From Microvirga arsenatis (GTDB lineage: Bacteria; Pseudomonadota; Alphaproteobacteria; Rhizobiales; Beijerinckiaceae): a stretch of DNA of 64,000 bases. The notes beneath the pieces are model-generated. The model was not told the origin of the DNA, made no database searches, and saw nothing but the letters and a program-made list of their open reading frames with translations. Position 1 is the first letter of the stretch. Each line of letters starts with the position of its first letter. The stretch covers positions 1 through 64,000 of the forward strand of contig NZ_JAAAXJ010000014.1 of the NCBI RefSeq assembly GCF_009910705.1. Reading direction: 5' to 3'. Both the position numbers and the translations under genes were made by a program. Below are positions 1 to 64,000 of this stretch, one piece after another.

Positions 1-151
1 TCTCCTTGCGCTCGCCGGTAGCCTTGTCCTTCCACGTCTCGGACGTGGCAATCCGCAGGTTCACCACAGGCTCCCCGCTCCCCAGGCGCCGAACCTCAGG
101 GTCCCGCCCCAGATTGCCGACCAAGATTACCTTGTTCACAGATCCAGCCAT
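1..151 (-). CDS. ssb: Single-stranded DNA-binding protein, N-terminal part
   Basis: The minus-strand reading frame starts with ATG at 149-151 and runs off the left edge, leaving about 50 residues. The start [21 protein letters not shown] and the later ATSETWKD are the hallmark first strands of the bacterial SSB OB fold, which coats single-stranded DNA during replication, recombination and repair. A perfect LexA box lies about 105 bp upstream (257-271), so damage induction is likely, as is known for ssb in other alphaproteobacteria. The C-terminal tail that recruits partner proteins is outside the window. It looks like the ordinary chromosomal SSB rather than a phage copy, but that cannot be settled from 50 residues. 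Confidence 0.93.
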
Positions 152-256
152 AACGGCCTCTCCACTTCATCTCTCCTGAACGGCTGGGGCATCAGAGAAT
201 GCCGCACGTTTTCAGGTCGGTTGCACATTCCTGCCCCAAGGCGGGCATCGCCTATT

Positions 257-271
257 GTTCTATCTTTGTTC
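257..271 (-). promoter_or_regulatory. LexA (SOS) box upstream of ssb
   Basis: The plus strand reads GTTC-TATCTTT-GTTC, a perfect match to the alphaproteobacterial LexA box GTTC-N7-GTTC. On the minus strand a weak -35 (TTGTGT) and a 17-bp spacer place a poor -10 (TAGAAC) inside the box. It most likely controls ssb, whose start is at 151. The box is also about 70 bp beyond the terminator that closes the neighbouring minus-strand operon, so it belongs to ssb rather than to that operon. Confidence 0.8.
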
Positions 272-340
272 CACGTGAAACACAAGGGCAAAGGTGCGGA
301 TCGGACCCTGGCGAGCACGCCGTCACGGACGGAGCGGCAC

Positions 341-371
341 GAAAAAGGAGCGGTGATGTCTCACCGCTCCT
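341..371 (-). terminator. Rho-independent terminator of the 1720-400 operon
   Basis: A perfect 11-bp stem (AGGAGCGGTGA / TCACCGCTCCT) with a 4-nt loop lies 30 bp beyond the stop codon of the 91-residue gene. Read on the minus strand, it is followed by a run of five T. It separates this operon from ssb. Confidence 0.85.
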
Positions 372-399
372 GCGCTCTGTCGTCGGTTTTTTTCGGCGT

Positions 400-675
400 T
401 TACTCGGCCGCCTGAAGGTAGACCACCTTCGACTGCTCGTTCTGCACCTCGCGCAGGGTGCGCGCCATGTAGGCGAGCTGCTCGATGGTCTTGTCGAGGT
501 CGAGCTTCGTGCCCTCCTCCAGATCGTAGGCCTTGCGGCCCCGATAGAGGCGGTTGACGTGGCTTTCCATCTCCGCCGCGGCTTGCCGGATGCGGTGCAC
601 GAGGGTGTCTGCGATCACGTTGGCGTTGCTGTCGACGACGCAGAAGCCGACATCGCTGGCGCGGACCTTAGCCAT
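400..675 (-). CDS. Small protein of unknown function in an SOS-controlled operon
   Basis: The gene encodes 91 residues. The start at 675 (MAKVRASDVG) is chosen over an upstream in-frame ATG because a purine-rich GAAGAGGA site precedes it and because the longer form would run into the preceding gene. The protein is mostly predicted helix, with an amphipathic segment around residues 25-50 (HRIRQAAAEMESHVNRLY) and another around 58-80. No signal peptide, membrane segment or metal motif is visible, and I do not recognise a family. It is the last gene of a three-gene minus-strand unit with a LexA-box promoter at 1790-1829 and a terminator at 341-371, which suggests a damage-response role. Confidence 0.8.
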   Translation of the reverse strand: MAKVRASDVGFCVVDSNANVIADTLVHRIRQAAAEMESHVNRLYRGRKAYDLEEGTKLDLDKTIEQLAYMARTLREVQNEQSKVVYLQAAE

Positions 676-701
676 GGGTTGATCCTCTTCTTGTTGTTTC
701 G

Positions 702-1124
702 TCAGGCCGCGGCTCGCCGGGCGTTCTCGGCGAAGACGCCGAGCCGGCGGGCCAGGGAATGTTTCGTCACGGGTCCCACCCACGGCAGCGTCGCGAGGAA
801 GCGCAGCTTGTCCGGGGTTGCCGTGTATTCGTCGAACAGGCGCTCGCGTTCGCGCCAGATCAGATCGATGGCCTCAGCCTTGGCCGGATGCCGGAAGCCC
901 GCCCGCACGGTCGTGCCGAAGCTGAGAGCGCGCATGCAGCGCTCGAAGGCGCGGCGGCCGATGGCAGGCGTGACGCTCGCATGGCAGATCGCCTCGATCA
1001 CATGCTGCGCGAACTCGTCCGCAGTTTCGGGCGCGGGCGCCTCCGCACCGGCGAGGCCGCCCTGCAGGGCGCCGGCGGTGTAGCGCATGGTCTCCTCGAG
1101 GCCAAAGCCGGGCATGGGTCTCAC
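702..1124 (-). CDS. Unknown protein with a helix-hairpin-helix-like motif
   Basis: The gene encodes 140 residues. The C-terminal third contains LPWVGPVTKHSLARRLG, which resembles the DNA-backbone-binding helix-hairpin-helix of HhH-GPD glycosylases and related proteins. Such proteins would normally continue with a catalytic aspartate segment, but this one stops about 11 residues later, so it could be a truncated relative or a stand-alone binding module. The start overlaps the end of the preceding gene by 4 bp (ATGA type), and the next gene begins 26 bp downstream, so all three are probably co-transcribed under the LexA-box promoter at 1790-1829. The function is unknown; DNA binding is an inference from one motif. 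Confidence 0.8.
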   Translation of the reverse strand: MRPMPGFGLEETMRYTAGALQGGLAGAEAPAPETADEFAQHVIEAICHASVTPAIGRRAFERCMRALSFGTTVRAGFRHPAKAEAIDLIWRERERLFDEYTATPDKLRFLATLPWVGPVTKHSLARRLGVFAENARRAAA

Positions 1125-1720
1125 CTCAGGTTCCAGGCTGCCTGAAGCAGCCGGACGAGCTTTGTCCCGGTCTTTCGGATCCGGCGCGGCGCCTGCCAGG
1201 GGGCGGCGTCTCGGGCCGGGTTCAGGCGTTCGGGACGGTGACGCGGTATCTTCAGGCTCAGGCGCGCGCCGGTCTTGGTGCGGATGCGCCAGGCATTGTC
1301 CGGGCTCTGAAAACCTTGGCCATTCAACGGCTTATCGCTCGAGCGCGGCCTCACTAAGATGGGGTTTGCCCCCTCCCTTTGCAAGGGAAGCGGGATCGCC
1401 GGAACGGAGCCTGCGGCCGGAGCCGCCTTCGGCCAGGCGGACACCTCGCAGCGGGCAGCCTTCAGGCTCTGCGCCAGCTCCACGTCCGTGCCGATGCCGT
1501 AGACGGACAGCGCGCAGGTGAAGGCCTCGGCAAAGGGCTGCAGGCTGCACCAGGTCTTCTCCGCCATGTGCAGCGGCCAGGACCACAACCCGTCCTCCCG
1601 CCGCTGGCCGAGGCTCTCGCGGTCGATGAAGTACCCGGTCCGCTTGTGCTCGAGGCCGCTCGCGCACACGAGCCATTCCTCGTTCTCGAAGATCGCGCGC
1701 TCCTGCGTGATGGCGGTCAT
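1121..1720 (-). CDS. Unknown protein, first gene of an SOS-controlled operon
   Basis: The gene encodes 199 residues starting MTAITQERAIF. Residues 1-90 form a compact, aromatic-rich segment (EEWLVCASGLEHKRTGYFI, then LWSWPLHMAEKTWC) that looks like a real fold but matches no family I know. Residues from about 100 on are low-complexity, basic and proline-rich. The DNA there (about 1365-1395) contains a short ccctccc...gggaag palindrome like the repeats seen elsewhere in this window, so the tail may include a repeat insertion. The start lies about 80 bp downstream of a promoter with a perfect LexA box. The 4-bp overlap with the next gene indicates translational coupling. Confidence 0.75.
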   Translation of the reverse strand: MTAITQERAIFENEEWLVCASGLEHKRTGYFIDRESLGQRREDGLWSWPLHMAEKTWCSLQPFAEAFTCALSVYGIGTDVELAQSLKAARCEVSAWPKAAPAAGSVPAIPLPLQREGANPILVRPRSSDKPLNGQGFQSPDNAWRIRTKTGARLSLKIPRHRPERLNPARDAAPWQAPRRIRKTGTKLVRLLQAAWNLR

Positions 1721-1789
1721 GGCGAGGTCCTTTGCAAGGGGAGGGCGCTGCCCTCATCCGGTCACATCTGCGACGCATACAAACAGAGT

Positions 1790-1829
1790 GAACAAACCAA
1801 GAACATAGCCTTGGCGGGCTCTGTGTCAA
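1790..1829 (-). promoter_or_regulatory. SOS promoter: -35, -10 and LexA box
   Basis: On the minus strand TTGACA (1824-1829) and TATGTT (1802-1807) are separated by 16 bp. A perfect GTTC-N7-GTTC LexA box (1790-1804) begins inside the -10 element, so LexA binding would block polymerase. It drives the 1720-400 operon. The coiled-coil/Rad50/Mre11 operon starts on the other strand at 2009, and this is the only LexA box in the 288-bp gap, so it could also influence that operon. I see no convincing plus-strand -35/-10 pair tied to it. Confidence 0.85.
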
Positions 1830-2008
1830 GCAAAGTCCGCTGTTTTGAGACTGTAATCTTGGAGTAACGGATACTATGTGGAGGGTCGGGTGCCAGGATT
1901 GAAGAGATCGGCCGTGATCCAGACCAAAAAGAGGCAAAGTCGTTGCGACGAAATATCGCTGACGATAACTGAAGCTCGACCATTCGAACGCAGCGGAGTC
2001 GCGATTCC

Positions 2009-2305
2009 ATGACCAGCCTGACACGCCACGAGACGGACCAGCTTCGCCGCCTGGACGAGATGCGCAAGACCTTCGAGCGGTTGCGGGCGGAGCGCATCCG
2101 GGCCGAGGGCGAGGTGGAGCGCCTGATGCGCGATCTCGAGGAGGCGCGGGCTCTCGCGCTCGCCGAACTCGGCACCGACGACGAGGCGCAGATCCAGGCG
2201 CTGATCGATGAGGCTCAGGCCCGCAACGCCGCGCTGGCCGAGGAGTTCGGCGCTGCCCTGCGCAATATCGAGACACGCCTGAAGCAGCTCGGAGACGAGC
2301 GTTGA
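2009..2305 (+). CDS. Small coiled-coil protein, partner of the permuted Rad50-like ATPase
   Basis: The gene encodes 98 residues that are almost entirely charged helix with heptad spacing (for example LRRLDEMRKTFERLRAERIR), giving a predicted coiled coil over about residues 5-55 and 62-95. There is no enzymatic motif. The stop codon overlaps the TTG start of the Rad50-like gene (TTGA), so the two are translationally coupled. Because the next protein begins with only a short helical arm while its C-terminal arm is about 190 residues long, this protein could supply the missing part of the second coiled-coil strand. That role is an inference. The ribosome site is weak (GGAG about 13 bp upstream). 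Confidence 0.85.
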   Translation: MTSLTRHETDQLRRLDEMRKTFERLRAERIRAEGEVERLMRDLEEARALALAELGTDDEAQIQALIDEAQARNAALAEEFGAALRNIETRLKQLGDER

Positions 2306-4128
2306 TCCTGCACGCCATCGATCACGACCTCGCCCGCGCGCAGGCGGCGCTCGCCCGGCTCGAAGGCCGGCGCGATGCCATCCGCATGCGGGTGGAGGAA
2401 CTCACCCGCGAGATCGAGCTCGCCAAGGGACGCCTCGCCGTAAGGGACGAGGTGGAGGCCTTCATCGAGGCCGTGCACGGCTCCGCCAGCCGGCGCAGCC
2501 TGCAGGCCTTCGAGACGCTGCTCACCGCCCTGGTGCAGGAGGTGCTGCCGGGCGAAAAGCCCGTGGCCTTGGATCTCTCCACCGAACGCGGCTTGGCCTC
2601 CCTCGACATCTGCGTCCGGCGCCCGGACGGCTCGCTCGAGGACGTGCTCGAGGACAATGGCGGCGCGCTCACCAATGTCATCGGCATGGCGCTGCGCCTG
2701 ATCGCGGTGGTGAAGGCCGACGTAGCGCGGTTTCTCGCGCTGGACGAGGCGGATTGCTGGATCGCACCGGATCGCGTCTCGTCCTTCTACCGGGTGCTGG
2801 AGGACGGCGCGGCGCGGCTCGGCGTGCAGTGCCTCGCCGTATCGCACCATGACCTGTCGCAGTTCTCGGGCCAGTTCCACATCGCGCGCGTCGCAGGCGA
2901 GCCGGCGGCGGGCGTCGAGGTGATCTCCTCCGACACCGGCGCGCAATGGAACGATGCGCAGCCGGGCCTGCGCTACATCCGTCTCGTCAACGTGCAGGCC
3001 TACCGGGACGCGACGCTGCCCCTGAGTCCCGGCGTGAACGCGCTCATCGGCCCGAACAACCGCGGCAAGTCCACCTTCATCCGCGCCCTGCGCGCCGTGT
3101 TCTACGGCGAGGCGCGAGACAGCCTCGTGCGTGCGGGCGAGAAGTCGGCCACGGTCGAGATCGGGGTTGCGGGAGGAAGGACGCTGCGCTTCGTCCGCCA
3201 GCCGCGCCGCTCGCCGGTGAACGTCTGGTCCCTGCACGAGGCGGACGGCTCGGTGGTCGAGGAGCGCGGCATGCGCTACGAGACCGGCGGGCGCAATGTG
3301 CCGGACTGGGTGGCCGACCTCATCCGCATCCGCAAGGTCGAGGATCTCGACGTCCACGTCGCGCACCAGAAGTTCCCCGTGTTCCTCCTGGGCGAGACGC
3401 CGTCCCGCCGCTCCGCCGTTCTCTCCATCGGCCAGGAGGCGGGCTATATCCGCGACATGCTCGTCATCCACCGGGAGCGCTGCCGGCGCGATACCGAGGC
3501 GGTGCGCAGCGGCGAGCGGGAGCTGATCGCGCTGGGCGAGACCCTCGAGGGCCTGACGGAGATCGAGGCGCTGAAGGAGCAGCTTGCCGCCGCAAGCGCG
3601 CAGGCGGAGCGACTCAGGGCATCGGCCGCGACGATCGAGCGGCTGCAGGCCCATGCGGCGCAGCTTGCCGCGCTCCGGAGCAGGCTCGAGAGGGCGCAGG
3701 CCCGCGCCGGCATCACGGCGCACCTGCCTTCGGCGGAGCATCTGGATGCCCTCACCCGTGCCGTCGAGCGCTCCCGCGAACGCGAGCGGATCGGGCGCCG
3801 GGTCGTGCAGGCGAGCCGCGCGCTGGCGCAAAGCCAGGCGCGGCTTCGGGCGCTGCAGGACCTGCCGTCGGCAGCGCCGGTGCTTGAAAACACGGCGCCG
3901 GCACAAGACATCCTCAAGCGTCTTGCCGATCTGCGCAGTGCCGCACGGATCGCCAAAACCCGCATGGCGCAGGTCGATGACGGGCTGAAGGCCCTGCAGG
4001 CCGAGATGGCGCGCCTCGTCGAGGAGACCGGCGGCCTGTGCCCCACCTGCGGCTCGCCCGTAAGACCCGAGACCCTGCTCGACCACCACGCCCATTCCCT
4101 GAAGCCCACGGAGCGGCTCACCGCATGA
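2302..4128 (+). CDS. Circularly permuted Rad50/SbcC-like ATPase with C-terminal zinc hook
   Basis: The gene encodes 608 residues from a TTG start preceded by GGAG at 7-bp spacing. Order of elements: a short helical arm (about 5-58); a signature-like segment EDNGGALTNV (117-126); Walker B FLALDEAD (144-151); a His-switch AVSHHD (179-184); then Walker A GPNNRGKST (250-258); a Q-loop-like HQKFPVFLLGE (355-365); a long coiled coil (about 395-575) and a CPTC zinc hook (580-583). In ordinary Rad50/SbcC the Walker A lobe comes first, the hook is central and the Walker B lobe is last. Here the C-lobe is joined directly to the N-lobe and the chain is opened at the hook. There is no Met between residues 130 and 324, which argues against two separate genes. 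It overlaps the Mre11-like gene by 4 bp (ATGA). Confidence 0.93.
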   Translation: MILHAIDHDLARAQAALARLEGRRDAIRMRVEELTREIELAKGRLAVRDEVEAFIEAVHGSASRRSLQAFETLLTALVQEVLPGEKPVALDLSTERGLASLDICVRRPDGSLEDVLEDNGGALTNVIGMALRLIAVVKADVARFLALDEADCWIAPDRVSSFYRVLEDGAARLGVQCLAVSHHDLSQFSGQFHIARVAGEPAAGVEVISSDTGAQWNDAQPGLRYIRLVNVQAYRDATLPLSPGVNALIGPNNRGKSTFIRALRAVFYGEARDSLVRAGEKSATVEIGVAGGRTLRFVRQPRRSPVNVWSLHEADGSVVEERGMRYETGGRNVPDWVADLIRIRKVEDLDVHVAHQKFPVFLLGETPSRRSAVLSIGQEAGYIRDMLVIHRERCRRDTEAVRSGERELIALGETLEGLTEIEALKEQLAAASAQAERLRASAATIERLQAHAAQLAALRSRLERAQARAGITAHLPSAEHLDALTRAVERSRERERIGRRVVQASRALAQSQARLRALQDLPSAAPVLENTAPAQDILKRLADLRSAARIAKTRMAQVDDGLKALQAEMARLVEETGGLCPTCGSPVRPETLLDHHAHSLKPTERLTA

Positions 4129-5123
4129 TCCTCGCCGGAGATCGACTTCCCGCCATCGCCTGCAACGGCGTCCTCGTGATCGGCGACCCGCATGTGGGCT
4201 CGCGGCGTCCGGGCCGGCGCAAGGATGCCGTGTGGCCCAAGGCCGTGCTCGGCAAGCTCGAACGCTGCGTCGAGATCGCCAACGGCCGGGGCCTCGCGGT
4301 GGTCATCCTCGGCGATCTCTTCGACCGGCCGGTCGAGACCGATCTGGCGCTCAAGAACCGGCTGGTCCGCATCCTGCGCAGCTTCGATCACAGGCCCATC
4401 GTGAACGTGGGCAACCACGACATCCAGCATACGACGCTCACCGACAGCGACTCGCTCGCACTGCTCGGCCTGTGCGACGTGGTCGATGTGGTGGCGGCCT
4501 CCGGCCCGGTGGCTGAGTTCCAGATCGGGACCCGGCGCATCGGCGTCGGCATGACGCCCTACGGGCAGGCGATCCCGACGGATGTGCGCGGCGCCTTCGC
4601 CGGTTCCGATCTCCAGGCCTGGTTCACGCATCACGACATCGCCTTCGATGCCGGCTATCCGGGCGCCGTGCCGCCCTTCGCGGTGGAGGGCTGCGACGTG
4701 GTCGTCAACGGCCATGTGCACAAGACGCAGAAGGCGATCCACGCCGGGCGGACGCGCTGGATGAATCCCGGCACCATCACGCGCGGGTCGATCGACCTCG
4801 TCGACCACGTGCCGCGCGCCTGGATCCTCGACGGCGGCGGCGAGCTGGAGGCCCAGGCGCTGCCCTACGAAGACAACGTGTTCGATCTCACCGGACGCGT
4901 GGTCGATGCGGCGGACGGCGCCGCCGTGGCGCGCGAGGTCGAGAGCGCCTTCGTCACCCTGCTGCAGGCGGAATCCGCGACTGAGCTGAAGCGCAGCGGC
5001 GACGGCGCCATCATCCGCGACGAGATCGAGGCGAAGTTTGCGGCAGACAACACCTCCGAGGCGGTGCGCGCCATCGTGCGCTCGCTGCTCAGCGAGGCGG
5101 TGGAGCGCCACGCGAAGGCGTAA
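4125..5123 (+). CDS. Mre11/SbcD-like metallophosphoesterase nuclease
   Basis: The gene encodes 332 residues. The five phosphoesterase motifs that bind two metal ions are all present: DPH (21-23), GDLFD (63-67), GNHD (96-99), a His pair with Asp (169-171) and GHVH (196-199). This is the Mre11/SbcD arrangement, an exo/endonuclease acting on DNA ends and hairpins together with a Rad50-type ATPase. The C-terminal 80 residues are helical and could provide the capping or ATPase-binding part. The ATG overlaps the stop of the permuted ATPase gene, so the two proteins are very probably made as a complex. The gene ends 2 bp from the convergent neighbour. It is clearly distinct from the PdeM-type phosphoesterase at 29072. 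Confidence 0.93.
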   Translation: MILAGDRLPAIACNGVLVIGDPHVGSRRPGRRKDAVWPKAVLGKLERCVEIANGRGLAVVILGDLFDRPVETDLALKNRLVRILRSFDHRPIVNVGNHDIQHTTLTDSDSLALLGLCDVVDVVAASGPVAEFQIGTRRIGVGMTPYGQAIPTDVRGAFAGSDLQAWFTHHDIAFDAGYPGAVPPFAVEGCDVVVNGHVHKTQKAIHAGRTRWMNPGTITRGSIDLVDHVPRAWILDGGGELEAQALPYEDNVFDLTGRVVDAADGAAVAREVESAFVTLLQAESATELKRSGDGAIIRDEIEAKFAADNTSEAVRAIVRSLLSEAVERHAKA

Positions 5124-5125
5124 CT

Positions 5126-5776
5126 CTAGAAGGCGAACGGATCGGTGTAGGGCAGGCGGCGCCGGCGCACCTGCGTCTCCGGCAGGATCGGGCGGCTGAT
5201 GTCCACGGCGATCAGGCCTTCGCAGGCGAGCGCGAGCACGGCCGCCACGCCGTCCTGCGTGTTCATCACGGCGCTGGCGCAATCCACCAATCGCATGGCG
5301 CCCACCTCGTCGAGCTGGTGCAGGATCCGCACCCGGTCGCCCGCCGTCACGGGCGTGCGCTTGCATGCCATGATCAGGCGCGTGGTGGTGAAGCGCGGCT
5401 CGGCCCGGATGCTGGCCGCCGTCTCGATCAGGAAGGGGCGTCCGTCGGCGGAGGCGATGCCGTGGATCGCTGCGGCGCGTAAGGGGTGGCTCAGGAGGTC
5501 GTCGTCCGTCACCACGTCCACCAGGCAGGAGGAGCCGTCGCGGACGATCTCGAAATCGGCCACGTGCTCGATCATGTCGTCGCCGATGGCGAAGGCGGCA
5601 GGGTCCGCCGGGGCCCGCAGGGACTCGATCTCGGCATCGAGCTCGCAGATCGCGAGATAGTCCGCGATCAGGGCGTTGCGCGCGAGCGGCGCGGCCGGGC
5701 GCTTGGCGGCCCGACGGGCAGTGCCGCGGCGGGCGGGGCGTCGATCCGAAAGGTCGAGGATCGCTTGCGCGGACAT
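5126..5776 (-). CDS. Unknown protein with an SOS promoter
   Basis: The gene encodes 216 residues with a very basic N-terminus (residues 12-28, rich in Arg/Lys/Ala) followed by an acidic alpha/beta region. I do not recognise the family, and there is no signal peptide or membrane helix. A GGAGG site 6 bp before the ATG supports the start. It is transcribed from a strong SOS-type promoter (5851-5882) in which the LexA box overlaps the -10. It converges tail-to-tail with the Mre11-like gene, 2 bp apart. The basic tail suggests nucleic-acid contact, but this is a guess. Confidence 0.8.
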   Translation of the reverse strand: MSAQAILDLSDRRPARRGTARRAAKRPAAPLARNALIADYLAICELDAEIESLRAPADPAAFAIGDDMIEHVADFEIVRDGSSCLVDVVTDDDLLSHPLRAAAIHGIASADGRPFLIETAASIRAEPRFTTTRLIMACKRTPVTAGDRVRILHQLDEVGAMRLVDCASAVMNTQDGVAAVLALACEGLIAVDISRPILPETQVRRRRLPYTDPFAF

Positions 5777-5850
5777 CCGGTCCTCCAGGGTGGCGGTGAC
5801 GTGACGGGCCAGGCTCCTTCATGACGCGGGCGAAGCTTGCAGCCTGATGA

Positions 5851-5882
5851 GAACATATATAGAACACATAGCCTGTGGTCAA
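5851..5882 (-). promoter_or_regulatory. SOS promoter: -35, -10 and LexA box
   Basis: On the minus strand TTGACC (5877-5882) and TATATG (5854-5859) are separated by exactly 17 bp. A perfect GTTC-TATATAT-GTTC LexA box (5851-5865) covers the -10. It drives the unknown gene starting at 5776. Confidence 0.87.
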
Positions 5883-6018
5883 ATCATGACGGCCCGCCCG
5901 GGCCAGCGGATCCAGGGCCATGCGCGGGCGTGGCGGCGGCCAGCGGTGAGACAAAACCGCACACCAGTTAAGTCATTGCAGTGAAAGCCTTTCTACCTCG
6001 GCGGCAGCCTCCCGAAAG

Positions 6019-6060
6019 TGGACCGGAATCCCCATATCTGCTATAGAACAAAGACTGAAC
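6019..6060 (+). promoter_or_regulatory. SOS promoter: -35, -10 and LexA box
   Basis: TGGACC (6019-6024) and TATAGA (6042-6047) are separated by 17 bp. A perfect GAAC-AAAGACT-GAAC LexA box (6046-6060) begins in the -10. It lies 75 bp upstream of the gene at 6135. Together with the promoter at 5851-5882 it makes a divergent pair of SOS promoters in the 358-bp gap 5777-6134; I see nothing else in that gap. Confidence 0.85.
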
Positions 6061-6134
6061 GCGCCGGCCCTGAAAACGGCCGCGACAAGAGCGCGGAACC
6101 GGTGGGCGGGTCCCTGTGAAAGTTAGGATCGAGG

Positions 6135-6806
6135 ATGAATACGACCGATAAGAAAATCTCCGAGGTGCTGGCCAAGTTCGGCGAGCCGATGGCCGGCAAC
6201 GTCTGGCGCGTTCAGGGCACCGCCGTGGTCTACCACAAGACCCTGGAGCGCATCGCCGCCCAGGCGAAGATCGTCTTCGACGAGCCCAAGATCATCCGCG
6301 CCGAGCGCGACGAGGCGGTGATCCAGGTCACGGGCCGCATGGGCGACCGGATCGAGTGGTCGATCGGCGAGGCGCTGATCGGCGTCAACTACCGCGTCTC
6401 GGGCAAGCAGGCGGCCTACGTCTACGCCATGGCCGAGAAGCGTGCGAAGGATCGCGTGATCCTCAAGCTCATCGAGCTGCACGGCTATGTCTACTCCGAG
6501 GAAGAGGCCGACGAGTTCAAGCAGGGCCGCCCGGGCTTTGCCGATCCGCATGTGGAGCTGGAGAAGACCGAGACGCAGCCGCAGAAGGGCAGGGTCGAGG
6601 CGTCGGGTTCCGACGGCAAGGTCGAGGACGACCTGAAGGCGAAGATCAAGAAGGCCAAGACCATCAACGCGGTCACGGACCTGATGCTTCATGCCGATAC
6701 GCAGAAGCTGCTCGCCGATCTGCCCGAGGGCATCCGCGACGAGATCCGCGACTTCGCCAAGGCGCGCCTCGTCGAGCTCGGCTGGCCGACCAAGAAGGCA
6801 GCCTAA
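6135..6806 (+). CDS. Unknown DNA-metabolism protein, possibly annealing-type
   Basis: The gene encodes 223 residues. The central segment (AAYVYAMAEKRAKDRVILKLI, about residues 95-115) resembles the A-E-x-R/K-A-x-x-R helix found near the nucleic-acid-binding edge of Rad52/Erf-like single-strand annealing proteins, often followed, as here, by YSEEEADEF. The C-terminal third is charged and helical. The similarity is from memory of a short motif, so the call is tentative. The gene has its own SOS promoter (6019-6060), and a strong terminator follows at 6823-6858 before recD2. Such proteins are common in phage and plasmid recombination modules, which is compatible with the island having an element origin. 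Confidence 0.75.
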   Translation: MNTTDKKISEVLAKFGEPMAGNVWRVQGTAVVYHKTLERIAAQAKIVFDEPKIIRAERDEAVIQVTGRMGDRIEWSIGEALIGVNYRVSGKQAAYVYAMAEKRAKDRVILKLIELHGYVYSEEEADEFKQGRPGFADPHVELEKTETQPQKGRVEASGSDGKVEDDLKAKIKKAKTINAVTDLMLHADTQKLLADLPEGIRDEIRDFAKARLVELGWPTKKAA

Positions 6807-6822
6807 ATTTCGCTGCGATGCT

Positions 6823-6858
6823 GGGCGAGACGGTAACAGCCGCCTCGCCCTTTCTTTT
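6823..6858 (+). terminator. Rho-independent terminator between the 6135 gene and recD2
   Basis: A GC-rich hairpin (GGGCGAG-a-CGG, 6-nt loop, CCG-c-CTCGCCC; 6823-6850) is followed by TTTCTTTT. It begins 17 bp after the stop at 6806 and ends about 40 bp before the recD2 start, so recD2 depends on read-through or on a promoter I cannot see. Confidence 0.75.
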
Positions 6859-6896
6859 CCTCGAGAGCGTCCCGGCGCATGTGGTCCCGCTGATCG

Positions 6897-9086
6897 ATGC
6901 CGAAACCATCCGCTCTCGCCGCTTCCGATCAGGAGGCGCTGTCCCTCTCCGAACATCTCGTCGGCTCCATCGAGCGGGTGACGTTCCACAACGATGAAAC
7001 CGGCTTCTGCGTGCTGCGGGTGAAGGCGCGCGGGCATCGCAAGCCCGTGGTCGTGGTGGGCCATGCGCCGTCCGTCGCCATCGGCGAGGTGATCGAGGCG
7101 AGCGGCGGCTGGCTGCACGACCGCAACCACGGCGTCCAGTTTCGCGCGCATGCGCTGGCGACCTCGGCGCCGACCACGGCGGAGGACCTCCAGCGCTTCC
7201 TCGGCTCCGGCCTTCTGAGGGGCGTCGGCCCCGCTGTCGCGCAAAGGCTCATCGCCTCCTTCGGCGCCCGCATTCTCGACGTGATCGAGAAAAAGCCGCA
7301 TGAGCTCACGCGCGTGCAGGGCATCGGCATGGCGAAGGCGCTCGGCATCGGCGAGGCCTGGACGGAGCATCGCGCGCTCAAGGATATCGCCGCCTTCCTC
7401 AACGCCCACGGCATCGGCGGCTTCCTGCTCACGCGCATCTACCGCGCCTATGGCGTGGGAGCCATCGACATCATCAAGGCCAATCCCTACCGGCTCGTGC
7501 TCGACATTCCGGGCTTCGAGTTCGCGCTCGCCGATCAGGTGGCCCTGCGGCTCGATGTGGAGCCGACGGCCGAGATGCGCCTGCAGGCGGGCCTTGCCCA
7601 CGTGCTGTCTGAGGCGGTGAAGGAAGGGCATTCGGGGCTCGGTGCGGACGAGCTGCTGCGGCAGGCCAGCCGCCTGCTCGACGTGACGGAGGCGGAGCTC
7701 GGGCCGGTGCTCGACGCGCAATGCGCCGCGGGGCAGCTCGTGGCCGATGGCTTGAGCGGCCGGCGCAGCATCTTTCTGAAGAGCCTCTACGGCGCCGAGA
7801 TGTTCATCGCGCAAAGGCTCAAGGATCTCGCCAGGGGCGAGCACCCCTGGGCCGGCCTCGATGCTGCGCAGGTGATCGCCGAGGCGGAAGCCGCCATCGG
7901 CGTGACCTATTCGCCGAGCCAGCGCGAGGCGCTCGCGGCCGCCTGCCGCTCCAAGGTGCTCGTGGTCACCGGCGGTCCCGGCGTGGGCAAGACCACGCTC
8001 ATCCGGAGCCTGACGCGCCTCTGCGCGCAGCACGAGCGCACCATCGCCCTCTGCGCGCCCACGGGACGGGCGGCGAAGCGCCTGTCGGAGAGCACGGGCT
8101 TTCCGGCCAGGACGGTGCATCGTCTCCTCGAAGCTTCGGAGGGCGGCTTCCGCCGCAACGCCAAGACCCCGCTCGACTGCGATCTTCTCGTCGTGGACGA
8201 AGCCTCGATGCTCGACATCCGCCTCACGGCCGCCCTGCTGCGCGCCTTGCCGGACGAAGCCTCCCTGCTGCTCGTCGGCGACGTGGACCAGCTTCCCTCC
8301 ATCGGCCCCGGGCAGATCCTCTCCGACATCATCGCCTCCGGTGCCGTGACCGTGGTGCAGCTCAAGGAGGTGTTCCGGCAGGAGCGGGAAAGCCGCATCA
8401 TCACCGTGGCGCACGCCATCAACCGCGGGCTGATGCCCGACCTTTCGCACCGGCCGGACTCCGACCTGTTCTTCGTGGAGGCCGACACGCCGTCCGATGC
8501 CGTGGCGAAGATGACCATCCTCATGCGCGACCGGATTCCGCGCCGCTCCGGCCTCGATCCCGTGCGCGACGTCCAGGTGCTGTGCGCCATGAATCGCGGA
8601 CGGCTCGGCACCAACATGCTGAACGGCGAACTACAGCAGGTCTTCAACCCGCCCGGGCCCGAGAGCCTGCACCGCGCCGGCTGGATCTACGGGCCGGGCG
8701 ACAAGGTCATGCAGGTCCGCAACGATTACGAGCGGGACGTCTATAACGGCGAGGTTGGCATCGTGCGCGAGGTGCGGCGCGACCATGGCGAGCTCACCGT
8801 CGCCTTCGACGAGCGGCTCGTTGCCTACACCCTCAAGGAGCTCGACGAGCTTGCGCTGGCCTATGCGGTGACGATCCACAAGGCGCAAGGCTCCGAATAC
8901 CCGGCCGTGATCATCCCCGTCGCGCTGCAGCAGGCCTCCATGCTCGGGCGCAAGCTGCTCTATACGGGCGTCACGCGGGGAAGCCGCCTCGTGATCCTCC
9001 TGGGTAGCCGCGCGGCCCTGGCGCAGGCCGTCGCCTCCGAGGAGGAGCCGCGCCTCTCCCGGCTGCGGAACTGGCTCGAGACCTGA
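6897..9086 (+). CDS. recD2: RecD2-type SF1B DNA helicase
   Basis: The gene encodes 729 residues, the usual RecD2 length. An N-terminal OB-like region (about 20-90) and helix-hairpin-helix repeats (LLRGVGPAVAQRL near 106, then VQGIGMAKALG near 140) precede the helicase core: Walker A GGPGVGKTT (359-367), APTGRAAKRL (387-396), Walker B VVDEAS (432-437), GDVDQLPSIGPG, and C-terminal TIHKAQGSEYP and LLYTGVTRGS. RecD2 unwinds DNA 5' to 3' without RecBC and works in repair and replication restart. Its place beside ssb, the Rad50/Mre11-like pair and the 6135 gene makes a repair island. No LexA box lies in its own 90-bp upstream gap. Confidence 0.95.
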   Translation: MPKPSALAASDQEALSLSEHLVGSIERVTFHNDETGFCVLRVKARGHRKPVVVVGHAPSVAIGEVIEASGGWLHDRNHGVQFRAHALATSAPTTAEDLQRFLGSGLLRGVGPAVAQRLIASFGARILDVIEKKPHELTRVQGIGMAKALGIGEAWTEHRALKDIAAFLNAHGIGGFLLTRIYRAYGVGAIDIIKANPYRLVLDIPGFEFALADQVALRLDVEPTAEMRLQAGLAHVLSEAVKEGHSGLGADELLRQASRLLDVTEAELGPVLDAQCAAGQLVADGLSGRRSIFLKSLYGAEMFIAQRLKDLARGEHPWAGLDAAQVIAEAEAAIGVTYSPSQREALAAACRSKVLVVTGGPGVGKTTLIRSLTRLCAQHERTIALCAPTGRAAKRLSESTGFPARTVHRLLEASEGGFRRNAKTPLDCDLLVVDEASMLDIRLTAALLRALPDEASLLLVGDVDQLPSIGPGQILSDIIASGAVTVVQLKEVFRQERESRIITVAHAINRGLMPDLSHRPDSDLFFVEADTPSDAVAKMTILMRDRIPRRSGLDPVRDVQVLCAMNRGRLGTNMLNGELQQVFNPPGPESLHRAGWIYGPGDKVMQVRNDYERDVYNGEVGIVREVRRDHGELTVAFDERLVAYTLKELDELALAYAVTIHKAQGSEYPAVIIPVALQQASMLGRKLLYTGVTRGSRLVILLGSRAALAQAVASEEEPRLSRLRNWLET

Positions 9087-9146
9087 TGCCTTTCTCTTGA
9101 GCCCAGCGCGATCTATACTCGCCCCGATGCGCCGGCAGGAGGCACG

Positions 9147-9314
9147 ATGAGCATGGACACCGGATACACCGACCGGCAGGAGCGGCGGACCCGCCTGGGG
9201 CTTGTGGCCGGCGCTGTCCTCTGCCTCGTCGCTTCCGGGAGCCTGCTGTGGTGGCGCTACGGCGGCGCGGTGTTCAACGATCTCGTCTCCACCACCCTGG
9301 CCTGGTGCTTCTGA
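9147..9314 (+). CDS. Small single-pass membrane protein
   Basis: The gene encodes 55 residues, with an AGGAGG ribosome site 5 bp before the ATG. A charged N-terminus (DRQERRTR, 9-16) precedes one hydrophobic helix (residues 17-35, LGLVAGAVLCLVASGSLLW), so a short cytoplasmic head and a single membrane span are predicted. The C-terminal 58 bp overlap the 3' end of the convergent glycosyltransferase gene. Function is unknown; similar tiny membrane proteins are frequent in this bacterial group. Confidence 0.7.
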   Translation: MSMDTGYTDRQERRTRLGLVAGAVLCLVASGSLLWWRYGGAVFNDLVSTTLAWCF

Positions 9315-11131
9315 AGCCATCCGCTCCGCGACGTGCGCGCGAGGCCGTGGCTCGTCTTGTTCCAACGGAAGGGAGCGGTCGCAAGCTCCCACAATCCCCG
9401 CCAAGCCGCGAGGCTGACCAGCCCGTAATAGAGCGGCAGCAGCGCAACCCAGGGAACCAACCGCCAGAGCCTGCGCCTGTGAAGCGCGATGCCGGCCGGG
9501 ACGACGATGGAGAGGGCACCGGACGCGAAGAGCGTCAGGGCATAGGCGTTGAGTGCGGGCCCCCATTGCGCCACACCGTGTCCAAGCAGCCAAGAGGTCA
9601 CGAACAGACCGGTGAAGAGGGGATAGACCAGGGCGCTGAGCACGACGCCCCAGGTCAGGGCGAGAGCCCCGCAGAATCGCCATGGGCCGAGCTGACGAAG
9701 CAGGTTCCAGGGTCTGCGCGAATGGCTCACCGCCGTCTGCACGAAGCCCTTCATCCAGCGCGTGCGCTGGCGCAACCAGAGCCGCAAGGTGCCCGGCGCC
9801 TCCTCGAGGGTGGAGGAGGGGAGATCCTGCACCCGGTAGCCGAGTCGCGCGAGGCGGATGCCGAGATCGGCATCCTCGGTCACGTTATGCGCGTCCCAGC
9901 CGTGGATCCTGCGCAGGACGGCGGTGCGGAAATGGTTGGAGGTGCCGCCGAGCGGGAAGGGGCTGCCGATGGCCGCAAGTCCCGGGTTGAAGGCGTCGAA
10001 CAGGGCCGCGTACTCGATTGTGAACAGCCGGGTGAGCCATGTGTCGTCCGTGTTGTCGATGGTCAGCCGCGCCTGGAGGCAGGCAACGTCTGCCGGCGCC
10101 TCCCTAAAGCGAGAGGCCGCCAGCCGCAGCTGCCCGGGATCAGGCACGTCCTCGGCGTCGTAGACCACCGTGAAGCGGCCCCGCGCCAGGGGCAGGGCGA
10201 CATTGAGCGCCCGCGGCTTCGTGCGCGGCTCCCCCGGCGGCGCGACCAGCACCTCCACATGGGCCGGCATCGTGATGGCGGCGAGCGCCTCCGGCGTCTC
10301 CCGGTCGTCGGCTTCGAGCACGAGCTTGATGTCGAGCTTGGCGGGCGGGTAGTCGAGCCGCTCCAGCGCCTGGATGAGCCGTGCCGCCACGCGCCTCTCG
10401 CGGTAGAGCGCAGCGATCACCGTGTAGACCGGCAGATCGGCATCCTCGGCGCGGGGCGGCGGGGTTGCAGGCTCCACGGAGCCGCTCAGGAAAGAGGCCG
10501 CGAGCCTGAGAACCACCAGGGCGAGAAACAGGGGGCTCAGGGCAGCGCCGAGAAGCCCGGCGGTGAGCTCGGGCGCATGAAGCGCGCCGAACACGATGGG
10601 CGCGAGCATGAGGAACAGGAGCGCGAGCTGGCCGTAGCCGACGCCGGTGGCGAGGTCGGGCGCCTGCTCGGCGAGATCCGAGGCGGCCCGGTGGGCGATC
10701 GACGGTGCCTTGGCCCGGAACACCGCCTCCCTCAACAGGGATGGGGTCGTGATGGCCAGCGGCCGGGCCGCGGAGCGGCTCCTGAGGAGCTGGACGAGCA
10801 GGGCGCCGCGCGGTGCCGCTACGAAACCGCTCCTCGTTCCGGTCAGGGGAGCAAGTCCCGCCAGGATGCTCTCAGGGTACCGGGCGTCCCGGGAGAGGCG
10901 AGGGGCTGCCAGGAACGGCAGGCCCAGCTCGGCGGCCAGGGTCCGGTAGAACTCGGTCTCTTCGATCAGGCCTTGCCTGAGGACGAAATCATCGGCTGAG
11001 ACTCCGGCGACCTGGGCGAAAACCGCCATCTGGCGGAGGGCTTCCGGAGCGTATCCGTGGCCCGCCAGAAAGCCGAGCGCCACCGGAAGCGCTGTTGACT
11101 GTGGGTCCCGCTCCGCTAGACCCTGCCTCAT
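9257..11131 (-). CDS. Membrane glycosyltransferase family 2 with GspE-N-like head
   Basis: The gene encodes 624 residues from the ATG at 11131, chosen because the upstream extension is an arginine-rich artefact running into the divergent gene. An N-terminal domain (about 20-100, LIEETEFYRTLAAELGLPFL) resembles the N-terminal domain of type II secretion ATPases. A pair of membrane helices (about 150-210) leads to a GT-2 fold (about 230-450) with DAEDVPDP as the DxD-like site, TEDADLG as the acceptor acid and the QRTRWMKG motif of processive enzymes, then further membrane helices. It probably polymerises or exports a surface polysaccharide; the substrate cannot be told. Its last 58 bp overlap the small gene at 9147-9314. 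Confidence 0.9.
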   Translation of the reverse strand: MRQGLAERDPQSTALPVALGFLAGHGYAPEALRQMAVFAQVAGVSADDFVLRQGLIEETEFYRTLAAELGLPFLAAPRLSRDARYPESILAGLAPLTGTRSGFVAAPRGALLVQLLRSRSAARPLAITTPSLLREAVFRAKAPSIAHRAASDLAEQAPDLATGVGYGQLALLFLMLAPIVFGALHAPELTAGLLGAALSPLFLALVVLRLAASFLSGSVEPATPPPRAEDADLPVYTVIAALYRERRVAARLIQALERLDYPPAKLDIKLVLEADDRETPEALAAITMPAHVEVLVAPPGEPRTKPRALNVALPLARGRFTVVYDAEDVPDPGQLRLAASRFREAPADVACLQARLTIDNTDDTWLTRLFTIEYAALFDAFNPGLAAIGSPFPLGGTSNHFRTAVLRRIHGWDAHNVTEDADLGIRLARLGYRVQDLPSSTLEEAPGTLRLWLRQRTRWMKGFVQTAVSHSRRPWNLLRQLGPWRFCGALALTWGVVLSALVYPLFTGLFVTSWLLGHGVAQWGPALNAYALTLFASGALSIVVPAGIALHRRRLWRLVPWVALLPLYYGLVSLAAWRGLWELATAPFRWNKTSHGLARTSRSGWLQKHQARVVETRSLNTAPP

Positions 11132-11199
11132 GAGCGCAGGACGCCTTCGACGGGCGCTTGTGGATGGTGCAGGGCGGCGCGCAAGTGAGTATCGCTTCA

Positions 11200-12072
11200 A
11201 TGCTTCTGGATATCGTTACATTGGTCGCGCGCTTCCGCCGCAAGATCAAGCCCCTGAGCCGGGCGGTGCTGCCCTTGCTGCTGACGATCGGCGCCGCCCA
11301 GGCGCAGGGCGTGAGCATTCCGAACTTCTGGGATCCGCGCGCCCAGCTCGATCGCCCGGACCTGCCGGCGACGCGCACCGTCCGCTTCCTCGTGGACGAC
11401 GATTTTCCGCCGCTTCACTTTCCGGGTCTCGACGGCAACCCCACCGGCCTGTCGGTGGAGCTCGCCCGCGCCGCCTGCGAGCGCCTCGGCCTGACCTGCA
11501 CCGTCCAGGTCCGCCGCTTCGACACCCTGCTCGATGCCCTGGCCGAGCGGCAGGGCGACGTGGTGGCCGCCGCTGTTCCGATCACGGCCAGCCTGCGCCA
11601 GCGCTTTGCCGTGACGGGCCCCTATTTCAAGATCCCCGCCCGCTTCGCGGTGCGCAAGGACAGGAACCAGCCCGCGCCTGACGTCAAGGCGCTCCAGGGC
11701 AAGACGGTCGGCGTAGTCGGCGGCACCGCTCACGAGGCCTATGCCAAGGCTTTCATGGCGGGAGCGTCCCTAAAGCCCTATCCCGAGCTGGCGGCCGCCC
11801 AGACGGCGCTCAAGGCGGGAGAGATCGATTATCTCTTCGCCGACGGATTGGGCCTTGCCCTCTGGATCGGGGGAGAGGAGGCCGCCGGATGCTGCGACTT
11901 CTCGGGAGGGCCCTATCTGGAGAGCCGCTTCTTCGGCGAGGGCATCGGCTTCGTCACCCGGAGCGACGACGAGAGCCTGAGGCGGGCCCTCGACTTCGCC
12001 CTCCACCAGCTCTGGCGCGAGGGCCGGTATGCCGAGCTTTACCTGCGGTTCTTCCCCGTCAGCCCGTATTAG
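11200..12072 (+). CDS. Periplasmic solute-binding protein, family 3
   Basis: The gene encodes 290 residues from the ATG at 11200; a GTG at 11185 or an ATG at 11158 are alternatives. A basic n-region, hydrophobic stretch and AQA-QG site form a Sec signal peptide ending near residue 36. The mature part has the SBP_bac_3 pattern: RTVRFLVDDDFPPLHF, then LSVELARAACERLGL, then a GKTVGVVGGTAHEAY second-lobe start. Proteins of this type bind amino acids or similar ligands for ABC uptake, but no permease or ATPase gene is adjacent. It could be an orphan sensor or binding protein. It is divergent from the glycosyltransferase. Confidence 0.88.
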   Translation: MLLDIVTLVARFRRKIKPLSRAVLPLLLTIGAAQAQGVSIPNFWDPRAQLDRPDLPATRTVRFLVDDDFPPLHFPGLDGNPTGLSVELARAACERLGLTCTVQVRRFDTLLDALAERQGDVVAAAVPITASLRQRFAVTGPYFKIPARFAVRKDRNQPAPDVKALQGKTVGVVGGTAHEAYAKAFMAGASLKPYPELAAAQTALKAGEIDYLFADGLGLALWIGGEEAAGCCDFSGGPYLESRFFGEGIGFVTRSDDESLRRALDFALHQLWREGRYAELYLRFFPVSPY

Positions 12073-12177
12073 GGGCCGACACCCGGAGAGCCGACGGGTT
12101 TACCGCATTGACCCCTAAGGGTCTCATCCCTAGTGTGCCGCGCTTCTGGAAGCATTTTTCCTGCAAGCACTAGGCCC

Positions 12178-13899
12178 ATGTCCCGACCCCTGTCCCTCGA
12201 TCCCGCTCTGACCGAAGCCGCCCAGACCGCCACCGCCTGGCCTTTCGAGGAGGCGCGCAAGCTCGTCGAGCGGCTCAAACGGACGGGCAAGAAGGAGGCC
12301 CTGTTCGAGACCGGCTACGGCCCCTCGGGGCTGCCCCATATCGGCACCTTCGGCGAGGTGGCGCGCACCAGCATGGTGCGCCATGCCTTCCGGGTGCTGA
12401 CCGGCGACACCATCCCGACCCGCCTCGTCGCCTTTTCGGACGACATGGACGGCCTGCGCAAGGTGCCGGACAACATCCCGAACAAGGACCTGGTGGCGGC
12501 CTCCCTCGGCAAGCCGCTGACCCAGGTGCCGGACCCGTTCGGCACCCACGAGAGCTTCGCGCACCACAACAATGCGCGCCTGCGCGAATTCCTCGACGCC
12601 TTCGGCTTCGACTACGAGTTCAAGTCGGCGACCGAGTGCTACAAGGCGGGGGTGTTCGACGCGACGCTGCTCACCGTGCTCGAGCGCTACGATGCGGTGA
12701 TGGCGATCATGCTGCCGTCGCTCCGCGAGGAGCGCCAGCAATCCTACTCGCCCTTCCTGCCCATCCACCCGAAGACCGGCATCGTGATGCAGGTGCCGAT
12801 CGGCGAGCGCAAGCTGGATGCGGGCACCATCGTCTGGCGCGATCCCGAGACCGGCGAGCGCTTCGAAACGCCGGTGACGGGCGGCCATGCCAAACTGCAG
12901 TGGAAGCCTGACTGGGCCATGCGCTGGGTGGCGCTCGGCGTCGATTACGAGATGGCCGGCAAGGACCTCATCGACAGCGTGAAGCTCTCCGGCGAGATCG
13001 CCAAGGCGCTCGGCGGCCTGCCGCCGGAAGGCTTCAACTACGAGCTGTTCCTGGACGAGAAGGGGCAGAAGATCTCCAAGTCCAAGGGCAACGGGCTGAC
13101 CATCGACGAGTGGCTCACCTACGGCACGCCGGACAGCCTGCGGCTGTTCATGTTCAACAAGCCGCGCGAGGCCAAGAAGCTCTATTTCGACGTGATCCCG
13201 CGCCAGGTCGACGATTACCTCACCTTCCTAGAGAAATATCCGGCGCAGGACGCGAAGGCGCGCCTGATGAACCCGGTCTGGCATCTCCATGCGGGCGAGC
13301 CGCCGGCGCCCGAACTGGTGTCGTCGGAGGGCTCCAACCAGCCGGGCACGACGATCTCCTTCTCGATGCTGCTCAACCTCGTGGCGGTGGCGAATTCCGA
13401 GGATCCGGCGGTGCTCTGGGGCTTCATCCGCCGCTACGCGCCGGGCGTCTCGCCCGAGACGCATCCGCGCCTGGACAGCCTCGTGAAGCGCGCCGTGCGC
13501 TACTTCGAGGATTTCGTGAAGCCGCAGAAGACCTATCGTCTCGCGGACGAGGTGGAAGCGGCCTCCCTGCGCCGCCTGGAGGAGGTGCTCGCATCCTTCG
13601 AGACCGGCGAGCGGCCCGCGACTGCGGAAGCGGTCCAGGAGGAGATCTACAATGTCGGCCGGGCCGAGCCGCGCTACCAGGACTTCAAGGCGAAGGGCGC
13701 CACGCCCGAGCGGCCCGGCGTGTCCATCGAATGGTTCAACACGATCTATCAGGTGCTGCTGGGCGAACCGCGCGGCCCGCGCTTCGGTTCGTTCGTGGCG
13801 CTCTATGGGGTGAAGGAGACGCGGGCCCTGATCCGCAAGGCGCTCGCCGGCGATCTCGTGCGCGAGCACGAGGCGTTCCTGAAGGAACGCGCGGCCTGA
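12178..13899 (+). CDS. lysK: Lysyl-tRNA synthetase, class I
   Basis: The gene encodes 573 residues. It joins lysine to tRNA-Lys through lysyl-adenylate. The class I signature motifs are visible: PHIGT in place of HIGH at about residues 45-49, and KISKSKGNG (the KMSKS loop) near 300. The class I enzyme is typical of archaea, spirochaetes and many alphaproteobacteria and replaces the usual class II LysS. The start at 12178 ([11 protein letters not shown]) is preferred over an ATG 45 bp upstream because the extension is not protein-like. The gene abuts the convergent S24 regulator gene, with neighbouring stop codons at 13899 and 13900. Confidence 0.96.
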
Positions 13900-14532
13900 T
13901 TACTGGCGCGCCCACATGATGCGGGCGCTCCAGGCGATCTCCTCTGTAGGGATCACCTGGTCCTCCTGGTCCTTGGCCAGGGAGGTCAGTTCCAGGGTCT
14001 TGGCCGAGCGGCGCTTGAGCTCCTGGGCCAGGATCTGCCCGGTCGTGGTGCACACCACGATCCGGTCTCCCTTGCGGGTGCTGGCGGTGGGCGAGACGAT
14101 GAGCACGTCCCCGTCGCGGTAGAGCGGGGCCAGGGCATCGCCCGTGACCTCGAGGGCGAAGACCCTTTCCTGGCCGAAGTCAGGAAACTCGATCTCGTCC
14201 CAGCCCGGCCCCTCGGTAGGCGTGCCGTCCTCGTTGAGGATCTTGCCCGTGGCGGCCTGCTCCATGGCGATGAGCGGGATCATGGACCGGCGCAGCGAGC
14301 CGGAGGGCTCGACGAGGCGCAGGAAGTCCTCCAGGCTCGCTCCCGTGGCCTTCAGGATCTTCGAGATCGACTCCGTCGAAGGCCAACGCTCCCGGCCCTC
14401 GGGGCTCACGCGTTTCGATTTGTTGAAGCTCGTCGCGTCGAGACCGGCCTTGCGCGCCAGGCCGGACGCGGTCATTCCGTGGCGCGAGGCCAGGGCATCG
14501 ATGGCAGCCCAAACGCGTTCGTGAGACAACAT
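13900..14532 (-). CDS. XRE/S24-type transcriptional regulator, catalytic dyad apparently lost
   Basis: The gene encodes 210 residues. An N-terminal helix-turn-helix (about 10-65, MTASGLARKAGLDATSFNK) is followed by a LexA/CI-like S24 domain (about 105-205). In active relatives the self-cleavage Ser lies in a GDSM-type motif and the Lys in a VMAKEL-type motif. Here they read GDALAP, with Ala133 at the Ser site, and ILAQEL, with Gln170 at the Lys site. If the alignment is right, the protein folds like LexA but cannot cut itself, so it would be a stable regulator. Upstream is a TTCGCT-GGA-AGCGAA palindrome that may be its own operator. Confidence 0.9.
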   Translation of the reverse strand: MLSHERVWAAIDALASRHGMTASGLARKAGLDATSFNKSKRVSPEGRERWPSTESISKILKATGASLEDFLRLVEPSGSLRRSMIPLIAMEQAATGKILNEDGTPTEGPGWDEIEFPDFGQERVFALEVTGDALAPLYRDGDVLIVSPTASTRKGDRIVVCTTTGQILAQELKRRSAKTLELTSLAKDQEDQVIPTEEIAWSARIMWARQ

Positions 14533-14543
14533 CGTTAAAAACC

Positions 14544-14558
14544 TTCGCTGGAAGCGAA
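14544..14558. promoter_or_regulatory. Palindrome upstream of the S24 regulator, possible operator
   Basis: TTCGCT-GGA-AGCGAA is a perfect 6-bp inverted repeat, 12 bp before the ATG of the S24-type gene. XRE regulators commonly bind such sites and autoregulate; a role as an mRNA hairpin is the alternative. Confidence 0.45.
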
Positions 14559-14685
14559 TATTTGAAACCGAACCTATAGATAGGAATTAAGAGTGTTCTA
14601 TGGCGCAGACAACGGGCGCACATCTCTTGAGACATATGTCTAATCGGGGTTGCCCCTGATGCGACCTACCGCTAATCGGTCCTCC

Positions 14686-15030
14686 ATGTCGGTTATCTAC
14701 AAAATATGCCCTGCAGCCCTGTGGCAGGAGGCCGAAAAGGCCGGTTCCTTCGCGGGAGCACCCATCGACATCCAGGATGGGTACCTCCACTTTTCAACGG
14801 AAAACCAGGTGCGCGAGACGGCAGCGCGGCACTTCGCAGGACAGGATGATCTCCTGCTGATCGCCATCGATGCCGATGCGCTCGGCGATGCGCTCCGCTT
14901 CGAGCCGTCCCGCGGCGGCGACCTCTTCCCGCATCTTTATGCGCCGCTGCCGCTCAGCGCCGTCATGTGGGTGAGGCCGCTTCCCCTCGGCGCCGACGGC
15001 CGCCACGTCTTCCCGGATCTCGCCGCATGA
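14686..15030 (+). CDS. DUF952 family protein
   Basis: The gene encodes 114 residues from the ATG at 14686 ([13 protein letters not shown]); upstream TTG/ATG starts add a non-conserved tail. The pattern of IYKI, then DGYLHFST, then ETAARHF, and a late [10 protein letters not shown] is typical of the DUF952 fold, which resembles ADP-ribosyltransferase-like or PUA-like small domains. The biochemical function is not established. It overlaps pyrD by 4 bp (ATGA), so the two are translated together; the same pairing is common in alphaproteobacteria. Confidence 0.88.
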
Positions 15031-16112
15031 TCGGCGCGCTGTTCTCCCTCGCCAAGCCGGCACTCCACGCGCTCGATGCGGAGACGGCGCATCAGCTCAC
15101 GATCCGGGGCCTCTCCCTCATGCCGCCGGCGGCACCGCCTGCCGACGATCCGCGCCTTGCCGTCGGCGTGCTCGGACGGCGTTTTCCCAATCCGGTGGGA
15201 TTGGCCGCGGGCTTTGACAAGCAATGCGAGGTGCCCGACCAACTCCTCGGCCTGGGCTTCGGCTTCGTCGAGACCGGCGGCGTCGTGCCCAAGCCGCAAG
15301 CGGGAAACCCGCGCCCGCGGGTCTTCCGGCTCACCCGGGACGAGGCGGTGATCAACCGCTTCGGCCTCAACAGCGACGGGCTCGACGTGGTGCGCTCCCG
15401 TCTCGTGCGCCGCCGCGGTCGGCCGGGGATCGTGGGCGTCAACATCGGCGCGAACAAGGACTCGGGCGACCGCATCGCCGATTACGTGCTGTGCGTGTCG
15501 CAGCTCTGCGGACTGGCGGATTTCCTGACGATCAACGTGTCCTCGCCCAACACGCCGGGCCTGCGCGACCTGCAGGGGGAAGCCTTCCTCGACGATCTTC
15601 TCGCACGCTGCATCGAAGCGCGCGACCAGGCGGATCGCAGCTCGTCGAAGACCATCGTGCTGCTCAAGATCGCGCCCGACATCTCCCTCGACACGCTCGA
15701 TGCCATCGTGGCCACGGCGCTCAAGCGCGGCATCGACGGGCTGATCGTGTCCAACACCACCATCGCCCGGCCGGAAAGCCTGAAGGAGAAGGGGCTGGCT
15801 TCCGAGACCGGCGGCCTCTCCGGCAAGCCGCTCTTCGTGCCCTCCACGAAACTCCTCGCCGAGACCTTCCTGCGCGTGGAGCGCAGGATTCCCCTCGTCG
15901 GCGTCGGCGGCGTCGATTCCGCCGAAGCCGCCTGGGCGAAGATCCGCGCGGGCGCCAGCCTGGTGCAGCTCTATTCGGCCATGGTCTACAAGGGGCCGGG
16001 CCTCATCCCCGACATCAAGAGCGGACTGCTGCGGCTCCTCGACCGCGAGGGGACGTCGCTTGCGCAGGCCGTCGGCCGCGATGCGAGCGGCATCGCACAG
16101 GGCCGGTTCTGA
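15027..16112 (+). CDS. pyrD: Dihydroorotate dehydrogenase, quinone type (class 2)
   Basis: The gene encodes 361 residues. It oxidises dihydroorotate to orotate with FMN and passes electrons to membrane quinone, the fourth step of pyrimidine synthesis. The N-terminal helices (1-35) form the membrane/quinone site, which marks class 2. [25 protein letters not shown] (with the catalytic Ser) and VGVGGVDS near the FMN phosphate site are all present. The start overlaps the DUF952 stop. Confidence 0.96.
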
Positions 16113-16127
16113 TCGGCGCCTGCGCGC

Positions 16128-17465
16128 TCAGCTCATGCTGGCAAAGGTCCTTTTCGCCAGGCGCGGGTAGAGGATGAACTGGCCAATGCCCCGCGCGCCG
16201 AGGAAGGCGAGCAGCGCGATCCACAGCGCCGTGTTGCCCAGGCTGCCCGCCGCCAGGAGGATGGCGGCGTAGATCAGGAAGGCGATCACCATGAGATCGC
16301 GCATGGACCGCGTCCATGTCGCGCCGGTGTAGATCCCGTCGAAGGCGAAGGCCGCCGCACCGACGAGAGGCGTCAGCGCCGCGAAGGCGAGATACTCGCG
16401 GGCATAAGCCCGCACCTCCGAGTTGGTCGACACGAAGTCGATGAAGAGCCCGCCGCCGATCAGGAAGATCGCCGAGACCGCAAGCCCGAAGCCGAGGCTC
16501 CATCCCAGGCTCAAGTTGATGGCGCGGCGGAAGCCGCGCTCGTCGCGGGCGCCGATGCTCTGGCCGCAGAGCGTCTCGGCGGCGGTGGCGAAGCCGTCGA
16601 GGAAATAGCCGCCGATGAGGAACATGTTGTAGAGCACCGCATTCGCCGCCAGCGTCACGTCGCCGGTGCGCGCCCCGAGCGCGCTGAAGATCGAGAAGGC
16701 GAGGATGAGCGCCACGTTGCGGATCATGATGTCCCGGTTCATGGCCAGCGTCTGCACCATGGCCGCCCGGTTCAGCACCTCCGGCCATGTGACGGCAAGC
16801 GGGTTCGAGCCGAGACGGCGCAGGACGACGATCCCAAGTCCGACGCCGAGAACCTCCGCCAAAGCCGTGCCGATGGCAGCACCCGCGATGCCAAGGCCAA
16901 AAGCCAGCACAAGCGCCATGGTCAGCACGATGTTGGCGACGTTGATCGCCACCTGCAGCAGCAGGCCGAGATCCGTGCGGCCCCGGCCCAGCGTGGAGCC
17001 GAGGATGACGTAGTTTGCCAGAGTGAAGGGCGCGGCCCAGATGCGGATGAAGAAGTAGGTCGAGAGCGCCTCGGTCACCGCCTGGCTCGCGCCCGCCATG
17101 GAAAAGGCGATGGCGGCGATGGGCCATTGCAGCAGGATCAGCAGGAGGCCGGTCGCCGCTGCCACCAGGAACGCTCGGGCGAGCGTCACGTCGATCTCGT
17201 GCCGGTTGCCGGCGCCCGTCGCTTGGGCGGTCAGGCCGGCCGTCGCCATGCGCAGCGATCCGAAGCTCCAGAAGACGAAGTCGAAGATCACCGCGCCGAG
17301 CGCCACAGCGCCGAGGAGATGCGCCTCGCCGAGCCGCCCGATCACCGTCGCGTCAACGAGGCCCAGAAGGGGCGTCGTCACATGCGACAGGGTCATCGGC
17401 AGCGCGAGCGCCAGGATGCGGTAGTGGGATATGTCCGGCCGCTGCGGGTTGGGGGCGCCGTCCAT
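16128..17465 (-). CDS. MATE family multidrug/sodium antiporter (DinF-like)
   Basis: The gene encodes 445 residues from the ATG at 17465 (MDGAPNPQRPDISHYR). The longer reading frame upstream is the shadow of the neighbouring gene. About twelve membrane helices arranged as two similar halves, with LALPMTLSHVTTPLLGLVDA at the start, fit the DinF branch of MATE exporters, which expel cationic drugs or other compounds in exchange for Na+ or H+. The substrate is unknown. The small DUF6460-like gene lies 8 bp upstream on the same strand. Confidence 0.92.
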   Translation of the reverse strand: MDGAPNPQRPDISHYRILALALPMTLSHVTTPLLGLVDATVIGRLGEAHLLGAVALGAVIFDFVFWSFGSLRMATAGLTAQATGAGNRHEIDVTLARAFLVAAATGLLLILLQWPIAAIAFSMAGASQAVTEALSTYFFIRIWAAPFTLANYVILGSTLGRGRTDLGLLLQVAINVANIVLTMALVLAFGLGIAGAAIGTALAEVLGVGLGIVVLRRLGSNPLAVTWPEVLNRAAMVQTLAMNRDIMIRNVALILAFSIFSALGARTGDVTLAANAVLYNMFLIGGYFLDGFATAAETLCGQSIGARDERGFRRAINLSLGWSLGFGLAVSAIFLIGGGLFIDFVSTNSEVRAYAREYLAFAALTPLVGAAAFAFDGIYTGATWTRSMRDLMVIAFLIYAAILLAAGSLGNTALWIALLAFLGARGIGQFILYPRLAKRTFASMS

Positions 17466-17473
17466 GGCGGGTC

Positions 17474-17737
17474 TCAGCGCCGGCTGCCGAACAGGCGGGA
17501 GATGAGCCAGAGCGGCACGACGATCACGGCGCCATAGACGATCCAGAGCCCAACCTCCTGCACGGTCTCGAAGCTGAGGTCGAGAACCGAGGCGATCCAG
17601 TCGAACAGGCCCTCGATCAGCCCGAAGGGCGTGATGTCGAGGAAGGCCAGGAAGGCGCCGACGAGAAGGGACAGGAAGACCAGCTTCACCAGCACCGAGC
17701 CGGGAGAGCCGCCGAGAAAACGGTTCAGGTTGGACAT
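17474..17737 (-). CDS. Small membrane protein, DUF6460-like
   Basis: The gene encodes 87 residues with two hydrophobic segments (about 17-40 and 57-80) and a basic end. The sequence MSNLNRFLGGSPGSVLVKL, with a central IASVLDLSFETV segment, resembles a small integral membrane family common in Rhizobiales. No function is known. It is the first gene of a pair with the MATE exporter, with an 8-bp gap. Confidence 0.82.
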   Translation of the reverse strand: MSNLNRFLGGSPGSVLVKLVFLSLLVGAFLAFLDITPFGLIEGLFDWIASVLDLSFETVQEVGLWIVYGAVIVVPLWLISRLFGSRR

Positions 17738-17847
17738 GCACTCATCTCGTCAGAAGGCGTCACTGGAAGAAAGCGTAATAGACCTGGGGCCACACCTGTG
17801 CTTCATCGCAGGGGCCGGCGACGAACGCAACCCGACGCGAGTTCCGC

Positions 17848-18789
17848 ATGATCGACCCCGCCCTCTTCGACCCCTCCGCCGTCAGCGAGGAGATCCGAGC
17901 CCAGAACGCCGCCATCGTGGCAAGGCTCGCGCCGCTCGGCCGCTACTGGGAGGCGCCGCCTGCGCTGATCCGGGAAAACCGGCGCAAGGGCCTGGGAGCC
18001 TTCCCGCTCATGCCCTTGAGCAGCCGGGCCAAGACTATCGCCATCGACGGGCCGGGCGGGCCGATCCCCTTGAGGGTCATCGCGCCGGAGAACCCGCGCG
18101 GGGTCTATCTCCACATCCATGGCGGCGGCTGGACCATCGGCACCGCGGACGAGCAGGATCCCTGGCTCGACCGCCTGGCGGACAAATGCGGCCTTGCGGT
18201 GGTGTCGGTGGAGTACCGGCTCGCCCCCGAGCATCCCTTTCCGGCCGGCCCCGACGATTGCGAGGCCGCCGCCCTCTGGCTCGTCCGCGAGGCGGAAGGC
18301 CGCTTCGGCACCTCGCGCCTGTTCATCGGCGGCGAGTCGGCGGGGGCGCATCTCTCGGCGCTCACCCTGCTGCGCCTTCGCGACAAGCACGGCCTCAAGC
18401 CTTTCAGGGGAGCGAACCTCTTTGCCGGCTGCTACGACGTCGGCATGACCCCGAGCGCCGCCAATTGGGGCGACGAGCCGCTCATTTTGAACACGCCCGG
18501 GATCAAGGTCTTTGCCGACAACTTCTGCGGTCCCAGCCTGAACCGGCGCGATCCTGCCGTCTCGCCGCTCTATGCGGACCTGGCCGGCCTGCCGCCTGCG
18601 CTCTTCTCGGTGGGCACCCGCGATCCGCTGGTCGACGACACGCTGTTCATGGGCTCCCGCTGGATCGCGGCGGGCAACAGGGCGGAACTCGCGATCTGGC
18701 CCGGCGGCTCCCACGTGTTCATCCGCTTCGACAGCGCGCTCGCCGAGCAGGCCCTGTCGCGGATCGATACCTTCATCGAAGGCCTTTGA
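17848..18789 (+). CDS. Alpha/beta hydrolase, hormone-sensitive-lipase family esterase
   Basis: The gene encodes 313 residues. The oxyanion-hole motif HGGG (about 91-94), the nucleophile elbow GESAG (about 163-167), an Asp in RDPLVDDT and a His in GGSHVFIRF complete the catalytic set of the HSL-type carboxylesterases. It probably hydrolyses short-chain esters in the cytoplasm. The gene stands alone between a minus-strand pair and a repeat element, and no regulator is evident. Confidence 0.92.
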   Translation: MIDPALFDPSAVSEEIRAQNAAIVARLAPLGRYWEAPPALIRENRRKGLGAFPLMPLSSRAKTIAIDGPGGPIPLRVIAPENPRGVYLHIHGGGWTIGTADEQDPWLDRLADKCGLAVVSVEYRLAPEHPFPAGPDDCEAAALWLVREAEGRFGTSRLFIGGESAGAHLSALTLLRLRDKHGLKPFRGANLFAGCYDVGMTPSAANWGDEPLILNTPGIKVFADNFCGPSLNRRDPAVSPLYADLAGLPPALFSVGTRDPLVDDTLFMGSRWIAAGNRAELAIWPGGSHVFIRFDSALAEQALSRIDTFIEGL

Positions 18790-18815
18790 GTCTCCTGCTT
18801 TTCGGATAGCTCCGC

Positions 18816-18898
18816 CCTCATCCTGAGGAGCCTGCGCAGCAGGCGCTGGAGACGCCTCGTCCTTCGAGATGGACCTGACGGTCCTCCTCAGGATGAGG
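18816..18898. repeat. Interspersed palindromic repeat, CCTCATCCTGAGGAG family, copy 1
   Basis: The ends are CCTCATCCTGAGGAG and CTCCTCAGGATGAGG in inverted orientation, with a GC-rich middle containing CTTCGAGA. A second copy lies at 24797-24896. This resembles a non-coding repeat family widespread in Rhizobiales genomes. Confidence 0.85.
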
Positions 18899-18924
18899 CT
18901 CTTGTTGAGTTTCTTGGTTGCTGC

Positions 18925-19596
18925 TCAATCCGCCCCGGCCGGGGAGGGGCGCTGGGTCACGCCGATCTTCGAGGCCGCGATGACCGCCTGGGTGCGGCTG
19001 TCCACGCCGAGCTTGTCGAGGATGGCCGAGACATGGGCCTTCACGGTGGCTTCCGACACCCCGAGCTCGTAGGCGATCTGCTTGTTGAGGAGGCCCTCGG
19101 AGAGCATGGTGAGCACGCGCACCTGCTGCGGGGTGAGGGTGCCGAGGCGGCGCACGAGATCGGCGGTTTCCGCATCCTCGGCGGCCGAGAGGTCCACGTC
19201 CGGCGGGGTCCAGGTGTCGCCGGCGAGCACCGCCTGGATGGCCCCGCCGATGCTGTCGATGTCGATGGATTTCGGAATGAAGCCGGAGGCGCCGAAATCC
19301 ATGGCCCGGCGGATCACGGTGGGCTCTTCCGTAGCGGACACGATCACCACCGGAAGCTCGGGATACTGCGCCCGGAGCGACATCAGGCCGGAAAAGCCCT
19401 GGACGCCCGGCATGGTCAGGTCGAGCAGGATCAGGTCGACGTCGCGTTCCTGGGAGAGGGTGGCGTTCAGGTCGTCCATGCCGCTCGCCTCGATCACGCG
19501 GGCCCCGGGCATGATGGAGGAAACGGCCTGTCTCAGAGCGCCACGGAACAGCGGATGGTCATCGGCAATGATGATCGTGGTGGATTGACTTTGCAC
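18925..19596 (-). CDS. NarL/FixJ-type two-component response regulator
   Basis: The gene encodes 223 residues. A receiver domain (about 7-125) has the acidic pair ADD near 11-13 and the phosphoacceptor Asp59 in LLDLTMPG. A LuxR-type helix-turn-helix follows (about 150-210, LTPQQVRVLTML then NKQIAYELGVSEATVKAHV). No kinase gene is adjacent. The hybrid kinase at 44267 is of the symporter-PAS type that often pairs with this kind of regulator, so the two may work together; that is a guess from family habits. Confidence 0.94.
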   Translation of the reverse strand: MQSQSTTIIIADDHPLFRGALRQAVSSIMPGARVIEASGMDDLNATLSQERDVDLILLDLTMPGVQGFSGLMSLRAQYPELPVVIVSATEEPTVIRRAMDFGASGFIPKSIDIDSIGGAIQAVLAGDTWTPPDVDLSAAEDAETADLVRRLGTLTPQQVRVLTMLSEGLLNKQIAYELGVSEATVKAHVSAILDKLGVDSRTQAVIAASKIGVTQRPSPAGAD

Positions 19597-19724
19597 CTGT
19601 GCCTACTCCCACGAGACGCTTGCCCTGAGCCTTAGCCGCATCCTCGAGGAATTGGCAAGGCGGCAAACGCCGTTCTCGGTCATTCTAGGGGAAACTCCGG
19701 AGGCGTCCCATGCAATCATGCGGA

Positions 19725-20177
19725 TCAGGCCCCGATCAGATGCACGATGATGTCGCGGGTGTGCGGCCGGTCACGATGCTCCGCCAGATAGACCCCCTGC
19801 CAGGTGCCCAAGACCATCTGTCCGTTCACGACGGGAATGCTCAAGGACACCCCGGACAGCATGGTCCTGATATGGGCCGGCATGTCGTCCGGCCCCTCCG
19901 TGGAGTGGACATAGTCCGCCTCGCGGGGCGCCAGCCGGTCGAGAGCCGTCAGCAGGTCCCGGCGCACGTCCGGATCGGCATTCTCCTGGATCAGGAGCGA
20001 GGCCGAGGTGTGGCGGCAGAAGACCGTCAGCAGGCCGTTCAGGACTCCGGTGCCGAACACCCACCGCGACAGGGCTTCCGTGATCTCGGTGAAGCCCTGG
20101 CCCTTGGTCTCCACCACGAGCCGGCCGTTCACCTGCTGGGTTACGCTGGCCTCGGAGAGGGTTTCCACATCGAGCAT
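19725..20177 (-). CDS. yjbQ: YjbQ family protein (UPF0047)
   Basis: The gene encodes 150 residues from the ATG at 20177. A GTG two codons earlier sits only 1 bp from the GGAGG site, whereas the ATG has a normal 7-bp gap. Motifs HTSASLLIQENADPDVRRDL and GTWQGVYLAEHR define the family; E. coli YjbQ has been linked to thiamine phosphate synthase activity. The start is 2 bp after the ligase stop, and the ribosome site lies inside the ligase gene, so it is translated as the third gene of the exonuclease-ligase operon. Confidence 0.92.
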   Translation of the reverse strand: MLDVETLSEASVTQQVNGRLVVETKGQGFTEITEALSRWVFGTGVLNGLLTVFCRHTSASLLIQENADPDVRRDLLTALDRLAPREADYVHSTEGPDDMPAHIRTMLSGVSLSIPVVNGQMVLGTWQGVYLAEHRDRPHTRDIIVHLIGA

Positions 20178-20179
20178 CG

Positions 20180-22042
20180 TCACGCCTCCTTCCGTTTTGC
20201 CCCGTCAGCCTTCAACGGATGAACCTCCTGTTCGCCCCGCTCCAGGATCTTCTCGAGGGTCTCGATCCGGTCGGCCTCGGCCGCGGGCTTGTCCCAGCGG
20301 ATGCGGTTGATGCGGGGAAAGCGCATGGCGACCCCGGACTTGTGCCGGGTCGAGCGCTGCAGGCCCTCGAAGGCCACCTCCAGCACGAGGCCGCGATCCT
20401 TGCCGTATTCCACCTCCCGCACCGGGCCGAAGCGGTTGATCGTATGGTTGCGGACATAGCGGTCGAGCTTCACCAGCTCCTCGTCGGTAAAGCCGTGATA
20501 GGCCTTGCCCACCGGCACCAGCTCCTCCCCGTTCGGCCCGTCGCGCCAGACGCCGAAGGTGTAGTCGGAATAGAAGGACGAGCGCTTCCCGTGCCCGCGC
20601 TGGCCGTACATCATCACGGCGTCCACAAGGTAGGGGTCGCGCTTCCACTTGTACCAGTAGCCCTTGGGGCGGCCGGGCAGGTAGGGGCTGTTCGCCCGCT
20701 TCACCATGCAGCCCTCGATGGCGTCCGCGTCGGGGCCTGCGCCCACCGAGGCCGGATCGGCGCGGGCGGCGGCGAGATCCTCCCAGGTTTCGAAGGGCAC
20801 CATGGGCGAGAGGTCGATGCGCGGATCGCCGAGCCGGGCGACGAGGGCCTCGAGGCGCCGGCGGCGCTCGGCGAAGGGCAGGGGGCGCAGGTCCTCCTCG
20901 CCCTCGAACAGGATGTCGTAGACCCGCAGATGCGCGGGGAACTCCGCGATCAGCTTCGGCGTCACGGCCTTCCGGTTCAGGCGCTGCTGGAGCACGTTGA
21001 AGCTCTGCACCCGGCCCTCGCGCACGATCAAAAGCTCGCCGTCGATGGCGCCCTCGAAATCGAGCGCCTCCACGAGGTCGGGAAAGGCGCGGGAGACGTC
21101 CTCGCCGGTGCGGGAATAGATGCGCCGCACCGGGCGTCCGTCGCTGCCGCGGCCGGCGGCGGCCTGGAGGCGGATGCCGTCCCATTTCCACTCGGCGAGG
21201 AACTCGGAGGCGTCCAGCTTCGTAAAGTCCTCGTCCTCCAGCGGGTGCGAGAGCATCGATGGGCGAAAGGGCGCAGGGTTGCCCGATTCCGGTTTGAGCC
21301 CCCGGCCCTCGACCCAGGCGAAGAGGCTTTCGTAGGGCGGCTCGAGGCCGTGCCAGACCAGCTCCACCTCGTCGGGCTCGATCTGCCCGAGCTGGGCCAC
21401 GGCGGTCTTGGCGAGCCGGGCCGAGACGCCGACCCGCAGCTCCCGGGTGATGAGCTTGATCAGCGCCCAGCGCCCGGTCTCGTCGAGGGCATCCATCCAT
21501 TCCGCAACCCGGGCCGGCAGGTCGCTCTTGCTGGTGGTGGCGAGCGTCTCGATCACCTCGGTGAGGGTCGGCACGTGCGGCGGCGGGTTGTTGTGGCCGA
21601 CGGTAGGTGCCGCAGATTCCCTCCCCCCTTGTGGGGGAGGGCTAGGGAGGGGGGTGTTGGCGCCTTCCTGGTTCCAGTCCTGCGCTGCACCCCCCTCTCC
21701 AACTCTCCCCCACAAGGGAGGAGAGGGCAGGTCGGCGCCATTGGATACTCGCGCAGCAGCCTCATGCCCCGGCGCGGGCCAGATCAGGGCCACGGTCTCG
21801 GCGAGGTCGCCCACGTAGTGGTAGGACATCCGGAACAGCTCCGGATCGGTGCGCTCCTCCACGAGGCCGCGGATCAGGCCGGGCTTGGCCTCCTTGAACA
21901 TGAGCGCGCCGGTCATGGCGGCGAGCGCATAGCCGCGGTCCGGGTCGGGGGTATGGCGGAAATAGTCCGTGAGCAGCCGCAGCTTGGCATTGCGGCGCGG
22001 CTCGTAGCCGAGGCGGTCGAGGAGGGCGGCGAAGCGGTTCAT
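20180..22042 (-). CDS. ATP-dependent DNA ligase of the ligase-associated repair module, with repeat insertion
   Basis: The gene encodes 620 residues from the ATG at 22042; the upstream part of the open frame is repeat DNA. The N-terminal domain (1-105) is helical and DNA-binding. The catalytic core has the adenylated lysine in KWDG (Lys286), IDGELL, EGCMVKR and the KWKRDP end motif, followed by an OB fold. It seals nicks using ATP. Residues about 106-142 (DLPSPPLWGRVGEGG...) are translated from an interspersed palindromic repeat placed between the N-terminal domain and the rest, in frame. The gene overlaps the exonuclease stop by 4 bp. Confidence 0.95.
   Translation of the reverse strand: MNRFAALLDRLGYEPRRNAKLRLLTDYFRHTPDPDRGYALAAMTGALMFKEAKPGLIRGLVEERTDPELFRMSYHYVGDLAETVALIWPAPGHEAAARVSNGADLPSPPLWGRVGEGGAAQDWNQEGANTPLPSPPPQGGRESAAPTVGHNNPPPHVPTLTEVIETLATTSKSDLPARVAEWMDALDETGRWALIKLITRELRVGVSARLAKTAVAQLGQIEPDEVELVWHGLEPPYESLFAWVEGRGLKPESGNPAPFRPSMLSHPLEDEDFTKLDASEFLAEWKWDGIRLQAAAGRGSDGRPVRRIYSRTGEDVSRAFPDLVEALDFEGAIDGELLIVREGRVQSFNVLQQRLNRKAVTPKLIAEFPAHLRVYDILFEGEEDLRPLPFAERRRRLEALVARLGDPRIDLSPMVPFETWEDLAAARADPASVGAGPDADAIEGCMVKRANSPYLPGRPKGYWYKWKRDPYLVDAVMMYGQRGHGKRSSFYSDYTFGVWRDGPNGEELVPVGKAYHGFTDEELVKLDRYVRNHTINRFGPVREVEYGKDRGLVLEVAFEGLQRSTRHKSGVAMRFPRINRIRWDKPAAEADRIETLEKILERGEQEVHPLKADGAKRKEA
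21619..21727. repeat. CCCTCCCC...GGGGAGGG palindromic repeat inside the ligase gene
   Basis: The ends are themselves palindromes (ccctcccccc-ttgt-gggggaggg and ctctcccccacaagggaggag) flanking a variable middle. It is translated in the ligase as a proline/glycine-rich linker of about 36 residues. Other copies of the family are at 22049, 23624, 27052, 39211 and 57781. Confidence 0.88.
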
Positions 22043-23205
22043 GGCATATCCTCCCCTTGAGGGGGAGGATCGGCTCGAAGAGCCGAGGTGGGGTGATCGG
22101 CGCCGTCGCTTTCCGAAGTTGGTGTTTCCACCCCGCCCCGCCGTCCTGACGGGCGTCGACCCTCCCCCTCGAGGGGAGGGTGGGCGGCTTCCTCCGCCTC
22201 CCCCTCGTCGCCATAGCCCAGCATGTGCAGGGGCCGCGCCCTGATGCCGTGGGTGGTGCACCAATGGACGAGGGCATCCTCCTGGCCGTGCGTCACCCAG
22301 ACCTCCCCTGCGCCGGTTTCCCGGATCGTGTGGCAGAGGTCGTCCCAGTCGGAATGGTCGGAGATCACGAGCGGCAGCTCCACCCCCTTCTGCCGGGCCC
22401 GGGCCCGCACCCGCATCCAGCCGGAGGCGAAGCAGGTGACGGGGTCGGGAAAGCGGCGCGACCAGAGGTCCTGGATCGAGGAGGGCGGGCAGATCACGAT
22501 GGCGCCGGCGAGCTTCGAGCGCTCCGCGGCCACCACCTTCGGCGTCTCGCCCAACGGGATGCCTTCGGATTTATACAGCTCGGTCAGGCGCTCCATGGCG
22601 CCGTGCAGGTAGATCGGCCTGTCGTAGCCCTCCTCGCGCAGGAGCGCCATGACCCGCTGCGCCTTGCCCAGCGCATAGGCGCCGACGATATGGGCGCGCT
22701 CCGGGAACAGGGCGACGGAGTCGAGAAGCTTGCGCACCTCTCCCCGCGTGTCCGGGTGGCGGAACACCGGCAGGCCGAAGGTGGCCTCGGTGATGAACAC
22801 GTCGCAGGGCACCACCTCGTAGGGAAGGCAGGTCGGGTCCTCGGCGCGCTTGTAGTCGCCCGAGACCACGACGCGGGTGCCGCCGGCCTCGATGGAAACT
22901 TGAGCCGAGCCCAGCACATGGCCCGCCGGCGTGAAGCGCACCGTCACGTCGCCGACGCGGAGGCTTTCCCGTAAGGGAGCTTCCTGGGTCGAGCCGGCGA
23001 AATCCTCGCCGTAGCGCACGCCCATGATCCGCAGGGTCTCCCGCGTCGCCATGACCGAGCGGTGGCCGGAGCGGGCATGGTCCGAATGGCCATGGGTGAT
23101 CAGCGCCCGCTTCACGGGCCGGACCGGATCGATGTGGAAGTCGCCGAGGGGGCAGTAGAGCCCTTGCGGGGTCTGGGTGAGGATGTCGGTGGAACGCAGC
23201 GCCAT
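22039..23205 (-). CDS. Ligase-associated DNA exonuclease (metallo-beta-lactamase/beta-CASP fold)
   Basis: The gene encodes 388 residues. THGHSDHA (about 37-44) is the metal-binding HxHxDH site; VSGDYKR and ISDHSDW are the later metal and beta-CASP motifs shared with SNM1/Artemis-type nucleases. In the known four-gene module it trims ends before the ligase acts. Residues from about 342 to the end are not family sequence but a translated palindromic repeat, so the natural C-terminus has been replaced or extended by about 45 residues. The stop overlaps the ligase start. A SOS-type promoter lies about 360 bp upstream. Confidence 0.94.
   Translation of the reverse strand: MALRSTDILTQTPQGLYCPLGDFHIDPVRPVKRALITHGHSDHARSGHRSVMATRETLRIMGVRYGEDFAGSTQEAPLRESLRVGDVTVRFTPAGHVLGSAQVSIEAGGTRVVVSGDYKRAEDPTCLPYEVVPCDVFITEATFGLPVFRHPDTRGEVRKLLDSVALFPERAHIVGAYALGKAQRVMALLREEGYDRPIYLHGAMERLTELYKSEGIPLGETPKVVAAERSKLAGAIVICPPSSIQDLWSRRFPDPVTCFASGWMRVRARARQKGVELPLVISDHSDWDDLCHTIRETGAGEVWVTHGQEDALVHWCTTHGIRARPLHMLGYGDEGEAEEAAHPPLEGEGRRPSGRRGGVETPTSESDGADHPTSALRADPPPQGEDMP
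22049..22180. repeat. CCCTCCCC...GGGGAGGG palindromic repeat at the exonuclease-ligase junction
   Basis: The palindromic ends are tcctccccttgagggggagga and ccctccccctcgaggggaggg. It supplies the last ~45 codons of the exonuclease and stops 7 bp before the ligase start codon. Confidence 0.85.
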
Positions 23206-23556
23206 GGGAGGAATATAGGGTCGGGTCAGTCGGTGTCAGGTTGAGGAATAGCGCTTCCTTGGCGAGGTTCCCGGTATCCCGGGCAGCCTGTCGCAGATCC
23301 AGCGCCTTCGGGCCCGCAGCGTGAGCTGCGAGCCGTCAGGGTTGCTCGAGGGTGGCGCTTGGGGCAGCCCGGCTCGATGGGTGATGGTGGAAGGTGAAGA
23401 GCCGAACTGCTCGTCACGCGCGGTTCTTTTCAGGCGGACCTGGAACAAGCCAGGATCGGCCTCCCGCGACCACAGGCGTGCGAGACCTGCGGCGGGACCG
23501 CGCCCCGTCCCGCATCTGCGACGCCTCGCGAGCGCGCCCCTCACCGGACGAGGATG
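23206..23556 (-). other. Long leader between the SOS promoter and the exonuclease gene
   Basis: About 350 bp would be transcribed ahead of the exonuclease start at 23205. An open frame of 108 codons (23236-23562) exists, but its ATG touches the -10 hexamer, so it cannot be read from this promoter unless an internal GTG is used. The predicted protein is arginine- and proline-rich and unlike any family I know. The segment may be an untranslated regulatory leader, a decayed gene or an unknown small gene. Confidence 0.4.
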
Positions 23557-23562
23557 AGCCAT

Positions 23563-23606
23563 GATATAGCCCAGCTTGCAGCCGAAGTCAAGAACAAAGT
23601 GAGAAC
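23563..23606 (-). promoter_or_regulatory. SOS promoter of the exonuclease-ligase-yjbQ operon
   Basis: On the minus strand TTGACT (23586-23591) and TATATC (23563-23568) are separated by exactly 17 bp. A perfect GTTC-TCACTTT-GTTC LexA box (23592-23606) abuts the -35. The next genes downstream on that strand are the exonuclease, ligase and yjbQ. A plus-strand target, the methyltransferase at 23841, is less likely because no -35/-10 pair is evident on that side. Confidence 0.75.
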
Positions 23607-23623
23607 ATTACACCCGCACCTTG

Positions 23624-23747
23624 CCCTCTCCCCGCAGCGGGAGAGGGTGGCCTGCGCAGCAGGCCGGGAGAGGGGCCGTGCTCGACCTGCCACTCCCCCT
23701 CTCCCGGCTCGCTCCCCTCGCCACCCTCCCCCGCAAAAGGGGGAGGG
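23624..23747. repeat. CCCTCCCC...GGGGAGGG palindromic repeat, intergenic
   Basis: The ends are ccctctccccgcagcgggagaggg and ccctcccccgcaaaagggggaggg. It lies between the SOS promoter and the methyltransferase gene; no coding function is seen. Confidence 0.85.
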
Positions 23748-23840
23748 AATGGCGGCACATCCTAAACCCGATCTGGATTGGGCAGGGTTCAGGGGTGCTG
23801 CCTGATTGACAGCCTTTTCTCTCTCCCGCATCCAGACGCC

Positions 23841-24770
23841 ATGCTGCCAGCCTCCACCGTCCAATCCTCCGGCGATCTCCTCGCCGACCGCCGTTACGAA
23901 TATGCCCGCGCCGCCTTCGAGGAGCGCGATTTCGAGGCCGCCGCCGATCTGGCCCGGCAGGTGCTGGAGATCGCGCCGTCCTTCGCGCCGGCCCAGGCCA
24001 TGCTGGGGCGCTCGCTCGTGGAGCTGGGCCAGCGGGACGAGGCGGCGGCCGCTCTGCGCCAGGCCTTGGCCCTCGAGCCGGAGGATGCGCTCGGCGTGCG
24101 GCTCGATCTCGCCCGGCTCGGGGCGCTCGCGCCCGACGCGGCGATCACCGACGGCTACGTGCGGGCCCTGTTCGACGACTACGCGCCCAAGTTCGACCGG
24201 CACCTGACCAAAAGCCTGCGCTATCGCGGCCCCGAACTGATCGCCGATGCGCTTCGCCGCGCCTGTTCCAGGCAGATCCGGGATTACCGCTTCGGCCTCA
24301 CCCTCGACCTCGGCTGCGGCACGGGCCTGATGGCGCAGGCGCTCGACGGTCTGTGCGCGGCGATCGAGGGCGTCGACCTTTCTCCCCGCATGCTGGAGAA
24401 GGCGCAGAAGACGAAGCTCTACGATGCCCTGCACGAGGGCGAGCTGGTCTCTTTTCTCTCCGGCCGCGGCACGGCCGAGGCGGATCTCGTGGTGGCGGCC
24501 GACGTGTTCGTCTACATGGCCTCGCTCGATGCGGCGTTCCGCGAGGCGCACCGGGTGCTCGGGCGCGAGGGGCTCTTCGCCTTCACCGTGCAGGCGCACG
24601 AGGGCGAGGGCTTCATTCTCGGCGAGGATGCCCGCTACGCGCACGGCGAGGCCTATCTGCGCGCGCTTGCGGACGCAGCCGGCTTCACCACCGTCATTCT
24701 CGAGCGGGTCTCGACCCGGGAAGATCGCGGCGTGCCGGTGCCGGGCATCCTGTGCGTGATGCAGCGCTGA
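23841..24770 (+). CDS. TPR-containing class I SAM-dependent methyltransferase
   Basis: The gene encodes 309 residues from the ATG at 23841 (MLPASTVQSS). TPR-like helices (about 15-90) precede a Rossmann methyltransferase domain (about 115-300) with the SAM loop LDLGCGTGLM (about 157-166), GVDLSPRML and VAADVFVYM. It transfers a methyl group to an unknown acceptor. Proteins with this layout are common in alphaproteobacteria without an assigned substrate. It stands alone, flanked by repeat elements on both sides. Confidence 0.9.
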   Translation: MLPASTVQSSGDLLADRRYEYARAAFEERDFEAAADLARQVLEIAPSFAPAQAMLGRSLVELGQRDEAAAALRQALALEPEDALGVRLDLARLGALAPDAAITDGYVRALFDDYAPKFDRHLTKSLRYRGPELIADALRRACSRQIRDYRFGLTLDLGCGTGLMAQALDGLCAAIEGVDLSPRMLEKAQKTKLYDALHEGELVSFLSGRGTAEADLVVAADVFVYMASLDAAFREAHRVLGREGLFAFTVQAHEGEGFILGEDARYAHGEAYLRALADAAGFTTVILERVSTREDRGVPVPGILCVMQR

Positions 24771-24796
24771 TTTCCAACGTTGAAGTCACCCTCAGG

Positions 24797-24896
24797 CCTC
24801 ATCCTGAGGAGCAGCCGTGAGGCTGCGTCTCGAAGGAGCTTCCAGAGAGCACTGGAGCCTCCTTCGAGACGGCGCTGACGCGCCTCCTCAGGATGA
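24797..24896. repeat. Interspersed palindromic repeat, CCTCATCCTGAGGAG family, copy 2
   Basis: The same ends as the copy at 18816 flank two internal inverted segments (GTCTCGAAGGAG and CTCCTTCGAGAC). It fills the gap between the methyltransferase and the convergent SDR gene and could act as a bidirectional transcript end. Confidence 0.85.
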
Positions 24897-24917
24897 AGTT
24901 GTGCTTGTGGGAACGGT

Positions 24918-25736
24918 CTATCGCACCGGCTTCGACGGATGCGGCGCGCTCTCGTAGCAGCCGAGCACCGACTGGTCGAAATCGATGATCGAGCCGGTCA
25001 TCATGCCGGACTCAGTCGAAGCGAGGAACGCCACGGCGCGGGCCACTTCGTACGGATCGAGCAGGCGGCCGAAGGGCTGCTCCGCCGCCGCCTTCTCGAG
25101 CCAGCCGTCCTGGGCGCCGTGATAGGTCTTCATGATCCGGTCCTCGCCGGGCGTGTTCATCCAGCCGATGTTGAGGCCGTTCACGCGGATGCGCCAGGGC
25201 ATGAGGCTGAAGGCGGCATTCTTGGTGAGCGTGGCGAGCGCCCCCTTCGAGCCGCAATAGGCCGAGATGAAGGGCTGGCCGCCATGGGCCGACATGGACA
25301 GGATGTTGACCATCGCGCCCTCGATCCTCTCGCGCCGCATGATCTTGGCCGCCTCCTGCATCAGGAAGAACGGCGCGCGCACATTCACCGCGAACATGCG
25401 GTCGAAGAGCTCCGGGGTGGTGTCGAAGATCGTGCCGCGGTCGGTGATGCCGGCGGCGTTCACCAGCACGTCGACGCGCCCGAAGACGCTGTCCGCCCGG
25501 GCGGTGACCTGGCGCGCCTCCTCGACGCGCTCAAGATCGGCCCGCACGAACTCCGTGTGGCAGCCCTGGTTGGAGATCTCGCGGGCCACCGCGTGCCCGC
25601 GCTCCTCGTTGCGGCCGCAGATGACGATGCCCTTGGCGCCCCGCTCGGCCAGGGTGCGGGCGATGGCCTCGCCCACGCCTTGCGTGCCTCCGGTGACGAC
25701 GGCGACGGCGTTCTGGAACTGGGTGTCGTGGGGCAT
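24918..25736 (-). CDS. Short-chain dehydrogenase/reductase
   Basis: The gene encodes 272 residues from the ATG at 25736 (MPHDTQFQNAV). The NAD(P)-binding TGGTQGVG motif (about 16-23), NAAG, the catalytic Ser in LSMSAHGG and the YCGSK pair identify a classical SDR oxidoreductase. A GRNEE segment after the second strand, with Arg, suggests NADP preference. The C-terminal part (about 195-225) has an insertion with Trp and Met. The substrate is unknown and the gene is monocistronic. Confidence 0.92.
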   Translation of the reverse strand: MPHDTQFQNAVAVVTGGTQGVGEAIARTLAERGAKGIVICGRNEERGHAVAREISNQGCHTEFVRADLERVEEARQVTARADSVFGRVDVLVNAAGITDRGTIFDTTPELFDRMFAVNVRAPFFLMQEAAKIMRRERIEGAMVNILSMSAHGGQPFISAYCGSKGALATLTKNAAFSLMPWRIRVNGLNIGWMNTPGEDRIMKTYHGAQDGWLEKAAAEQPFGRLLDPYEVARAVAFLASTESGMMTGSIIDFDQSVLGCYESAPHPSKPVR

Positions 25737-25822
25737 GGCGTTTCGTCTTCTCGTTCTCATGGTTGGCGTGGCTCACCCTGACGGGATCACGGACCGGATG
25801 GCAAGCGCCGACGGGGCGGCGT

Positions 25823-26305
25823 TCACATCTTGAGCTCCTTCACCATCGCCCAGCAGGCCACCGGGACCGGCCCGTTCCGGGTCTCGGCCTCTTCCGTGAT
25901 CGTATCTGCCACGCGCCAGCCGCAGCGCTCGTAGAAGGCGCGGGCGCTGTGGTTGCCTACAAGGCAAAGGAGGCGGGCCCGGTCGAAGCCGCCGGCCCGG
26001 ATCGCATCCTCGCTGGCCTGCAGCAGCCTGCGGCCAAGCCCTGAGCCCCGGCCGTCCGGTGCGATGTAGAGCTGGCCGAGATAATCCTGCGTCCAGGCGG
26101 CGAAGCCCAGAATCCGGCCCTGCGCATAGGCCGCGAGCGGCGGTGCCGGAAGATTCCGGACCCGCGCGATGAAGAAGGCCTCGTCGCGATAGGCCGCCAC
26201 GTCCCGCGGCTGCAGGGAGGCCTGCGTCTCGCGCCACACCGCGTGATAGAGCCGGCCGATAGCCTCCAGCTCGTCCCGTTCCGCTGCGCGAAGCTCGCTC
26301 CTCAT
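25823..26305 (-). CDS. GNAT family N-acetyltransferase
   Basis: The gene encodes 160 residues. The acetyl-CoA loop appears as PDGRGSGLGRRLLQA (about 93-107), preceded by LGQLYIAP and followed by NHSARAFYERCGW, the usual GNAT core. It transfers an acetyl group to an amine of unknown identity. It lies upstream of the SDR gene on the same strand with an 86-bp gap and is divergent from the helicase gene. Confidence 0.92.
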   Translation of the reverse strand: MRSELRAAERDELEAIGRLYHAVWRETQASLQPRDVAAYRDEAFFIARVRNLPAPPLAAYAQGRILGFAAWTQDYLGQLYIAPDGRGSGLGRRLLQASEDAIRAGGFDRARLLCLVGNHSARAFYERCGWRVADTITEEAETRNGPVPVACWAMVKELKM

Positions 26306-26399
26306 GGCGCCTCCTCGAAGCCTGGGATAGAGTCACAACGTATCACCCGTCAAGGCGCTCCCTGGCGAAACCGGCGCCGAGGCTTATGTTTCAGGACAG

Positions 26400-29075
26400 A
26401 TGTCTCACCGCCCTGCCTCCCTCCTTCCCAAGACCTTTCGCGACTGGTTCAAAGGCCGCGGCTGGACGCCGAGGGCGCACCAGCTCGACCTGCTCGCCAA
26501 GGCTAAGCAAGGGCGCTCCGTGCTGCTCGTGGCGCCGACGGGAGCCGGCAAGACGCTCGCCGGGTTTCTGCCGAGCCTGGTGGAGCTGGCGGAGCGGGGG
26601 CCGGGCCGGGGCACGGCCAAGGACAGGCGGGGCCTGCACACCCTCTACATCTCGCCCCTGAAGGCGCTCGCCACCGACGTCGCCCGCAACCTCGAGATCC
26701 CGGTGGCCGAGATGGGGCTTCCGATCCGCATCGAGACCCGCACGGGCGACACGCCCTCCCACAAGCGCGCCCGCCAGATCGAGCGCCCGCCGGACATCCT
26801 GCTCACCACGCCGGAGCAGCTGGCGCTGCTGCTCGCCCATGCGGAGGCGCAGGAGTTCTTCCAAAATCTGCGCCGGGTGGTGCTGGACGAGCTGCATTCG
26901 CTGGTCACCTCAAAGCGCGGCGACCTGCTGTCGCTGGGCTTGGCGCGGCTGATGACGATCGCGCCGCAGGCCACCGCCGTGGGGCTGTCGGCAACGGTGC
27001 GCGAGCCGGACGACTTGAGACGATACTTGGTGCCGCAGCGAAGCGCTGTTTCCCTCCCCCTTGCGGGGAGGGATGAAGGGTGGGGGTCGCAAAGTCAAAG
27101 CGTGGTGACTCAATCAGATGGCGTTGTCGCGAGTACGACGCCGGACTTGGCGGAACTCTCATCCAGTCGGACCACCCCCACCCCTGACCCCTCCCCGCAA
27201 GGGGGAGGGGAAACGCCCATGGCCGATCTCGTCGTGGTGCAGGGCGGCGCGCAGCCGGACATCCGCATGCTCGAACTCGACGAGCGCCTGCCGCTCGCGG
27301 GCCATACGGCCTCCCTCGCCATGCCGGCGATCTACGAGCTGATCCGCACGCACAAGACCACCCTCGTCTTCGTCAACACGCGCCTGCAGGCGGAATACAC
27401 GTTCCAGGAGCTCTGGAAGCTCAACGACGACGGGCTCGCCATCGCGCTTCATCACGGCTCCCTCGACGTGTCGCAGCGCCGACGCGTCGAGGAGGCGATG
27501 GCGGAGGGGCGGCTGAAGGCCGTGGTCTGCACGGCGACGCTCGATCTCGGCATCGACTGGGGCGATGTGGACCTCGTGGTGAATGTGGGCGCGCCGAAGG
27601 GCGCCTCGCGCATCATGCAGCGCATCGGCCGCTCGAACCACCGCATGGACGAGCCGTCGGAGGCCTATCTCGTCCCGGCCAACCGCTTCGAGATCCTCGA
27701 ATGCCGCGCGGCGCTCGACGCGGTGCACGAGGCGGCGCAGGACACGCCGGATGCGCGCATCGGCGCGCTCGACGTGCTCTGCCAGCACATTCTCGGCATG
27801 GCCTGCGCCGGGCCGTTCCGGCTCGAGGAGCTTTACGAGGAGGTGCGTTCCGCCGCGCCCTATGCGGGACTGACGTGGGAAGACTTTGAAGCATGCGTGG
27901 CTTTCGTCGCCACCGGCGGCTATGCCCTGCGGGCCTACGAGCGCTTCGCCAAGATCGTGAAGGGCCATGACGGTTTGTGGCGCGTGCGCGATGCGAAGGT
28001 GGCGCAGCAATACCGGCTCAACGTCGGCACCATCGTCGAGGCGAGCATGATCAAGGTGCGGCTCGGCAAGTCCATGCGCTCGCGCCCGGGGACCGTCCTG
28101 CCGCGCGGAAGAATCCTGGGCGAGATCGAGGAATATTTCGCCGAGACGCTCACGCCCGGCGACACGTTTCTGTTTGCCGGCGAGGTGCTGCGCTTCGAGG
28201 GCATCTCCGAGGACGAGGTGCTGGCCACCCGCGCAGGCGCCGGCACCGATCCGATGATCCCGTCCTACGAGGGCGGCAAGTTCCCCCTTTCCACCTTCCT
28301 TGCTGCGCGTGTGCGGGAAATCCTCGCCGACCCGTTCGAATGGGACCGCCTTCCGCCGCAGATGACGGAATGGCTTCTGCAGCAGCGCCGCCGCTCCGTG
28401 GTGCCGGGGCCGCGCGACCTGCTGGTCGAGACCTTTCCACGCGGCAACCGCTTCTACATGACCTGCTTTCCCTTCGAGGGGAGGCTCGCGCATCAGACGC
28501 TGGGCATGCTGCTCACCCGCCGGCTGGAGCGGGCGAAGCTCAAGCCGCTCGGCTTCGTGGCGAACGATTACGGCATCGCGGTCTATGCCTCGGGCGACAT
28601 CGCGGCGAAGGCGGCGCGCGATCCGGGCTTCATGGACGAGCTGTTCTCGCAGGACATGCTGGGCGACGACCTGGAGGACTGGCTCGCCGAATCCGCCCTC
28701 ATGAAGCGCACCTTCCGCCAATGCGCGGTGATTGCGGGGCTGATCGAGCGCCGCTTCCCGGGGGAGAAGAAGACGGGGCGGCAGGTCACCATCTCCACCG
28801 ATCTCGTCTATGACGTGCTGCGCAAGCACGAGCCCGACCACGTGCTCCTGAGGGCGGCGCGGGCGGATGCGGCAACGGGACTCCTCGACGTGAGGCGCCT
28901 CGGCGTGATGCTAGAGCGCATCCGGGGGCGAATCATTCACAAGCCGCTCGACCGGGTATCTCCCTTGAGCGTGTCCGTCATGCTGGAGATCGGCCGCGAG
29001 CGCGTCTATAGCGACAACGCGGACGAGATTCTGGCCGAGGCGGAAGCGGCGCTTCTCGACGAGGCTTTGGCGTGA
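26400..29075 (+). CDS. Lhr-type DEXH helicase of the ligase-associated repair module, with repeat insertion
   Basis: The gene encodes 891 residues. SF2 core: APTGAGKT (45-52), LDELHSL (162-168), LSATV (196-200), and motif VI QRIGRSNHR, followed by the winged-helix and Lhr-specific C-terminal domains. It is the helicase of the ligase-exonuclease-phosphoesterase module. Residues 218-270 are translated from a 159-bp palindromic repeat, exactly 53 codons, inserted just after motif III in the loop before VVVQGGAQPDIR. The frame is kept, so the protein is probably still made. The end overlaps pdeM by 4 bp (GTGA). Confidence 0.95.
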   Translation: MSHRPASLLPKTFRDWFKGRGWTPRAHQLDLLAKAKQGRSVLLVAPTGAGKTLAGFLPSLVELAERGPGRGTAKDRRGLHTLYISPLKALATDVARNLEIPVAEMGLPIRIETRTGDTPSHKRARQIERPPDILLTTPEQLALLLAHAEAQEFFQNLRRVVLDELHSLVTSKRGDLLSLGLARLMTIAPQATAVGLSATVREPDDLRRYLVPQRSAVSLPLAGRDEGWGSQSQSVVTQSDGVVASTTPDLAELSSSRTTPTPDPSPQGGGETPMADLVVVQGGAQPDIRMLELDERLPLAGHTASLAMPAIYELIRTHKTTLVFVNTRLQAEYTFQELWKLNDDGLAIALHHGSLDVSQRRRVEEAMAEGRLKAVVCTATLDLGIDWGDVDLVVNVGAPKGASRIMQRIGRSNHRMDEPSEAYLVPANRFEILECRAALDAVHEAAQDTPDARIGALDVLCQHILGMACAGPFRLEELYEEVRSAAPYAGLTWEDFEACVAFVATGGYALRAYERFAKIVKGHDGLWRVRDAKVAQQYRLNVGTIVEASMIKVRLGKSMRSRPGTVLPRGRILGEIEEYFAETLTPGDTFLFAGEVLRFEGISEDEVLATRAGAGTDPMIPSYEGGKFPLSTFLAARVREILADPFEWDRLPPQMTEWLLQQRRRSVVPGPRDLLVETFPRGNRFYMTCFPFEGRLAHQTLGMLLTRRLERAKLKPLGFVANDYGIAVYASGDIAAKAARDPGFMDELFSQDMLGDDLEDWLAESALMKRTFRQCAVIAGLIERRFPGEKKTGRQVTISTDLVYDVLRKHEPDHVLLRAARADAATGLLDVRRLGVMLERIRGRIIHKPLDRVSPLSVSVMLEIGRERVYSDNADEILAEAEAALLDEALA
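27052..27210. repeat. CCCTCCCC...GGGGAGGG palindromic repeat inside the helicase gene
   Basis: It is 159 bp long, bounded by ccctcccccttgcggggaggg and cctccccgcaagggggagggg, with an inner arm pair gggtgggggt / accacccccaccc. It keeps the reading frame open. The 39211 and 57781 copies have the same end-and-inner-arm layout with different middles. Confidence 0.9.
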
Positions 29076-29773
29076 CGGCATTGCGGAAGAACACACAGAC
29101 AACCCACGAGATCGAGCTGTCCGGGCAGCTGGCGCTCCTCGACCTGACGGGGGCGATGGTGCTGCCGGCGCACGATGCGCTGCTCGTGGCGGACCTCCAT
29201 TTCGAGAAGGGCTCGTCCTTTGCCCGGCGCGGCATGATGCTGCCGCCCTACGACACCCGCGAGACGCTTGTCGCGCTCTCGGACGCGGTGTCGCGCTTCA
29301 ACCCGAAGACCGTGATCGCGCTCGGCGACTCCTTCCACGACATCGGCGGGCCGGATCGCCTCGGAGCCGAGGAGCGCGCGACGCTCGCTGAGGTTCAGCA
29401 GGGCCGCGAGTGGATCTGGGTCACGGGCAATCACGACCGCATCCTGCCGGAGAGCATCGGCGGGCAGGTGGTGGAGGAGATGGCGCTCGGATCCCTCACC
29501 CTGCGCCACGAGCCCGCGGCGGGGAAGCGGGCGGAGGTCGCCGGCCACCTGCATCCGGTCGGCAAGGTGGTGATGCGCGGGCGCGCCACCCGGCGGCGCT
29601 GCTTTCTCACCGACGGGAGCCGCTGCGTGATGCCCGCGCTCGGCGCCTATGCGGGCGGGCTCAATGCCTGCGACGCGGCGTTCAAGCCGCTCTTCCCCGA
29701 CGGCTTCACCGCCCATCTTATCGGCACGGAGCGCATCTTCGCCATCGCGAAGTCCATGCTCTGCCGGGATTGA
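29072..29773 (+). CDS. pdeM: Ligase-associated DNA damage response endonuclease PdeM
   Basis: The gene encodes 233 residues from a GTG start that overlaps the helicase stop. The metallophosphoesterase motifs DLHFEKG, GDSFHD, GNHD and GHLHP are all present, giving a two-metal phosphoesterase. In the established module it accompanies the Lhr-type helicase, the ATP-dependent ligase and the MBL-fold exonuclease. Here it pairs directly with the helicase, while the other two genes are about 4 kb away on the opposite strand. Confidence 0.94.
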   Translation: MTALRKNTQTTHEIELSGQLALLDLTGAMVLPAHDALLVADLHFEKGSSFARRGMMLPPYDTRETLVALSDAVSRFNPKTVIALGDSFHDIGGPDRLGAEERATLAEVQQGREWIWVTGNHDRILPESIGGQVVEEMALGSLTLRHEPAAGKRAEVAGHLHPVGKVVMRGRATRRRCFLTDGSRCVMPALGAYAGGLNACDAAFKPLFPDGFTAHLIGTERIFAIAKSMLCRD

Positions 29774-29775
29774 TC

Positions 29776-30537
29776 TTAGTCCCGTCTGAAGATCACGCTG
29801 GCGAGCCAGCCGAAGAAGATGGCGATGGCGGCGGTGGCGAGGCCGTAGGCCAGGGACCAGTCGCGGGCGACGACGCCCACCTGCTCCTCGAATCCCGTCT
29901 TCACCAGCTCGAAATTGGTGTTGGTGCGGGCGAGGATCACCGTGTCGGCGAACAGGGTGACGTCGACCTCGTAGTTGCCGGGCGGGGCGGTGGCGGGGAG
30001 GGGGATCGCCGCACGGAAGATGTCCGGCGTCAGGAAGGTCACGCCGCGCTCGTCCTCGAGATAGAGCCCCTCCTGCGCCTTCAGGCGCTGGAGCGCTTCC
30101 CGGAAGGGCCTGTCCGCGCCGTCGCGCTGGGAGGTGAAGTCGGTGGAGTTGACGATGGCCTCGAGGCCGATCCGCTGACGCTGCCGTTGCTGAACGCTCG
30201 TGATCTCCTCGATCGGCCGGGAGGTCATCACGCTCAGATAGGCCGGCACCGACGGAAACTTCTGCTGCTCCAGGTTGATCCAGACGGGGCCGAGCCGCTC
30301 CTTCTCGCGCACGGTCAGGAACTGACGCGGGCCGCGGACGGTGACGACCACGTCATAGGCCGTGGCGCGGGCGACGGTCTGCGCGTCGCGCTCGATGGCG
30401 CCGAACACGGCGATCTGCGTTCCGGTGTAGTTGGAATTGATCAGGACGCGGTGGTTCGAGAGCGAGGTGATCAGGGTCTCGGCCTGCGCCGAAGCGAGGC
30501 TCCACACCAGGGCGGCGAGGAGGACGAGCGCCCTCAT
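29776..30537 (-). CDS. TIGR02186 family membrane-anchored periplasmic protein
   Basis: The gene encodes 253 residues. An N-terminal signal peptide (about 1-19, ending ASAQA), a beta-rich periplasmic domain and a C-terminal membrane helix (about 228-247, LATAAIAIFFGWLASVIF) are visible. This family is nearly always paired with a TauE/SafE permease, as here, where the start overlaps the permease stop by 4 bp. The role is unknown; support of sulfur-compound export is plausible from the pairing. Confidence 0.9.
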   Translation of the reverse strand: MRALVLLAALVWSLASAQAETLITSLSNHRVLINSNYTGTQIAVFGAIERDAQTVARATAYDVVVTVRGPRQFLTVREKERLGPVWINLEQQKFPSVPAYLSVMTSRPIEEITSVQQRQRQRIGLEAIVNSTDFTSQRDGADRPFREALQRLKAQEGLYLEDERGVTFLTPDIFRAAIPLPATAPPGNYEVDVTLFADTVILARTNTNFELVKTGFEEQVGVVARDWSLAYGLATAAIAIFFGWLASVIFRRD

Positions 30538-31463
30538 GTGCGCACCTCCTGCACGGAGATGGAGAAGGGCTCCTCCGGCTGCAGGACGAGTTCGAGCCCG
30601 AAGCGCAGGCCCACCGCCAGCAGCAGGAGGGCGAGGAGGAAGCGGAACAGCTCCGCCCTCAGATGACGCCCCATCCGCGCGCCGAACTGCGCGCCGAACA
30701 CGCCGCCCACGATGAGCAGGATCGCCAGCACCATGTCGACCGCCTGGTTCGTCACCGCGTGGAGGATGAGCGCCACGAGCGTGGTGCAGACGATCTGGAG
30801 CTGGGAGGTGCCCACCACCACGGTGGTCGGCACGCGGAAGATGTAGAGCAGCGCCGGCACCACGATGAAGCCGCCGCCGATGCCGAGCAGCGCGCCCGCG
30901 AAGCCGATGAAGAGCGAGAGCCCGATGATCGGGATCACGCTCACATAGAGCTTCGAGCGGTAGAAGCGCATGCGCAGGGGCCAGCCGAGATAGGGCGCAT
31001 GCTCGCCCGCCCTGCGGCGCAGGCGCACCGCGCCGCCCTTGCGCCTGTGCCAGAACTCGCGAATGCTCTCCTTCAGCATCAGGCTGCCGACCACGGTGAA
31101 GAGCGTGACGTAGGAGATCACGATCACGAGGTCGAGCTGGCCCGCCCGCCGCGCCGCCGCGAAGAACCAGACGCCGAGCGCCGATCCGACGAGGCCGCCC
31201 GCCACGAGGATCGCGCCGAGCTTGTGATCGAGGGCGTTGCGCCGGAGCGCGCCGAGCACGCTGGTGGTGGAGGAGGCGACGATCTGGGCCGACTGGGTTG
31301 CCACCGCCACGGCGGGAGGAATGCCGAGGAAGATCAGGAGCGGCGTCATGAGGAAGCCGCCGCCGATGCCGAAGAGGCCGGAGATGAAGCCCACCGCAGC
31401 GCCCATCCCGAGGATGAGGAGAACGCTCACGGGCATTTCAGCGATGGGCAGATAGATTTGCAA
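30534..31463 (-). CDS. TauE/SafE family permease
   Basis: The gene encodes 309 residues with about eight or nine membrane helices and the repeated glycine-rich motif of the family (GFISGLFGIGGGFLMTPLL early, and GFAGALLGIGGGFIVVPALL in the second half). Members export sulfite or sulfoacetate-type anions across the inner membrane. It forms a two-gene unit with the TIGR02186 gene. The cargo is not shown by the sequence. Confidence 0.93.
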   Translation of the reverse strand: MQIYLPIAEMPVSVLLILGMGAAVGFISGLFGIGGGFLMTPLLIFLGIPPAVAVATQSAQIVASSTTSVLGALRRNALDHKLGAILVAGGLVGSALGVWFFAAARRAGQLDLVIVISYVTLFTVVGSLMLKESIREFWHRRKGGAVRLRRRAGEHAPYLGWPLRMRFYRSKLYVSVIPIIGLSLFIGFAGALLGIGGGFIVVPALLYIFRVPTTVVVGTSQLQIVCTTLVALILHAVTNQAVDMVLAILLIVGGVFGAQFGARMGRHLRAELFRFLLALLLLAVGLRFGLELVLQPEEPFSISVQEVRT

Positions 31464-31625
31464 CCCGATCCCCCGATGGCCGGTGCAGCCATGTCGTTGT
31501 TACAGCAACCCGCGGGCGGTGTAACGGTCAGGTTCTGAACGAATGATGACGGGCTGGCCGCCTCTCTTCCCGAGAAGCGCATCGCGCGGAAGGCCGCCCC
31601 GGCTCATCCGCACGACGCCATCCCC

Positions 31626-34600
31626 TTAACTCCTGTCGCCCTGGGTTCGATCCAGGGCGGCGGTCTGGCCCTGAGCGGGAGCCGCCGACAGCCCGTTCGC
31701 CACCGGATCGACCGCGCGCGGCCGCCACTGGTCCAGCGCCGCCTTCGCGGCCTTCAGCTCGGCGGCGCCGAGCCGGCCCGCCAGCTCGTCGCGCTTGCGC
31801 CCGGCTTCCGCATCGCCCTGGGCGGCGGCGAGGGAGAACCACTGGAAGGCCTTCACGGGATCGGGCTTCGATCCGATGCCGCGGGCAAGCAGGATTCCCG
31901 CATTGAACTGGCTGTCCCGGAACCCGGCTTCGGCGGCTTCCGCATACCAGCGGAGGGCGGCAGGATAATCCGGCTTCCCGCTGGTTCCGGTGGCCAGCAG
32001 GGTGGCGAGGTTGTGCATGGCGCGCACATGGCCGCCCAGGGCCGCCCGCTCGTACCAGAAGGCGGCCTGACGCAGGTCCCGCGTCACGCCGGTGCCCTTC
32101 TCGTGCAGGGCCGCGAGACGCTCCTGTGCCGGCGGGAAGCCGGCCTGGGCCGCCCTCTCGAAGAACCGGGCGGCCAGCGTCATGTCCTGGGCAGGCCCTT
32201 CGGCCAGGCGAACCGCCACCTCGTGGAGCGCGGCCGCATCGCCCGAGAGCGCGGCCTGCCGCAGGGCGGCCGGGACTCCCGCCGGGAGACCTCCGGCCGT
32301 GGACGGGTCCGCGAGGAACGCCCCGGCGGCCAGGGGGGCGGACGGGGATTGCGACAGGCTCGTGGTCTGGAACACGCTGACCTTCTCGGACGTCGCGGCG
32401 CCCGGCGCATCCGCGGGCTTTGCCGCGGAGGGTGCTTCCGGCAGCTCGCGCGCTGTGGCCAGGGCCAGGCTGGGCATCTCGTGCCCGCCGGGAAGGAGCC
32501 GGGTGGCGCCGGTGGCGAGGATCAGGAGGGCGAGCCCCAGGAGAAGCGGGCGGCGGTTCTCTTCGAAGGTGCGGCGCAGGCGCTCGAACAGGGAGGGAGC
32601 CGCTCCGGGCTCGCCCTGGTCCTGCGGCAAAGCCTCGGCGGGCCGGCCCGTCTCCGCGTCGTCCGGCAGAGGGGCGGGTGGCTCCACGGGTTCCGGGGCT
32701 GCGCCCTGCGCCGCCCGCCTGGCGGCCGCGATCAGGCTCGCGCGCAGATGGGCATGGCTCACGTCGGCGAAGGCCGGCGTGGTGTCCGACGGCCCGGCTG
32801 CGGGCTTCTCCGGCGGCTTCGGCGGCAGGGTGTCGAGAGGCGCATCGAGGCCGCCGGGCCCGGGCTCCTCCATCTGCGACAGGGTGGCGGCGTGGAGGCG
32901 GCGCACGGCTGCCTCCAGGCGGTTCGCAGGAAGGGGCCTGTTCGCCTGCAGCGGGGGCATTGCGCCGCTCGGGACCTCGACGCGCGGGATCCCGGCCGAG
33001 GGCGTACCGGCGCCGGCGAGCCGGGCGGTGAGCGTCTCCAGGGCGTCGCGGACGGTGCGCAGGGTCTCCTGCGTTTTCTTGTCCGAGCGGCTGTGCAGGG
33101 CCTTCAGCTCCACGAAGCCGTGCTTGAGCGCATCCAGGTCGCCAGCCTCGGGCAGGCTGGGCCGGATGTCGGCAAGCGCGGCGCGGGCGGCGCGCTCGGC
33201 GATGCCGGCGGCCTCGGCCTGCATCTGGGCGAGGTGGCTCATGGCATCGTCCAGCACCTTCCGGAGAGGCTCGCCCGGCATCTGGCCGAGGCGCTCCGTC
33301 AAGGAGGCGATCTGACGTTCCAGGGCGTCGAGGCCGGCCTGCTGGACCGGCCTGTCCAGCTTCTCGCTCAGGGAGCGCATCATCTGCGCCATCCCGGCGG
33401 CGTCGGATCGCTCGCCGAGCTGCCTCAGCTCCTGCTCGAGGCGGTCGAAGCGCTGGATCAGGGGCTCCTGCGCGGAGGCCTCCCGCTCGGCTGCGGCTTC
33501 CATCTGCGAGGAGAGCCGGTTCACCAGGTCCGCCAGGGCCTCGCCGCCCTCGGACCGGGCGCCGGACAGGGCGGCGATGCGCTCGGTCAGGAGCGCCAGC
33601 TGCTCGGAGATGGGCTCGAGCCTGACCGGCTCCGGATCGGGGCGGCGGGCCAGGAGGTCGAGGCGACGGCTCAAGGAGTCGAGCTGCTCCGGGATCCGGC
33701 TCGTCTCCTGCGCCGTGGCCGTCACGTAGAGGGCCGAGCACACGTCGTCCAGGGAGCGCTTCAGGGCGGCCAGATCGCCGCCGCTCACCTGATGGCGGCG
33801 GATCTCCGCCACCTGGCGGCCGAGGACCTCGATGCTCTCAAAGAGACGGGCCATCTGCTGCGGCTCGGCGCGGCTGGCCAGATCCTGGCGCAGGTCCACG
33901 ATCTGGCTGCTGAGAAAGTCGACGACGGAGCGGTCGACGCCGGACTCGGCGATCCGGTCGATCCTGCCCTTGAGGCTCTCGATCTCACGGCCGATGCGCT
34001 CGTGCAGGCCGTGGTTCACGCCCTCGGAGAGGGCCTGGACCTGCTCGTAGAGAACGGTGATCGAGCCTGCGAGGGTGCGCAGGTCCCTGGCCGTGCCGCC
34101 CTGTTCCAGATCCTTGGCAAGCGAGCCCAGGGAGGAGCCGAGGGCGGCGATCTCCGTCCGGGTCGCCAGGTGATCCATGCCGGAGCGCAGGCCGTCGATC
34201 TCGGCGCGGATCGCCTCCACGGCGGGGGCGAGGGCCTGGTCGGGCTGCTCCAGGCGGGTGGCGAGGCGCGCCATGTCGGCGCGCAGGCCCGCCAGGTTCT
34301 CGGACACGGGGGCGAGCGCCTGCAGCGCCTGTTCCATGGGAAATTCGATCCGCGGCGGCGCGGCCGGCTGCGCCGCCACCTGCCGCTCCACCGCGTCGAG
34401 GCGCTCCTGCAGCACGGACAGGGCCTGGGACAGGAGCGCGGCGATCCGGTCCTGCTGGTCGGAGGAGGCGCGGGCGGCCTCGTCGAGCCGGCTCTCGGCC
34501 TGCTCGATCCAGCTCGCCATGGATTCGAGCGCGACGGCGGTGCGGGACGCCTCCTGCTCCGCCTCCCGCTCCCGCTCGGCCGCAATGGCCGCCATCAGGG

Positions 34601-34841
34601 TGTCGTAGTCCCGCTTCGGTCGGGCCCGGGAGGCCGGGGACATTCGCGCGATCAGGCTGTCGAGATCGCTGCCGGCTTTCCGGCGCGATGGGTGGGGCGG
34701 GGAGACGGGGCGTTCGTCCTGGGCCGCGATCAGGGCGGCCCATTCCTCGAGGCTGAGGCCGGCCCGGCGCGCCGCAGCCGAGGCGAGCTCGCGGGCGTCG
34801 AGGTCCAGATCATCAAGTCTTGAGAGGACGTGTCGTCTCAT
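31626..34841 (-). CDS. PodJ-like polar protein with coiled coils and Sel1 repeats
   Basis: The gene encodes 1071 residues from the ATG at 34841 (MRRHVLSRLDDLD). The long N-terminal part (about 60-640) is coiled coil with repeated IAxL/LxxRLDxL heptads. A proline/alanine-rich linker follows, then one membrane helix near 764-782 and a periplasmic part with Sel1-like repeats (FFERAAQAGFPPAQERLA, WYERAALGGHVRAMHNLA, WYAEAAEAGFRDSQFNAG, WFSLAAAQGDAEAGRKRD). This is the layout of Caulobacter PodJ, a cell-pole organiser, although overall similarity cannot be measured here. It is monocistronic. Confidence 0.88.
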   Translation of the reverse strand: MRRHVLSRLDDLDLDARELASAAARRAGLSLEEWAALIAAQDERPVSPPHPSRRKAGSDLDSLIARMSPASRARPKRDYDTLMAAIAAEREREAEQEASRTAVALESMASWIEQAESRLDEAARASSDQQDRIAALLSQALSVLQERLDAVERQVAAQPAAPPRIEFPMEQALQALAPVSENLAGLRADMARLATRLEQPDQALAPAVEAIRAEIDGLRSGMDHLATRTEIAALGSSLGSLAKDLEQGGTARDLRTLAGSITVLYEQVQALSEGVNHGLHERIGREIESLKGRIDRIAESGVDRSVVDFLSSQIVDLRQDLASRAEPQQMARLFESIEVLGRQVAEIRRHQVSGGDLAALKRSLDDVCSALYVTATAQETSRIPEQLDSLSRRLDLLARRPDPEPVRLEPISEQLALLTERIAALSGARSEGGEALADLVNRLSSQMEAAAEREASAQEPLIQRFDRLEQELRQLGERSDAAGMAQMMRSLSEKLDRPVQQAGLDALERQIASLTERLGQMPGEPLRKVLDDAMSHLAQMQAEAAGIAERAARAALADIRPSLPEAGDLDALKHGFVELKALHSRSDKKTQETLRTVRDALETLTARLAGAGTPSAGIPRVEVPSGAMPPLQANRPLPANRLEAAVRRLHAATLSQMEEPGPGGLDAPLDTLPPKPPEKPAAGPSDTTPAFADVSHAHLRASLIAAARRAAQGAAPEPVEPPAPLPDDAETGRPAEALPQDQGEPGAAPSLFERLRRTFEENRRPLLLGLALLILATGATRLLPGGHEMPSLALATARELPEAPSAAKPADAPGAATSEKVSVFQTTSLSQSPSAPLAAGAFLADPSTAGGLPAGVPAALRQAALSGDAAALHEVAVRLAEGPAQDMTLAARFFERAAQAGFPPAQERLAALHEKGTGVTRDLRQAAFWYERAALGGHVRAMHNLATLLATGTSGKPDYPAALRWYAEAAEAGFRDSQFNAGILLARGIGSKPDPVKAFQWFSLAAAQGDAEAGRKRDELAGRLGAAELKAAKAALDQWRPRAVDPVANGLSAAPAQGQTAALDRTQGDRS

Positions 34842-35204
34842 GGCCGAGCTCTCGGGGAACGCGGGAACGCTTGAGCCGGGCACGGCCCCCGTGCCGATGC
34901 CCGCCTGACGGGCTGGGAGGCTGAAAGACGCGAATCACGGCGCGTTCAGACCCTTCGTCCGACGTCGCAACTTTTGTCGAGCGTAGTAAAAAACCCGTTA
35001 AACGGAGGGGATTACCCTAGACGGAAGCTCTATCCGGCGGGCTCTTCCCTTAGGTTATCTGCCAAAATCGCGGTTCTTCTGCCCCAGCGGCATATGTCGA
35101 GCGTAATACTCTTGCAAGTCTTGGAATATATGTTCTATCATTTCATTACCAAGCGGGAGGTGCCGAAAGCGCAAGCCCGCAAGCATGAAAAGACGGGGCA
35201 TATC
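34842..35204. other. Intergenic region between the PodJ-like gene and merR
   Basis: The 363-bp gap contains an 11-bp direct repeat TGTCGAGCGTA at 34975-34985 and 35095-35105, 120 bp apart, and a candidate promoter before merR. An open frame continues upstream of merR but is not protein-like. I see nothing else. Confidence 0.5.
35112..35141 (+). promoter_or_regulatory. Candidate promoter of merR
   Basis: TTGCAA (35112-35117) and TATCAT (35136-35141) are separated by 18 bp in an AT-rich patch, 64 bp before the merR start. The direct repeat copy at 35095 lies just upstream. Confidence 0.4.
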
Positions 35205-35615
35205 ATGGATCATTACGCAGGCAGCACCGGTGTCGCTGAGGCCGGGGAAGGCGCAAAATTCTACACCATCGGCGACTTGGCGCGGGAGTTCGGCGTCACC
35301 CTTCGCACTTTGCGCTTCTACGAGGATCGGGGGCTCCTGTCCCCCCGCCGGGACGGCACGGCCCGCATCTACGACGCCCGCGACCGGGAGCGTCTCTCCG
35401 TGATCCTGAAAGGCAAGCAGCTCGGCTTCACCCTGACCGAGATCCGCGCCATGCTGGCCGAGGATCGCTCCGGCAGCGGTCCGGCCATGAACCTCAAGAT
35501 GTCGCTCGACCAGATCGAGGACCAGATCCTCCATCTCGAGCAGCAGAAGAAGGAGATCGAGGAGGCTCTGGCGGAGCTGCACGCCCGCCGCGCCAGCCTC
35601 TCGGCCGCCGCCTGA
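35205..35615 (+). CDS. MerR family transcriptional regulator of the fatty-acid oxidation cluster
   Basis: The gene encodes 136 residues from the ATG at 35205 (MDHYAGSTGV). The winged-helix motif FYTIGDLAREFGVTLRTLRFYEDRG (about 22-46, quoted in part) and a C-terminal dimerising coil (LDQIEDQILHLEQQ) are typical. No metal-binding cysteines are present, so it belongs to the non-metal group that in proteobacteria includes regulators of branched-chain or fatty-acid oxidation genes. Its position before fadE, fadA and fadB supports that role. The candidate target is the inverted repeat at 35816-35837. Confidence 0.92.
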   Translation: MDHYAGSTGVAEAGEGAKFYTIGDLAREFGVTLRTLRFYEDRGLLSPRRDGTARIYDARDRERLSVILKGKQLGFTLTEIRAMLAEDRSGSGPAMNLKMSLDQIEDQILHLEQQKKEIEEALAELHARRASLSAAA

Positions 35616-35649
35616 AGCCTTTTCCTCACAGGCATTTCGAACCAAGAAG

Positions 35650-35700
35650 CCGCCCGCCCGGCAGCAGGTGCCTCGCCTGCCGCCCGGCGGGCGCTTTCGT
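35650..35700 (+). terminator. Hairpin terminator after merR
   Basis: An imperfect GC-rich stem (CGCCCGCCCGGCAGCAGG / CCTGCCGCCCGGCGGGCG) about 35 bp after the merR stop is followed by CTTTCGTT. Confidence 0.6.
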
Positions 35701-35754
35701 TACGGCCGGCGGATGAAGGCACCGCGCGGGGCGTCCCGCGGCTCTGGCATCGCC

Positions 35755-35800
35755 GGGCTCCCGAATTGCGCTCCTCCCGAAAGATTCGTCTCGGGAGCCC
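35755..35800 (+). other. Stem-loop ahead of fadE
   Basis: Perfect 10-bp arms GGGCTCCCGA (35755-35764) and TCGGGAGCCC (35791-35800) enclose 26 nt. There is no T run after it, so it is more likely a regulatory fold or part of an operator region than a terminator. Confidence 0.5.
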
Positions 35801-35815
35801 TTCCCAAACCGGCAG

Positions 35816-35837
35816 GATAGTTTATATGTGAACTATC
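35816..35837. promoter_or_regulatory. Inverted repeat, probable operator before fadE
   Basis: GATAGTT-N8-AACTATC is a perfect inverted repeat 63 bp before the fadE start, in the only AT-rich patch of the gap. It is the right size for a MerR-type dimer, and the merR gene is immediately upstream. Confidence 0.6.
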
Positions 35838-35900
35838 TACTTGGCCGGCCCGCTTCCTTAAGGGAAGATGGGGCCGGCAACCGATCTGGGAGACATCCGC

Positions 35901-37694
35901 ATGCCGGTCTACAAGGCCCCCGTCGAAGACGTCATGTTCCTTCTGAACGACGTGTTCCCGATTGAGCGCTACAACAACCTGCCGGGCTTTGCCGATGCGA
36001 CGCCCGACACGGTGGAGGCGATCCTCGCCGAGGGCGCCAAGCTCTGCGAGGAGGTCTTCGCGCCCCTGAACCTCTCCGGCGACCAGGAGGGCTGCACCCG
36101 CAACCCGGACGGATCGGTGACCACGCCCAAGGGCTTCAGGCAAGCCTACGAGGCCTATGCCGCCGGCGGTTGGATGGGGCTCGCGGCCCCGGAGGAATAC
36201 GGCGGCCAGGGCCTGCCCTCCGTCCTCAACACGATCATGCAGGAATTCGTCTCCTCGGCGAACCTGGCGCTCGGCATGTATCCGGGCCTCACGCAAGGCG
36301 CGATCGCGGCGCTCCTCGTGCACGGCACGGAAGAGCAGAAGAGGACCTACCTGCCGAAGATGATCGAGGGCGCATGGACCGGCACCATGAACCTCACCGA
36401 GCCCCATTGCGGCACCGATCTCGGCCTGCTCAAGACCAAGGCCGTGCCCAACGGCGACGGCTCCTATGCCATTTCCGGCACCAAGATCTTCATTTCCGCC
36501 GGCGAGCACGACATGGCGGAAAACATCGTCCACCTGGTGCTCGCCCGCATCGAGGGCGCGCCTGCCGGGACCAAAGGCATCTCGCTTTTCGTGGTGCCGA
36601 AGTTCCTCGTGAATGCCGACGGCTCCGTGGGCGAGCGCAACGGCGTCTCCTGCGGCTCGCTCGAGCACAAGATGGGCATCCACGGCAACGCCACCTGCGT
36701 CATGAACTACGATGGCGCCAGGGGCTGGCTCGTGGGCCAGGAGAACCGCGGCCTGAACGCCATGTTCGTGATGATGAACGAGGCGCGCCTCGCGGTGGGC
36801 GTGCAGGGCCTCGCCCAGTCCGAGGTCGCCTACCAGAACGCGGTGGCCTACGCGAAGGACCGCCTGCAGGGCCGTTCGCTTACCGGCGCGAAGTTCCCCG
36901 ACAAGCCCGCCGACCCGATCATCGTGCATCCGGACGTGCGCCGCACGCTGCTTTCCATCAAGGCCTTCAACGAGGCGGGCCGCGCGCTCATCGTCTGGAC
37001 GGGCCTCAACAGCGACATCGCGCACCGCTCCTCCGACGACGCGCAGCGCCAGGTGGCCGAGGACTACATGGGCCTGATGACGCCGGTGGTGAAGGGTGTC
37101 CTGACCGATCTCGGCTTCGACAATGCGGTCAAGGCGCAGCAGATGTTCGGCGGCCACGGCTATATCGAGGAATGGGGCATGTCGCAGTTCGTGCGCGATG
37201 CCCGCATCACGCAGATCTACGAGGGCGCCAACGGCATCCAGGCCATGGACCTCGTGGGCCGCAAGCTCGGCAAGGACGGCGGGCGTGCCGTCATGACCTT
37301 CTTCAACGAGGTCGGTGCCTTCTGCCAGGAGAATGCGGGCGACGAGAGCCTCAAGGCCTATATCGCGCCCCTGCAGCAGGGCCTCGGGCATCTGCAGCAG
37401 GCCACCATGTGGTTCATGCAGAACGCCATGGCCAAGCCCGACAATGCGGGTGCCGGCGCCACCGACTACATGCATCTCTTCGGCCTCGTGGTTCTGGGCT
37501 ATATGTGGGCCAAGATGGCGAAAGCCGCTCAGGGCAGGAAGGCTGAAGGCAACGGCGTTGCCGCTCGGATGGACGCCAAGCTGCTCACCGGCCGTTTCTT
37601 CATGGAGCGCATGATGCCCGAAACCGCCACGCGCCTTGCCCGCATCACCACCGGGGCGGACACGACCATGGCGATGCCGGCGGAGGCGTTCTGA
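35901..37694 (+). CDS. Acyl-CoA dehydrogenase (long FadE/DmdC-like form)
   Basis: The gene encodes 597 residues from the ATG at 35901 (MPVYKAPVEDVMFL). It removes two hydrogens from an acyl-CoA to give the 2-enoyl-CoA, using FAD. The MNLTEPHCGTDLG flavin/substrate strand, MFGGHGYIEE and the IYEGANGIQAMDL segment with the likely catalytic Glu are present. The ~600-residue length with an extra C-terminal domain matches the FadE/DmdC-like branch (some members act on methylthiopropionyl-CoA), longer than the ~390-residue classical enzymes. It heads the fad cluster. Confidence 0.94.
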   Translation: MPVYKAPVEDVMFLLNDVFPIERYNNLPGFADATPDTVEAILAEGAKLCEEVFAPLNLSGDQEGCTRNPDGSVTTPKGFRQAYEAYAAGGWMGLAAPEEYGGQGLPSVLNTIMQEFVSSANLALGMYPGLTQGAIAALLVHGTEEQKRTYLPKMIEGAWTGTMNLTEPHCGTDLGLLKTKAVPNGDGSYAISGTKIFISAGEHDMAENIVHLVLARIEGAPAGTKGISLFVVPKFLVNADGSVGERNGVSCGSLEHKMGIHGNATCVMNYDGARGWLVGQENRGLNAMFVMMNEARLAVGVQGLAQSEVAYQNAVAYAKDRLQGRSLTGAKFPDKPADPIIVHPDVRRTLLSIKAFNEAGRALIVWTGLNSDIAHRSSDDAQRQVAEDYMGLMTPVVKGVLTDLGFDNAVKAQQMFGGHGYIEEWGMSQFVRDARITQIYEGANGIQAMDLVGRKLGKDGGRAVMTFFNEVGAFCQENAGDESLKAYIAPLQQGLGHLQQATMWFMQNAMAKPDNAGAGATDYMHLFGLVVLGYMWAKMAKAAQGRKAEGNGVAARMDAKLLTGRFFMERMMPETATRLARITTGADTTMAMPAEAF

Positions 37695-37712
37695 CAACCA
37701 CGGGAGAGCCCC

Positions 37713-37982
37713 ATGACCTCCAGGCAACTGCCTCTGCCAAAGCGTTTCAGCGTCGCGATGACGGAGGAGGCTTATGGCAGGCTTCGGGCTCTCCACCAGA
37801 CGTATTGGTTGTCGAACAACTACCTGCTTACAGTCCTGCTCGAACATCTCGACGAGTTCGCCGATCCTGCGAAGCTCGACGCCGTGTTCAAGACGTTCAT
37901 TGCCGAATACGGGGCTCCGTCCCCGACGCCTGGCGCAACCCCCGGGAAGGGGATGGGCTCTGGCGCGAAGAAACGCAGCTAG
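37713..37982 (+). CDS. Small conserved-looking protein between fadE and fadA
   Basis: The gene encodes 89 residues. The segment KRFSVAMTEEAYGRLRAL (about 10-27) has the strand-helix look of a ribbon-helix-helix DNA-binding protein, followed by a helix with YLLTVLLEHLDEF. The tail is Pro/Gly-rich and basic. It sits 18 bp after fadE and 12 bp before fadA, so it is certainly in the operon. A regulatory role is possible but unproven. Confidence 0.75.
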   Translation: MTSRQLPLPKRFSVAMTEEAYGRLRALHQTYWLSNNYLLTVLLEHLDEFADPAKLDAVFKTFIAEYGAPSPTPGATPGKGMGSGAKKRS

Positions 37983-37994
37983 AAGGGATCTGCC

Positions 37995-39203
<1,209 letters not shown>

Positions 39204-39210
39204 TTTTCAT

Positions 39211-39329
39211 CCCTCCCCCTTGCGGGGAGGGTGGCCCCAAAGGGGCCGGGTGGGGGTGGTGCAGAATCGAGAGCCGCAGTGCCTTCTGCACCACCCCCAC
39301 CCCTAGCCCCTCCCCGCAAGGGGGAGGGG
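39211..39329. repeat. CCCTCCCC...GGGGAGGG palindromic repeat between fadA and fadB
   Basis: The 119-bp element starts 7 bp after the fadA stop and ends 21 bp before the fadB start. Nested arms: ccctcccccttgcggggaggg, gggtgggggtggtgcag / ctgcaccacccccaccc, cctccccgcaagggggagggg. As RNA it would fold into a long stem-loop between the two cistrons. Confidence 0.9.
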
Positions 39330-39350
39330 AGAAGGATCTGGGAGGACACC

Positions 39351-41561
39351 ATGACGAACTTCACCAATTTCCGCTTCGAGCTTGACGCCGACGGCATTGC
39401 GCTCGCCACCTGGGACATGCCGGGCCGCTCCATGAACGTGATCACCCCCGAGGTGATGGGCGAGCTGGAGCGGATCATCGAGACGGTGGCCGGTGACGAG
39501 GCCATCAAGGGCTGCGTCATCACCTCCGGCAAGGAAGCGTTCTCGGGCGGTGCGGACCTCACCATGCTTCAGGGTCTCGGCGCCGAATATGCGCGGCTGG
39601 CGAAGGAGAAGGGCGAGGAGGCTGCCATGCAGTTCTTCTTCGACGAGTCGCGCAAGCTCTCGCTGCTCTATCGCCGCCTCGAGACCTGCGGCAAGCCGTT
39701 TGCGGCGGCCGTGCATGGCGTGTGCCTCGGCGGCGCCTTCGAGCTGGCGCTCGCCTGCCATTTCCGCGTGCTGTCGGATGGCGATTCCACCCGCGTCGGC
39801 CTGCCCGAGGTGAAGGTCGGTCTCTTCCCCGGCGCCGGCGGCACGCAGCGCGTGGCGCGCCTGATGCAGACGGGCGATGCCCTGCAGATGCTGTTCAAGG
39901 GCGAGCAGATCCGCCCGCTCATGGCGCGTAACATGGGCCTCGTCCACGCGGTTGCGCCGCGCGAAGGGATCGTGCAGGCGGCGAAGGACTGGATCAAGAA
40001 CGGCGGCTCCGCGGTCGCTCCATGGGACCAGAAGGGCTTCAAGCTGCCTTCCAACAAGGTCTATTCCGCCGCCGGCATGCAGATCTGGCCGCCGGCCAAC
40101 GCCATCTACCGCCGCGAGACGCAGGACAACTACCCGGCGATCCGGGCGATCCTGGAATCCGTGTATCAGGGCCTGCAGCTGCCGATGGATCTTGCCTTGA
40201 AGGTGGAGTCGCGCTGGTTCGCCAAGATCCTGCGCTCGAAGGAGGCGGCGGCGATGATCCGCACGCTGTTCATCTCCATGCAGGACCTCAACAAGGGCGC
40301 GCGCCGCCCGAAGGACGTGCCGCCCACCAGCCTGAAGAAGATCGGCGTGGTCGGCGCCGGCTTCATGGGCGCGAGCGTCGCCTACGTTACGGCCAATGCC
40401 GGCCTCGAGGTCGTGCTCATCGACCGCGACCTGGAGGCGGCCGAGAAGGGCAAGGCGCATTCCCACAAGCTCATGTCCGACCAGATCATGAAGGGCCGCG
40501 CCAAGACGGCGGACCGGGATGCGCTGCTTGCGCGCATCACCGCCTCGGCCGACTACAATGATCTCAAGGATTGCGACCTCGTCATCGAGGCGGTGTTCGA
40601 GGATCCGAAGGTGAAGGCCGAGGTGATCCAGAAGGTTGAGGCGGCCATCCGCCCGGACTGCATCTTCGCGTCGAACACCTCGACCCTGCCGATCTCGGGG
40701 CTCGCCAAGAACTCGAAGAATGCCGGACAGTTCATCGGCATCCATTTCTTCTCGCCCGTCGAGAAGATGATGCTGGTCGAGATCATCATGGGCAAGGAGA
40801 CGGGCGACAAGGCGCTCGCCACCGCCCTCGACTACGTGCGCCTGATCAAGAAGACGCCCATCGTCGTCAACGATTCCCGCGGCTTCTTCGCCAATCGCTG
40901 CGTGCTCGGCTACATCCTCGAAGGCCACCTCATGCTCATCGAGGGCGTGCCGGCTCCGATGATCGAGCAGGCCGGCAAGCAGGCGGGCATGCCCGTCGGT
41001 CCCCTCTCCCTCAACGACGAGGTCGGCGTCGATCTCGGCCTCAAGATCCTGCGCGCCACCAAGGCGCAGCTGGGCGAGGCTGCCGTCATCCCCGAGCAGG
41101 AGCAGCTCCTCACCACGCTCGTGGAGAAGGAAGGACGCTTCGGCCGCAAGAACCGCAAAGGATTCTACGACTATCCCGAAGGCGGGCCCAAGCGCCTATG
41201 GCCCGGCCTGAAGGACCTGCAGGTGAACCCTGCGGCGGCCGAGCTCATCGACATGGAGGAGCTCAAGGCACGCCTCCTCGTCACGCAGGCTCTGGAAGCC
41301 GCGCGCACCTTCGCGGAGGGCGTGGTCACGGATCCGCGCGAGGCGGATGTGGGCTCGATCCTCGGCTTCGGCTTCGCACCCTATACGGGGGGCGCGCTCT
41401 CCTACATCGACTTCATGGGCGCGAAGGCCTTTGTCGAGCTGTGTCAGAGGCTCCAGGCCAAGCATGGCGACCGCTTCGCGCCGCCGAAGCTTCTCCTCGA
41501 CATGGCAGCAAGCGGCGAGACCTTCTACGGCCGCGCTGCTGGGGCAAAGAAGGCGGCGTGA
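39351..41561 (+). CDS. fadB: Bifunctional enoyl-CoA hydratase/3-hydroxyacyl-CoA dehydrogenase
   Basis: The gene encodes 736 residues from the ATG at 39351, with GGGAGG upstream; the longer open frame is repeat DNA. The N-terminal crotonase domain (about 1-200) contains SGKEAFSGGADL and the PEVKVGLFPGAGGTQR glutamate. The NAD-binding GVVGAGFMGASVAY motif (about 331-344), the dehydrogenase domain with HFFSPVEKM and a C-terminal domain follow. It performs the hydration and NAD-dependent oxidation steps of beta-oxidation. Confidence 0.95.
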   Translation: MTNFTNFRFELDADGIALATWDMPGRSMNVITPEVMGELERIIETVAGDEAIKGCVITSGKEAFSGGADLTMLQGLGAEYARLAKEKGEEAAMQFFFDESRKLSLLYRRLETCGKPFAAAVHGVCLGGAFELALACHFRVLSDGDSTRVGLPEVKVGLFPGAGGTQRVARLMQTGDALQMLFKGEQIRPLMARNMGLVHAVAPREGIVQAAKDWIKNGGSAVAPWDQKGFKLPSNKVYSAAGMQIWPPANAIYRRETQDNYPAIRAILESVYQGLQLPMDLALKVESRWFAKILRSKEAAAMIRTLFISMQDLNKGARRPKDVPPTSLKKIGVVGAGFMGASVAYVTANAGLEVVLIDRDLEAAEKGKAHSHKLMSDQIMKGRAKTADRDALLARITASADYNDLKDCDLVIEAVFEDPKVKAEVIQKVEAAIRPDCIFASNTSTLPISGLAKNSKNAGQFIGIHFFSPVEKMMLVEIIMGKETGDKALATALDYVRLIKKTPIVVNDSRGFFANRCVLGYILEGHLMLIEGVPAPMIEQAGKQAGMPVGPLSLNDEVGVDLGLKILRATKAQLGEAAVIPEQEQLLTTLVEKEGRFGRKNRKGFYDYPEGGPKRLWPGLKDLQVNPAAAELIDMEELKARLLVTQALEAARTFAEGVVTDPREADVGSILGFGFAPYTGGALSYIDFMGAKAFVELCQRLQAKHGDRFAPPKLLLDMAASGETFYGRAAGAKKAA

Positions 41562-41676
41562 TATCGACCGTCATCCCGGGGCTGCGGAGCAGAACCCGGG
41601 ATCGCCTGACGAGAATGGCGCCACATTCTTGGAGCGATCCCGGATCTTCGCTGCGCTTCGTCCGGGATGACGATAT
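41562..41676. repeat. GTCATCCCGG...CCGGGATGAC palindromic repeat
   Basis: The ends TATCGACCGTCATCCCGG and TCCGGGATGACGATAT flank a middle with a second arm pair (GGGATCG / CGATCCC). It directly follows fadB and may end its transcript. Similar GTCATCCCGG repeats are common in alphaproteobacterial genomes. Confidence 0.8.
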
Positions 41677-41718
41677 GGGGCCGCTTCCGGAGAATGGGTA
41701 CGACACAAAGAGGCTTCC

Positions 41719-42228
41719 ATGAAACCGCACTTCGCCATGATGGCGCGCTACAATGCCTGGTGCAACGAACGCCTCTACGATGCGGCGTCGCAATTGTCCG
41801 ACGCGGATTACCGCGCGGATCGCGGGGCGTTCTTCAAGTCGGTGCACGGCACCCTCAACCACCTGCTCGTCGCCGATCGCATCTGGATGAGGCGCTTTAC
41901 GGGAGAGGGCGAGGCGCCGAACCGGCTCGATGCCATTCTCTACGAGGAGTTCAACGCACTCCGTGCCGCGCGGCAGAAGGAGGACGCGCGGATCGTCGCC
42001 TATATCGACCGGCTCTCCGAAGCCGATCTGGCTGGGCGATTAAGCTATCGGACCATCACGAACCCCACCGATATCGAGCAGTCTCTGATTTCGGCTCTGG
42101 CACATTTCTTCAACCATCAGACCCATCACCGCGGGCAGGTGCACTGCCTGTTGACAGGCCTTGGCGTTGAAGCCCCCTCACTCGATCTCCTCCCGTTTCA
42201 GCGCCAGACCGGCACGGGTCTGTCATGA
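41719..42228 (+). CDS. DinB family (YfiT-type fold) protein
   Basis: The gene encodes 169 residues, predicted as a four-helix bundle. Histidines in SVHGTLNHLL (about 46-55) and HFFNHQTHHRGQVH (about 132-145) are placed to bind a divalent metal, as in the DinB/YfiT families. Members include metal-dependent hydrolases and thiol-S-transferases; the substrate is unknown. It overlaps the thioesterase gene by 4 bp (ATGA). Confidence 0.92.
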   Translation: MKPHFAMMARYNAWCNERLYDAASQLSDADYRADRGAFFKSVHGTLNHLLVADRIWMRRFTGEGEAPNRLDAILYEEFNALRAARQKEDARIVAYIDRLSEADLAGRLSYRTITNPTDIEQSLISALAHFFNHQTHHRGQVHCLLTGLGVEAPSLDLLPFQRQTGTGLS

Positions 42229-42773
42229 ACCTCATCCTGCGCCTGCTGCACCTCATTATCGCCTCCTTCTTCCGCCCGAAGCTCGATCCGGTGCGGGACG
42301 TGTCGCGCCTGTCCTTCCGCGTCTGGCCGCACGATCTCGACACGTCCCTGCACATGAACAACGGGCGCTACTGGACGATCATGGATCTGGGGCGCACCGA
42401 CATCATGATCCGCTCGGGCCTGTGGCGCCCGATCCTCAAGCACGGCTGGGTGCCGGTGGTGAATGCGGGGCAGATCCGGTTCCGGCGGGAGCTTCGCCCC
42501 TTCCGACCCTTCACCCTGGAGACGCGGATCGTCACCTGGTCCGACACCCATGTGGTGATGGAGCACCGCCTGGTTTCGCAGGGCCGGGACAAAAGCCCCA
42601 TCCTCAACGCCATCGCCCTGGTGCGGGCGGGCCTCTACGACCGCAAGGAGCGGCGCTTCGTGCCGATGCTTCGCCTGCTGGCGGAGGTCGGCATCGAGGC
42701 GGAGGCGCCGGAGGCCGCGCCCGAGGTCGAGGCCTTCCTCATGGCAGAAGAGACGTTGAAGAGCGCCGCCTGA
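42225..42773 (+). CDS. Thioesterase family protein (hot-dog fold)
   Basis: The gene encodes 182 residues. An N-terminal hydrophobic helix (about 1-15) is followed by a 4HBT-like domain with DLDTSLHMNNGRYWTIMDLGR, the Asp/Asn-containing active helix of acyl-CoA thioesterases. It probably hydrolyses acyl-CoA, in keeping with the fad genes upstream. The N-terminal helix may attach it to the membrane. Confidence 0.88.
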   Translation: MNLILRLLHLIIASFFRPKLDPVRDVSRLSFRVWPHDLDTSLHMNNGRYWTIMDLGRTDIMIRSGLWRPILKHGWVPVVNAGQIRFRRELRPFRPFTLETRIVTWSDTHVVMEHRLVSQGRDKSPILNAIALVRAGLYDRKERRFVPMLRLLAEVGIEAEAPEAAPEVEAFLMAEETLKSAA

Positions 42774-42825
42774 TGGTCCAAGCTGGGGCATCGCCGCCCA
42801 AGGCCTGTCAACCCGAACTGGACCC

Positions 42826-43449
42826 ATGCCCCGCATCGTCGATTATTACTTCTCCCTCGTGAGCCCCTGGGCCTATATCGGCCATGCCCCCTTCATGGAT
42901 ATCGTCCAGAGGCACGGGGTCGAGGTCAATTACAAGCCCGTCTTCCTGGGGCGCGTCTTCGCGGAAACCGGCGGCCTGCCGTTGGCCCAGCGCCACCCGG
43001 CGCGGCAGCGCTATCGGATCGTGGAGCTTCAGCGCTGGCGCGAGAAGCGGGGGCTCTCCTTCAACATCAGCCCGAAGCACTGGCCCTTCGACGTGAACCT
43101 CGCCGACCGCTTCGTGATTGCGATCAACGCCTCGGGCAAGAATCCCGATGCCTTCCTGCGCCGCGCCTTCGCGGCGGTCTGGGAGGAGGAGCGCAACCTG
43201 GGCGATCCTCTGGTGCTCGCGGAGCTGGCGGAGCAGGCCGGCCTCGACTCGTCGGCGCTGATGGACGTGGCCACCGGCAGCACCACCGAGGCCATCTATG
43301 CCCTCAACCTCGAGAACGCGGTGGCAGGGGACGTGTTCGGCTCCCCGGCCTATGTGCTCGATGGGGAGGTGTTCTGGGGGCAGGACCGCCTCGACCTGCT
43401 CGACGACGCGCTCAAGAGCGGCCGCGCGCCCTACACGCCGAACCCCTGA
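42826..43449 (+). CDS. 2-hydroxychromene-2-carboxylate isomerase family protein
   Basis: The gene encodes 207 residues in the DsbA/GST-kappa thioredoxin-like family. VDYYFSLVSPWAYIGH (about 4-19) carries the Ser that contacts glutathione, and the late FGSPAYVLDGEVFWGQDRLDLL is the family's C-terminal signature. Relatives isomerise hydroxychromene carboxylates in naphthalene breakdown, but most genomic copies act on unknown compounds. It lies 52 bp after the thioesterase gene, probably in the same transcript. Confidence 0.92.
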   Translation: MPRIVDYYFSLVSPWAYIGHAPFMDIVQRHGVEVNYKPVFLGRVFAETGGLPLAQRHPARQRYRIVELQRWREKRGLSFNISPKHWPFDVNLADRFVIAINASGKNPDAFLRRAFAAVWEEERNLGDPLVLAELAEQAGLDSSALMDVATGSTTEAIYALNLENAVAGDVFGSPAYVLDGEVFWGQDRLDLLDDALKSGRAPYTPNP

Positions 43450-43457
43450 AGCCCATC

Positions 43458-44156
43458 ATGAAAACCATCGGTCTCATCGGTGGGATGAGCTGGGAAAGCT
43501 CCGCCGAGTATTACCGCATCATCAATCAGGAGGCGAACCGGCGGCTCGGCGGGGTGCATTCGGCACAGTGCCTGATGTGGTCCGTCGACTTCGAGGAGAT
43601 CAAGCGCCTGCAGCACGAAGGCGATTGGGAGAGCCTCGGCGAGGCGATGAAGGATGCTGCGCGCCGCGTGGAGCGCGGTGGGGCGGGCTTCATCGTGCTG
43701 TGCACCAACACCATGCATCGCGTGGCGGATGCGGTCTCCTCCGCTGTGGGCATCCCGCTGCTCCACATCGCCGATCCCACGGCCGAGAGGATCAAGGCTG
43801 CCGGCTTCCGGCGCATCGGGCTGCTCGGCACGGCCTTCACCATGGAGCAGGATTTCTACAAGGGGCGCCTGCAGCAGCGCCACGGCCTCGACGTGATCGT
43901 TCCCGACGAGGACGACCGGCGCATCGTGCACGAGATCATCTACAGGGAACTGGTGCTCGGCCAGGTCCGGCCGGAGTCTCGACAGGCCTATCGCGAGATC
44001 ATCGCGCGTCTCGTCGAACGCGGCGCTGAAGCCGTCATCCTCGGCTGCACCGAGATCATGCTTCTCGTGACGGACGAGGACAGCCCGGTGCCGCTGTTCG
44101 ACACCACGACGATCCATGCGATTGCTGCGGTGGACCGGGCTTTGAAACCGGATTGA
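43458..44156 (+). CDS. Aspartate/glutamate racemase family protein
   Basis: The gene encodes 232 residues. Two catalytic cysteines are visible, in IVLCTNTMH (about 75-83) and VILGCTEIML (about 193-202), as in cofactor-independent Asp/Glu racemases of the YgeA type. GLIGGMSWESSAEYY at the start is diagnostic. It interconverts L and D forms of an acidic amino acid; the preferred one is not evident. The gene starts 8 bp after the isomerase gene. Confidence 0.93.
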   Translation: MKTIGLIGGMSWESSAEYYRIINQEANRRLGGVHSAQCLMWSVDFEEIKRLQHEGDWESLGEAMKDAARRVERGGAGFIVLCTNTMHRVADAVSSAVGIPLLHIADPTAERIKAAGFRRIGLLGTAFTMEQDFYKGRLQQRHGLDVIVPDEDDRRIVHEIIYRELVLGQVRPESRQAYREIIARLVERGAEAVILGCTEIMLLVTDEDSPVPLFDTTTIHAIAAVDRALKPD

Positions 44157-44167
44157 TGCTCGCGTCC

Positions 44168-44249
44168 TGGCCGGGTCTGCCCCGGCCATCCCGATCCTGT
44201 GAGGCTCGGCGTTTCATGCAATCGGGATCACCGGCACAAGGCCGGTGAT
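44168..44249. repeat. Paired hairpin repeat between convergent genes
   Basis: Two GC-rich hairpins, TGGCCGGG/CCCGGCCA (44168-44188) and TCACCGGC/GCCGGTGA (44228-44248), are linked by ATCCCGAT and ATCGGGAT arms. It lies between two convergent genes and may stop transcription from both sides. Confidence 0.65.
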
Positions 44250-44266
44250 GACGTAGGAGACCATCT

Positions 44267-47200
44267 TCACTCCGCCGCCACCTTCGTGGCGCGCCATTGC
44301 GTCAGCAGGGCGCGCAGGGCTGCCGGCTTGAGCGGCTTGTTCAGCACGTGGATGTTCATCGCCGCCGCGGCGTCGCGCACGGTCGGCGTGCGGTCCGCCG
44401 TGACGAGCAGGGCAGGCGTGTCGACCTGCGTTCTCCAGCGCAGCGCCTTGATGAGCTCGAGGCCGTCGGTGTTGTCGAGATGGTAATCGGCGATGATGAC
44501 CTCCGGCAGCGACCGGTTTTTGCGCAGGGCATCGTGGGCCGTTTCCAGATCGGATGCGGTCCAGACCTCGCAGCCCCAGCCCGAGAGCAGAAGGCGCATG
44601 CCTTCCAGGATGGCAGGCTCGTTGTCGATCACGAGAACCTTCAGGCCGGACAGGCCGGTGGAGGGAGCCTTCGGCGGCTCGGGCGCGGCGGTGGTGGCGG
44701 GCAGGGCGGCCACCACCGGCACCTCGACGCGGAACACGGATCCGCGCCCCACCTCCGAGTTCAGGGTGATCGGATGCTTGAGCACGCGGCCGATGCGTTC
44801 CACGATGGAGAGGCCGAGGCCCAGGCCCCGCGCGACCTTCATGCCCTGGTCCAGGCGCTGGAACTCGCGGAAGACGATGCGCTGCTTGGAGGCGGGAATG
44901 CCGAGGCCCGTATCCCACACCTCGAGCACCACATGCCCGCCGCGCCGGCGTCCGCCCACGAGCACGCGGCCTGACGGCGTGTACTTGATCGCGTTGGAGA
45001 TCAGGTTCTGCAGCAGGCGCCGCATGAGGCGCCGGTCGGAGCGCACCGTGAGGGTGCAGGGAACGAAGGTGAGCGCGAGGCCCTTGTTGCGCGCCACCGG
45101 CTCGAACTCGCGCTGAAGCTGGCGGAAGAGCTCGTCGATGCGGAAGCTCGACCATTGCGGCTTCATGGCGCCCGTGTCGAGGCGCGAGATGTCGAGGATC
45201 GCCGTGAGGATCTCCTCGACCGCGTCGAGGGATGCGTCGATGTTCTCGGCGAGCGACGCATCGCCCGCCTCGCGATCCCGTTCCAGGAGGGAGGTCGCAT
45301 AAAGGCGCGCCGCGTTGAGCGGCTGCAGGATGTCGTGCGATGCGGCGGCGAGGAAGCGCGTCTTGGAAATGTTGGCCTCGTCGGCCTCCGCCTTGGCGCT
45401 CCGCAGGGCTTCGTTGAGGCGCGTCAGCTCCTCGGTGCGCTCGCGCACGCGCTGCTCCAGGGTCTCGTTCGCGCGCCGGCTCGCCTCCTCCGCCAGCACG
45501 GCCTCGGTCACATCCGTGTAGGTGGTCACATGGCCGCCGTCGGGCAGAAGGTTGGAGCGGATCTCGATCACCTTGCCGGAGGGAAAGAGCTTGAGGCGCA
45601 CCGGCTCCACGTCATGCCGGAAGGAGTGAAGGCGCGCTGCGACGAGATCCTCGATCTTGCCCGGCCCGTAGGAGCCGCGCGAGGCGTTGTAGCGCACGAT
45701 CTGCTCCATGCCGATGCCCACCTGAACGAAGTTGGGCGGCATGTCGTAGAGGTCGAGGAATGCCTGGTTCCAGGCGAGCAGGCGCAGGTCGCTGTCGATG
45801 ACGGTGATGCCCTGCTTGGCGTAGTTGAGCGCATGCTGGAGAAGATCGCGGCTGTGCTGGATGGCGGCCGAGGCATCGTCGAGGAGCTTGAGCGCCGCCT
45901 CGGTGGACACGGTGCGGCGGCGCAGCAGGATCGACAGGGCCAGGCGCGAGGAAGCCGTTCCGATGGCCGATGCCAGGAGGTGCTCGGCATAGCGCAGGAG
46001 ATGGATGTCCGCCTCCGCCTTCAGCTCGATGTTCTGTCCGCGGCTGTGGGCGAAGCCCTCGAAGGACCGCGCCGTCCGTTCCTCGCCGAGATAGCGCGCG
46101 ACGGTGGCGCGCAGCTCGCCGACGCTCACGCTGGCGCGGAACAGGCGGAAGCTCGGAGCTGCGGAGGCCGCGCCGTCGGCGACGAAGATATTGGCCTGGA
46201 TCTGCTCCATCGCGGTCACCGGCCGCCACAGGGAGAAGGCCACGTAGCACAGGATGTTCAGGGTCAGGCTCCAGACCACGCCGTGGGTGAGCTGGGGCAG
46301 ATCGACCCCGAACAGGGCAGTGGGCTTGAGCGCCGTGATGCCGAAGGGCCCGGTGACCACCACGTCGGACCAGAACACGCCGTCCCAGACGAGGCTCGGC
46401 AGCAGCAGGGTGTAGGCCCAGGTGATGAAGCCGACGATCAGGCCGACGCTGGCGCCGAGCGCCGTGCCCCGCGACCAGATGAGCCCGCCGAGGAAGGCCG
46501 GTGCGACCTGCGCGATGGCGGCGAAGGACAGAAGCCCGATCGCCGCGAGCGCCGCGTCGCCGGAGGCGCGGTAATAGGCATAGCCCAGCAGGATGACGAG
46601 AACGATGGAGACCCGCCGCACGCCGATGACGAAGCTGCCGGGATCGATGCCTGCGAAGGCGCGCCGCCGCAGGACGATGGGCATCACGAGGTGGTTCGAG
46701 ATCATCACCGCCACGGCCACCGAATCCACGATCACCATGGCGGTCGCCGCCGAGAAGCCGCCGAGGAAGGCGATCACCGCGAGGGTGCCCGCCCCATCCA
46801 TCAGGGGGAGCGCCAGCACGGTCATGTCCCGGTCGACATTGCCTTCAGGGAACGCGGCAAGGCCGGCGAGGGCGATGGGAATGACGAAGAGGTTGATGAG
46901 GAGAAGGTAGACCGGGAACAGCCAGGCGGCCCGCTTCAGGTCCGCGATGTCGTGGTTCTCCACCACGGTCACGTGGAACTGGCGCGGCAGGAGCAGGGTG
47001 GCGCAGGTGGAGAGGAGGATGAGCGTGATGTAGCTGCCGAAGCCGGAGGTCAGCTCGGTCAGGTTCGAGCCGATACCCTGAGCATTCAGACGTTCCAGGA
47101 TGCCGTCATAGCCGTCGAACATGAAGAAGGTGATGTAGCCGCCCACCATCAGGAAGGCGACGAGCTTCACCAGGGACTCGATGGAGATGGCGAGCAGGAG

Positions 47201-47776
47201 GCCGTTCTGGTGCGCGGTGGCATCCGTGTGCCGGGTGCCGAAGGCGACGGCGAAGCCCGCCAGCACGAGGGCGACCACGAGGGCGAGATCGCCGAGGAAG
47301 GGAAGCTGGGTGAGCGAGGCCCCATTCGCCGAGGCGAGGAACACGTCGAGGGAGGAGGCCACCGCCTTCAGCTGCAGGGCGATGTAGGGAACGGAGCCCA
47401 CCAGGGCGATCAGGCTCACCAGGGCGGCCACCCGCTCGCTCTTGCCGTAGCGGGCGGCCACGAAGTCGGCGATGGAGGAGATGTTCTGGGTCTTCGCCAC
47501 GCGCACCACCCGCGCCACGAGCGGGTAGCCGAAGCCGATCACCAGAATGGGGCCGATATAGATCGCGAGGAAATCGAAGCCGGAGCGGCTGGCGAGGCCG
47601 ACCGAGCCGAAGAAGGTCCAGGACGTGCAGTAGACGGCAAGCGCCAGGGCCGCGATGGTGGAGCGGGCCGGCCCCTGGACGAAGCGCCGCCCCCAATTGT
47701 CGCCCCAATAGGCGACGGTGAACAGGAAGCAGAGATAGACCAGCGCCGACAGCACGACGGCCCAGGTGGCGACCAT
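44267..47776 (-). CDS. Hybrid histidine kinase with sodium/solute symporter-like sensor domain
   Basis: The gene encodes 1169 residues. An SSS-type transporter domain of about 13 helices (1-520) is followed by a linker, a PAS domain (about 640-770), a HisKA domain with phosphoacceptor His814 (AAASHDILQPLN), an HATPase with NLISNAIKYTPSG and a C-terminal receiver with Asp1097 (IIADYHLD). The symporter part probably senses or carries a solute and signals through the kinase. This matches the NahK/ErcS-prime group. No response regulator is adjacent; the NarL-type gene at 18925 is a candidate partner. Confidence 0.94.
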   Translation of the reverse strand: MVATWAVVLSALVYLCFLFTVAYWGDNWGRRFVQGPARSTIAALALAVYCTSWTFFGSVGLASRSGFDFLAIYIGPILVIGFGYPLVARVVRVAKTQNISSIADFVAARYGKSERVAALVSLIALVGSVPYIALQLKAVASSLDVFLASANGASLTQLPFLGDLALVVALVLAGFAVAFGTRHTDATAHQNGLLLAISIESLVKLVAFLMVGGYITFFMFDGYDGILERLNAQGIGSNLTELTSGFGSYITLILLSTCATLLLPRQFHVTVVENHDIADLKRAAWLFPVYLLLINLFVIPIALAGLAAFPEGNVDRDMTVLALPLMDGAGTLAVIAFLGGFSAATAMVIVDSVAVAVMISNHLVMPIVLRRRAFAGIDPGSFVIGVRRVSIVLVILLGYAYYRASGDAALAAIGLLSFAAIAQVAPAFLGGLIWSRGTALGASVGLIVGFITWAYTLLLPSLVWDGVFWSDVVVTGPFGITALKPTALFGVDLPQLTHGVVWSLTLNILCYVAFSLWRPVTAMEQIQANIFVADGAASAAPSFRLFRASVSVGELRATVARYLGEERTARSFEGFAHSRGQNIELKAEADIHLLRYAEHLLASAIGTASSRLALSILLRRRTVSTEAALKLLDDASAAIQHSRDLLQHALNYAKQGITVIDSDLRLLAWNQAFLDLYDMPPNFVQVGIGMEQIVRYNASRGSYGPGKIEDLVAARLHSFRHDVEPVRLKLFPSGKVIEIRSNLLPDGGHVTTYTDVTEAVLAEEASRRANETLEQRVRERTEELTRLNEALRSAKAEADEANISKTRFLAAASHDILQPLNAARLYATSLLERDREAGDASLAENIDASLDAVEEILTAILDISRLDTGAMKPQWSSFRIDELFRQLQREFEPVARNKGLALTFVPCTLTVRSDRRLMRRLLQNLISNAIKYTPSGRVLVGGRRRGGHVVLEVWDTGLGIPASKQRIVFREFQRLDQGMKVARGLGLGLSIVERIGRVLKHPITLNSEVGRGSVFRVEVPVVAALPATTAAPEPPKAPSTGLSGLKVLVIDNEPAILEGMRLLLSGWGCEVWTASDLETAHDALRKNRSLPEVIIADYHLDNTDGLELIKALRWRTQVDTPALLVTADRTPTVRDAAAAMNIHVLNKPLKPAALRALLTQWRATKVAAE

Positions 47777-47846
47777 AGGCTTGAACCCTCAAGAACTCCG
47801 GTTCTAGCTTTAGCCGGTTCACGGTGCGATGGCCACCGGCCGCCGG

Positions 47847-48761
47847 TCACAGGCCCCGGTCCCAATCCGGCTCCGGCGCGAAGCGGCGGGCCAGGAACTC
47901 GACGAAGGCGCGCACCTTCGCCGGCGCCTGCCGGCCCGAGGGCAGGACGGCGTGAATCCCGGGCTCGTAGGTGGGGTAGCTGCCGAGAACACGCACGAGG
48001 CTGCCGTCACGCAGACTGTCGCCGACGATGAAGGTCGGCTGATAGATCAGCCCCTGGCCGGCAACGGCCGCAGCCAGCAGGGCGTCGCCGTTGTTCGCGC
48101 GCAGATTGCCCTGCACGGGCACCACGGTCTCGCCCTCCAGCCCGAAGGTCCAGCGGTTGGCCCCGATGGCGCTCGGGAGGGTGTAGCCCAGGCAGTTGTG
48201 GCCGGCGAGGTCCTCCAGGCTCCGGGGCGTGCCATGCTCCTTCAGATAGGACGGCGCGGCGCAGACGACGGTGCGGCAGGGGGCAAGCCGCCGGGCGACG
48301 AGGCTCGAATCCTTGAGCCGCCCGATCCGGATCGCCAGATCCCACCCCTCCTCGATCAGGTCCACGTAGCGGTCGGCAAGACCCAGGTCGAAGGAGACGG
48401 CCGGGTGGAGCCGGTTGAATTCGGGGATCGCCGGGGCGATGTGCCGGAAGCCGAAGGTGAGGGGCACATTGAGCCGCAGGACGCCCCGGGGTTCGATGCG
48501 CTCCAGGCTGGCCTCCGCCTCCGCCTCCTCGATCTCGGCGAGGATCCGCTCGCAGGCTGCGAGATAGCTCCGGCCGCCTTCCGTTAGGGTCAGCCTGCGG
48601 GTGGAGCGGTGCAGCAGCTTCACCCCGAGCCGCTCCTCGAGAGCCGCCACGTGCTTCGTCACCATGGTCTGGGACAGGTCGAGCTCCCGCGCCGCCGCCG
48701 AGAAGCTGCCGAGCGCCGCGACGCGAACAAAGACCTGCATGCCGGTGACACGGTCGAGCAT
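47847..48761 (-). CDS. LysR family transcriptional regulator
   Basis: The gene encodes 304 residues. The N-terminal winged helix (ALGSFSAAARELDLSQTMVTKHVAALEERLG, about residues 16-46, quoted in part) and the periplasmic-binding-like effector domain (about 90-290) are typical. It is divergent from doxX, with a 103-bp gap that contains a GTGTGA/TCACAC inverted repeat, so it probably controls doxX and the VOC gene. The inducer is unknown. Confidence 0.94.
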   Translation of the reverse strand: MLDRVTGMQVFVRVAALGSFSAAARELDLSQTMVTKHVAALEERLGVKLLHRSTRRLTLTEGGRSYLAACERILAEIEEAEAEASLERIEPRGVLRLNVPLTFGFRHIAPAIPEFNRLHPAVSFDLGLADRYVDLIEEGWDLAIRIGRLKDSSLVARRLAPCRTVVCAAPSYLKEHGTPRSLEDLAGHNCLGYTLPSAIGANRWTFGLEGETVVPVQGNLRANNGDALLAAAVAGQGLIYQPTFIVGDSLRDGSLVRVLGSYPTYEPGIHAVLPSGRQAPAKVRAFVEFLARRFAPEPDWDRGL

Positions 48762-48781
48762 GGCGCGATCTCACCCTGCTG

Positions 48782-48817
48782 GTGTGAACTGATATTCCCG
48801 CGGAGTTATTATCACAC
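48782..48817. promoter_or_regulatory. Inverted repeat between lysR and doxX, possible LysR site
   Basis: GTGTGA (48782-48787) and TCACAC (48812-48817) are 24 bp apart in the divergent gap. The spacing is longer than the classic T-N11-A box, so the call is tentative. Confidence 0.4.
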
Positions 48818-48864
48818 GCCGAGTTTGAGGTCATATGGAGACCATCCATTCAGGAGACTCTCTT

Positions 48865-49299
48865 ATGATCGATACCCGCACCGCTCCCTATGCCGCCCTG
48901 ATCCTGCGCGTCGCGCTTGGAATCCTGTTCCTGGCCCATGCCGGCCTCAAGCTCTTCGTGTTCACGCCGGCAGGCACCGTGGGGTTCTTCGGCAGCCTCG
49001 GCCTGCCGCCGGCTCTCGCCTACCTGACCATCGCGGCGGAGACGGTCGGCGGCATCGCTCTCATCCTTGGCGTTCTGACGCGCTGGGCCTCGATCGCCCT
49101 GATCCCGATCCTGCTCGGCGCCATCGTCTTCGTGCACGGCTCGGCGGGCTTCTTCTTCTCCAACCCGAAGGGCGGGTGGGAATTCCTCGCCTTCTGGATC
49201 GTCGCCCTTGCGGCGCAGGCCCTGCTCGGCAACGGTGCCCTGGCCCTGCAGTCCGGATCGGCGAAGTCTGCTGCTGCGTTGTCCACGCGCTCGGCTTGA
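48865..49299 (+). CDS. DoxX family membrane protein
   Basis: The gene encodes 144 residues from the ATG at 48865, with CAGGAGA upstream. Four membrane helices with RVALGILFLAHAGLKLFVF and the GGIALILGVLTRWASIAL repeat pattern are typical of DoxX proteins, some of which are linked to quinone or thiosulfate oxidation and redox stress. It forms a unit with the VOC gene 11 bp downstream under the divergent LysR regulator. Confidence 0.92.
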   Translation: MIDTRTAPYAALILRVALGILFLAHAGLKLFVFTPAGTVGFFGSLGLPPALAYLTIAAETVGGIALILGVLTRWASIALIPILLGAIVFVHGSAGFFFSNPKGGWEFLAFWIVALAAQALLGNGALALQSGSAKSAAALSTRSA

Positions 49300-49310
49300 A
49301 AGGCGCGGCC

Positions 49311-49838
49311 ATGTCGAAATCCATCCCCCACGACGCCACCGGTCAGCCGGTGGCCAAGCCCATCGATCCCGGTGTCAGGATCGGTCATGTCCATCTGAAG
49401 GTCGCCGATCTCGAGCGAGCGCTCGCCTTCTATTGCGGGGTGCTCGGCTTCGAGCTGATGCAGCGCTACGGCACCCAGGCCGCTTTCGTGTCGGCCGGGG
49501 GCTACCACCACCATATCGGCCTGAACACCTGGGAGAGTAAAGGAGGCTCTCCGCCGCCTCCCGGCTCCACGGGGCTCTACCACGTGGCGATCCTCTACCC
49601 CACGCGGGCGGCCCTCGCCGATGCGCTCTACCGCCTGATCCAGGCCGGCATCCCCCTCCAGGGGGCGAGCGACCACGGGGTGAGCGAGGCTCTCTACCTG
49701 AGCGATCCCGACGGGAACGGGATCGAGCTGTATGTCGACCGCCCGCAGGATCAGTGGCCGCGGACGCCGGACGGGGAACTCCAGATGGTCACGCGCCGCC
49801 TCGACCTCCAGGACCTTCTCGCCGGCCGCACGGCTTGA
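49311..49838 (+). CDS. VOC family (glyoxalase/extradiol dioxygenase-like) protein
   Basis: The gene encodes 175 residues. Two beta-alpha-beta-beta-beta modules are visible: GHVHLKVADLERALAFYCGVLGFEL (about 25-49, quoted in part) and LYHVAILYPTRAALADAL (about 89-106). His at the first module, a second His in LYHVAI and Glu in DGNGIELYVDRP form the usual metal triad. It probably acts on a small electrophile or catechol. It starts 11 bp after doxX. Confidence 0.92.
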   Translation: MSKSIPHDATGQPVAKPIDPGVRIGHVHLKVADLERALAFYCGVLGFELMQRYGTQAAFVSAGGYHHHIGLNTWESKGGSPPPPGSTGLYHVAILYPTRAALADALYRLIQAGIPLQGASDHGVSEALYLSDPDGNGIELYVDRPQDQWPRTPDGELQMVTRRLDLQDLLAGRTA

Positions 49839-49895
49839 CGAAATTCTCATGTCGGGCAGCCTAAGCTTGGGGGTTCAAGCGACAGGAGACCCGTC

Positions 49896-50330
49896 ATGTG
49901 GAACGAGTTCAAGCAGTTTGCGCTTCGCGGCAACGTGGTCGATCTCGCCATCGGAATCATCATCGGCGCCGCTTTCGGCAAGATCGTGGATTCGCTGGTG
50001 GGCGACATCTTCATGCCCATCATCGGGGCCGTCACCGGCGGCCTCGATTTCTCGAACTACTTCACCCCGCTTTCCGGAACCGTGAGTGCGGCTGCATTGG
50101 AAGAGGCCAAGAAGCAGGGGGCGGTGCTTGCATGGGGCAACTTCGTCACGGTGGCCATCAACTTCCTCATCATCGCCTGGATCCTGTTCTTGCTGGTCAA
50201 GGCCATGAACCGCCTGCGCCGCAGCGAGGACGCGAAGACCGGCACGGCCGACAAGCCGGCTGAGATCCCGGCCGACGTGAAGCTGCTGACGGAGATCCGC
50301 GACCTGATGAAGACGGGCCGGACGCTCTGA
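49896..50330 (+). CDS. mscL: Large-conductance mechanosensitive channel
   Basis: The gene encodes 144 residues. [20 protein letters not shown] begins the conserved N-terminal helix and first pore helix, and a second helix (about 85-108) and a charged cytoplasmic end follow. It opens under membrane tension to release solutes during osmotic downshock. The gene is monocistronic. Confidence 0.97.
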
Positions 50331-50442
50331 CCTATCACGGGTTTCGATCGAACCCTTCGTCTTTTGTCATGAGACGCATTGGACCCTTGCCTTGAGCCGG
50401 CGAACGGGCCATCCCTGTTCGCCTGTCCCCGAGGAACCTCCC

Positions 50443-51645
50443 ATGAATGCGTCCGCCGCGATCCCGTCCGTTCTCAACCTGCGCCCCGAAGCGGAGCAGG
50501 CGCCGACCAGCGGCATCGTCGACGTGTTCAGCTACGGCCGGTCGAAGCCCGGCATCATTCCGCTCTGGGTAGGGGAGGGCGACCTGCCGACGCCGTCCTT
50601 CATCTGCGAGGCGGCCGCCCAATCGCTCGCGAAGGGCGAAACCTTCTACACCTATCAGCGCGGCATCCCGGAGCTGCGCCAGGCCATCGCCCGCTACCAT
50701 GAGGGGGTCTACCGCAGGGCCTTCGATCCCGAGCGTTTCTTCGTGACCTCCGGCGGCATGCCGGCGATGCAGCTTGCCTTCCGCATGCTCGCCGGCAACG
50801 GCGACGAGGTTCTGATCCCGACTCCCGCCTGGCCGAACTTCGCGGGCGCCATCACCATTGCCGGGGCGCGTCCTGTTCCCGTGCCCATGGCGATCGATGA
50901 AGGGGGCTGGCATCTCGACTTCGAGGGCCTTGAGAAAGCGATCACCCCGCGCACCCGCGTGCTCGTCGTCAACTCGCCCTCGAATCCCACGGGCTGGGTG
51001 GCAAGCCGTGAGGACCTGCGCGCCGCCCTCGCTCTGGCGCGGCGGCACGGGCTCTGGATCGTGGCGGACGAGATCTATCATCGCTTCATCCATGATCCGG
51101 CCCTCACCGTTGATGGCCGCTCGCCTTCCTTCCGGGACGTGATGGAAGCCGACGACAGGATCATCTTCGTCCAGACCTTCTCCAAGAACTGGGCCATGAC
51201 CGGCTGGCGCCTGGGCTGGCTCGAGGCTCCGCCGGCCCTGGGGCAGATCATCGAGAACCTGGTGCAGTACCAGACCTCCGGAACGCCGGTCTTCGTGCAG
51301 CGTGCGGGCGTCGCCGCCATCGAGCAGGGCGAGAGCTTCCTGGCCGATCAGATCGCCCGCGCACGCCAGGGCCGTGAGATCGTCGGGCGGCTGAGCGAAA
51401 CCGGCCTCGTCGAGCTGCCGCCCCCGAGCGGCGCCTTCTATGCTTTCCTGAAGATCAAGGGTGCAAGAAATTCCAAGGACATCGCCTTCCGCCTGATCGA
51501 CGAGGCCAATGTGGGTCTCGCGCCGGGCTCCGCCTTCGGCGAGGCGGGCGAGGGCTATCTGCGCCTCTGCTACCTGCGCAAGCCCGACGACGTGGACGAA
51601 GCGGTCCGCCGCATCGGCGAGGCGTTGCCGCGGCTGGTGGCCTAA
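50443..51645 (+). CDS. PLP-dependent class I/II aminotransferase
   Basis: The gene encodes 400 residues from the ATG at 50443 (MNASAAIPSVL). The PLP lysine is in TFSKNWAMTGWRLGW (about 245), with the NSPSNPTGWV and VADEIYHRF motifs before it. It transfers an amino group between an amino acid and a 2-oxo acid; an aspartate/aromatic-type family is likely, but the substrate cannot be fixed. It is not obviously in an operon with its neighbours. Confidence 0.93.
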   Translation: MNASAAIPSVLNLRPEAEQAPTSGIVDVFSYGRSKPGIIPLWVGEGDLPTPSFICEAAAQSLAKGETFYTYQRGIPELRQAIARYHEGVYRRAFDPERFFVTSGGMPAMQLAFRMLAGNGDEVLIPTPAWPNFAGAITIAGARPVPVPMAIDEGGWHLDFEGLEKAITPRTRVLVVNSPSNPTGWVASREDLRAALALARRHGLWIVADEIYHRFIHDPALTVDGRSPSFRDVMEADDRIIFVQTFSKNWAMTGWRLGWLEAPPALGQIIENLVQYQTSGTPVFVQRAGVAAIEQGESFLADQIARARQGREIVGRLSETGLVELPPPSGAFYAFLKIKGARNSKDIAFRLIDEANVGLAPGSAFGEAGEGYLRLCYLRKPDDVDEAVRRIGEALPRLVA

Positions 51646-51762
51646 GATTCGCACACTGCCCTTGAGCCCAAGCCTGTCCATCGACAGGCGCTGGTCGCAT
51701 GGCCTGTGCGCGTCATCGGCATTTGACGGGAGAGGCAAGGGCGTCCATTGACCGGAGCCGTG

Positions 51763-52812
51763 ATGCGTCCCGTCCTCGCCCATCTCGTTCAGATCCTGAT
51801 CGCCGCACTGGGGGGCCTTGTCTTCCACTGGCTCGGCGTTCCGGCGGCATGGCTGTCGGGTGCGGCCATCGCGGCCGCCCTCTGGGGCCTCACCGGCTGG
51901 GCCGTGCCCATGCCGCGGGCGCTGGCCGATGCCGCGATGCTGATCTCCGGTGCGGCCATGGGGGCTGCGGTGACGCCGGAAGCCATCGCCGCCATGGGCC
52001 GGTATCCGGGAAGCCTCGTCCTGCTGGTGATCGGCGTACTCGCGATCTCCGCGGCGTCCACGGCCTGGCTCGTGCGCTTCGCCGGCTGGCGCCGGGACGA
52101 TGCGGTGCTGGCCTCCGTGCCGGGGGCGCTCTCCACCGTTCTGGCGGTGGCGGCGGACCGCAAGGCGGAGGTCGCCTCCATCGCCATCGTGCAGAACTTC
52201 CGCCTCTTCGTGCTGATCGCCCTGCTGCCGAGCCTCGTCGTGCTCACCGGCGACGGGGGCAACACGGGCGCGCTGATCGGCGAAGGCCTGCCGGTCGAGA
52301 GCCCGGGCGGCATGGCCTTCATCCTTCTGGGCGGCCTCGCTCTCGGAGCCGTGTTCAAGGCGATGAGGGTGGCAGCGCCCGTCCTGCTCGGCGCCACGGT
52401 GATGAGCTCCGTCAGCCACGCGACGGAATGGGCGACAGGCGTGATTCCGCCGGTCATCGCGACCGGCGGCCTTCTGCTGATCGGCCTCTTCATCGCCGAG
52501 CGGTTCCGCAACGTCCAGCGTTCGACCTTGAAGCGGGCGCTCCTCGCTGCCATGGGTTCCTTCACGGTCGGGATGGTGGTGGCGGCTCTCTTCGCCGCCG
52601 GTGCGGCGTGGATTGCCGGCGTCAGCTTCGCCAACGGCCTCGTGGCTTTTGCCCCCGGGGGGCTCGAGGCCATGACCGTGCTCGCCCTCATCCTCGGGCT
52701 CGACCCGCTCTATGTGGGCATCCACCACCTCGTGCGCTTTCTCGGCATCGGCCTCGTGCTGCCCTTCCTGATCGGCTGGCTGCAGCGGGACAGGACCGCG
52801 GCTGCGGAGTAG
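51763..52812 (+). CDS. AbrB-family integral membrane protein
   Basis: The gene encodes 349 residues from the ATG at 51763; a TTG at 51748 or GTG at 51760 are alternatives. About nine or ten membrane helices form two similar halves (HWLGVPAAWLSGAAIAAALWG early, PGGLEAMTVLALILGLDPLYVGIHH late). This is the AbrB/ammonia-monooxygenase-regulator-like family of putative transporters, unrelated to the Bacillus AbrB regulator. Cargo is unknown. The 3' end abuts the convergent RpiR gene with 3 bp between. Confidence 0.9.
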   Translation: MRPVLAHLVQILIAALGGLVFHWLGVPAAWLSGAAIAAALWGLTGWAVPMPRALADAAMLISGAAMGAAVTPEAIAAMGRYPGSLVLLVIGVLAISAASTAWLVRFAGWRRDDAVLASVPGALSTVLAVAADRKAEVASIAIVQNFRLFVLIALLPSLVVLTGDGGNTGALIGEGLPVESPGGMAFILLGGLALGAVFKAMRVAAPVLLGATVMSSVSHATEWATGVIPPVIATGGLLLIGLFIAERFRNVQRSTLKRALLAAMGSFTVGMVVAALFAAGAAWIAGVSFANGLVAFAPGGLEAMTVLALILGLDPLYVGIHHLVRFLGIGLVLPFLIGWLQRDRTAAAE

Positions 52813-52815
52813 GGG

Positions 52816-53703
52816 TTACGACGTCCCGCCCCTCAACCGCTCCACCGCCTCCATGCGCGGCTTGGCGGTGTCCCACAGGCGCTTGGTGACGGCCGCGACG
52901 AGGGCTTCGGTCAGGAGCAGGAGGCCTGCCGAGGAATCCCAATTCGACGGGGCCGCGATATGCGCCGGCAGGACGTGACGTGCCACGCGGGCGATCGGCG
53001 AGAGCCACGGATCGGTGAGGAGAACGACCGTCGCGCCCTGCCTCGCAGCCGTCTCGCACAGCGCCGTCACATCCTCCTGGTAGCGGCGGATGTCGAAGGC
53101 GACGATCACGTCCTTCTTGCCGATCTCGATCATCCGGTCGCGCCAGAGGGCCGGCTGACCCTCGATGAAATCCACCTGGCTGCGCACGATGCGGAAATGG
53201 CTTTCCGCGTAGCGCGCCAGCGCCCCCGTGAAGCGCCCGCCGGTGAAATGGATGTGCCGGCGGGGATCGGAGAGGACCGCCACCACCGCCTCGAACTCGG
53301 CCGGCGCAATATTCTCCACGGTGGCCCGCAAATTCCCGATCACCGCTTCGGCGAAGGAGGCGAGCGCCGGGGCGCCCTGGCCCTTGTCGGAGGGACTGGC
53401 CTTGGCGAGCGGGGAGAGCAGCTGGGCCTCGAGCTCCTCGCGCAGGTGTTTCTGGAAATCCGGAAAGCCGCCGAACCCCAGCCGGGTGACGAAGCGCAGC
53501 ACGGAGGGAGCGGAGATGCCGGCCCGGGAGGCGAACTCCGCCACCGTGCCGAGCCCGGCGAAGGGGTAGTGACTCAGGAGGAGGTGCGCGGCGCGCTTCT
53601 CGCTGGGCGTGAAGGCGTCCATCTCGAGCCGGATGCGCTCGGCGAGGCTCGGTGGGTCGGCCCGTGGAAGGCGGCGGTCGTCGCGCATGCCGGATTGATT
53701 CAC
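52816..53703 (-). CDS. MurR/RpiR family transcriptional regulator
   Basis: The gene encodes 295 residues. An N-terminal helix-turn-helix (about 25-95, FASRAGISAPSVLRFVTRLGF) precedes a SIS sugar-isomerase-like effector domain (about 130-270). Although SIS domains classically bind phosphosugars, several members control amino-compound catabolism. It is divergent from the amidohydrolase gene of the ethanolamine-like cluster and probably binds the GAAATTTC repeat at 53738-53756. Confidence 0.93.
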   Translation of the reverse strand: MNQSGMRDDRRLPRADPPSLAERIRLEMDAFTPSEKRAAHLLLSHYPFAGLGTVAEFASRAGISAPSVLRFVTRLGFGGFPDFQKHLREELEAQLLSPLAKASPSDKGQGAPALASFAEAVIGNLRATVENIAPAEFEAVVAVLSDPRRHIHFTGGRFTGALARYAESHFRIVRSQVDFIEGQPALWRDRMIEIGKKDVIVAFDIRRYQEDVTALCETAARQGATVVLLTDPWLSPIARVARHVLPAHIAAPSNWDSSAGLLLLTEALVAAVTKRLWDTAKPRMEAVERLRGGTS

Positions 53704-53737
53704 AGCCCCTCCTTGACGCTTCCCGAAAGCTGTATCA

Positions 53738-53756
53738 GAAATTTCAGAATGTGAAA
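53738..53756. promoter_or_regulatory. Probable RpiR operator
   Basis: A perfect GAAATTTC palindrome (53738-53745) overlaps a second inverted repeat TTTCA-N5-TGAAA (53742-53756). It lies in the divergent 125-bp gap between the RpiR gene and the first gene of the amine cluster. RpiR members are known to bind GAAA/TTTC-type repeats. Confidence 0.6.
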
Positions 53757-53828
53757 AACCGATAAGAAACGTATCAAGCGTTCAAACGGGGACAATCCCT
53801 GCTTTCGGGCAGGGTGACGGGGAACCGC

Positions 53829-54617
53829 ATGACGCAGGCGAGCCGGGTGACAGCCGATCAATCCTCTGCCGCAACGGCAGGGCGGCCTGTCGCCATGATC
53901 GAGAACCCGCAGGGCCGCTCGCCGATCCTGCTCATCTGCGAGCACGCCTCCAACCACCTGCCCACCCGCTACGGCACTCTGGGCCTCGGGCCCGACGCCC
54001 TCGAAAGCCATATCGCCTGGGACCCCGGCGCGCTCGGCGTGGCGCAGGAACTCTCGCGGCTCCTTGATGCGCCGCTGATCCATGCCACGGTCTCGCGCCT
54101 CGTGCTCGACCTCAACCGGGAGCCGACGGCGCCGGATTCGATCTGGACCCTGAGCGAGCGCACCACCATCCCCGGCAACCTCGACCTCGACGAGGCGGAA
54201 CGGGCCCGCCGCGTGCGCGAGGTCTACGATGCGTTCCACGGCGCGGTCGATGCCTTCGCGAATGCGCGCCAGGCAGCGGGGCAGCTCGGCGCCGTCGTTT
54301 CCATCCATTCCTTCACGCCCGTCTACCGGGACGTGAAGCGGCCCTGGCATGTCGGCCTGATCTACAACCGCGACGAGCGCTATGCCCGCCATGTCGAGGC
54401 GGGCCTGAGGCAGGATCCGGCGCTCGTCGTCGGCATGAACGAACCCTATTCGCCCGCGGACCGGGTGTTTCACACCCTGGAGCGCCACGCCGAGAGGCGC
54501 GGGCGTCCACCGCTGATGATCGAAATCCGCAACGACCTGATCCGCACACAAGACGGACAGGCGTCGTGGGCTCACCGTCTGGCGCCGCTTTTGAGGGAGG
54601 GGGCGCGGACGCTCTAG
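53829..54617 (+). CDS. N-formylglutamate amidohydrolase family protein
   Basis: The gene encodes 262 residues from the ATG at 53829. ICEHASNHLP (about 41-50) with the metal-binding Glu/His, and VSIHSFTPVYRD (about 159-170) with a second His, define the FGase family. The known reaction releases formate from N-formylglutamate in histidine breakdown, but no hut gene is near. Here it leads a cluster with a glutamine-synthetase-like ligase, so it may instead cleave a gamma-glutamyl amide or N-acyl intermediate; that is inference. Confidence 0.9.
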   Translation: MTQASRVTADQSSAATAGRPVAMIENPQGRSPILLICEHASNHLPTRYGTLGLGPDALESHIAWDPGALGVAQELSRLLDAPLIHATVSRLVLDLNREPTAPDSIWTLSERTTIPGNLDLDEAERARRVREVYDAFHGAVDAFANARQAAGQLGAVVSIHSFTPVYRDVKRPWHVGLIYNRDERYARHVEAGLRQDPALVVGMNEPYSPADRVFHTLERHAERRGRPPLMIEIRNDLIRTQDGQASWAHRLAPLLREGARTL

Positions 54618-54665
54618 CGCATCGTGCAGATCTCCGGGTCCGCATGATGCGCCGCTTGAGAATGG

Positions 54666-54710
54666 GAGCATCGGACCCAGAAGTGAAATCCACTTTTGGG
54701 TCCGATGCTC
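54666..54710. repeat. Long palindrome ahead of the permease gene
   Basis: Two 20-bp arms (54666-54685 and 54691-54710; GAGCATCGGACCCA.../...TGGGTCCGATGCTC) match with one mismatch around a 5-nt loop. It resembles a GCATCGGACCC palindrome that recurs in Methylobacterium-type genomes and may end or protect transcripts. Confidence 0.85.
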
Positions 54711-54776
54711 TGATGACGGGCGCGGCGCATGACGTGCCGTGGCCCGAGAGGCAGACACTTCTTGGAGGAAGAGACG

Positions 54777-56312
54777 ATGTCAGTCGGACAAGGAAATCCC
54801 GGGGTTCACGCCCCGCCAGCCGGGGTGCAGAACGCCGCCGGCGTCACCTACACCACGGTGGATGAAAGCTACTTCGAAGCGCGGCGCCTCAAGCGCCACG
54901 CCCGCGTCTGGTCGCTCTGGGCGCTGGGCGTCGGCGCGGTGATCTCGGGCCATTACTCGGGTTGGAACCTCGGCTTGGTCAATGGTTTCGGCTCCATGTT
55001 CTTCGCTACCATCATCATCGCCGTCATGTATCTGGGCCTGACTTTCTCGCTTGCCGAGATGTCGCCGGCCCTGCCGCATACGGGCGGCGCCTATTCCTTC
55101 GCCCGCACCTCGATGGGGCCGTGGGCAGGCTACATCACGGGCATCGCGGAGAACATCGAGTTCGTGCTGACGCCGGCCGTGATCGTTTTCTTCATCAGCG
55201 CGTATCTCGGCACGATCTTCGAGACCGCACCGGCCTTCCAACCCGTCTACTGGATCTTATTCTATGCCTTGTTCGTCGGCCTCAACATCGTCGGCGTCGA
55301 GCTCTCGTTCAGGGTCACGGTGGGCGTCACGGTGGCGGCGCTTGCGGTGCTGGCCTTCTTCTACGCCTCGGTGCTGTTCTCCGGCCAGTTCGACTTCTCG
55401 CGCTGGGCCTTGAACATCGGGCCCGACGGAGCGGAATTGCCGAACGGCGGCGGGCCGTTCCTGCCCCATGGCGCCCTTGGTATCCTGGCTTCGCTGCCCT
55501 TCGCGGTGTGGCTGTTCCTTGCCATCGAACAGCTGCCGCTCGCAGCGGAAGAGTCGCACGATCCTCAAGCCGACATGCCGAGGGGCATCATCGCCGGCAT
55601 CCTGACCCTTATCGCCTCGGCGTTCCTCGTGCTGTTCCTGAACACAGGCATCGCGCCAGGCGCAGCGGGGCTGGGCAAGTCCAGCGAGCCGCTGCTCGAC
55701 GGTTTCCGCACCCTGTTCGGGACGGACATCGCCAAGATCCTGGCGGCGATCGCGGTGGTCGGCCTGATCGCCTCGTTCCACACGATCATCTTCGCCTTCG
55801 GGCGGCAGATCTACTCGCTGTCGCGGGCGGGCTACTTCCCGAGCTTCCTATCGGTGACTCATGGCGAGCGCAAGTCGCCGCATGTTGCCTTGATCGCGGG
55901 CGCCGTAGCGGGTCTCGCCGTCATGATGATCATCTGGTTCTCGATGGGAGCCGAAGCCAGTAACTCCATCATCGGTGCGACGCTCCTGAACATGGCGGTG
56001 GCGGGCGCGATGCTGGCCTACTTCATGCAGGGCATGTCCTACATCGTGCTGAAGAGGAAGTTCCCGAACCTGCACCGCCCTTACAAAAGCCCCTTCGGCA
56101 TCGCGGGCGCGGCGATCTGCATGATCATCGCCGCCGTGACGCTGGTGTTCCAGCTCACGGACCCTGTGTTCCAGACCGCCGTCATCGGCGTTGCGGTCTA
56201 CTATGCGGTGATGATGGCTTACTTCCTGCTCGTGGGGCGGCACAAGCTGATCCTCTCGCCCGAGGAGGAGTTTGCGCTCACCAAGGGCGAGAGCGAGTAC
56301 AAGTCCTACTGA
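54777..56312 (+). CDS. eat: APC family permease, ethanolamine-permease type
   Basis: The gene encodes 511 residues from the ATG at 54777, with TTGGAGGAA upstream. About twelve membrane helices are preceded by a soluble N-terminal tail of ~45 residues. GAVISGHYSGWNLGL in helix 1 and SFARTSMGPWAGYITG are features of the ethanolamine permease branch of the APC superfamily. It imports ethanolamine or a close amine with protons. The glutamine-synthetase-like, aldehyde and alcohol dehydrogenase genes that follow support an amino alcohol as cargo. Confidence 0.9.
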   Translation: MSVGQGNPGVHAPPAGVQNAAGVTYTTVDESYFEARRLKRHARVWSLWALGVGAVISGHYSGWNLGLVNGFGSMFFATIIIAVMYLGLTFSLAEMSPALPHTGGAYSFARTSMGPWAGYITGIAENIEFVLTPAVIVFFISAYLGTIFETAPAFQPVYWILFYALFVGLNIVGVELSFRVTVGVTVAALAVLAFFYASVLFSGQFDFSRWALNIGPDGAELPNGGGPFLPHGALGILASLPFAVWLFLAIEQLPLAAEESHDPQADMPRGIIAGILTLIASAFLVLFLNTGIAPGAAGLGKSSEPLLDGFRTLFGTDIAKILAAIAVVGLIASFHTIIFAFGRQIYSLSRAGYFPSFLSVTHGERKSPHVALIAGAVAGLAVMMIIWFSMGAEASNSIIGATLLNMAVAGAMLAYFMQGMSYIVLKRKFPNLHRPYKSPFGIAGAAICMIIAAVTLVFQLTDPVFQTAVIGVAVYYAVMMAYFLLVGRHKLILSPEEEFALTKGESEYKSY

Positions 56313-56319
56313 TACGAAC

Positions 56320-56344
56320 GGGAGCGCGCCGCCGGCGCGCTCCC
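56320..56344 (+). other. Intercistronic hairpin between permease and ligase genes
   Basis: A perfect 11-bp stem GGGAGCGCGCC / GGCGCGCTCCC with a 3-nt loop lies 7 bp after the permease stop. It lacks a T run, so it is more likely an mRNA stability or processing element that sets different transcript levels than a full terminator. Confidence 0.6.
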
Positions 56345-56373
56345 ATCTCCCATTCCCGGACAAGGTTCTTCGT

Positions 56374-57744
56374 ATGGACGCTCCCAAGATCAAGAATGCC
56401 GCCGATGCCATGGAATATGTGCGCAGCCGCGACCTGCCGTTCGTGAAGATCGGCCTCACGGACGTGGACGGCATCATGCGCGGCAAGTACATGGCCCGCG
56501 ACAAGTTCGAGTCCGCTCTCGAAAAGGGGTTCGGTTTCTGCGACGTGGTGCTGGGCTGGGACTCCAACGATCAGCTCTACGACAACACCACGCTCACCGG
56601 CTGGCATACGGCCTATCCCGATGCGACGGCGCGGGTGATCCCGGAATCCATGCGGCTCATTCCCTTCGAGAACGACCTGCCGTTCTTCCTGGCCGAGTTC
56701 GAGGGCTATGCGGAGGCAGCCTGCCCGCGCGGCGTCCTGCGCCGTGTGCTCAAGAAGGCGGAGGATATGGGCTTCGCCGTGTCGGCCGCCGCCGAGTTCG
56801 AGTTCTTCCTCTTCGAGGAGACGCCGCATTCCGTGCGCGAGAAGAGCTATCGCGACCTCAAGAACATCACGCCGGGCTTCTTCGGCTACTCGGTGCTGCG
56901 CTCCGGCGTCCACGCGGATTTCTACCATGAGCTGCTCGACCTCGGAAAGAAGATGGATTTCGAGATCGAGGGCCTGCACACCGAAACCGGGCCCGGCGTG
57001 CTGGAGGCCGCGATCCGCGTCGACGACGCGCTGAACGCGGCCGACAAGGCGGCTCTGTTCAAGACATACATCAAGATCCTGGCCCAGCGCCGCGGCTGGA
57101 TGGCGACCTTCATGGCCAAATGGTCGCGCGACTGGCCCGGCCAGTCCGGCCACCTGCACTCGTCCCTGCGGGACCTGAGAACGGGCAAGGGCGCCTTCTA
57201 CGATGCCCAGGCCAAGCACGGCATGTCGGAGATCATGCGGTGGTATGTGGGCGGCCAGCAGAAGCTCATGCCCGAAATCCTGGCCATGGTCGCCTGCACG
57301 GTGAACAGCTACACCCGGCTCATCCCCGGCTTCTGGGCTCCCACCGATTCCGCCTGGGGCGTGGAGAACCGCACCACGGCGCTCCGCGTCATCCCGGGCT
57401 CGGAGAAGTCGCAGCGCGTGGAGTACCGGGTGGCGGCCGCCGACATCAACCCCTACATCGCGCTCGCCGCCGCCATCGGCTCGGGGCTGTGGGGCATCGA
57501 GAACCGGGTCGACCCAGGCGAGCCGATTGAAGGAAACGCCTATGCGGTCGAGCACCCGAAGGAGCGGGCCCTGCCGCGCTCCCTCGGCGAGGCCGCCGAG
57601 CGGCTGAAGGGCTCGCAGGCCGCGCGCCAGCTCTTCGGCGACACCTTCGTGGACCATTACGCCGCAACCCGCGAATGGGAGGAACGCGAGGCGCGCAAGG
57701 CTATCACCGATTGGCAGCTCGCCCGTTACTTCGAGATCATTTAA
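56374..57744 (+). CDS. Glutamine synthetase family glutamate-amine ligase
   Basis: The gene encodes 456 residues from the ATG at 56374 (MDAPKIKNAADAME). The GS fold is shown by AAAEFEFFLF (metal Glu pair), GQSGHLHSSL (metal/glutamate site), NSYTRLIPGFWAPTDSAWG and NRTTALRVI (ATP/glutamate Arg). The GHLHSSL variant and length match the PuuA/GlnA4-like enzymes that join glutamate to amines rather than ammonia. Within this cluster the amine is probably ethanolamine, giving gamma-glutamylethanolamide. Confidence 0.92.
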   Translation: MDAPKIKNAADAMEYVRSRDLPFVKIGLTDVDGIMRGKYMARDKFESALEKGFGFCDVVLGWDSNDQLYDNTTLTGWHTAYPDATARVIPESMRLIPFENDLPFFLAEFEGYAEAACPRGVLRRVLKKAEDMGFAVSAAAEFEFFLFEETPHSVREKSYRDLKNITPGFFGYSVLRSGVHADFYHELLDLGKKMDFEIEGLHTETGPGVLEAAIRVDDALNAADKAALFKTYIKILAQRRGWMATFMAKWSRDWPGQSGHLHSSLRDLRTGKGAFYDAQAKHGMSEIMRWYVGGQQKLMPEILAMVACTVNSYTRLIPGFWAPTDSAWGVENRTTALRVIPGSEKSQRVEYRVAAADINPYIALAAAIGSGLWGIENRVDPGEPIEGNAYAVEHPKERALPRSLGEAAERLKGSQAARQLFGDTFVDHYAATREWEEREARKAITDWQLARYFEII

Positions 57745-57780
57745 GAGTTCAGGAAGGCATCAAGAGCCAAGCGCATTCTT

Positions 57781-57935
57781 CCCTCCCCTTGCGGGGAGGA
57801 GCAGGGGGTGGGGGTCGAAAGGTCGGAGCGCTTCGTCGTCGCTCAGGTTTGAGTCTGATACAGCGTCTGACTGGTTCGATCCCTCACCCGGCTGCACCAC
57901 CCCCACCCCTTACCCCTCCCCGCAAGGGGGAGGGG
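57781..57935. repeat. CCCTCCCC...GGGGAGGG palindromic repeat between ligase and ALDH genes
   Basis: The 155-bp element has end palindromes ccctccccttgcggggagg and cctccccgcaagggggagggg and inner arms gggtgggggt / accacccccaccc, the same layout as the copies in the helicase gene and before fadB. It ends 25 bp before the aldehyde dehydrogenase start. Confidence 0.9.
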
Positions 57936-57959
57936 ATCATTGCTGAAGGAGACGGCCTT

Positions 57960-59351
57960 ATGGCCGATACCGATATCGTCTGCATTTCCCCCATCGACGG
58001 ACGCGAGCTCGTCCGCCGTCCCATCATGTCCGAAGCCGCCATCGATGCGGCGATTGCCTCCGCCCGCGAGGCGCAGAAGGCCTGGCGCAACGCCACCGTC
58101 GCGGAGCGCGCCGGCAAGGTTTCGGCCTTCCTCGACGCGCTGCTTGCCATGAACCAGGAGGTGGTGCCCGAGATCGCCCAGATGATGGGCCGCCCGGTGC
58201 GCTATGGCGGCGAGTTCCGCGGCGTCGAGGAGCGGGCGCGCTACATGATCTCCATCGCCGAGAAGAGCCTGCAGCCGATCCCCGCGGATGACGAGAAGCC
58301 GGGCTTCCGCCGCATGATCAAGCGCGAGCCGGTGGGCCTCGTCTTCGTGATCGCGCCCTGGAACTATCCGTATCTCACCGCCATCAACACCATCGTCCCC
58401 GCGCTCATGGCGGGCAACGCGGTGCTCCTCAAGCATGCCTCGCAGACGGTGCTCGCCGGCGAACGCTTCCAGATGGCCATGGACCGGGCCGGCATGCCGA
58501 AGGGCCTGTTCCAGAACATGCATCTCTCCCACGACCAGACGAGCCGGATCCTGGGCTCCGGTCTCGTCGATCACTGCAACTTCACCGGCTCCGTTTCCGG
58601 GGGACGCTCCATCGAGCGCGCGGCGGCGGGCTCCTTCACCTCGCTCGGCCTCGAGCTCGGCGGCAAGGACCCGGCCTATGTGCGCGAGGACGCCGACCTC
58701 GATCACGCCATCGAGAACCTCGTCGACGGCGCCTTCTTCAACTCGGGTCAATGCTGCTGCGGCATCGAGCGCATCTATGTGCACGAGAAGCACTACGACC
58801 GCTTCGTCGAGGGTGCGGTCGATCTCGTGAACAGGTATGTGCTGGGCAACCCGCTGGAGGAAGCAACGACGCTCGGCCCGATGGCGCACAAGCGCTTCGC
58901 CGATCTCGTGCGCCAGCACAATGCCGAAGCCGTCGCCAAGGGCGCAAAGGCCCATATCGACACGAAGCGCTTTGCGGCGGATACCGGCGACACCGCCTAT
59001 CTCGCGCCGCAGGTGCTCACCGATGTCGATCACTCCATGAGCGTCATGCGCGAGGAGAGCTTCGGCCCCACCGTCGGCATCATGAAGGTGAGCGGCGACG
59101 AGGAGGCGATCCGCCTCATGAACGACTCGCCCTACGGTCTCTCCGCCGCCATCTGGACCTCGGACATCGATGCGGCGGAATCCATCGGCGAGAAGCTCGA
59201 GACCGGCACCGTGTTCATGAACCGCTGCGACTATCTCGACCCGGCCCTCGCCTGGACCGGCGTGAAGGATACGGGCCGCGGCGCGAGCCTGTCGCGGCTG
59301 GCCTACGAGTCCCTCACCCGTCCGAAATCCTACCACCTCCGTCAGATCTGA
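57960..59351 (+). CDS. NAD(P)-dependent aldehyde dehydrogenase
   Basis: The gene encodes 463 residues from the ATG at 57960. Typical ALDH motifs: APWNYPYLTAIN (cofactor), LELGGKDPAYV with the general-base Glu, and FNSGQCCCGIERI with the catalytic Cys (about 265). It oxidises an aldehyde to the acid. In this cluster it would convert the aldehyde made by the downstream alcohol dehydrogenase, for instance gamma-glutamyl-aminoacetaldehyde, to the acid. Confidence 0.93.
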   Translation: MADTDIVCISPIDGRELVRRPIMSEAAIDAAIASAREAQKAWRNATVAERAGKVSAFLDALLAMNQEVVPEIAQMMGRPVRYGGEFRGVEERARYMISIAEKSLQPIPADDEKPGFRRMIKREPVGLVFVIAPWNYPYLTAINTIVPALMAGNAVLLKHASQTVLAGERFQMAMDRAGMPKGLFQNMHLSHDQTSRILGSGLVDHCNFTGSVSGGRSIERAAAGSFTSLGLELGGKDPAYVREDADLDHAIENLVDGAFFNSGQCCCGIERIYVHEKHYDRFVEGAVDLVNRYVLGNPLEEATTLGPMAHKRFADLVRQHNAEAVAKGAKAHIDTKRFAADTGDTAYLAPQVLTDVDHSMSVMREESFGPTVGIMKVSGDEEAIRLMNDSPYGLSAAIWTSDIDAAESIGEKLETGTVFMNRCDYLDPALAWTGVKDTGRGASLSRLAYESLTRPKSYHLRQI

Positions 59352-59362
59352 TCGAAAGCATC

Positions 59363-60526
59363 ATGACCACCTCTCCCCGCTCCAACTGGAACTACCCCAC
59401 CGCCGTGCGCTTTGGCGCAGGCCGCATCTCCGAACTCGCCGAGGCCTGCAAGTCCGTGGGCATGCAGGCGCCGCTCATCGTGACGGATCCGTTCCTGGCT
59501 GCGCAGCCGATGACGAAGGCGGCGCTCGACCAGCTGATCTCCGCTGGCCTGAAGGCTGCCATCTTCTCCGACATCAAGCCGAACCCGGTCGAGACCAATG
59601 TCTACAAGGGGCTCGAGGCCCTGAAGGCCGGCCAGCACGATGGCGTCGTCGCCTTCGGCGGCGGCTCGGCGCTCGATGCCGGCAAGGTCATCGCCTTCAT
59701 GGCGGGCCAGACCCGGCCCATGTGGGATTTCGAGGATATCGGCGACTGGTGGACCCGTGCCGATCCGAAAGGCATCCAGCCGATCGTCGCCGTGCCGACC
59801 ACCGCCGGCACGGGCTCGGAGGTGGGCCGGGCCGGCGTGATCACCCAGGAGGCGACGCACACCAAGAAGGTGATCTTCCATCCCCTCATGATGCCGAAGA
59901 TCGTGATCTGCGATCCGGAGCTGACGGTGGGCATGCCGCCCCACATCACGGCGGGCACCGGTCTCGACGCGCTCGCGCACTGCATCGAGGCCTATTGCGC
60001 GCCGGGCTATCACCCTCTTGCCGACGGCATCGCGGTCGAAGGCATCCGCCTCGTGAAGGAGTACCTGCCGCGCGCCTACAAGGACGGCAAGGACATCGAG
60101 GCCCGGGCGCAGATGATGTCGGCCGCCGCCATGGGAGCCACCGCCTTCCAGAAGGGGCTTGGCGCCATTCACGCCCTGTCGCACCCGACCGGCGCGCTCT
60201 ACGACACCCATCACGGCCTGACCAATGCGGTCTTCATGCCCTACGTGCTGGTCTATAACCGCAAGGCCATCGAGGAGCGGATCGCGCGGCTCGCCGCCTA
60301 TATCGGCCTTGAGCCCTCGTTCCAGGCTTTCCTCGACTGGGTGCTGCAGCTGCGCAGGGACCTCGGCGTGCCGCATACGCTGGAGGGCCTTAAAGTGGAC
60401 AGCGCCCGCTTCGACGAGATGTCGGAGATGGCGCCGAACGACCCCACAGCCGGCGGCAATCCGGTGCCGATCACCAAGGAAAGCGCGCGAAAGCTGTTCG
60501 AGGATGCCCTGGCCGGACGAGTCTAG
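59363..60526 (+). CDS. Iron-containing alcohol dehydrogenase
   Basis: The gene encodes 387 residues. GGGSALDAGKVIAFMAG (NAD site), TTAGTGSEV and the metal-binding segment TGLDALAHCIEAYCAPGYHP with later ALSHPTGALYDTHHG histidines mark group III dehydrogenases. It oxidises an alcohol to an aldehyde with NAD. It begins 11 bp after the ALDH gene, so alcohol and aldehyde oxidation are coupled. The last 4 bp overlap the convergent yjbR gene. Confidence 0.94.
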   Translation: MTTSPRSNWNYPTAVRFGAGRISELAEACKSVGMQAPLIVTDPFLAAQPMTKAALDQLISAGLKAAIFSDIKPNPVETNVYKGLEALKAGQHDGVVAFGGGSALDAGKVIAFMAGQTRPMWDFEDIGDWWTRADPKGIQPIVAVPTTAGTGSEVGRAGVITQEATHTKKVIFHPLMMPKIVICDPELTVGMPPHITAGTGLDALAHCIEAYCAPGYHPLADGIAVEGIRLVKEYLPRAYKDGKDIEARAQMMSAAAMGATAFQKGLGAIHALSHPTGALYDTHHGLTNAVFMPYVLVYNRKAIEERIARLAAYIGLEPSFQAFLDWVLQLRRDLGVPHTLEGLKVDSARFDEMSEMAPNDPTAGGNPVPITKESARKLFEDALAGRV

Positions 60527-60894
60527 GCCCGATCCCGGCCTGTCGAGGCGGCTGGCGCGGAGCCAGCCGCCCGCATGACAAGGCTTTTGGGCGCCACAGT
60601 GCTCCAGGCAGCGAACAGGGCGCTTTGCAGCGTCACCTCGTCGGTGAGCGTCAGATTGACATTCGTCCAGCCCTGAAGGCCCCACTTGCCCGGTACGGGA
60701 GCAAAGACAAGCGGCTCGGCCTCGACACGGATCTGCTGATCTTCAGGGGTGAGCTTCACGACGGCACGATGCTCGCCCAGATGGAGCGTCGCGAAGATCT
60801 TGCTCCGCACGCGAAAGTCCGGGCGATCCATGTGAGCGCTCTCGCTCGTTTCCGGCAGAGCGAGGGCAAGACGGCGAACGTCGTCCGGTGTCAT
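60523..60894 (-). CDS. MmcQ/YjbR family protein
   Basis: The gene encodes 123 residues. MTPDDVRRLALALPETSE, a central RSKIFATL and VKLTPEDQ match the YjbR/MmcQ fold, a small double-wing domain proposed to bind DNA or nucleotides; function is unproven. The tail overlaps the alcohol dehydrogenase gene by 4 bp. Confidence 0.92.
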   Translation of the reverse strand: MTPDDVRRLALALPETSESAHMDRPDFRVRSKIFATLHLGEHRAVVKLTPEDQQIRVEAEPLVFAPVPGKWGLQGWTNVNLTLTDEVTLQSALFAAWSTVAPKSLVMRAAGSAPAASTGRDRA

Positions 60895-60990
60895 GTCGTT
60901 CCCTTCGCGAGATCGGTCGTATCCTGGGCCGCGGGAACAGCGTTTTCAAGCTTCGCAAGCCCGGCCTTCCCTGATCGCTCGGAGCGGACG

Positions 60991-61025
60991 AAAAGGCGCC
61001 GCCAGGTGTTCCGGCGGCGCCTTTT
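60991..61025 (-). terminator. Terminator after the FMN reductase gene
   Basis: A perfect 13-bp palindromic stem AAAAGGCGCCGCC / GGCGGCGCCTTTT with a 9-nt loop lies 22 bp beyond the reductase stop on the minus strand. The T/A ends make it usable in both directions. Confidence 0.85.
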
Positions 61026-61047
61026 GTCCAGACGGCGCTTTCGTCGC

Positions 61048-61644
61048 TTAAGCCGCCGCCTTCAGGGGAGCCTTGCGCTCCGCCCGGAGCGGCCTGAGCG
61101 CCTCCGTCCAGCGGGCAAGCTCGTCGAGCATGGTTGCGGCCGAGGTCCTGTAGATCTCGGGAGCATTGAGCTTGCCGTTCTCGTCCAGGTTCTGGAACAC
61201 CATCGGCATGGGCACGCCTTCCGGGATCGGCATCATCTTCAAGGTCGTGACGATCTGCTTGGCCACCTGGACCGAGCGCAGGCCGCCCGAGATGCCGCCA
61301 TAGCTCACGAAGCCGGCAGGCGCGTAGTTCCATTCGCGCGACAGGTAGGTCAGCGCGTTCACGAGGGCCGGCGGCGGAGCGTAGTTGTATTCGGGCGTCA
61401 CGAACACGAAGGCATCGGCCGCGGACACGCTCTTCGCCCATGCCTTGGTGTGGGCATGGTGGTAGCTCTGCTTTATCGGATGCTCGGGCTCGTCGAAGAC
61501 CGGCAGGTTGAACTCGGCCAGATCGACCAGGACCGGCTCGAACTTGCCATGCTCGGCTGCATACTCGCTGAACCATTGGGCGACGCTGGGGCCGACCCGG
61601 CCGGGGCGTGTGCTGGCGACGATGATGTGAAGCTTGGGCTTCAT
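61048..61644 (-). CDS. NADPH-dependent FMN reductase family protein
   Basis: The gene encodes 198 residues from the ATG at 61644 (MKPKLHIIVAST). The flavodoxin-like FMN loop ASTRPGRVGPSVAQW (about 9-23) and VTPEYNYAPPPALVNAL (about 81-97) are diagnostic. It reduces flavins or quinones with NAD(P)H. It is divergent from an HxlR regulator gene, a pairing typical of quinone or aldehyde stress response. Confidence 0.94.
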   Translation of the reverse strand: MKPKLHIIVASTRPGRVGPSVAQWFSEYAAEHGKFEPVLVDLAEFNLPVFDEPEHPIKQSYHHAHTKAWAKSVSAADAFVFVTPEYNYAPPPALVNALTYLSREWNYAPAGFVSYGGISGGLRSVQVAKQIVTTLKMMPIPEGVPMPMVFQNLDENGKLNAPEIYRTSAATMLDELARWTEALRPLRAERKAPLKAAA

Positions 61645-61672
61645 GGGTTTTCCTTGGTTTGCAATCGAAACT

Positions 61673-61717
61673 GGGAACAATTAAGTTCCCTTTTGTTACC
61701 AAGGACCATTAAGTAAC
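61673..61717. promoter_or_regulatory. Two inverted repeats, probable HxlR operator
   Basis: GGGAAC-AATTAA-GTTCCC (61673-61690) and GTTAC-N13-GTAAC (61695-61717) lie in the 103-bp divergent gap. The arms are inverted rather than direct, so these are not LexA boxes. The adjacent hxlR-type gene is the natural binder. Confidence 0.6.
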
Positions 61718-61747
61718 TTCAGAAGCATTCCGCAAGGAGGCACTTTC

Positions 61748-62149
61748 ATGTCACCCAGTCACATCCATGTGCCCACCGACTGCCGGACCGTGACGGAAAT
61801 CCTGTCGCGGGTCGGCGACAAGTGGAGCGTTCAGGTCGTGGTTCAGCTGGGCGAAGGACCTAAGAGATTCAACGAGTTGCGCCGCCTCGTGACCGGGATC
61901 TCCCAGCGGATGCTGACCCTGACGCTGCGCGGATTGGAGCGTGACGGGCTCGTCACGCGCACCGTCTACCCGACCATTCCGCCCCGGGTGGATTACCAGC
62001 TCACAGACCTGGGTTGCTCCCTGCTCAAGACTGTGCGGGCGCTGGGGGACTGGGCGATCCAGAACCGGGACGAGATCCTGGCCGCCCGGCGGCGGTTCGA
62101 CGAGGCGGGCGTGAGCGATTTCGAACGGGAGCGGTCCGACGCGGCCTGA
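61748..62149 (+). CDS. HxlR family transcriptional regulator
   Basis: The gene encodes 133 residues, with AAGGAGG 8 bp before the ATG. The winged-helix pattern ILSRVGDKWSVQVVVQL, then RFNELRRLVTGISQRMLTLTLRGLERDGLV, then DYQLTDLG is diagnostic. A Cys at position 13 (PTDCRT) is the conserved redox-reactive residue of this family, so it may sense quinones or aldehydes and control the divergent reductase gene. Confidence 0.94.
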   Translation: MSPSHIHVPTDCRTVTEILSRVGDKWSVQVVVQLGEGPKRFNELRRLVTGISQRMLTLTLRGLERDGLVTRTVYPTIPPRVDYQLTDLGCSLLKTVRALGDWAIQNRDEILAARRRFDEAGVSDFERERSDAA

Positions 62150-62158
62150 GCCGAGGCC

Positions 62159-62818
62159 TCAGGCTGCGATCCTGCGCTCCAGCACTTCCCAGAGCGCCCG
62201 GTCGCGGAAGGTCCCGATGGTGCCGTCGGCTCCGTGCTTGGTGAGCTCGGTCGCGCTAAGACCCGTCAGAACGCCGAAGGACACCAGTCCCGCAGCCTTG
62301 GCGGCTCTCATCCCGGAGGGGGAATCTTCGAAGGCGATGGCCTCCTCCGCCCGAATGCCGAGCCGCTCCAGGGCCGTGAGGTAGGGCAGGGGATCGGGCT
62401 TGCCGCGGGCAACCTGATCGATGGTGATCTTGACCTCGAACCGGTCGGTGATGCCCAGGATGTCGAGGATATGGGTCGCGTTCAGGAGCGGAGCATTGGT
62501 GACGAGGGCCAGCCTGATGCCTCGGGCCTCGGCCCAGGCGAACAGGTCCAGAAGGCCCTCCAGGGGCTTGAGCTCGAGCGCCAGACGCCGGAAGGCGGCC
62601 TCCTTGCGCTCCGCGTAGGCCTCGTGCTGCTCGACCGGCAGGTGGGGCAGGAGGGTGGCGAAGATCGACTCGTTGGTATGGCCGATGATCGAGGTGCGAT
62701 ACAGGTGCTCGTCGATCACGATGCCTTCGGGACCCAGGGTCTCCGCGAAAGCTTTGAGGTGGACCGGATCGCTGTGGACCAGGGTTCCATCCATGTCGAA
62801 GATCAAGGCTTTCAGCAT
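62159..62818 (-). CDS. HAD superfamily phosphatase
   Basis: The gene encodes 219 residues. FDMDGTLVHSD (about 7-17) holds the nucleophile Asp and the general acid; VTNAPLL is motif II, K in ARGKPDPLPY is motif III, and FEDSPSGMRAA is motif IV. It belongs to the beta-phosphoglucomutase/phosphatase-like subgroup with a helical cap. The substrate is a small phosphate ester of unknown type. Confidence 0.93.
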   Translation of the reverse strand: MLKALIFDMDGTLVHSDPVHLKAFAETLGPEGIVIDEHLYRTSIIGHTNESIFATLLPHLPVEQHEAYAERKEAAFRRLALELKPLEGLLDLFAWAEARGIRLALVTNAPLLNATHILDILGITDRFEVKITIDQVARGKPDPLPYLTALERLGIRAEEAIAFEDSPSGMRAAKAAGLVSFGVLTGLSATELTKHGADGTIGTFRDRALWEVLERRIAA

Positions 62819-62987
62819 CGTCCGTCTCTTGGAATTCTAGGGCGTGAGGGGTGATAGCGTGCTGCACCTCAAAAGGCACCCCGTTGGAATTGCATCCCTG
62901 CTCTATAGATATTCAAGGCATCGATAAACTGTTTCGTGTGACCTTGCCCATGGTTCCCGGTCTTCCGTCAACGCACGAGCGGCCCCG

Positions 62988-63755
62988 ATGCGGCTGATCG
63001 ACAAGCTCAGGCTGCTCTACGAAGGGGACACCCCGGAGGCGCACCGCTTCCGCTATGCCCTGCTGGTGTTCGACATCACCACGGTCGCCTTCATCGTCGC
63101 TTCGTCCTTCCTGCCTCATTCTCCCGCGGTCCAGATCGCCGATGTGGTGATCGGCCTCTTCGTACTGGCCGACTTCTCGGCACGCCTGGCGATCAGCCAG
63201 AACCGATGGAAGGATTTCCTGCACCCGACAACCCTGGCCGATGTGGCGGCCATCGTGTCGTTCCTCGCTCCCATCGTGGGCGAGGGAATCGGCTTCCTGC
63301 GCATCCTGCGGACGGTGCGGCTCCTGCGCACCTATCAGCTGCTCGCGCGCCTGCGTGCCGACAGCGTCTTCTTCCGCCGCAACGAGGAGCTGATCATCGC
63401 CTCCGTCAACCTGGGTGTCTTCATCTTCATCATGACCGGCTTTGTCTATGAGACGCAGCACAGGGCCAACGACAAGATCAACAACTATGTGGATGCGCTC
63501 TACTTCACCATGGCGGCGCTGACCACGACGGGCTTCGGCGACATCACGCTGACGGGAACCCTGGGACACCTGATTTCGGTCGTCATCATGATCTTCGGCG
63601 TGACGCTGTTCCTGCGTCTGGTGCAGGTTCTCCTCAGGCCGAACAAGGTCAAGTATCCTTGCCCGGTCTGCGCCCTTCAGCGCCATGACCGGGACGCGGT
63701 TCACTGCAAGGCCTGCGGCACCATCCTCAACATTCCGGACGAGGGCGTGATCTAG
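62988..63755 (+). CDS. Voltage-gated-type potassium channel with C-terminal zinc ribbon
   Basis: The gene encodes 255 residues. Six membrane helices fit the Kv-like ion-transport domain: S4-like arginines (RILRTVRLLRTYQLLARLR) and the selectivity filter TTTGFGDIT before the last helix. The tail (residues ~223-255) contains CPVC and CKAC 19 residues apart, an apparent four-cysteine zinc ribbon, which is an unusual cytoplasmic extension for such a short channel. It may sense a ligand or redox state. Confidence 0.9.
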   Translation: MRLIDKLRLLYEGDTPEAHRFRYALLVFDITTVAFIVASSFLPHSPAVQIADVVIGLFVLADFSARLAISQNRWKDFLHPTTLADVAAIVSFLAPIVGEGIGFLRILRTVRLLRTYQLLARLRADSVFFRRNEELIIASVNLGVFIFIMTGFVYETQHRANDKINNYVDALYFTMAALTTTGFGDITLTGTLGHLISVVIMIFGVTLFLRLVQVLLRPNKVKYPCPVCALQRHDRDAVHCKACGTILNIPDEGVI

Positions 63756-63757
63756 GG

Positions 63758-64000
63758 TCAGGCATCCGGAATGATCGCGACGCCCCGCTGCGGGGCAAAG
63801 GAGATCGACACGGGGGTGCCCGGCGCAATCGGCTCCTTGCGCCCGTGCTGCACCACGAACAGGCTCCCGATGGGGCTCTCCACGTCGTATTCCACCTGGG
63901 TGCCGAGGTAGGAAGCCTTGCGAACCGAACCGGCGAGCGCGCCGGTTCGGACGGTCTCGTCGAGCAGGATGGCGTCGGGCCGGACGGCGAGCTTCACGGC
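63758..64000 (-). CDS. ABC transporter ATP-binding protein, C-terminal TOBE part
   Basis: The last 80 residues of a gene continuing off the right edge on the minus strand are present. VRPDAILL, a GSVRKASYLGTQVEYDVE strand pair and the late APGTPVSISFAPQRGV are the TOBE_2 domain of carbohydrate/polyamine/iron-type importer ATPases (PotA/FbpC/UgpC kin). The ATPase motifs lie outside the window, so the substrate is unknown. Confidence 0.85.
   Translation of the reverse strand, partial: AVKLAVRPDAILLDETVRTGALAGSVRKASYLGTQVEYDVESPIGSLFVVQHGRKEPIAPGTPVSISFAPQRGVAIIPDA

Follow-up and report, generated by a model that had tools for sequence, protein, structure and literature searches.

One gene in the Microvirga DNA analysed here encodes an ATPase that sequence comparisons support as a conserved, selected and circularly permuted Rad50-like protein, with its chain opened at the hook. 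The gene lies in the window (the whole stretch of 64,000 nucleotides under analysis) as the second member of a cluster with the order small coil ORF, ATPase and Mre11-like gene (Table 1). Its product runs from a C-lobe, carrying the signature, Walker B and H-loop, to an N-lobe, carrying Walker A and the Q-loop, and on through a helical arm to a terminal CPTC motif, and this reverse lobe order is present in 17/17 aligned homologues. A sequence-only reading of the window had proposed a permuted Rad50/SbcC-like ATPase at this place, and motifs, profiles and the loci of other genomes confirm it; the positions given there for Walker B, the His switch, Walker A, the Q-loop and CPTC are all correct, and the coil ORF, the split phage relatives and the His/Cys-rich tail described below had been overlooked. 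At the level of sequence, the identity and order of both halves, the catalytic residues, the terminal CxxC and the conserved cluster are established. We further consider it fairly probable that the gene encodes a Rad50-like ABC ATPase with half-heads joined as C-lobe, short linker and N-lobe, which works by the mechanism, and arose by the phage-related route, proposed below.

Table 1. Coordinates of the three-gene cluster and of the parts of the permuted ATPase (positions in the window; residues are those of the ATPase).
Feature	Position	Strand	Remarks
Coil ORF, 98 aa, first gene of the cluster	2009..2305	+	stop overlaps ATPase start (TTGA)
Permuted Rad50-like ATPase	2302..4128	+	608 aa, TTG start
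Short coil and C-lobe (residues 1-218), counterpart of the Rad50 C-terminal half	2302..2955	+	
Signature-like segment (residues 116-133)	2647..2700	+	
Walker B FLALDEAD (residues 144-151)	2731..2754	+	D148, E149 invariant 17/17
H-loop AVSHHD (residues 179-184)	2836..2853	+	H182 invariant 17/17
N-lobe (residues 219-376), counterpart of the Rad50 N-terminal half	2956..3429	+	
Walker A GPNNRGKST (residues 250-258)	3049..3075	+	G250, G255, K256 invariant 17/17
Q-loop region HQKFPVFLLGE (residues 355-365)	3364..3396	+	Q356 invariant 17/17
Helical arm (residues 377-579)	3430..4038	+	
Terminal CPTC (residues 580-583)	4039..4050	+	both Cys in 17/17
H-A-H (residues 596-598), C-terminal tail, possible second zinc ligand pair	4087..4095	+	
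Mre11/SbcD-like calcineurin phosphoesterase, 332 aa	4125..5123	+	start overlaps ATPase stop (ATGA)

The ATPase motifs are distributed over the two lobes, and the columns that are invariant among 17 diverse aligned homologues include G121, N125, D148, E149, H182, G250, G255, K256, Q356, C580 and C583, the first two of which lie in the signature-like LEDNGGALTNVIGMALRL (residues 116-133). In three pairs of sequences, dN was much lower than dS in each lobe (e.g. 0.065 versus 0.73 and 0.037 versus 0.633), and it was also lower in the arm and tail, at a ratio of about 0.15-0.36. Searched separately by profile, as the sequence-only reading had suggested, the first half finds the Rad50 C-lobe (best match chain 1ii8_B, E 3e-4) and the second half the Rad50 N-lobe (best match 5f3w residues 5-202, E 1.3e-11). 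In addition, the first half has 1f2u_B as its top Foldseek match (target TM 0.70) and matches phrog_15167, and the N-lobe matches PF13476 above its cut-off (E 4e-11). In alignments with the solved chain 3qku_A, the second half falls on residues 5-44 (E 2.5e-5) and the first on residues 278-356 (E 0.11 alone), so that the lobe order appears to be reversed relative to this one solved Rad50-type chain. We infer that both lobes of one chain fold into a single ABC head. The AlphaFold model of the head has a pTM of 0.68, with pLDDT below 50 in two stretches around the Q-loop (346-356 and 359-379), and each of its lobes separately matches the Rad50 counterpart, the aligners taking one lobe at a time. 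The two lobes as one unit were never among the 50 best VIA-align matches per search, which covered the N-lobe or helices, and in which unrelated helical chains, e.g. flagellins, score Z of about 9.

An assembly or annotation artefact that fuses two genes would mimic such a protein, and it might be suspected from the phage relatives, in which the halves are separate genes. A single frame covers both lobes in 50/51 loci of named genomes, the exception (L071) being a 65-aa fragment at a contig end, which rules out an artefact of this kind as well as the frame error, or the invariable encoding by two genes, that the sequence-only reading had named as grounds for rejecting its own proposal. The same domain order was sought on plasmids, and one match extends over both lobes in 21/24 records (alpha-, beta- and gammaproteobacteria); the other three (Cetobacterium and two Thermus) have a match to the N-lobe alone. 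Moreover, the matches in the search of 37 genomes of the same genus have no internal stop, the single TGA reported in the family search (L052) coincides with the place where the frame normally stops, and the indels among homologues are whole codons. With the shared fused frame, the plasmid matches, the open frames and the whole-codon indels, the artefact reading is already refuted, and its residual probability is negligible.

Within the genus, 33/37 genomes were matched, the own genome included and one match being a 64-aa fragment; these genomes and the loci counted above are drawn from overlapping sets, and the counts are not independent. The family search matched 7/149 genomes, two of them outside the genus, the class search 1/385 (the own genome) and the phylum search 2/398 (one being the own genome). 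In the class and phylum searches at most three candidates were scored per listed genome, and distant members may therefore be missed. The plasmids in the 21 records range from 253 kb to 1.32 Mb and are typed as non-mobilizable. Plasmid searches with two further permuted proteins retrieved the same set, to which one query added a Deinococcus record with an N-lobe match only. Methylorubrum extorquens AM1 has a megaplasmid copy. Among 10 annotated plasmid copies, eight are labelled only AAA family ATPase, another is called a hypothetical protein and the last a DNA repair ATPase-like protein, so that the permutation is invisible in the annotation of these copies.

The second half continues into an arm that is apparently made of helical units of about 40 aa with LP..P.L.D-like loops. 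A repeat signal was found in 17 arms at offset 39 (z 7.1) and offset 46 (z 6.4), measured against residue shuffles, a null in which helical periodicity is not kept. The distance from residue 421 to the CxxC ranges from 120 to 386 aa and, in 9/17 homologues, deviates by no more than 4 residues from 120, 160 or 200, and several arm lengths misfit steps of 40 residues. The CxxC itself lies inside the last 60 aa in 32/32 homologues, with no second coil strand after it, and the short tail that follows is rich in potential metal ligands: 12-20% of its residues are His or Cys, versus 2-3% elsewhere, an enrichment over the rest of the protein of about five-fold in the bacterial and nine-fold in the phage proteins. 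An H-x-H is present in the tails of 29/32 aligned homologues in one set and 12/17 in another, and at least two further His or Cys residues occur in 32/32, 15/17 and 23/27 tails of three partly overlapping sets. This composition suggests that one chain could provide all four zinc ligands.

Because of this His/Cys-rich tail, an intrachain zinc site is at least as likely as the half-hook through which the sequence-only reading had the protein dimerise. The rest of that proposal, a functional permuted Rad50, is in keeping with a protein that is conserved, selected, permuted, opened at the hook and encoded next to an Mre11-like gene. A classic interchain zinc hook formed by the terminal CxxC, as opposed to a CCHH site within one chain, has, in our estimate, somewhat less than an even chance: both Cys are invariant and the His less so (5/17 are without H-x-H), and the end of the ATPase matches the Rad50 hooks 6zff (E 4e-5) and 1l8d (E 1e-3) by profile, a match that is partly coil bias, with the unrelated coiled coils 8qae and 3jqh in the same list at E of about 2e-4. 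Against an interchain hook stand the enrichment of His and Cys in the tail and the further ligands in most tails.

Both partners of the ATPase recur with it. A match to the coil ORF was found upstream of the permuted gene in 51/51 genome loci, and a small ORF occupies its place in all 12 plasmid regions examined, where tblastn of the coil ORF matched two (L086 and L092) and the others were recognised by position and alignment. The phosphoesterase gene (PF00149, E 4e-7; the SbcD-like phrog_100, E 8e-13) encodes a protein with five metal-site motifs and is found in 47/51 loci, the remaining four ending within the ATPase gene; it is split over two frames in L029 and cut by the contig end in L056. 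All five motifs are present in 43/45 hyphomicrobial loci with a long match and in five alpha- and betaproteobacterial plasmid copies (L083-L086 and L092), and a second genomic copy (L072) has GNHT instead of GNHD. In six gammaproteobacterial plasmid regions (L087-L091 and L098), the motifs are lost except for one GDLLH in L088, and the third proteins keep a helical-looking C-terminal part with an invariant Phe. Not every member, therefore, can function as a nuclease. In the host genome, no SbcD was found at E 0.001 (13/14 controls positive) and no SbcC_Walker_B over the cut-off (12/14 controls pass), and nine PF13476 matches over the cut-off are present; the SbcD and SbcC_Walker_B models score the cluster proteins weakly or not at all, so divergent SbcD/SbcC relatives could be missed.

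The partners and the distribution also bear on two other functions that might be assigned to the operon. One is a phage- or plasmid-defence complex, comparable to Lamassu or a Zorya accessory, in which the ATPase would sense the ends of foreign DNA and its Mre11-like partner degrade them. The best PADLOC match of the ATPase is indeed LmuB (44.9 bits over 226-588), the gene is sparse outside the genus, and genome G008 has a second, 35%-identical copy about 0.2 kb before, and on the same strand as, a complete type I Zorya set (ZorA, B, C and D). However, neither partner gene has a PADLOC match, and the operon is near-universal in the genus and set in a conserved neighbourhood, with a RecD2-type helicase in 23/35 Microvirga loci, for which reason it looks like a core trait; we regard defence as unlikely. 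The other is an SMC-like architectural tether for large replicons, with the third subunit as a structural adaptor whose nuclease activity is incidental. The size and non-mobilizable typing of the plasmids and the six gammaproteobacterial third proteins, which lack nearly all phosphoesterase motifs and keep the C-terminal part, would fit this function, but the metal sites are complete in nearly all hyphomicrobial loci and in the five plasmid copies named above, and no kleisin is among the Pfam matches of the other two cluster proteins, making a tether quite improbable.

Relatives of the permuted protein in phages are split. In 27/27 viral contigs, the N-lobe is followed by a coil ORF and then by the C-lobe, each in an open frame of its own, and the phage N-lobe protein likewise ends in a terminal CxxC. 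The profile of the permuted protein aligns by hhalign with the phage N-lobe protein through the terminal CPxC (probability 99.9, E 7e-35), and its C-half with the phage C-lobe (probability 98.7, E 2e-16). Homology between the bacterial and phage coil ORFs was not detected (hhalign probability 0.4), and the two may be equivalent, judging by place, size and coil-like sequence. Microcystis phage Mvi-JY20 has the gene order N-lobe, Mre11, coil and C-lobe. Among annotated phages, each match to the permuted proteins covers a single lobe (three records, and four in another search). No relative emerged from viral contigs scanned with the permuted protein, its profile or the Mvi-JY20 C-lobe, and the Microcystis phage N-lobe as a query matched its own record alone; no N-lobe was noticed in the examined stretches of Microbacterium phage Magritte (annotation and four translated genes) or near the C-lobe of the uncultured phage LR745208. 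Since the phage halves are separate genes, the bacterial gene seems to be a reverse-order fusion of a split Rad50. The bacterial order, coil, fused C- and N-lobe, and Mre11, may be the phage order N-lobe, Mre11, coil and C-lobe rotated cyclically, with C and N joined.

In the proposed model for the permuted Rad50-like ATPase, two heads, each formed from the C- and N-lobe of a chain, would close on two ATP, and the arm would be a chain of about 40-aa helical units ending in a zinc knob made of the CxxC and H-x-H, either within one chain or shared by two. The coil protein may replace part of the missing return coil strand or cap the arm. The Mre11-like subunit would dock on the coil base via its C-terminal helices and process DNA ends once ATP binding and hydrolysis open the head. 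A bolder version, which we think doubtful, is that of a third Rad50/SMC-class topology: a reverse fusion of a split Rad50 with its return coil in trans, an intrachain zinc tip and open-ended arms, no closed ring for the three-product complex and a dead Mre11 in some lineages.

Rad50 belongs to the DNA-repair type motor proteins that occur throughout life, and a natural version of it with reversed halves, next to a relative of its nuclease partner, suggests that an ancient machine can be rewired with its working parts kept. If the protein is functional, a continuous path from N- to C-terminus through the hook would be unnecessary for Rad50-type function, and a protein that breaks this path would allow ring and rod models of Rad50 and SMC action to be tested. 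The permuted gene also connects split phage genes, megaplasmids and bacterial chromosomes, and provides Microvirga, in which no canonical SbcD was detected, with a candidate Mre11-Rad50 complex.

Compared with known systems, the cluster resembles Rad50/SbcC and Mre11/SbcD in having both half-heads, Walker A, the Q-loop, a signature-like segment, Walker B and the H-loop, a CxxC hook-like end and an adjoining calcineurin-like phosphoesterase gene. In contrast to Rad50/SbcC, the half-heads are reversed, the chain is opened at the hook without a return coil after the CxxC, further His and Cys follow this motif, and there are a third small coil gene and an arm of apparent 40-aa units. Canonical Rad50/SbcC membership is rejected, as the ATPase has neither the order Walker A, coil, hook, coil, Walker B nor a mid-chain CxxC at the tip of an antiparallel coil. 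NCBIfam Rad50 models score it at most 37 bits against cut-offs of at least 700, neither an SbcC model nor PF13558 is listed among its family matches, and no SMC hinge model is among the Pfam matches of the whole protein. Its best NCBIfam match is the archaea-specific SMC-related protein ASRP (NF045487), at 61.6 bits against a cut-off of 300. Lamassu LmuB is, like it, a Rad50-like short-arm ATPase; according to excerpts of PMC10586767, LmuB has a C-terminal Walker B, i.e. the normal order, and the partners LmuA and LmuC, neither of which was found in the cluster, whose partner genes have no PADLOC family at E 0.1. Excerpts of PMC3175470 describe Rad50 and Mre11 parts re-joined in viruses, plasmids and megaplasmids, including Mimivirus-type fusions with Mre11 before Rad50, and contain no Rad50 permutation. 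A permuted or split Rad50 was likewise not found in the searched literature listings, one of which covered 10 of 1,480 papers, or in parts of PMC3175470, PMC7824862 and PMC10586767; the main ABC-ATPase classification paper (10.1093/nar/gkaa726) lies outside this search and may hold an earlier mention. The split phage pair phrog_16465 (N-lobe, annotated ‘exonuclease’) and phrog_15167 (C-lobe, ‘ATPase’), e.g. in Bacillus phage vB_BboS-125, is homologous over both halves through the terminal CxxC and is likewise accompanied by a small coil ORF. It differs in that the halves are separate genes, N then C, with the coil ORF between them and, in Microcystis phage Mvi-JY20 only, an Mre11-like gene as well, whereas the bacterial gene holds both in one frame.

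The permuted ATPase is read from a TTG start codon, between a small coil ORF and an Mre11-like gene. Every motif placed by the sequence-only reading lies at the residues given there. An alignment of 17 diverse homologues shows no variation (17/17 each) at signature-region residues G121 and N125, at D148/E149 and H182, at Walker A residues G250, G255 and K256, at Q356 or at either terminal cysteine; the same residues are kept by 32 closer, hyphomicrobial homologues. In three homologue pairs, both lobes show a dN far lower than dS, and in the arm and tail dN is again the lower of the two (ratio ~0.15-0.36).

The reversed lobe order claimed earlier was borne out when the halves were profiled separately: relative to Rad50, the C-lobe comes first and the N-lobe second. 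Among solved structures, the first-half profile hits 1ii8_B best, a chain of the Rad50 C-lobe (E 3e-4), and the second-half profile aligns with the first 200 residues of Rad50 N-lobes (5f3w, E 1.3e-11). With the full-length profile, 3qku_A residues 5-44 align with the second half (E 2.5e-5) and residues 278-356 with the first (E 0.11 alone). The halves fall into two PHROG families, phrog_15167 (residues 4-184) and phrog_16465 (residues 223-476). The predicted structure has a mean pLDDT of 78 and pTM of 0.52 for the full protein, and pLDDT 80 and pTM 0.68 for the head (residues 1-425), with pLDDT <50 at 346-356 and 359-379. A Foldseek search with the full model puts 1f2u_B, a Rad50 C-lobe chain, at the top (target TM 0.70) and also lists 1f2u_C and 1f2u_A, which are N-lobe chains; in VIA-align, the head matches Rad50/SMC/RecF N-lobes at Z ~10 over 221-348, and unrelated helical chains at Z ~9. 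By sequence comparison, permutation of a Rad50-like ATPase can be taken as good as proven. A literature search, whose reach did not include the main ABC-ATPase classification paper, found no report of a permuted Rad50.

Within Microvirga, 33 of 37 genomes have a match (host included; one match is a 64-aa fragment), and the same search found none in 24 genomes of 24 other genera. Outside the genus the distribution is sparse: searches scoring few candidates per genome, host counted, matched 1/385 genomes class-wide, 7/149 family-wide (2 outside Microvirga) and 2/398 phylum-wide. The GTDB collection yielded 51 loci, from Microvirga, Methylobacterium, Antarcticirhabdus, an Aurantimonadaceae MAG and a Rhizobiales strain. 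At 50 of them one frame spans both lobes; the sole exception (L071) is a 65-aa contig-end fragment. The coil ORF is matched at 51/51 loci and the Mre11-like gene at 47/51 (in two frames at L029, cut at L056), the other four ending inside the ATPase gene. A further 24 matches are plasmid records, 21 with both lobes in one stretch and three with the N-lobe only; two-lobe hosts are Bosea, Methylorubrum extorquens AM1 (megaplasmid), Rhizobium, Variovorax, Acidiphilium, Aeromonas, Pseudomonas, Vibrio and Alteromonas. Each of the 12/21 regions inspected (two unannotated ones read via ORFs, L140 via annotation alone) comprises a small ORF, the ATPase and a gene of ~257-346 codons. The Pseudomonas and Vibrio megaplasmid copies share an upstream lytic transglycosylase gene and an ATP-dependent or UvrD-type helicase, with DUF1064 also upstream in Pseudomonas and a DNA topoisomerase in Vibrio; the inspected Aeromonas and Alteromonas regions have RecQ upstream instead.

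The protein encoded downstream belongs to the calcineurin-like phosphoesterases (PF00149, E 4e-7; SbcD-like phrog_100, E 8e-13). The five metal-site motifs of this family are all present at 43 of 45 genome loci where the match is long enough (L032 and L066 each miss one pattern) and in 5/5 alpha- and betaproteobacterial plasmid copies inspected. For the window's lineage the best reading, which we hold to be fairly probable, is that the permuted ATPase is an ATP-gated partner of this Mre11-like nuclease. A purely architectural complex may be considered as well: in the six gammaproteobacterial plasmid regions whose third gene was read (L087-L091, L098), that gene has lost these motifs, save one GDLLH (L088); a C-terminal part carrying an invariant Phe is still there. 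One such protein matches the window's Mre11-like protein (BLASTP E 5e-9, 53 residues); in this lineage the protein is probably a dead Mre11 and the subunit probably structural. The complex may also serve defence; in G008, a genome with a second operon (35% identical, with an 826-aa ATPase), ~0.2 kb separates that operon from a downstream type I Zorya set on the same strand, in this one instance.

The host genome (99.95% complete) has no SbcD match (13/14 control genomes positive) and no SbcC_Walker_B match over the cut-off (12/14 controls pass); TIGR00618 gives three matches, none over the cut-off, and passes in only 1/14 controls. The permuted operon may thus be the host's only Mre11-Rad50-type complex, but divergent SbcD/SbcC relatives may escape models that give the window's own proteins low scores or none, and the genome has eight further PF13476 matches over the cut-off. 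Across 35 Microvirga loci the neighbourhood is conserved, with five genes without Pfam/PHROG match at 34-35/35 loci each. The 223-aa protein still adjoins the operon in Methylobacterium and Antarcticirhabdus, and the genes at 1121-1720 and 5126-5776 are retained at Methylobacterium loci.

Coordinates of the operon, its neighbours and the G008 regions
Feature	Location	Strand	Remarks
Small coil ORF	2009-2305	+	98 codons; stop overlaps ATPase start (TTGA)
Permuted ATPase	2302-4128	+	single open frame, 608 codons
Mre11-like gene	4125-5123	+	332 codons; start at ATPase end (ATGA)
Conserved neighbours	400-1720; 5126-5776	-	no Pfam/PHROG match; neighbourhood comparison
223-aa protein	6135-6806	+	no Pfam/PHROG match; up to 95% identity within Microvirga
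RecD2-type helicase	6897-9086	+	PF14490, PF23139; adjoins operon, 23/35 Microvirga loci
Second operon (L072)	G008:C33:230000-243000	-	coil ORF, ATPase, Mre11-like
Zorya region (L141)	G008:C33:219000-231000	-	ZorA-ZorB-ZorC-ZorD, complete type I set

From residue 421 to the CxxC, the arm spans 120 to 386 residues among 17 homologues; nine differ from 120, 160 or 200 by no more than 4 residues, and not all others fit such steps. Self-comparison against residue shuffles gives its main signals at offset 39 (z 7.1) and offset 46 (z 6.4), with smaller peaks at 17, 40 and 63, and LP..P.L.D loops recur along the arm. A repeat structure is likely, short of proven because residue shuffles lose helical periodicity. 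The protein end matches isolated Rad50 hooks (6zff, E 4e-5; 1l8d, E 1e-3), with unrelated coiled coils such as 8qae and 3jqh scoring similarly over the arm, and the CxxC may be a zinc hook shared by chains. In the tail (first 30 residues past the CxxC), His and Cys make up 12% versus 2.6% of the remainder in 32 hyphomicrobial homologues, 15% versus 3% in 17 diverse ones and 20% versus 2.1% (taken over at most the last 400 codons) in 27 from phages; H-x-H occurs in 29/32, 12/17 and 20/27 tails, and at least two H/C in 32/32, 15/17 and 23/27, counts that are not independent because six rows are common to the first two sets and the rows of any one set are related. The simplest reading is that CxxC and tail His/Cys would form a four-ligand zinc site inside one chain.

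Phage relatives are split. Bacillus phage vB_BboS-125 has, in this order, genes for an N-lobe and an AP2-domain protein, a coil ORF of 78 codons and a gene for a C-lobe; its N-lobe protein ends in GGICPLCEQTHKGGGC. Scanning with its C-lobe retrieved 27 viral contigs (one, L113, the phage itself; many others mutually close), all with N-lobe, coil ORF and C-lobe as three separate open frames in that order and an N-lobe protein stopping soon after a CPxC. In a large uncultured phage of 485 kb (LR745208.1 453308-463871), the C-lobe gene is preceded by a coil ORF and by a gene resembling a sliding clamp by eye, and no N-lobe partner was located in that region. Profile comparisons link the permuted second half, with arm and CPxC, to the N-lobe protein of the phages (prob 99.9, E 7e-35) and the first half to their C-lobe (prob 98.7, E 2e-16); bacterial and phage coil ORFs give no match (prob 0.4). 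Microcystis phage Mvi-JY20 has an N-lobe with terminal CxxC, an Mre11-like gene (PF00149, E 2e-9), a coil ORF and a C-lobe. We suggest that the bacterial operon may have arisen from a split Rad50 operon through rotation and through fusion of the two half-heads; rotated, this phage order N-lobe, Mre11, coil, C-lobe reads as the bacterial order coil, C-lobe fused to N-lobe, Mre11.
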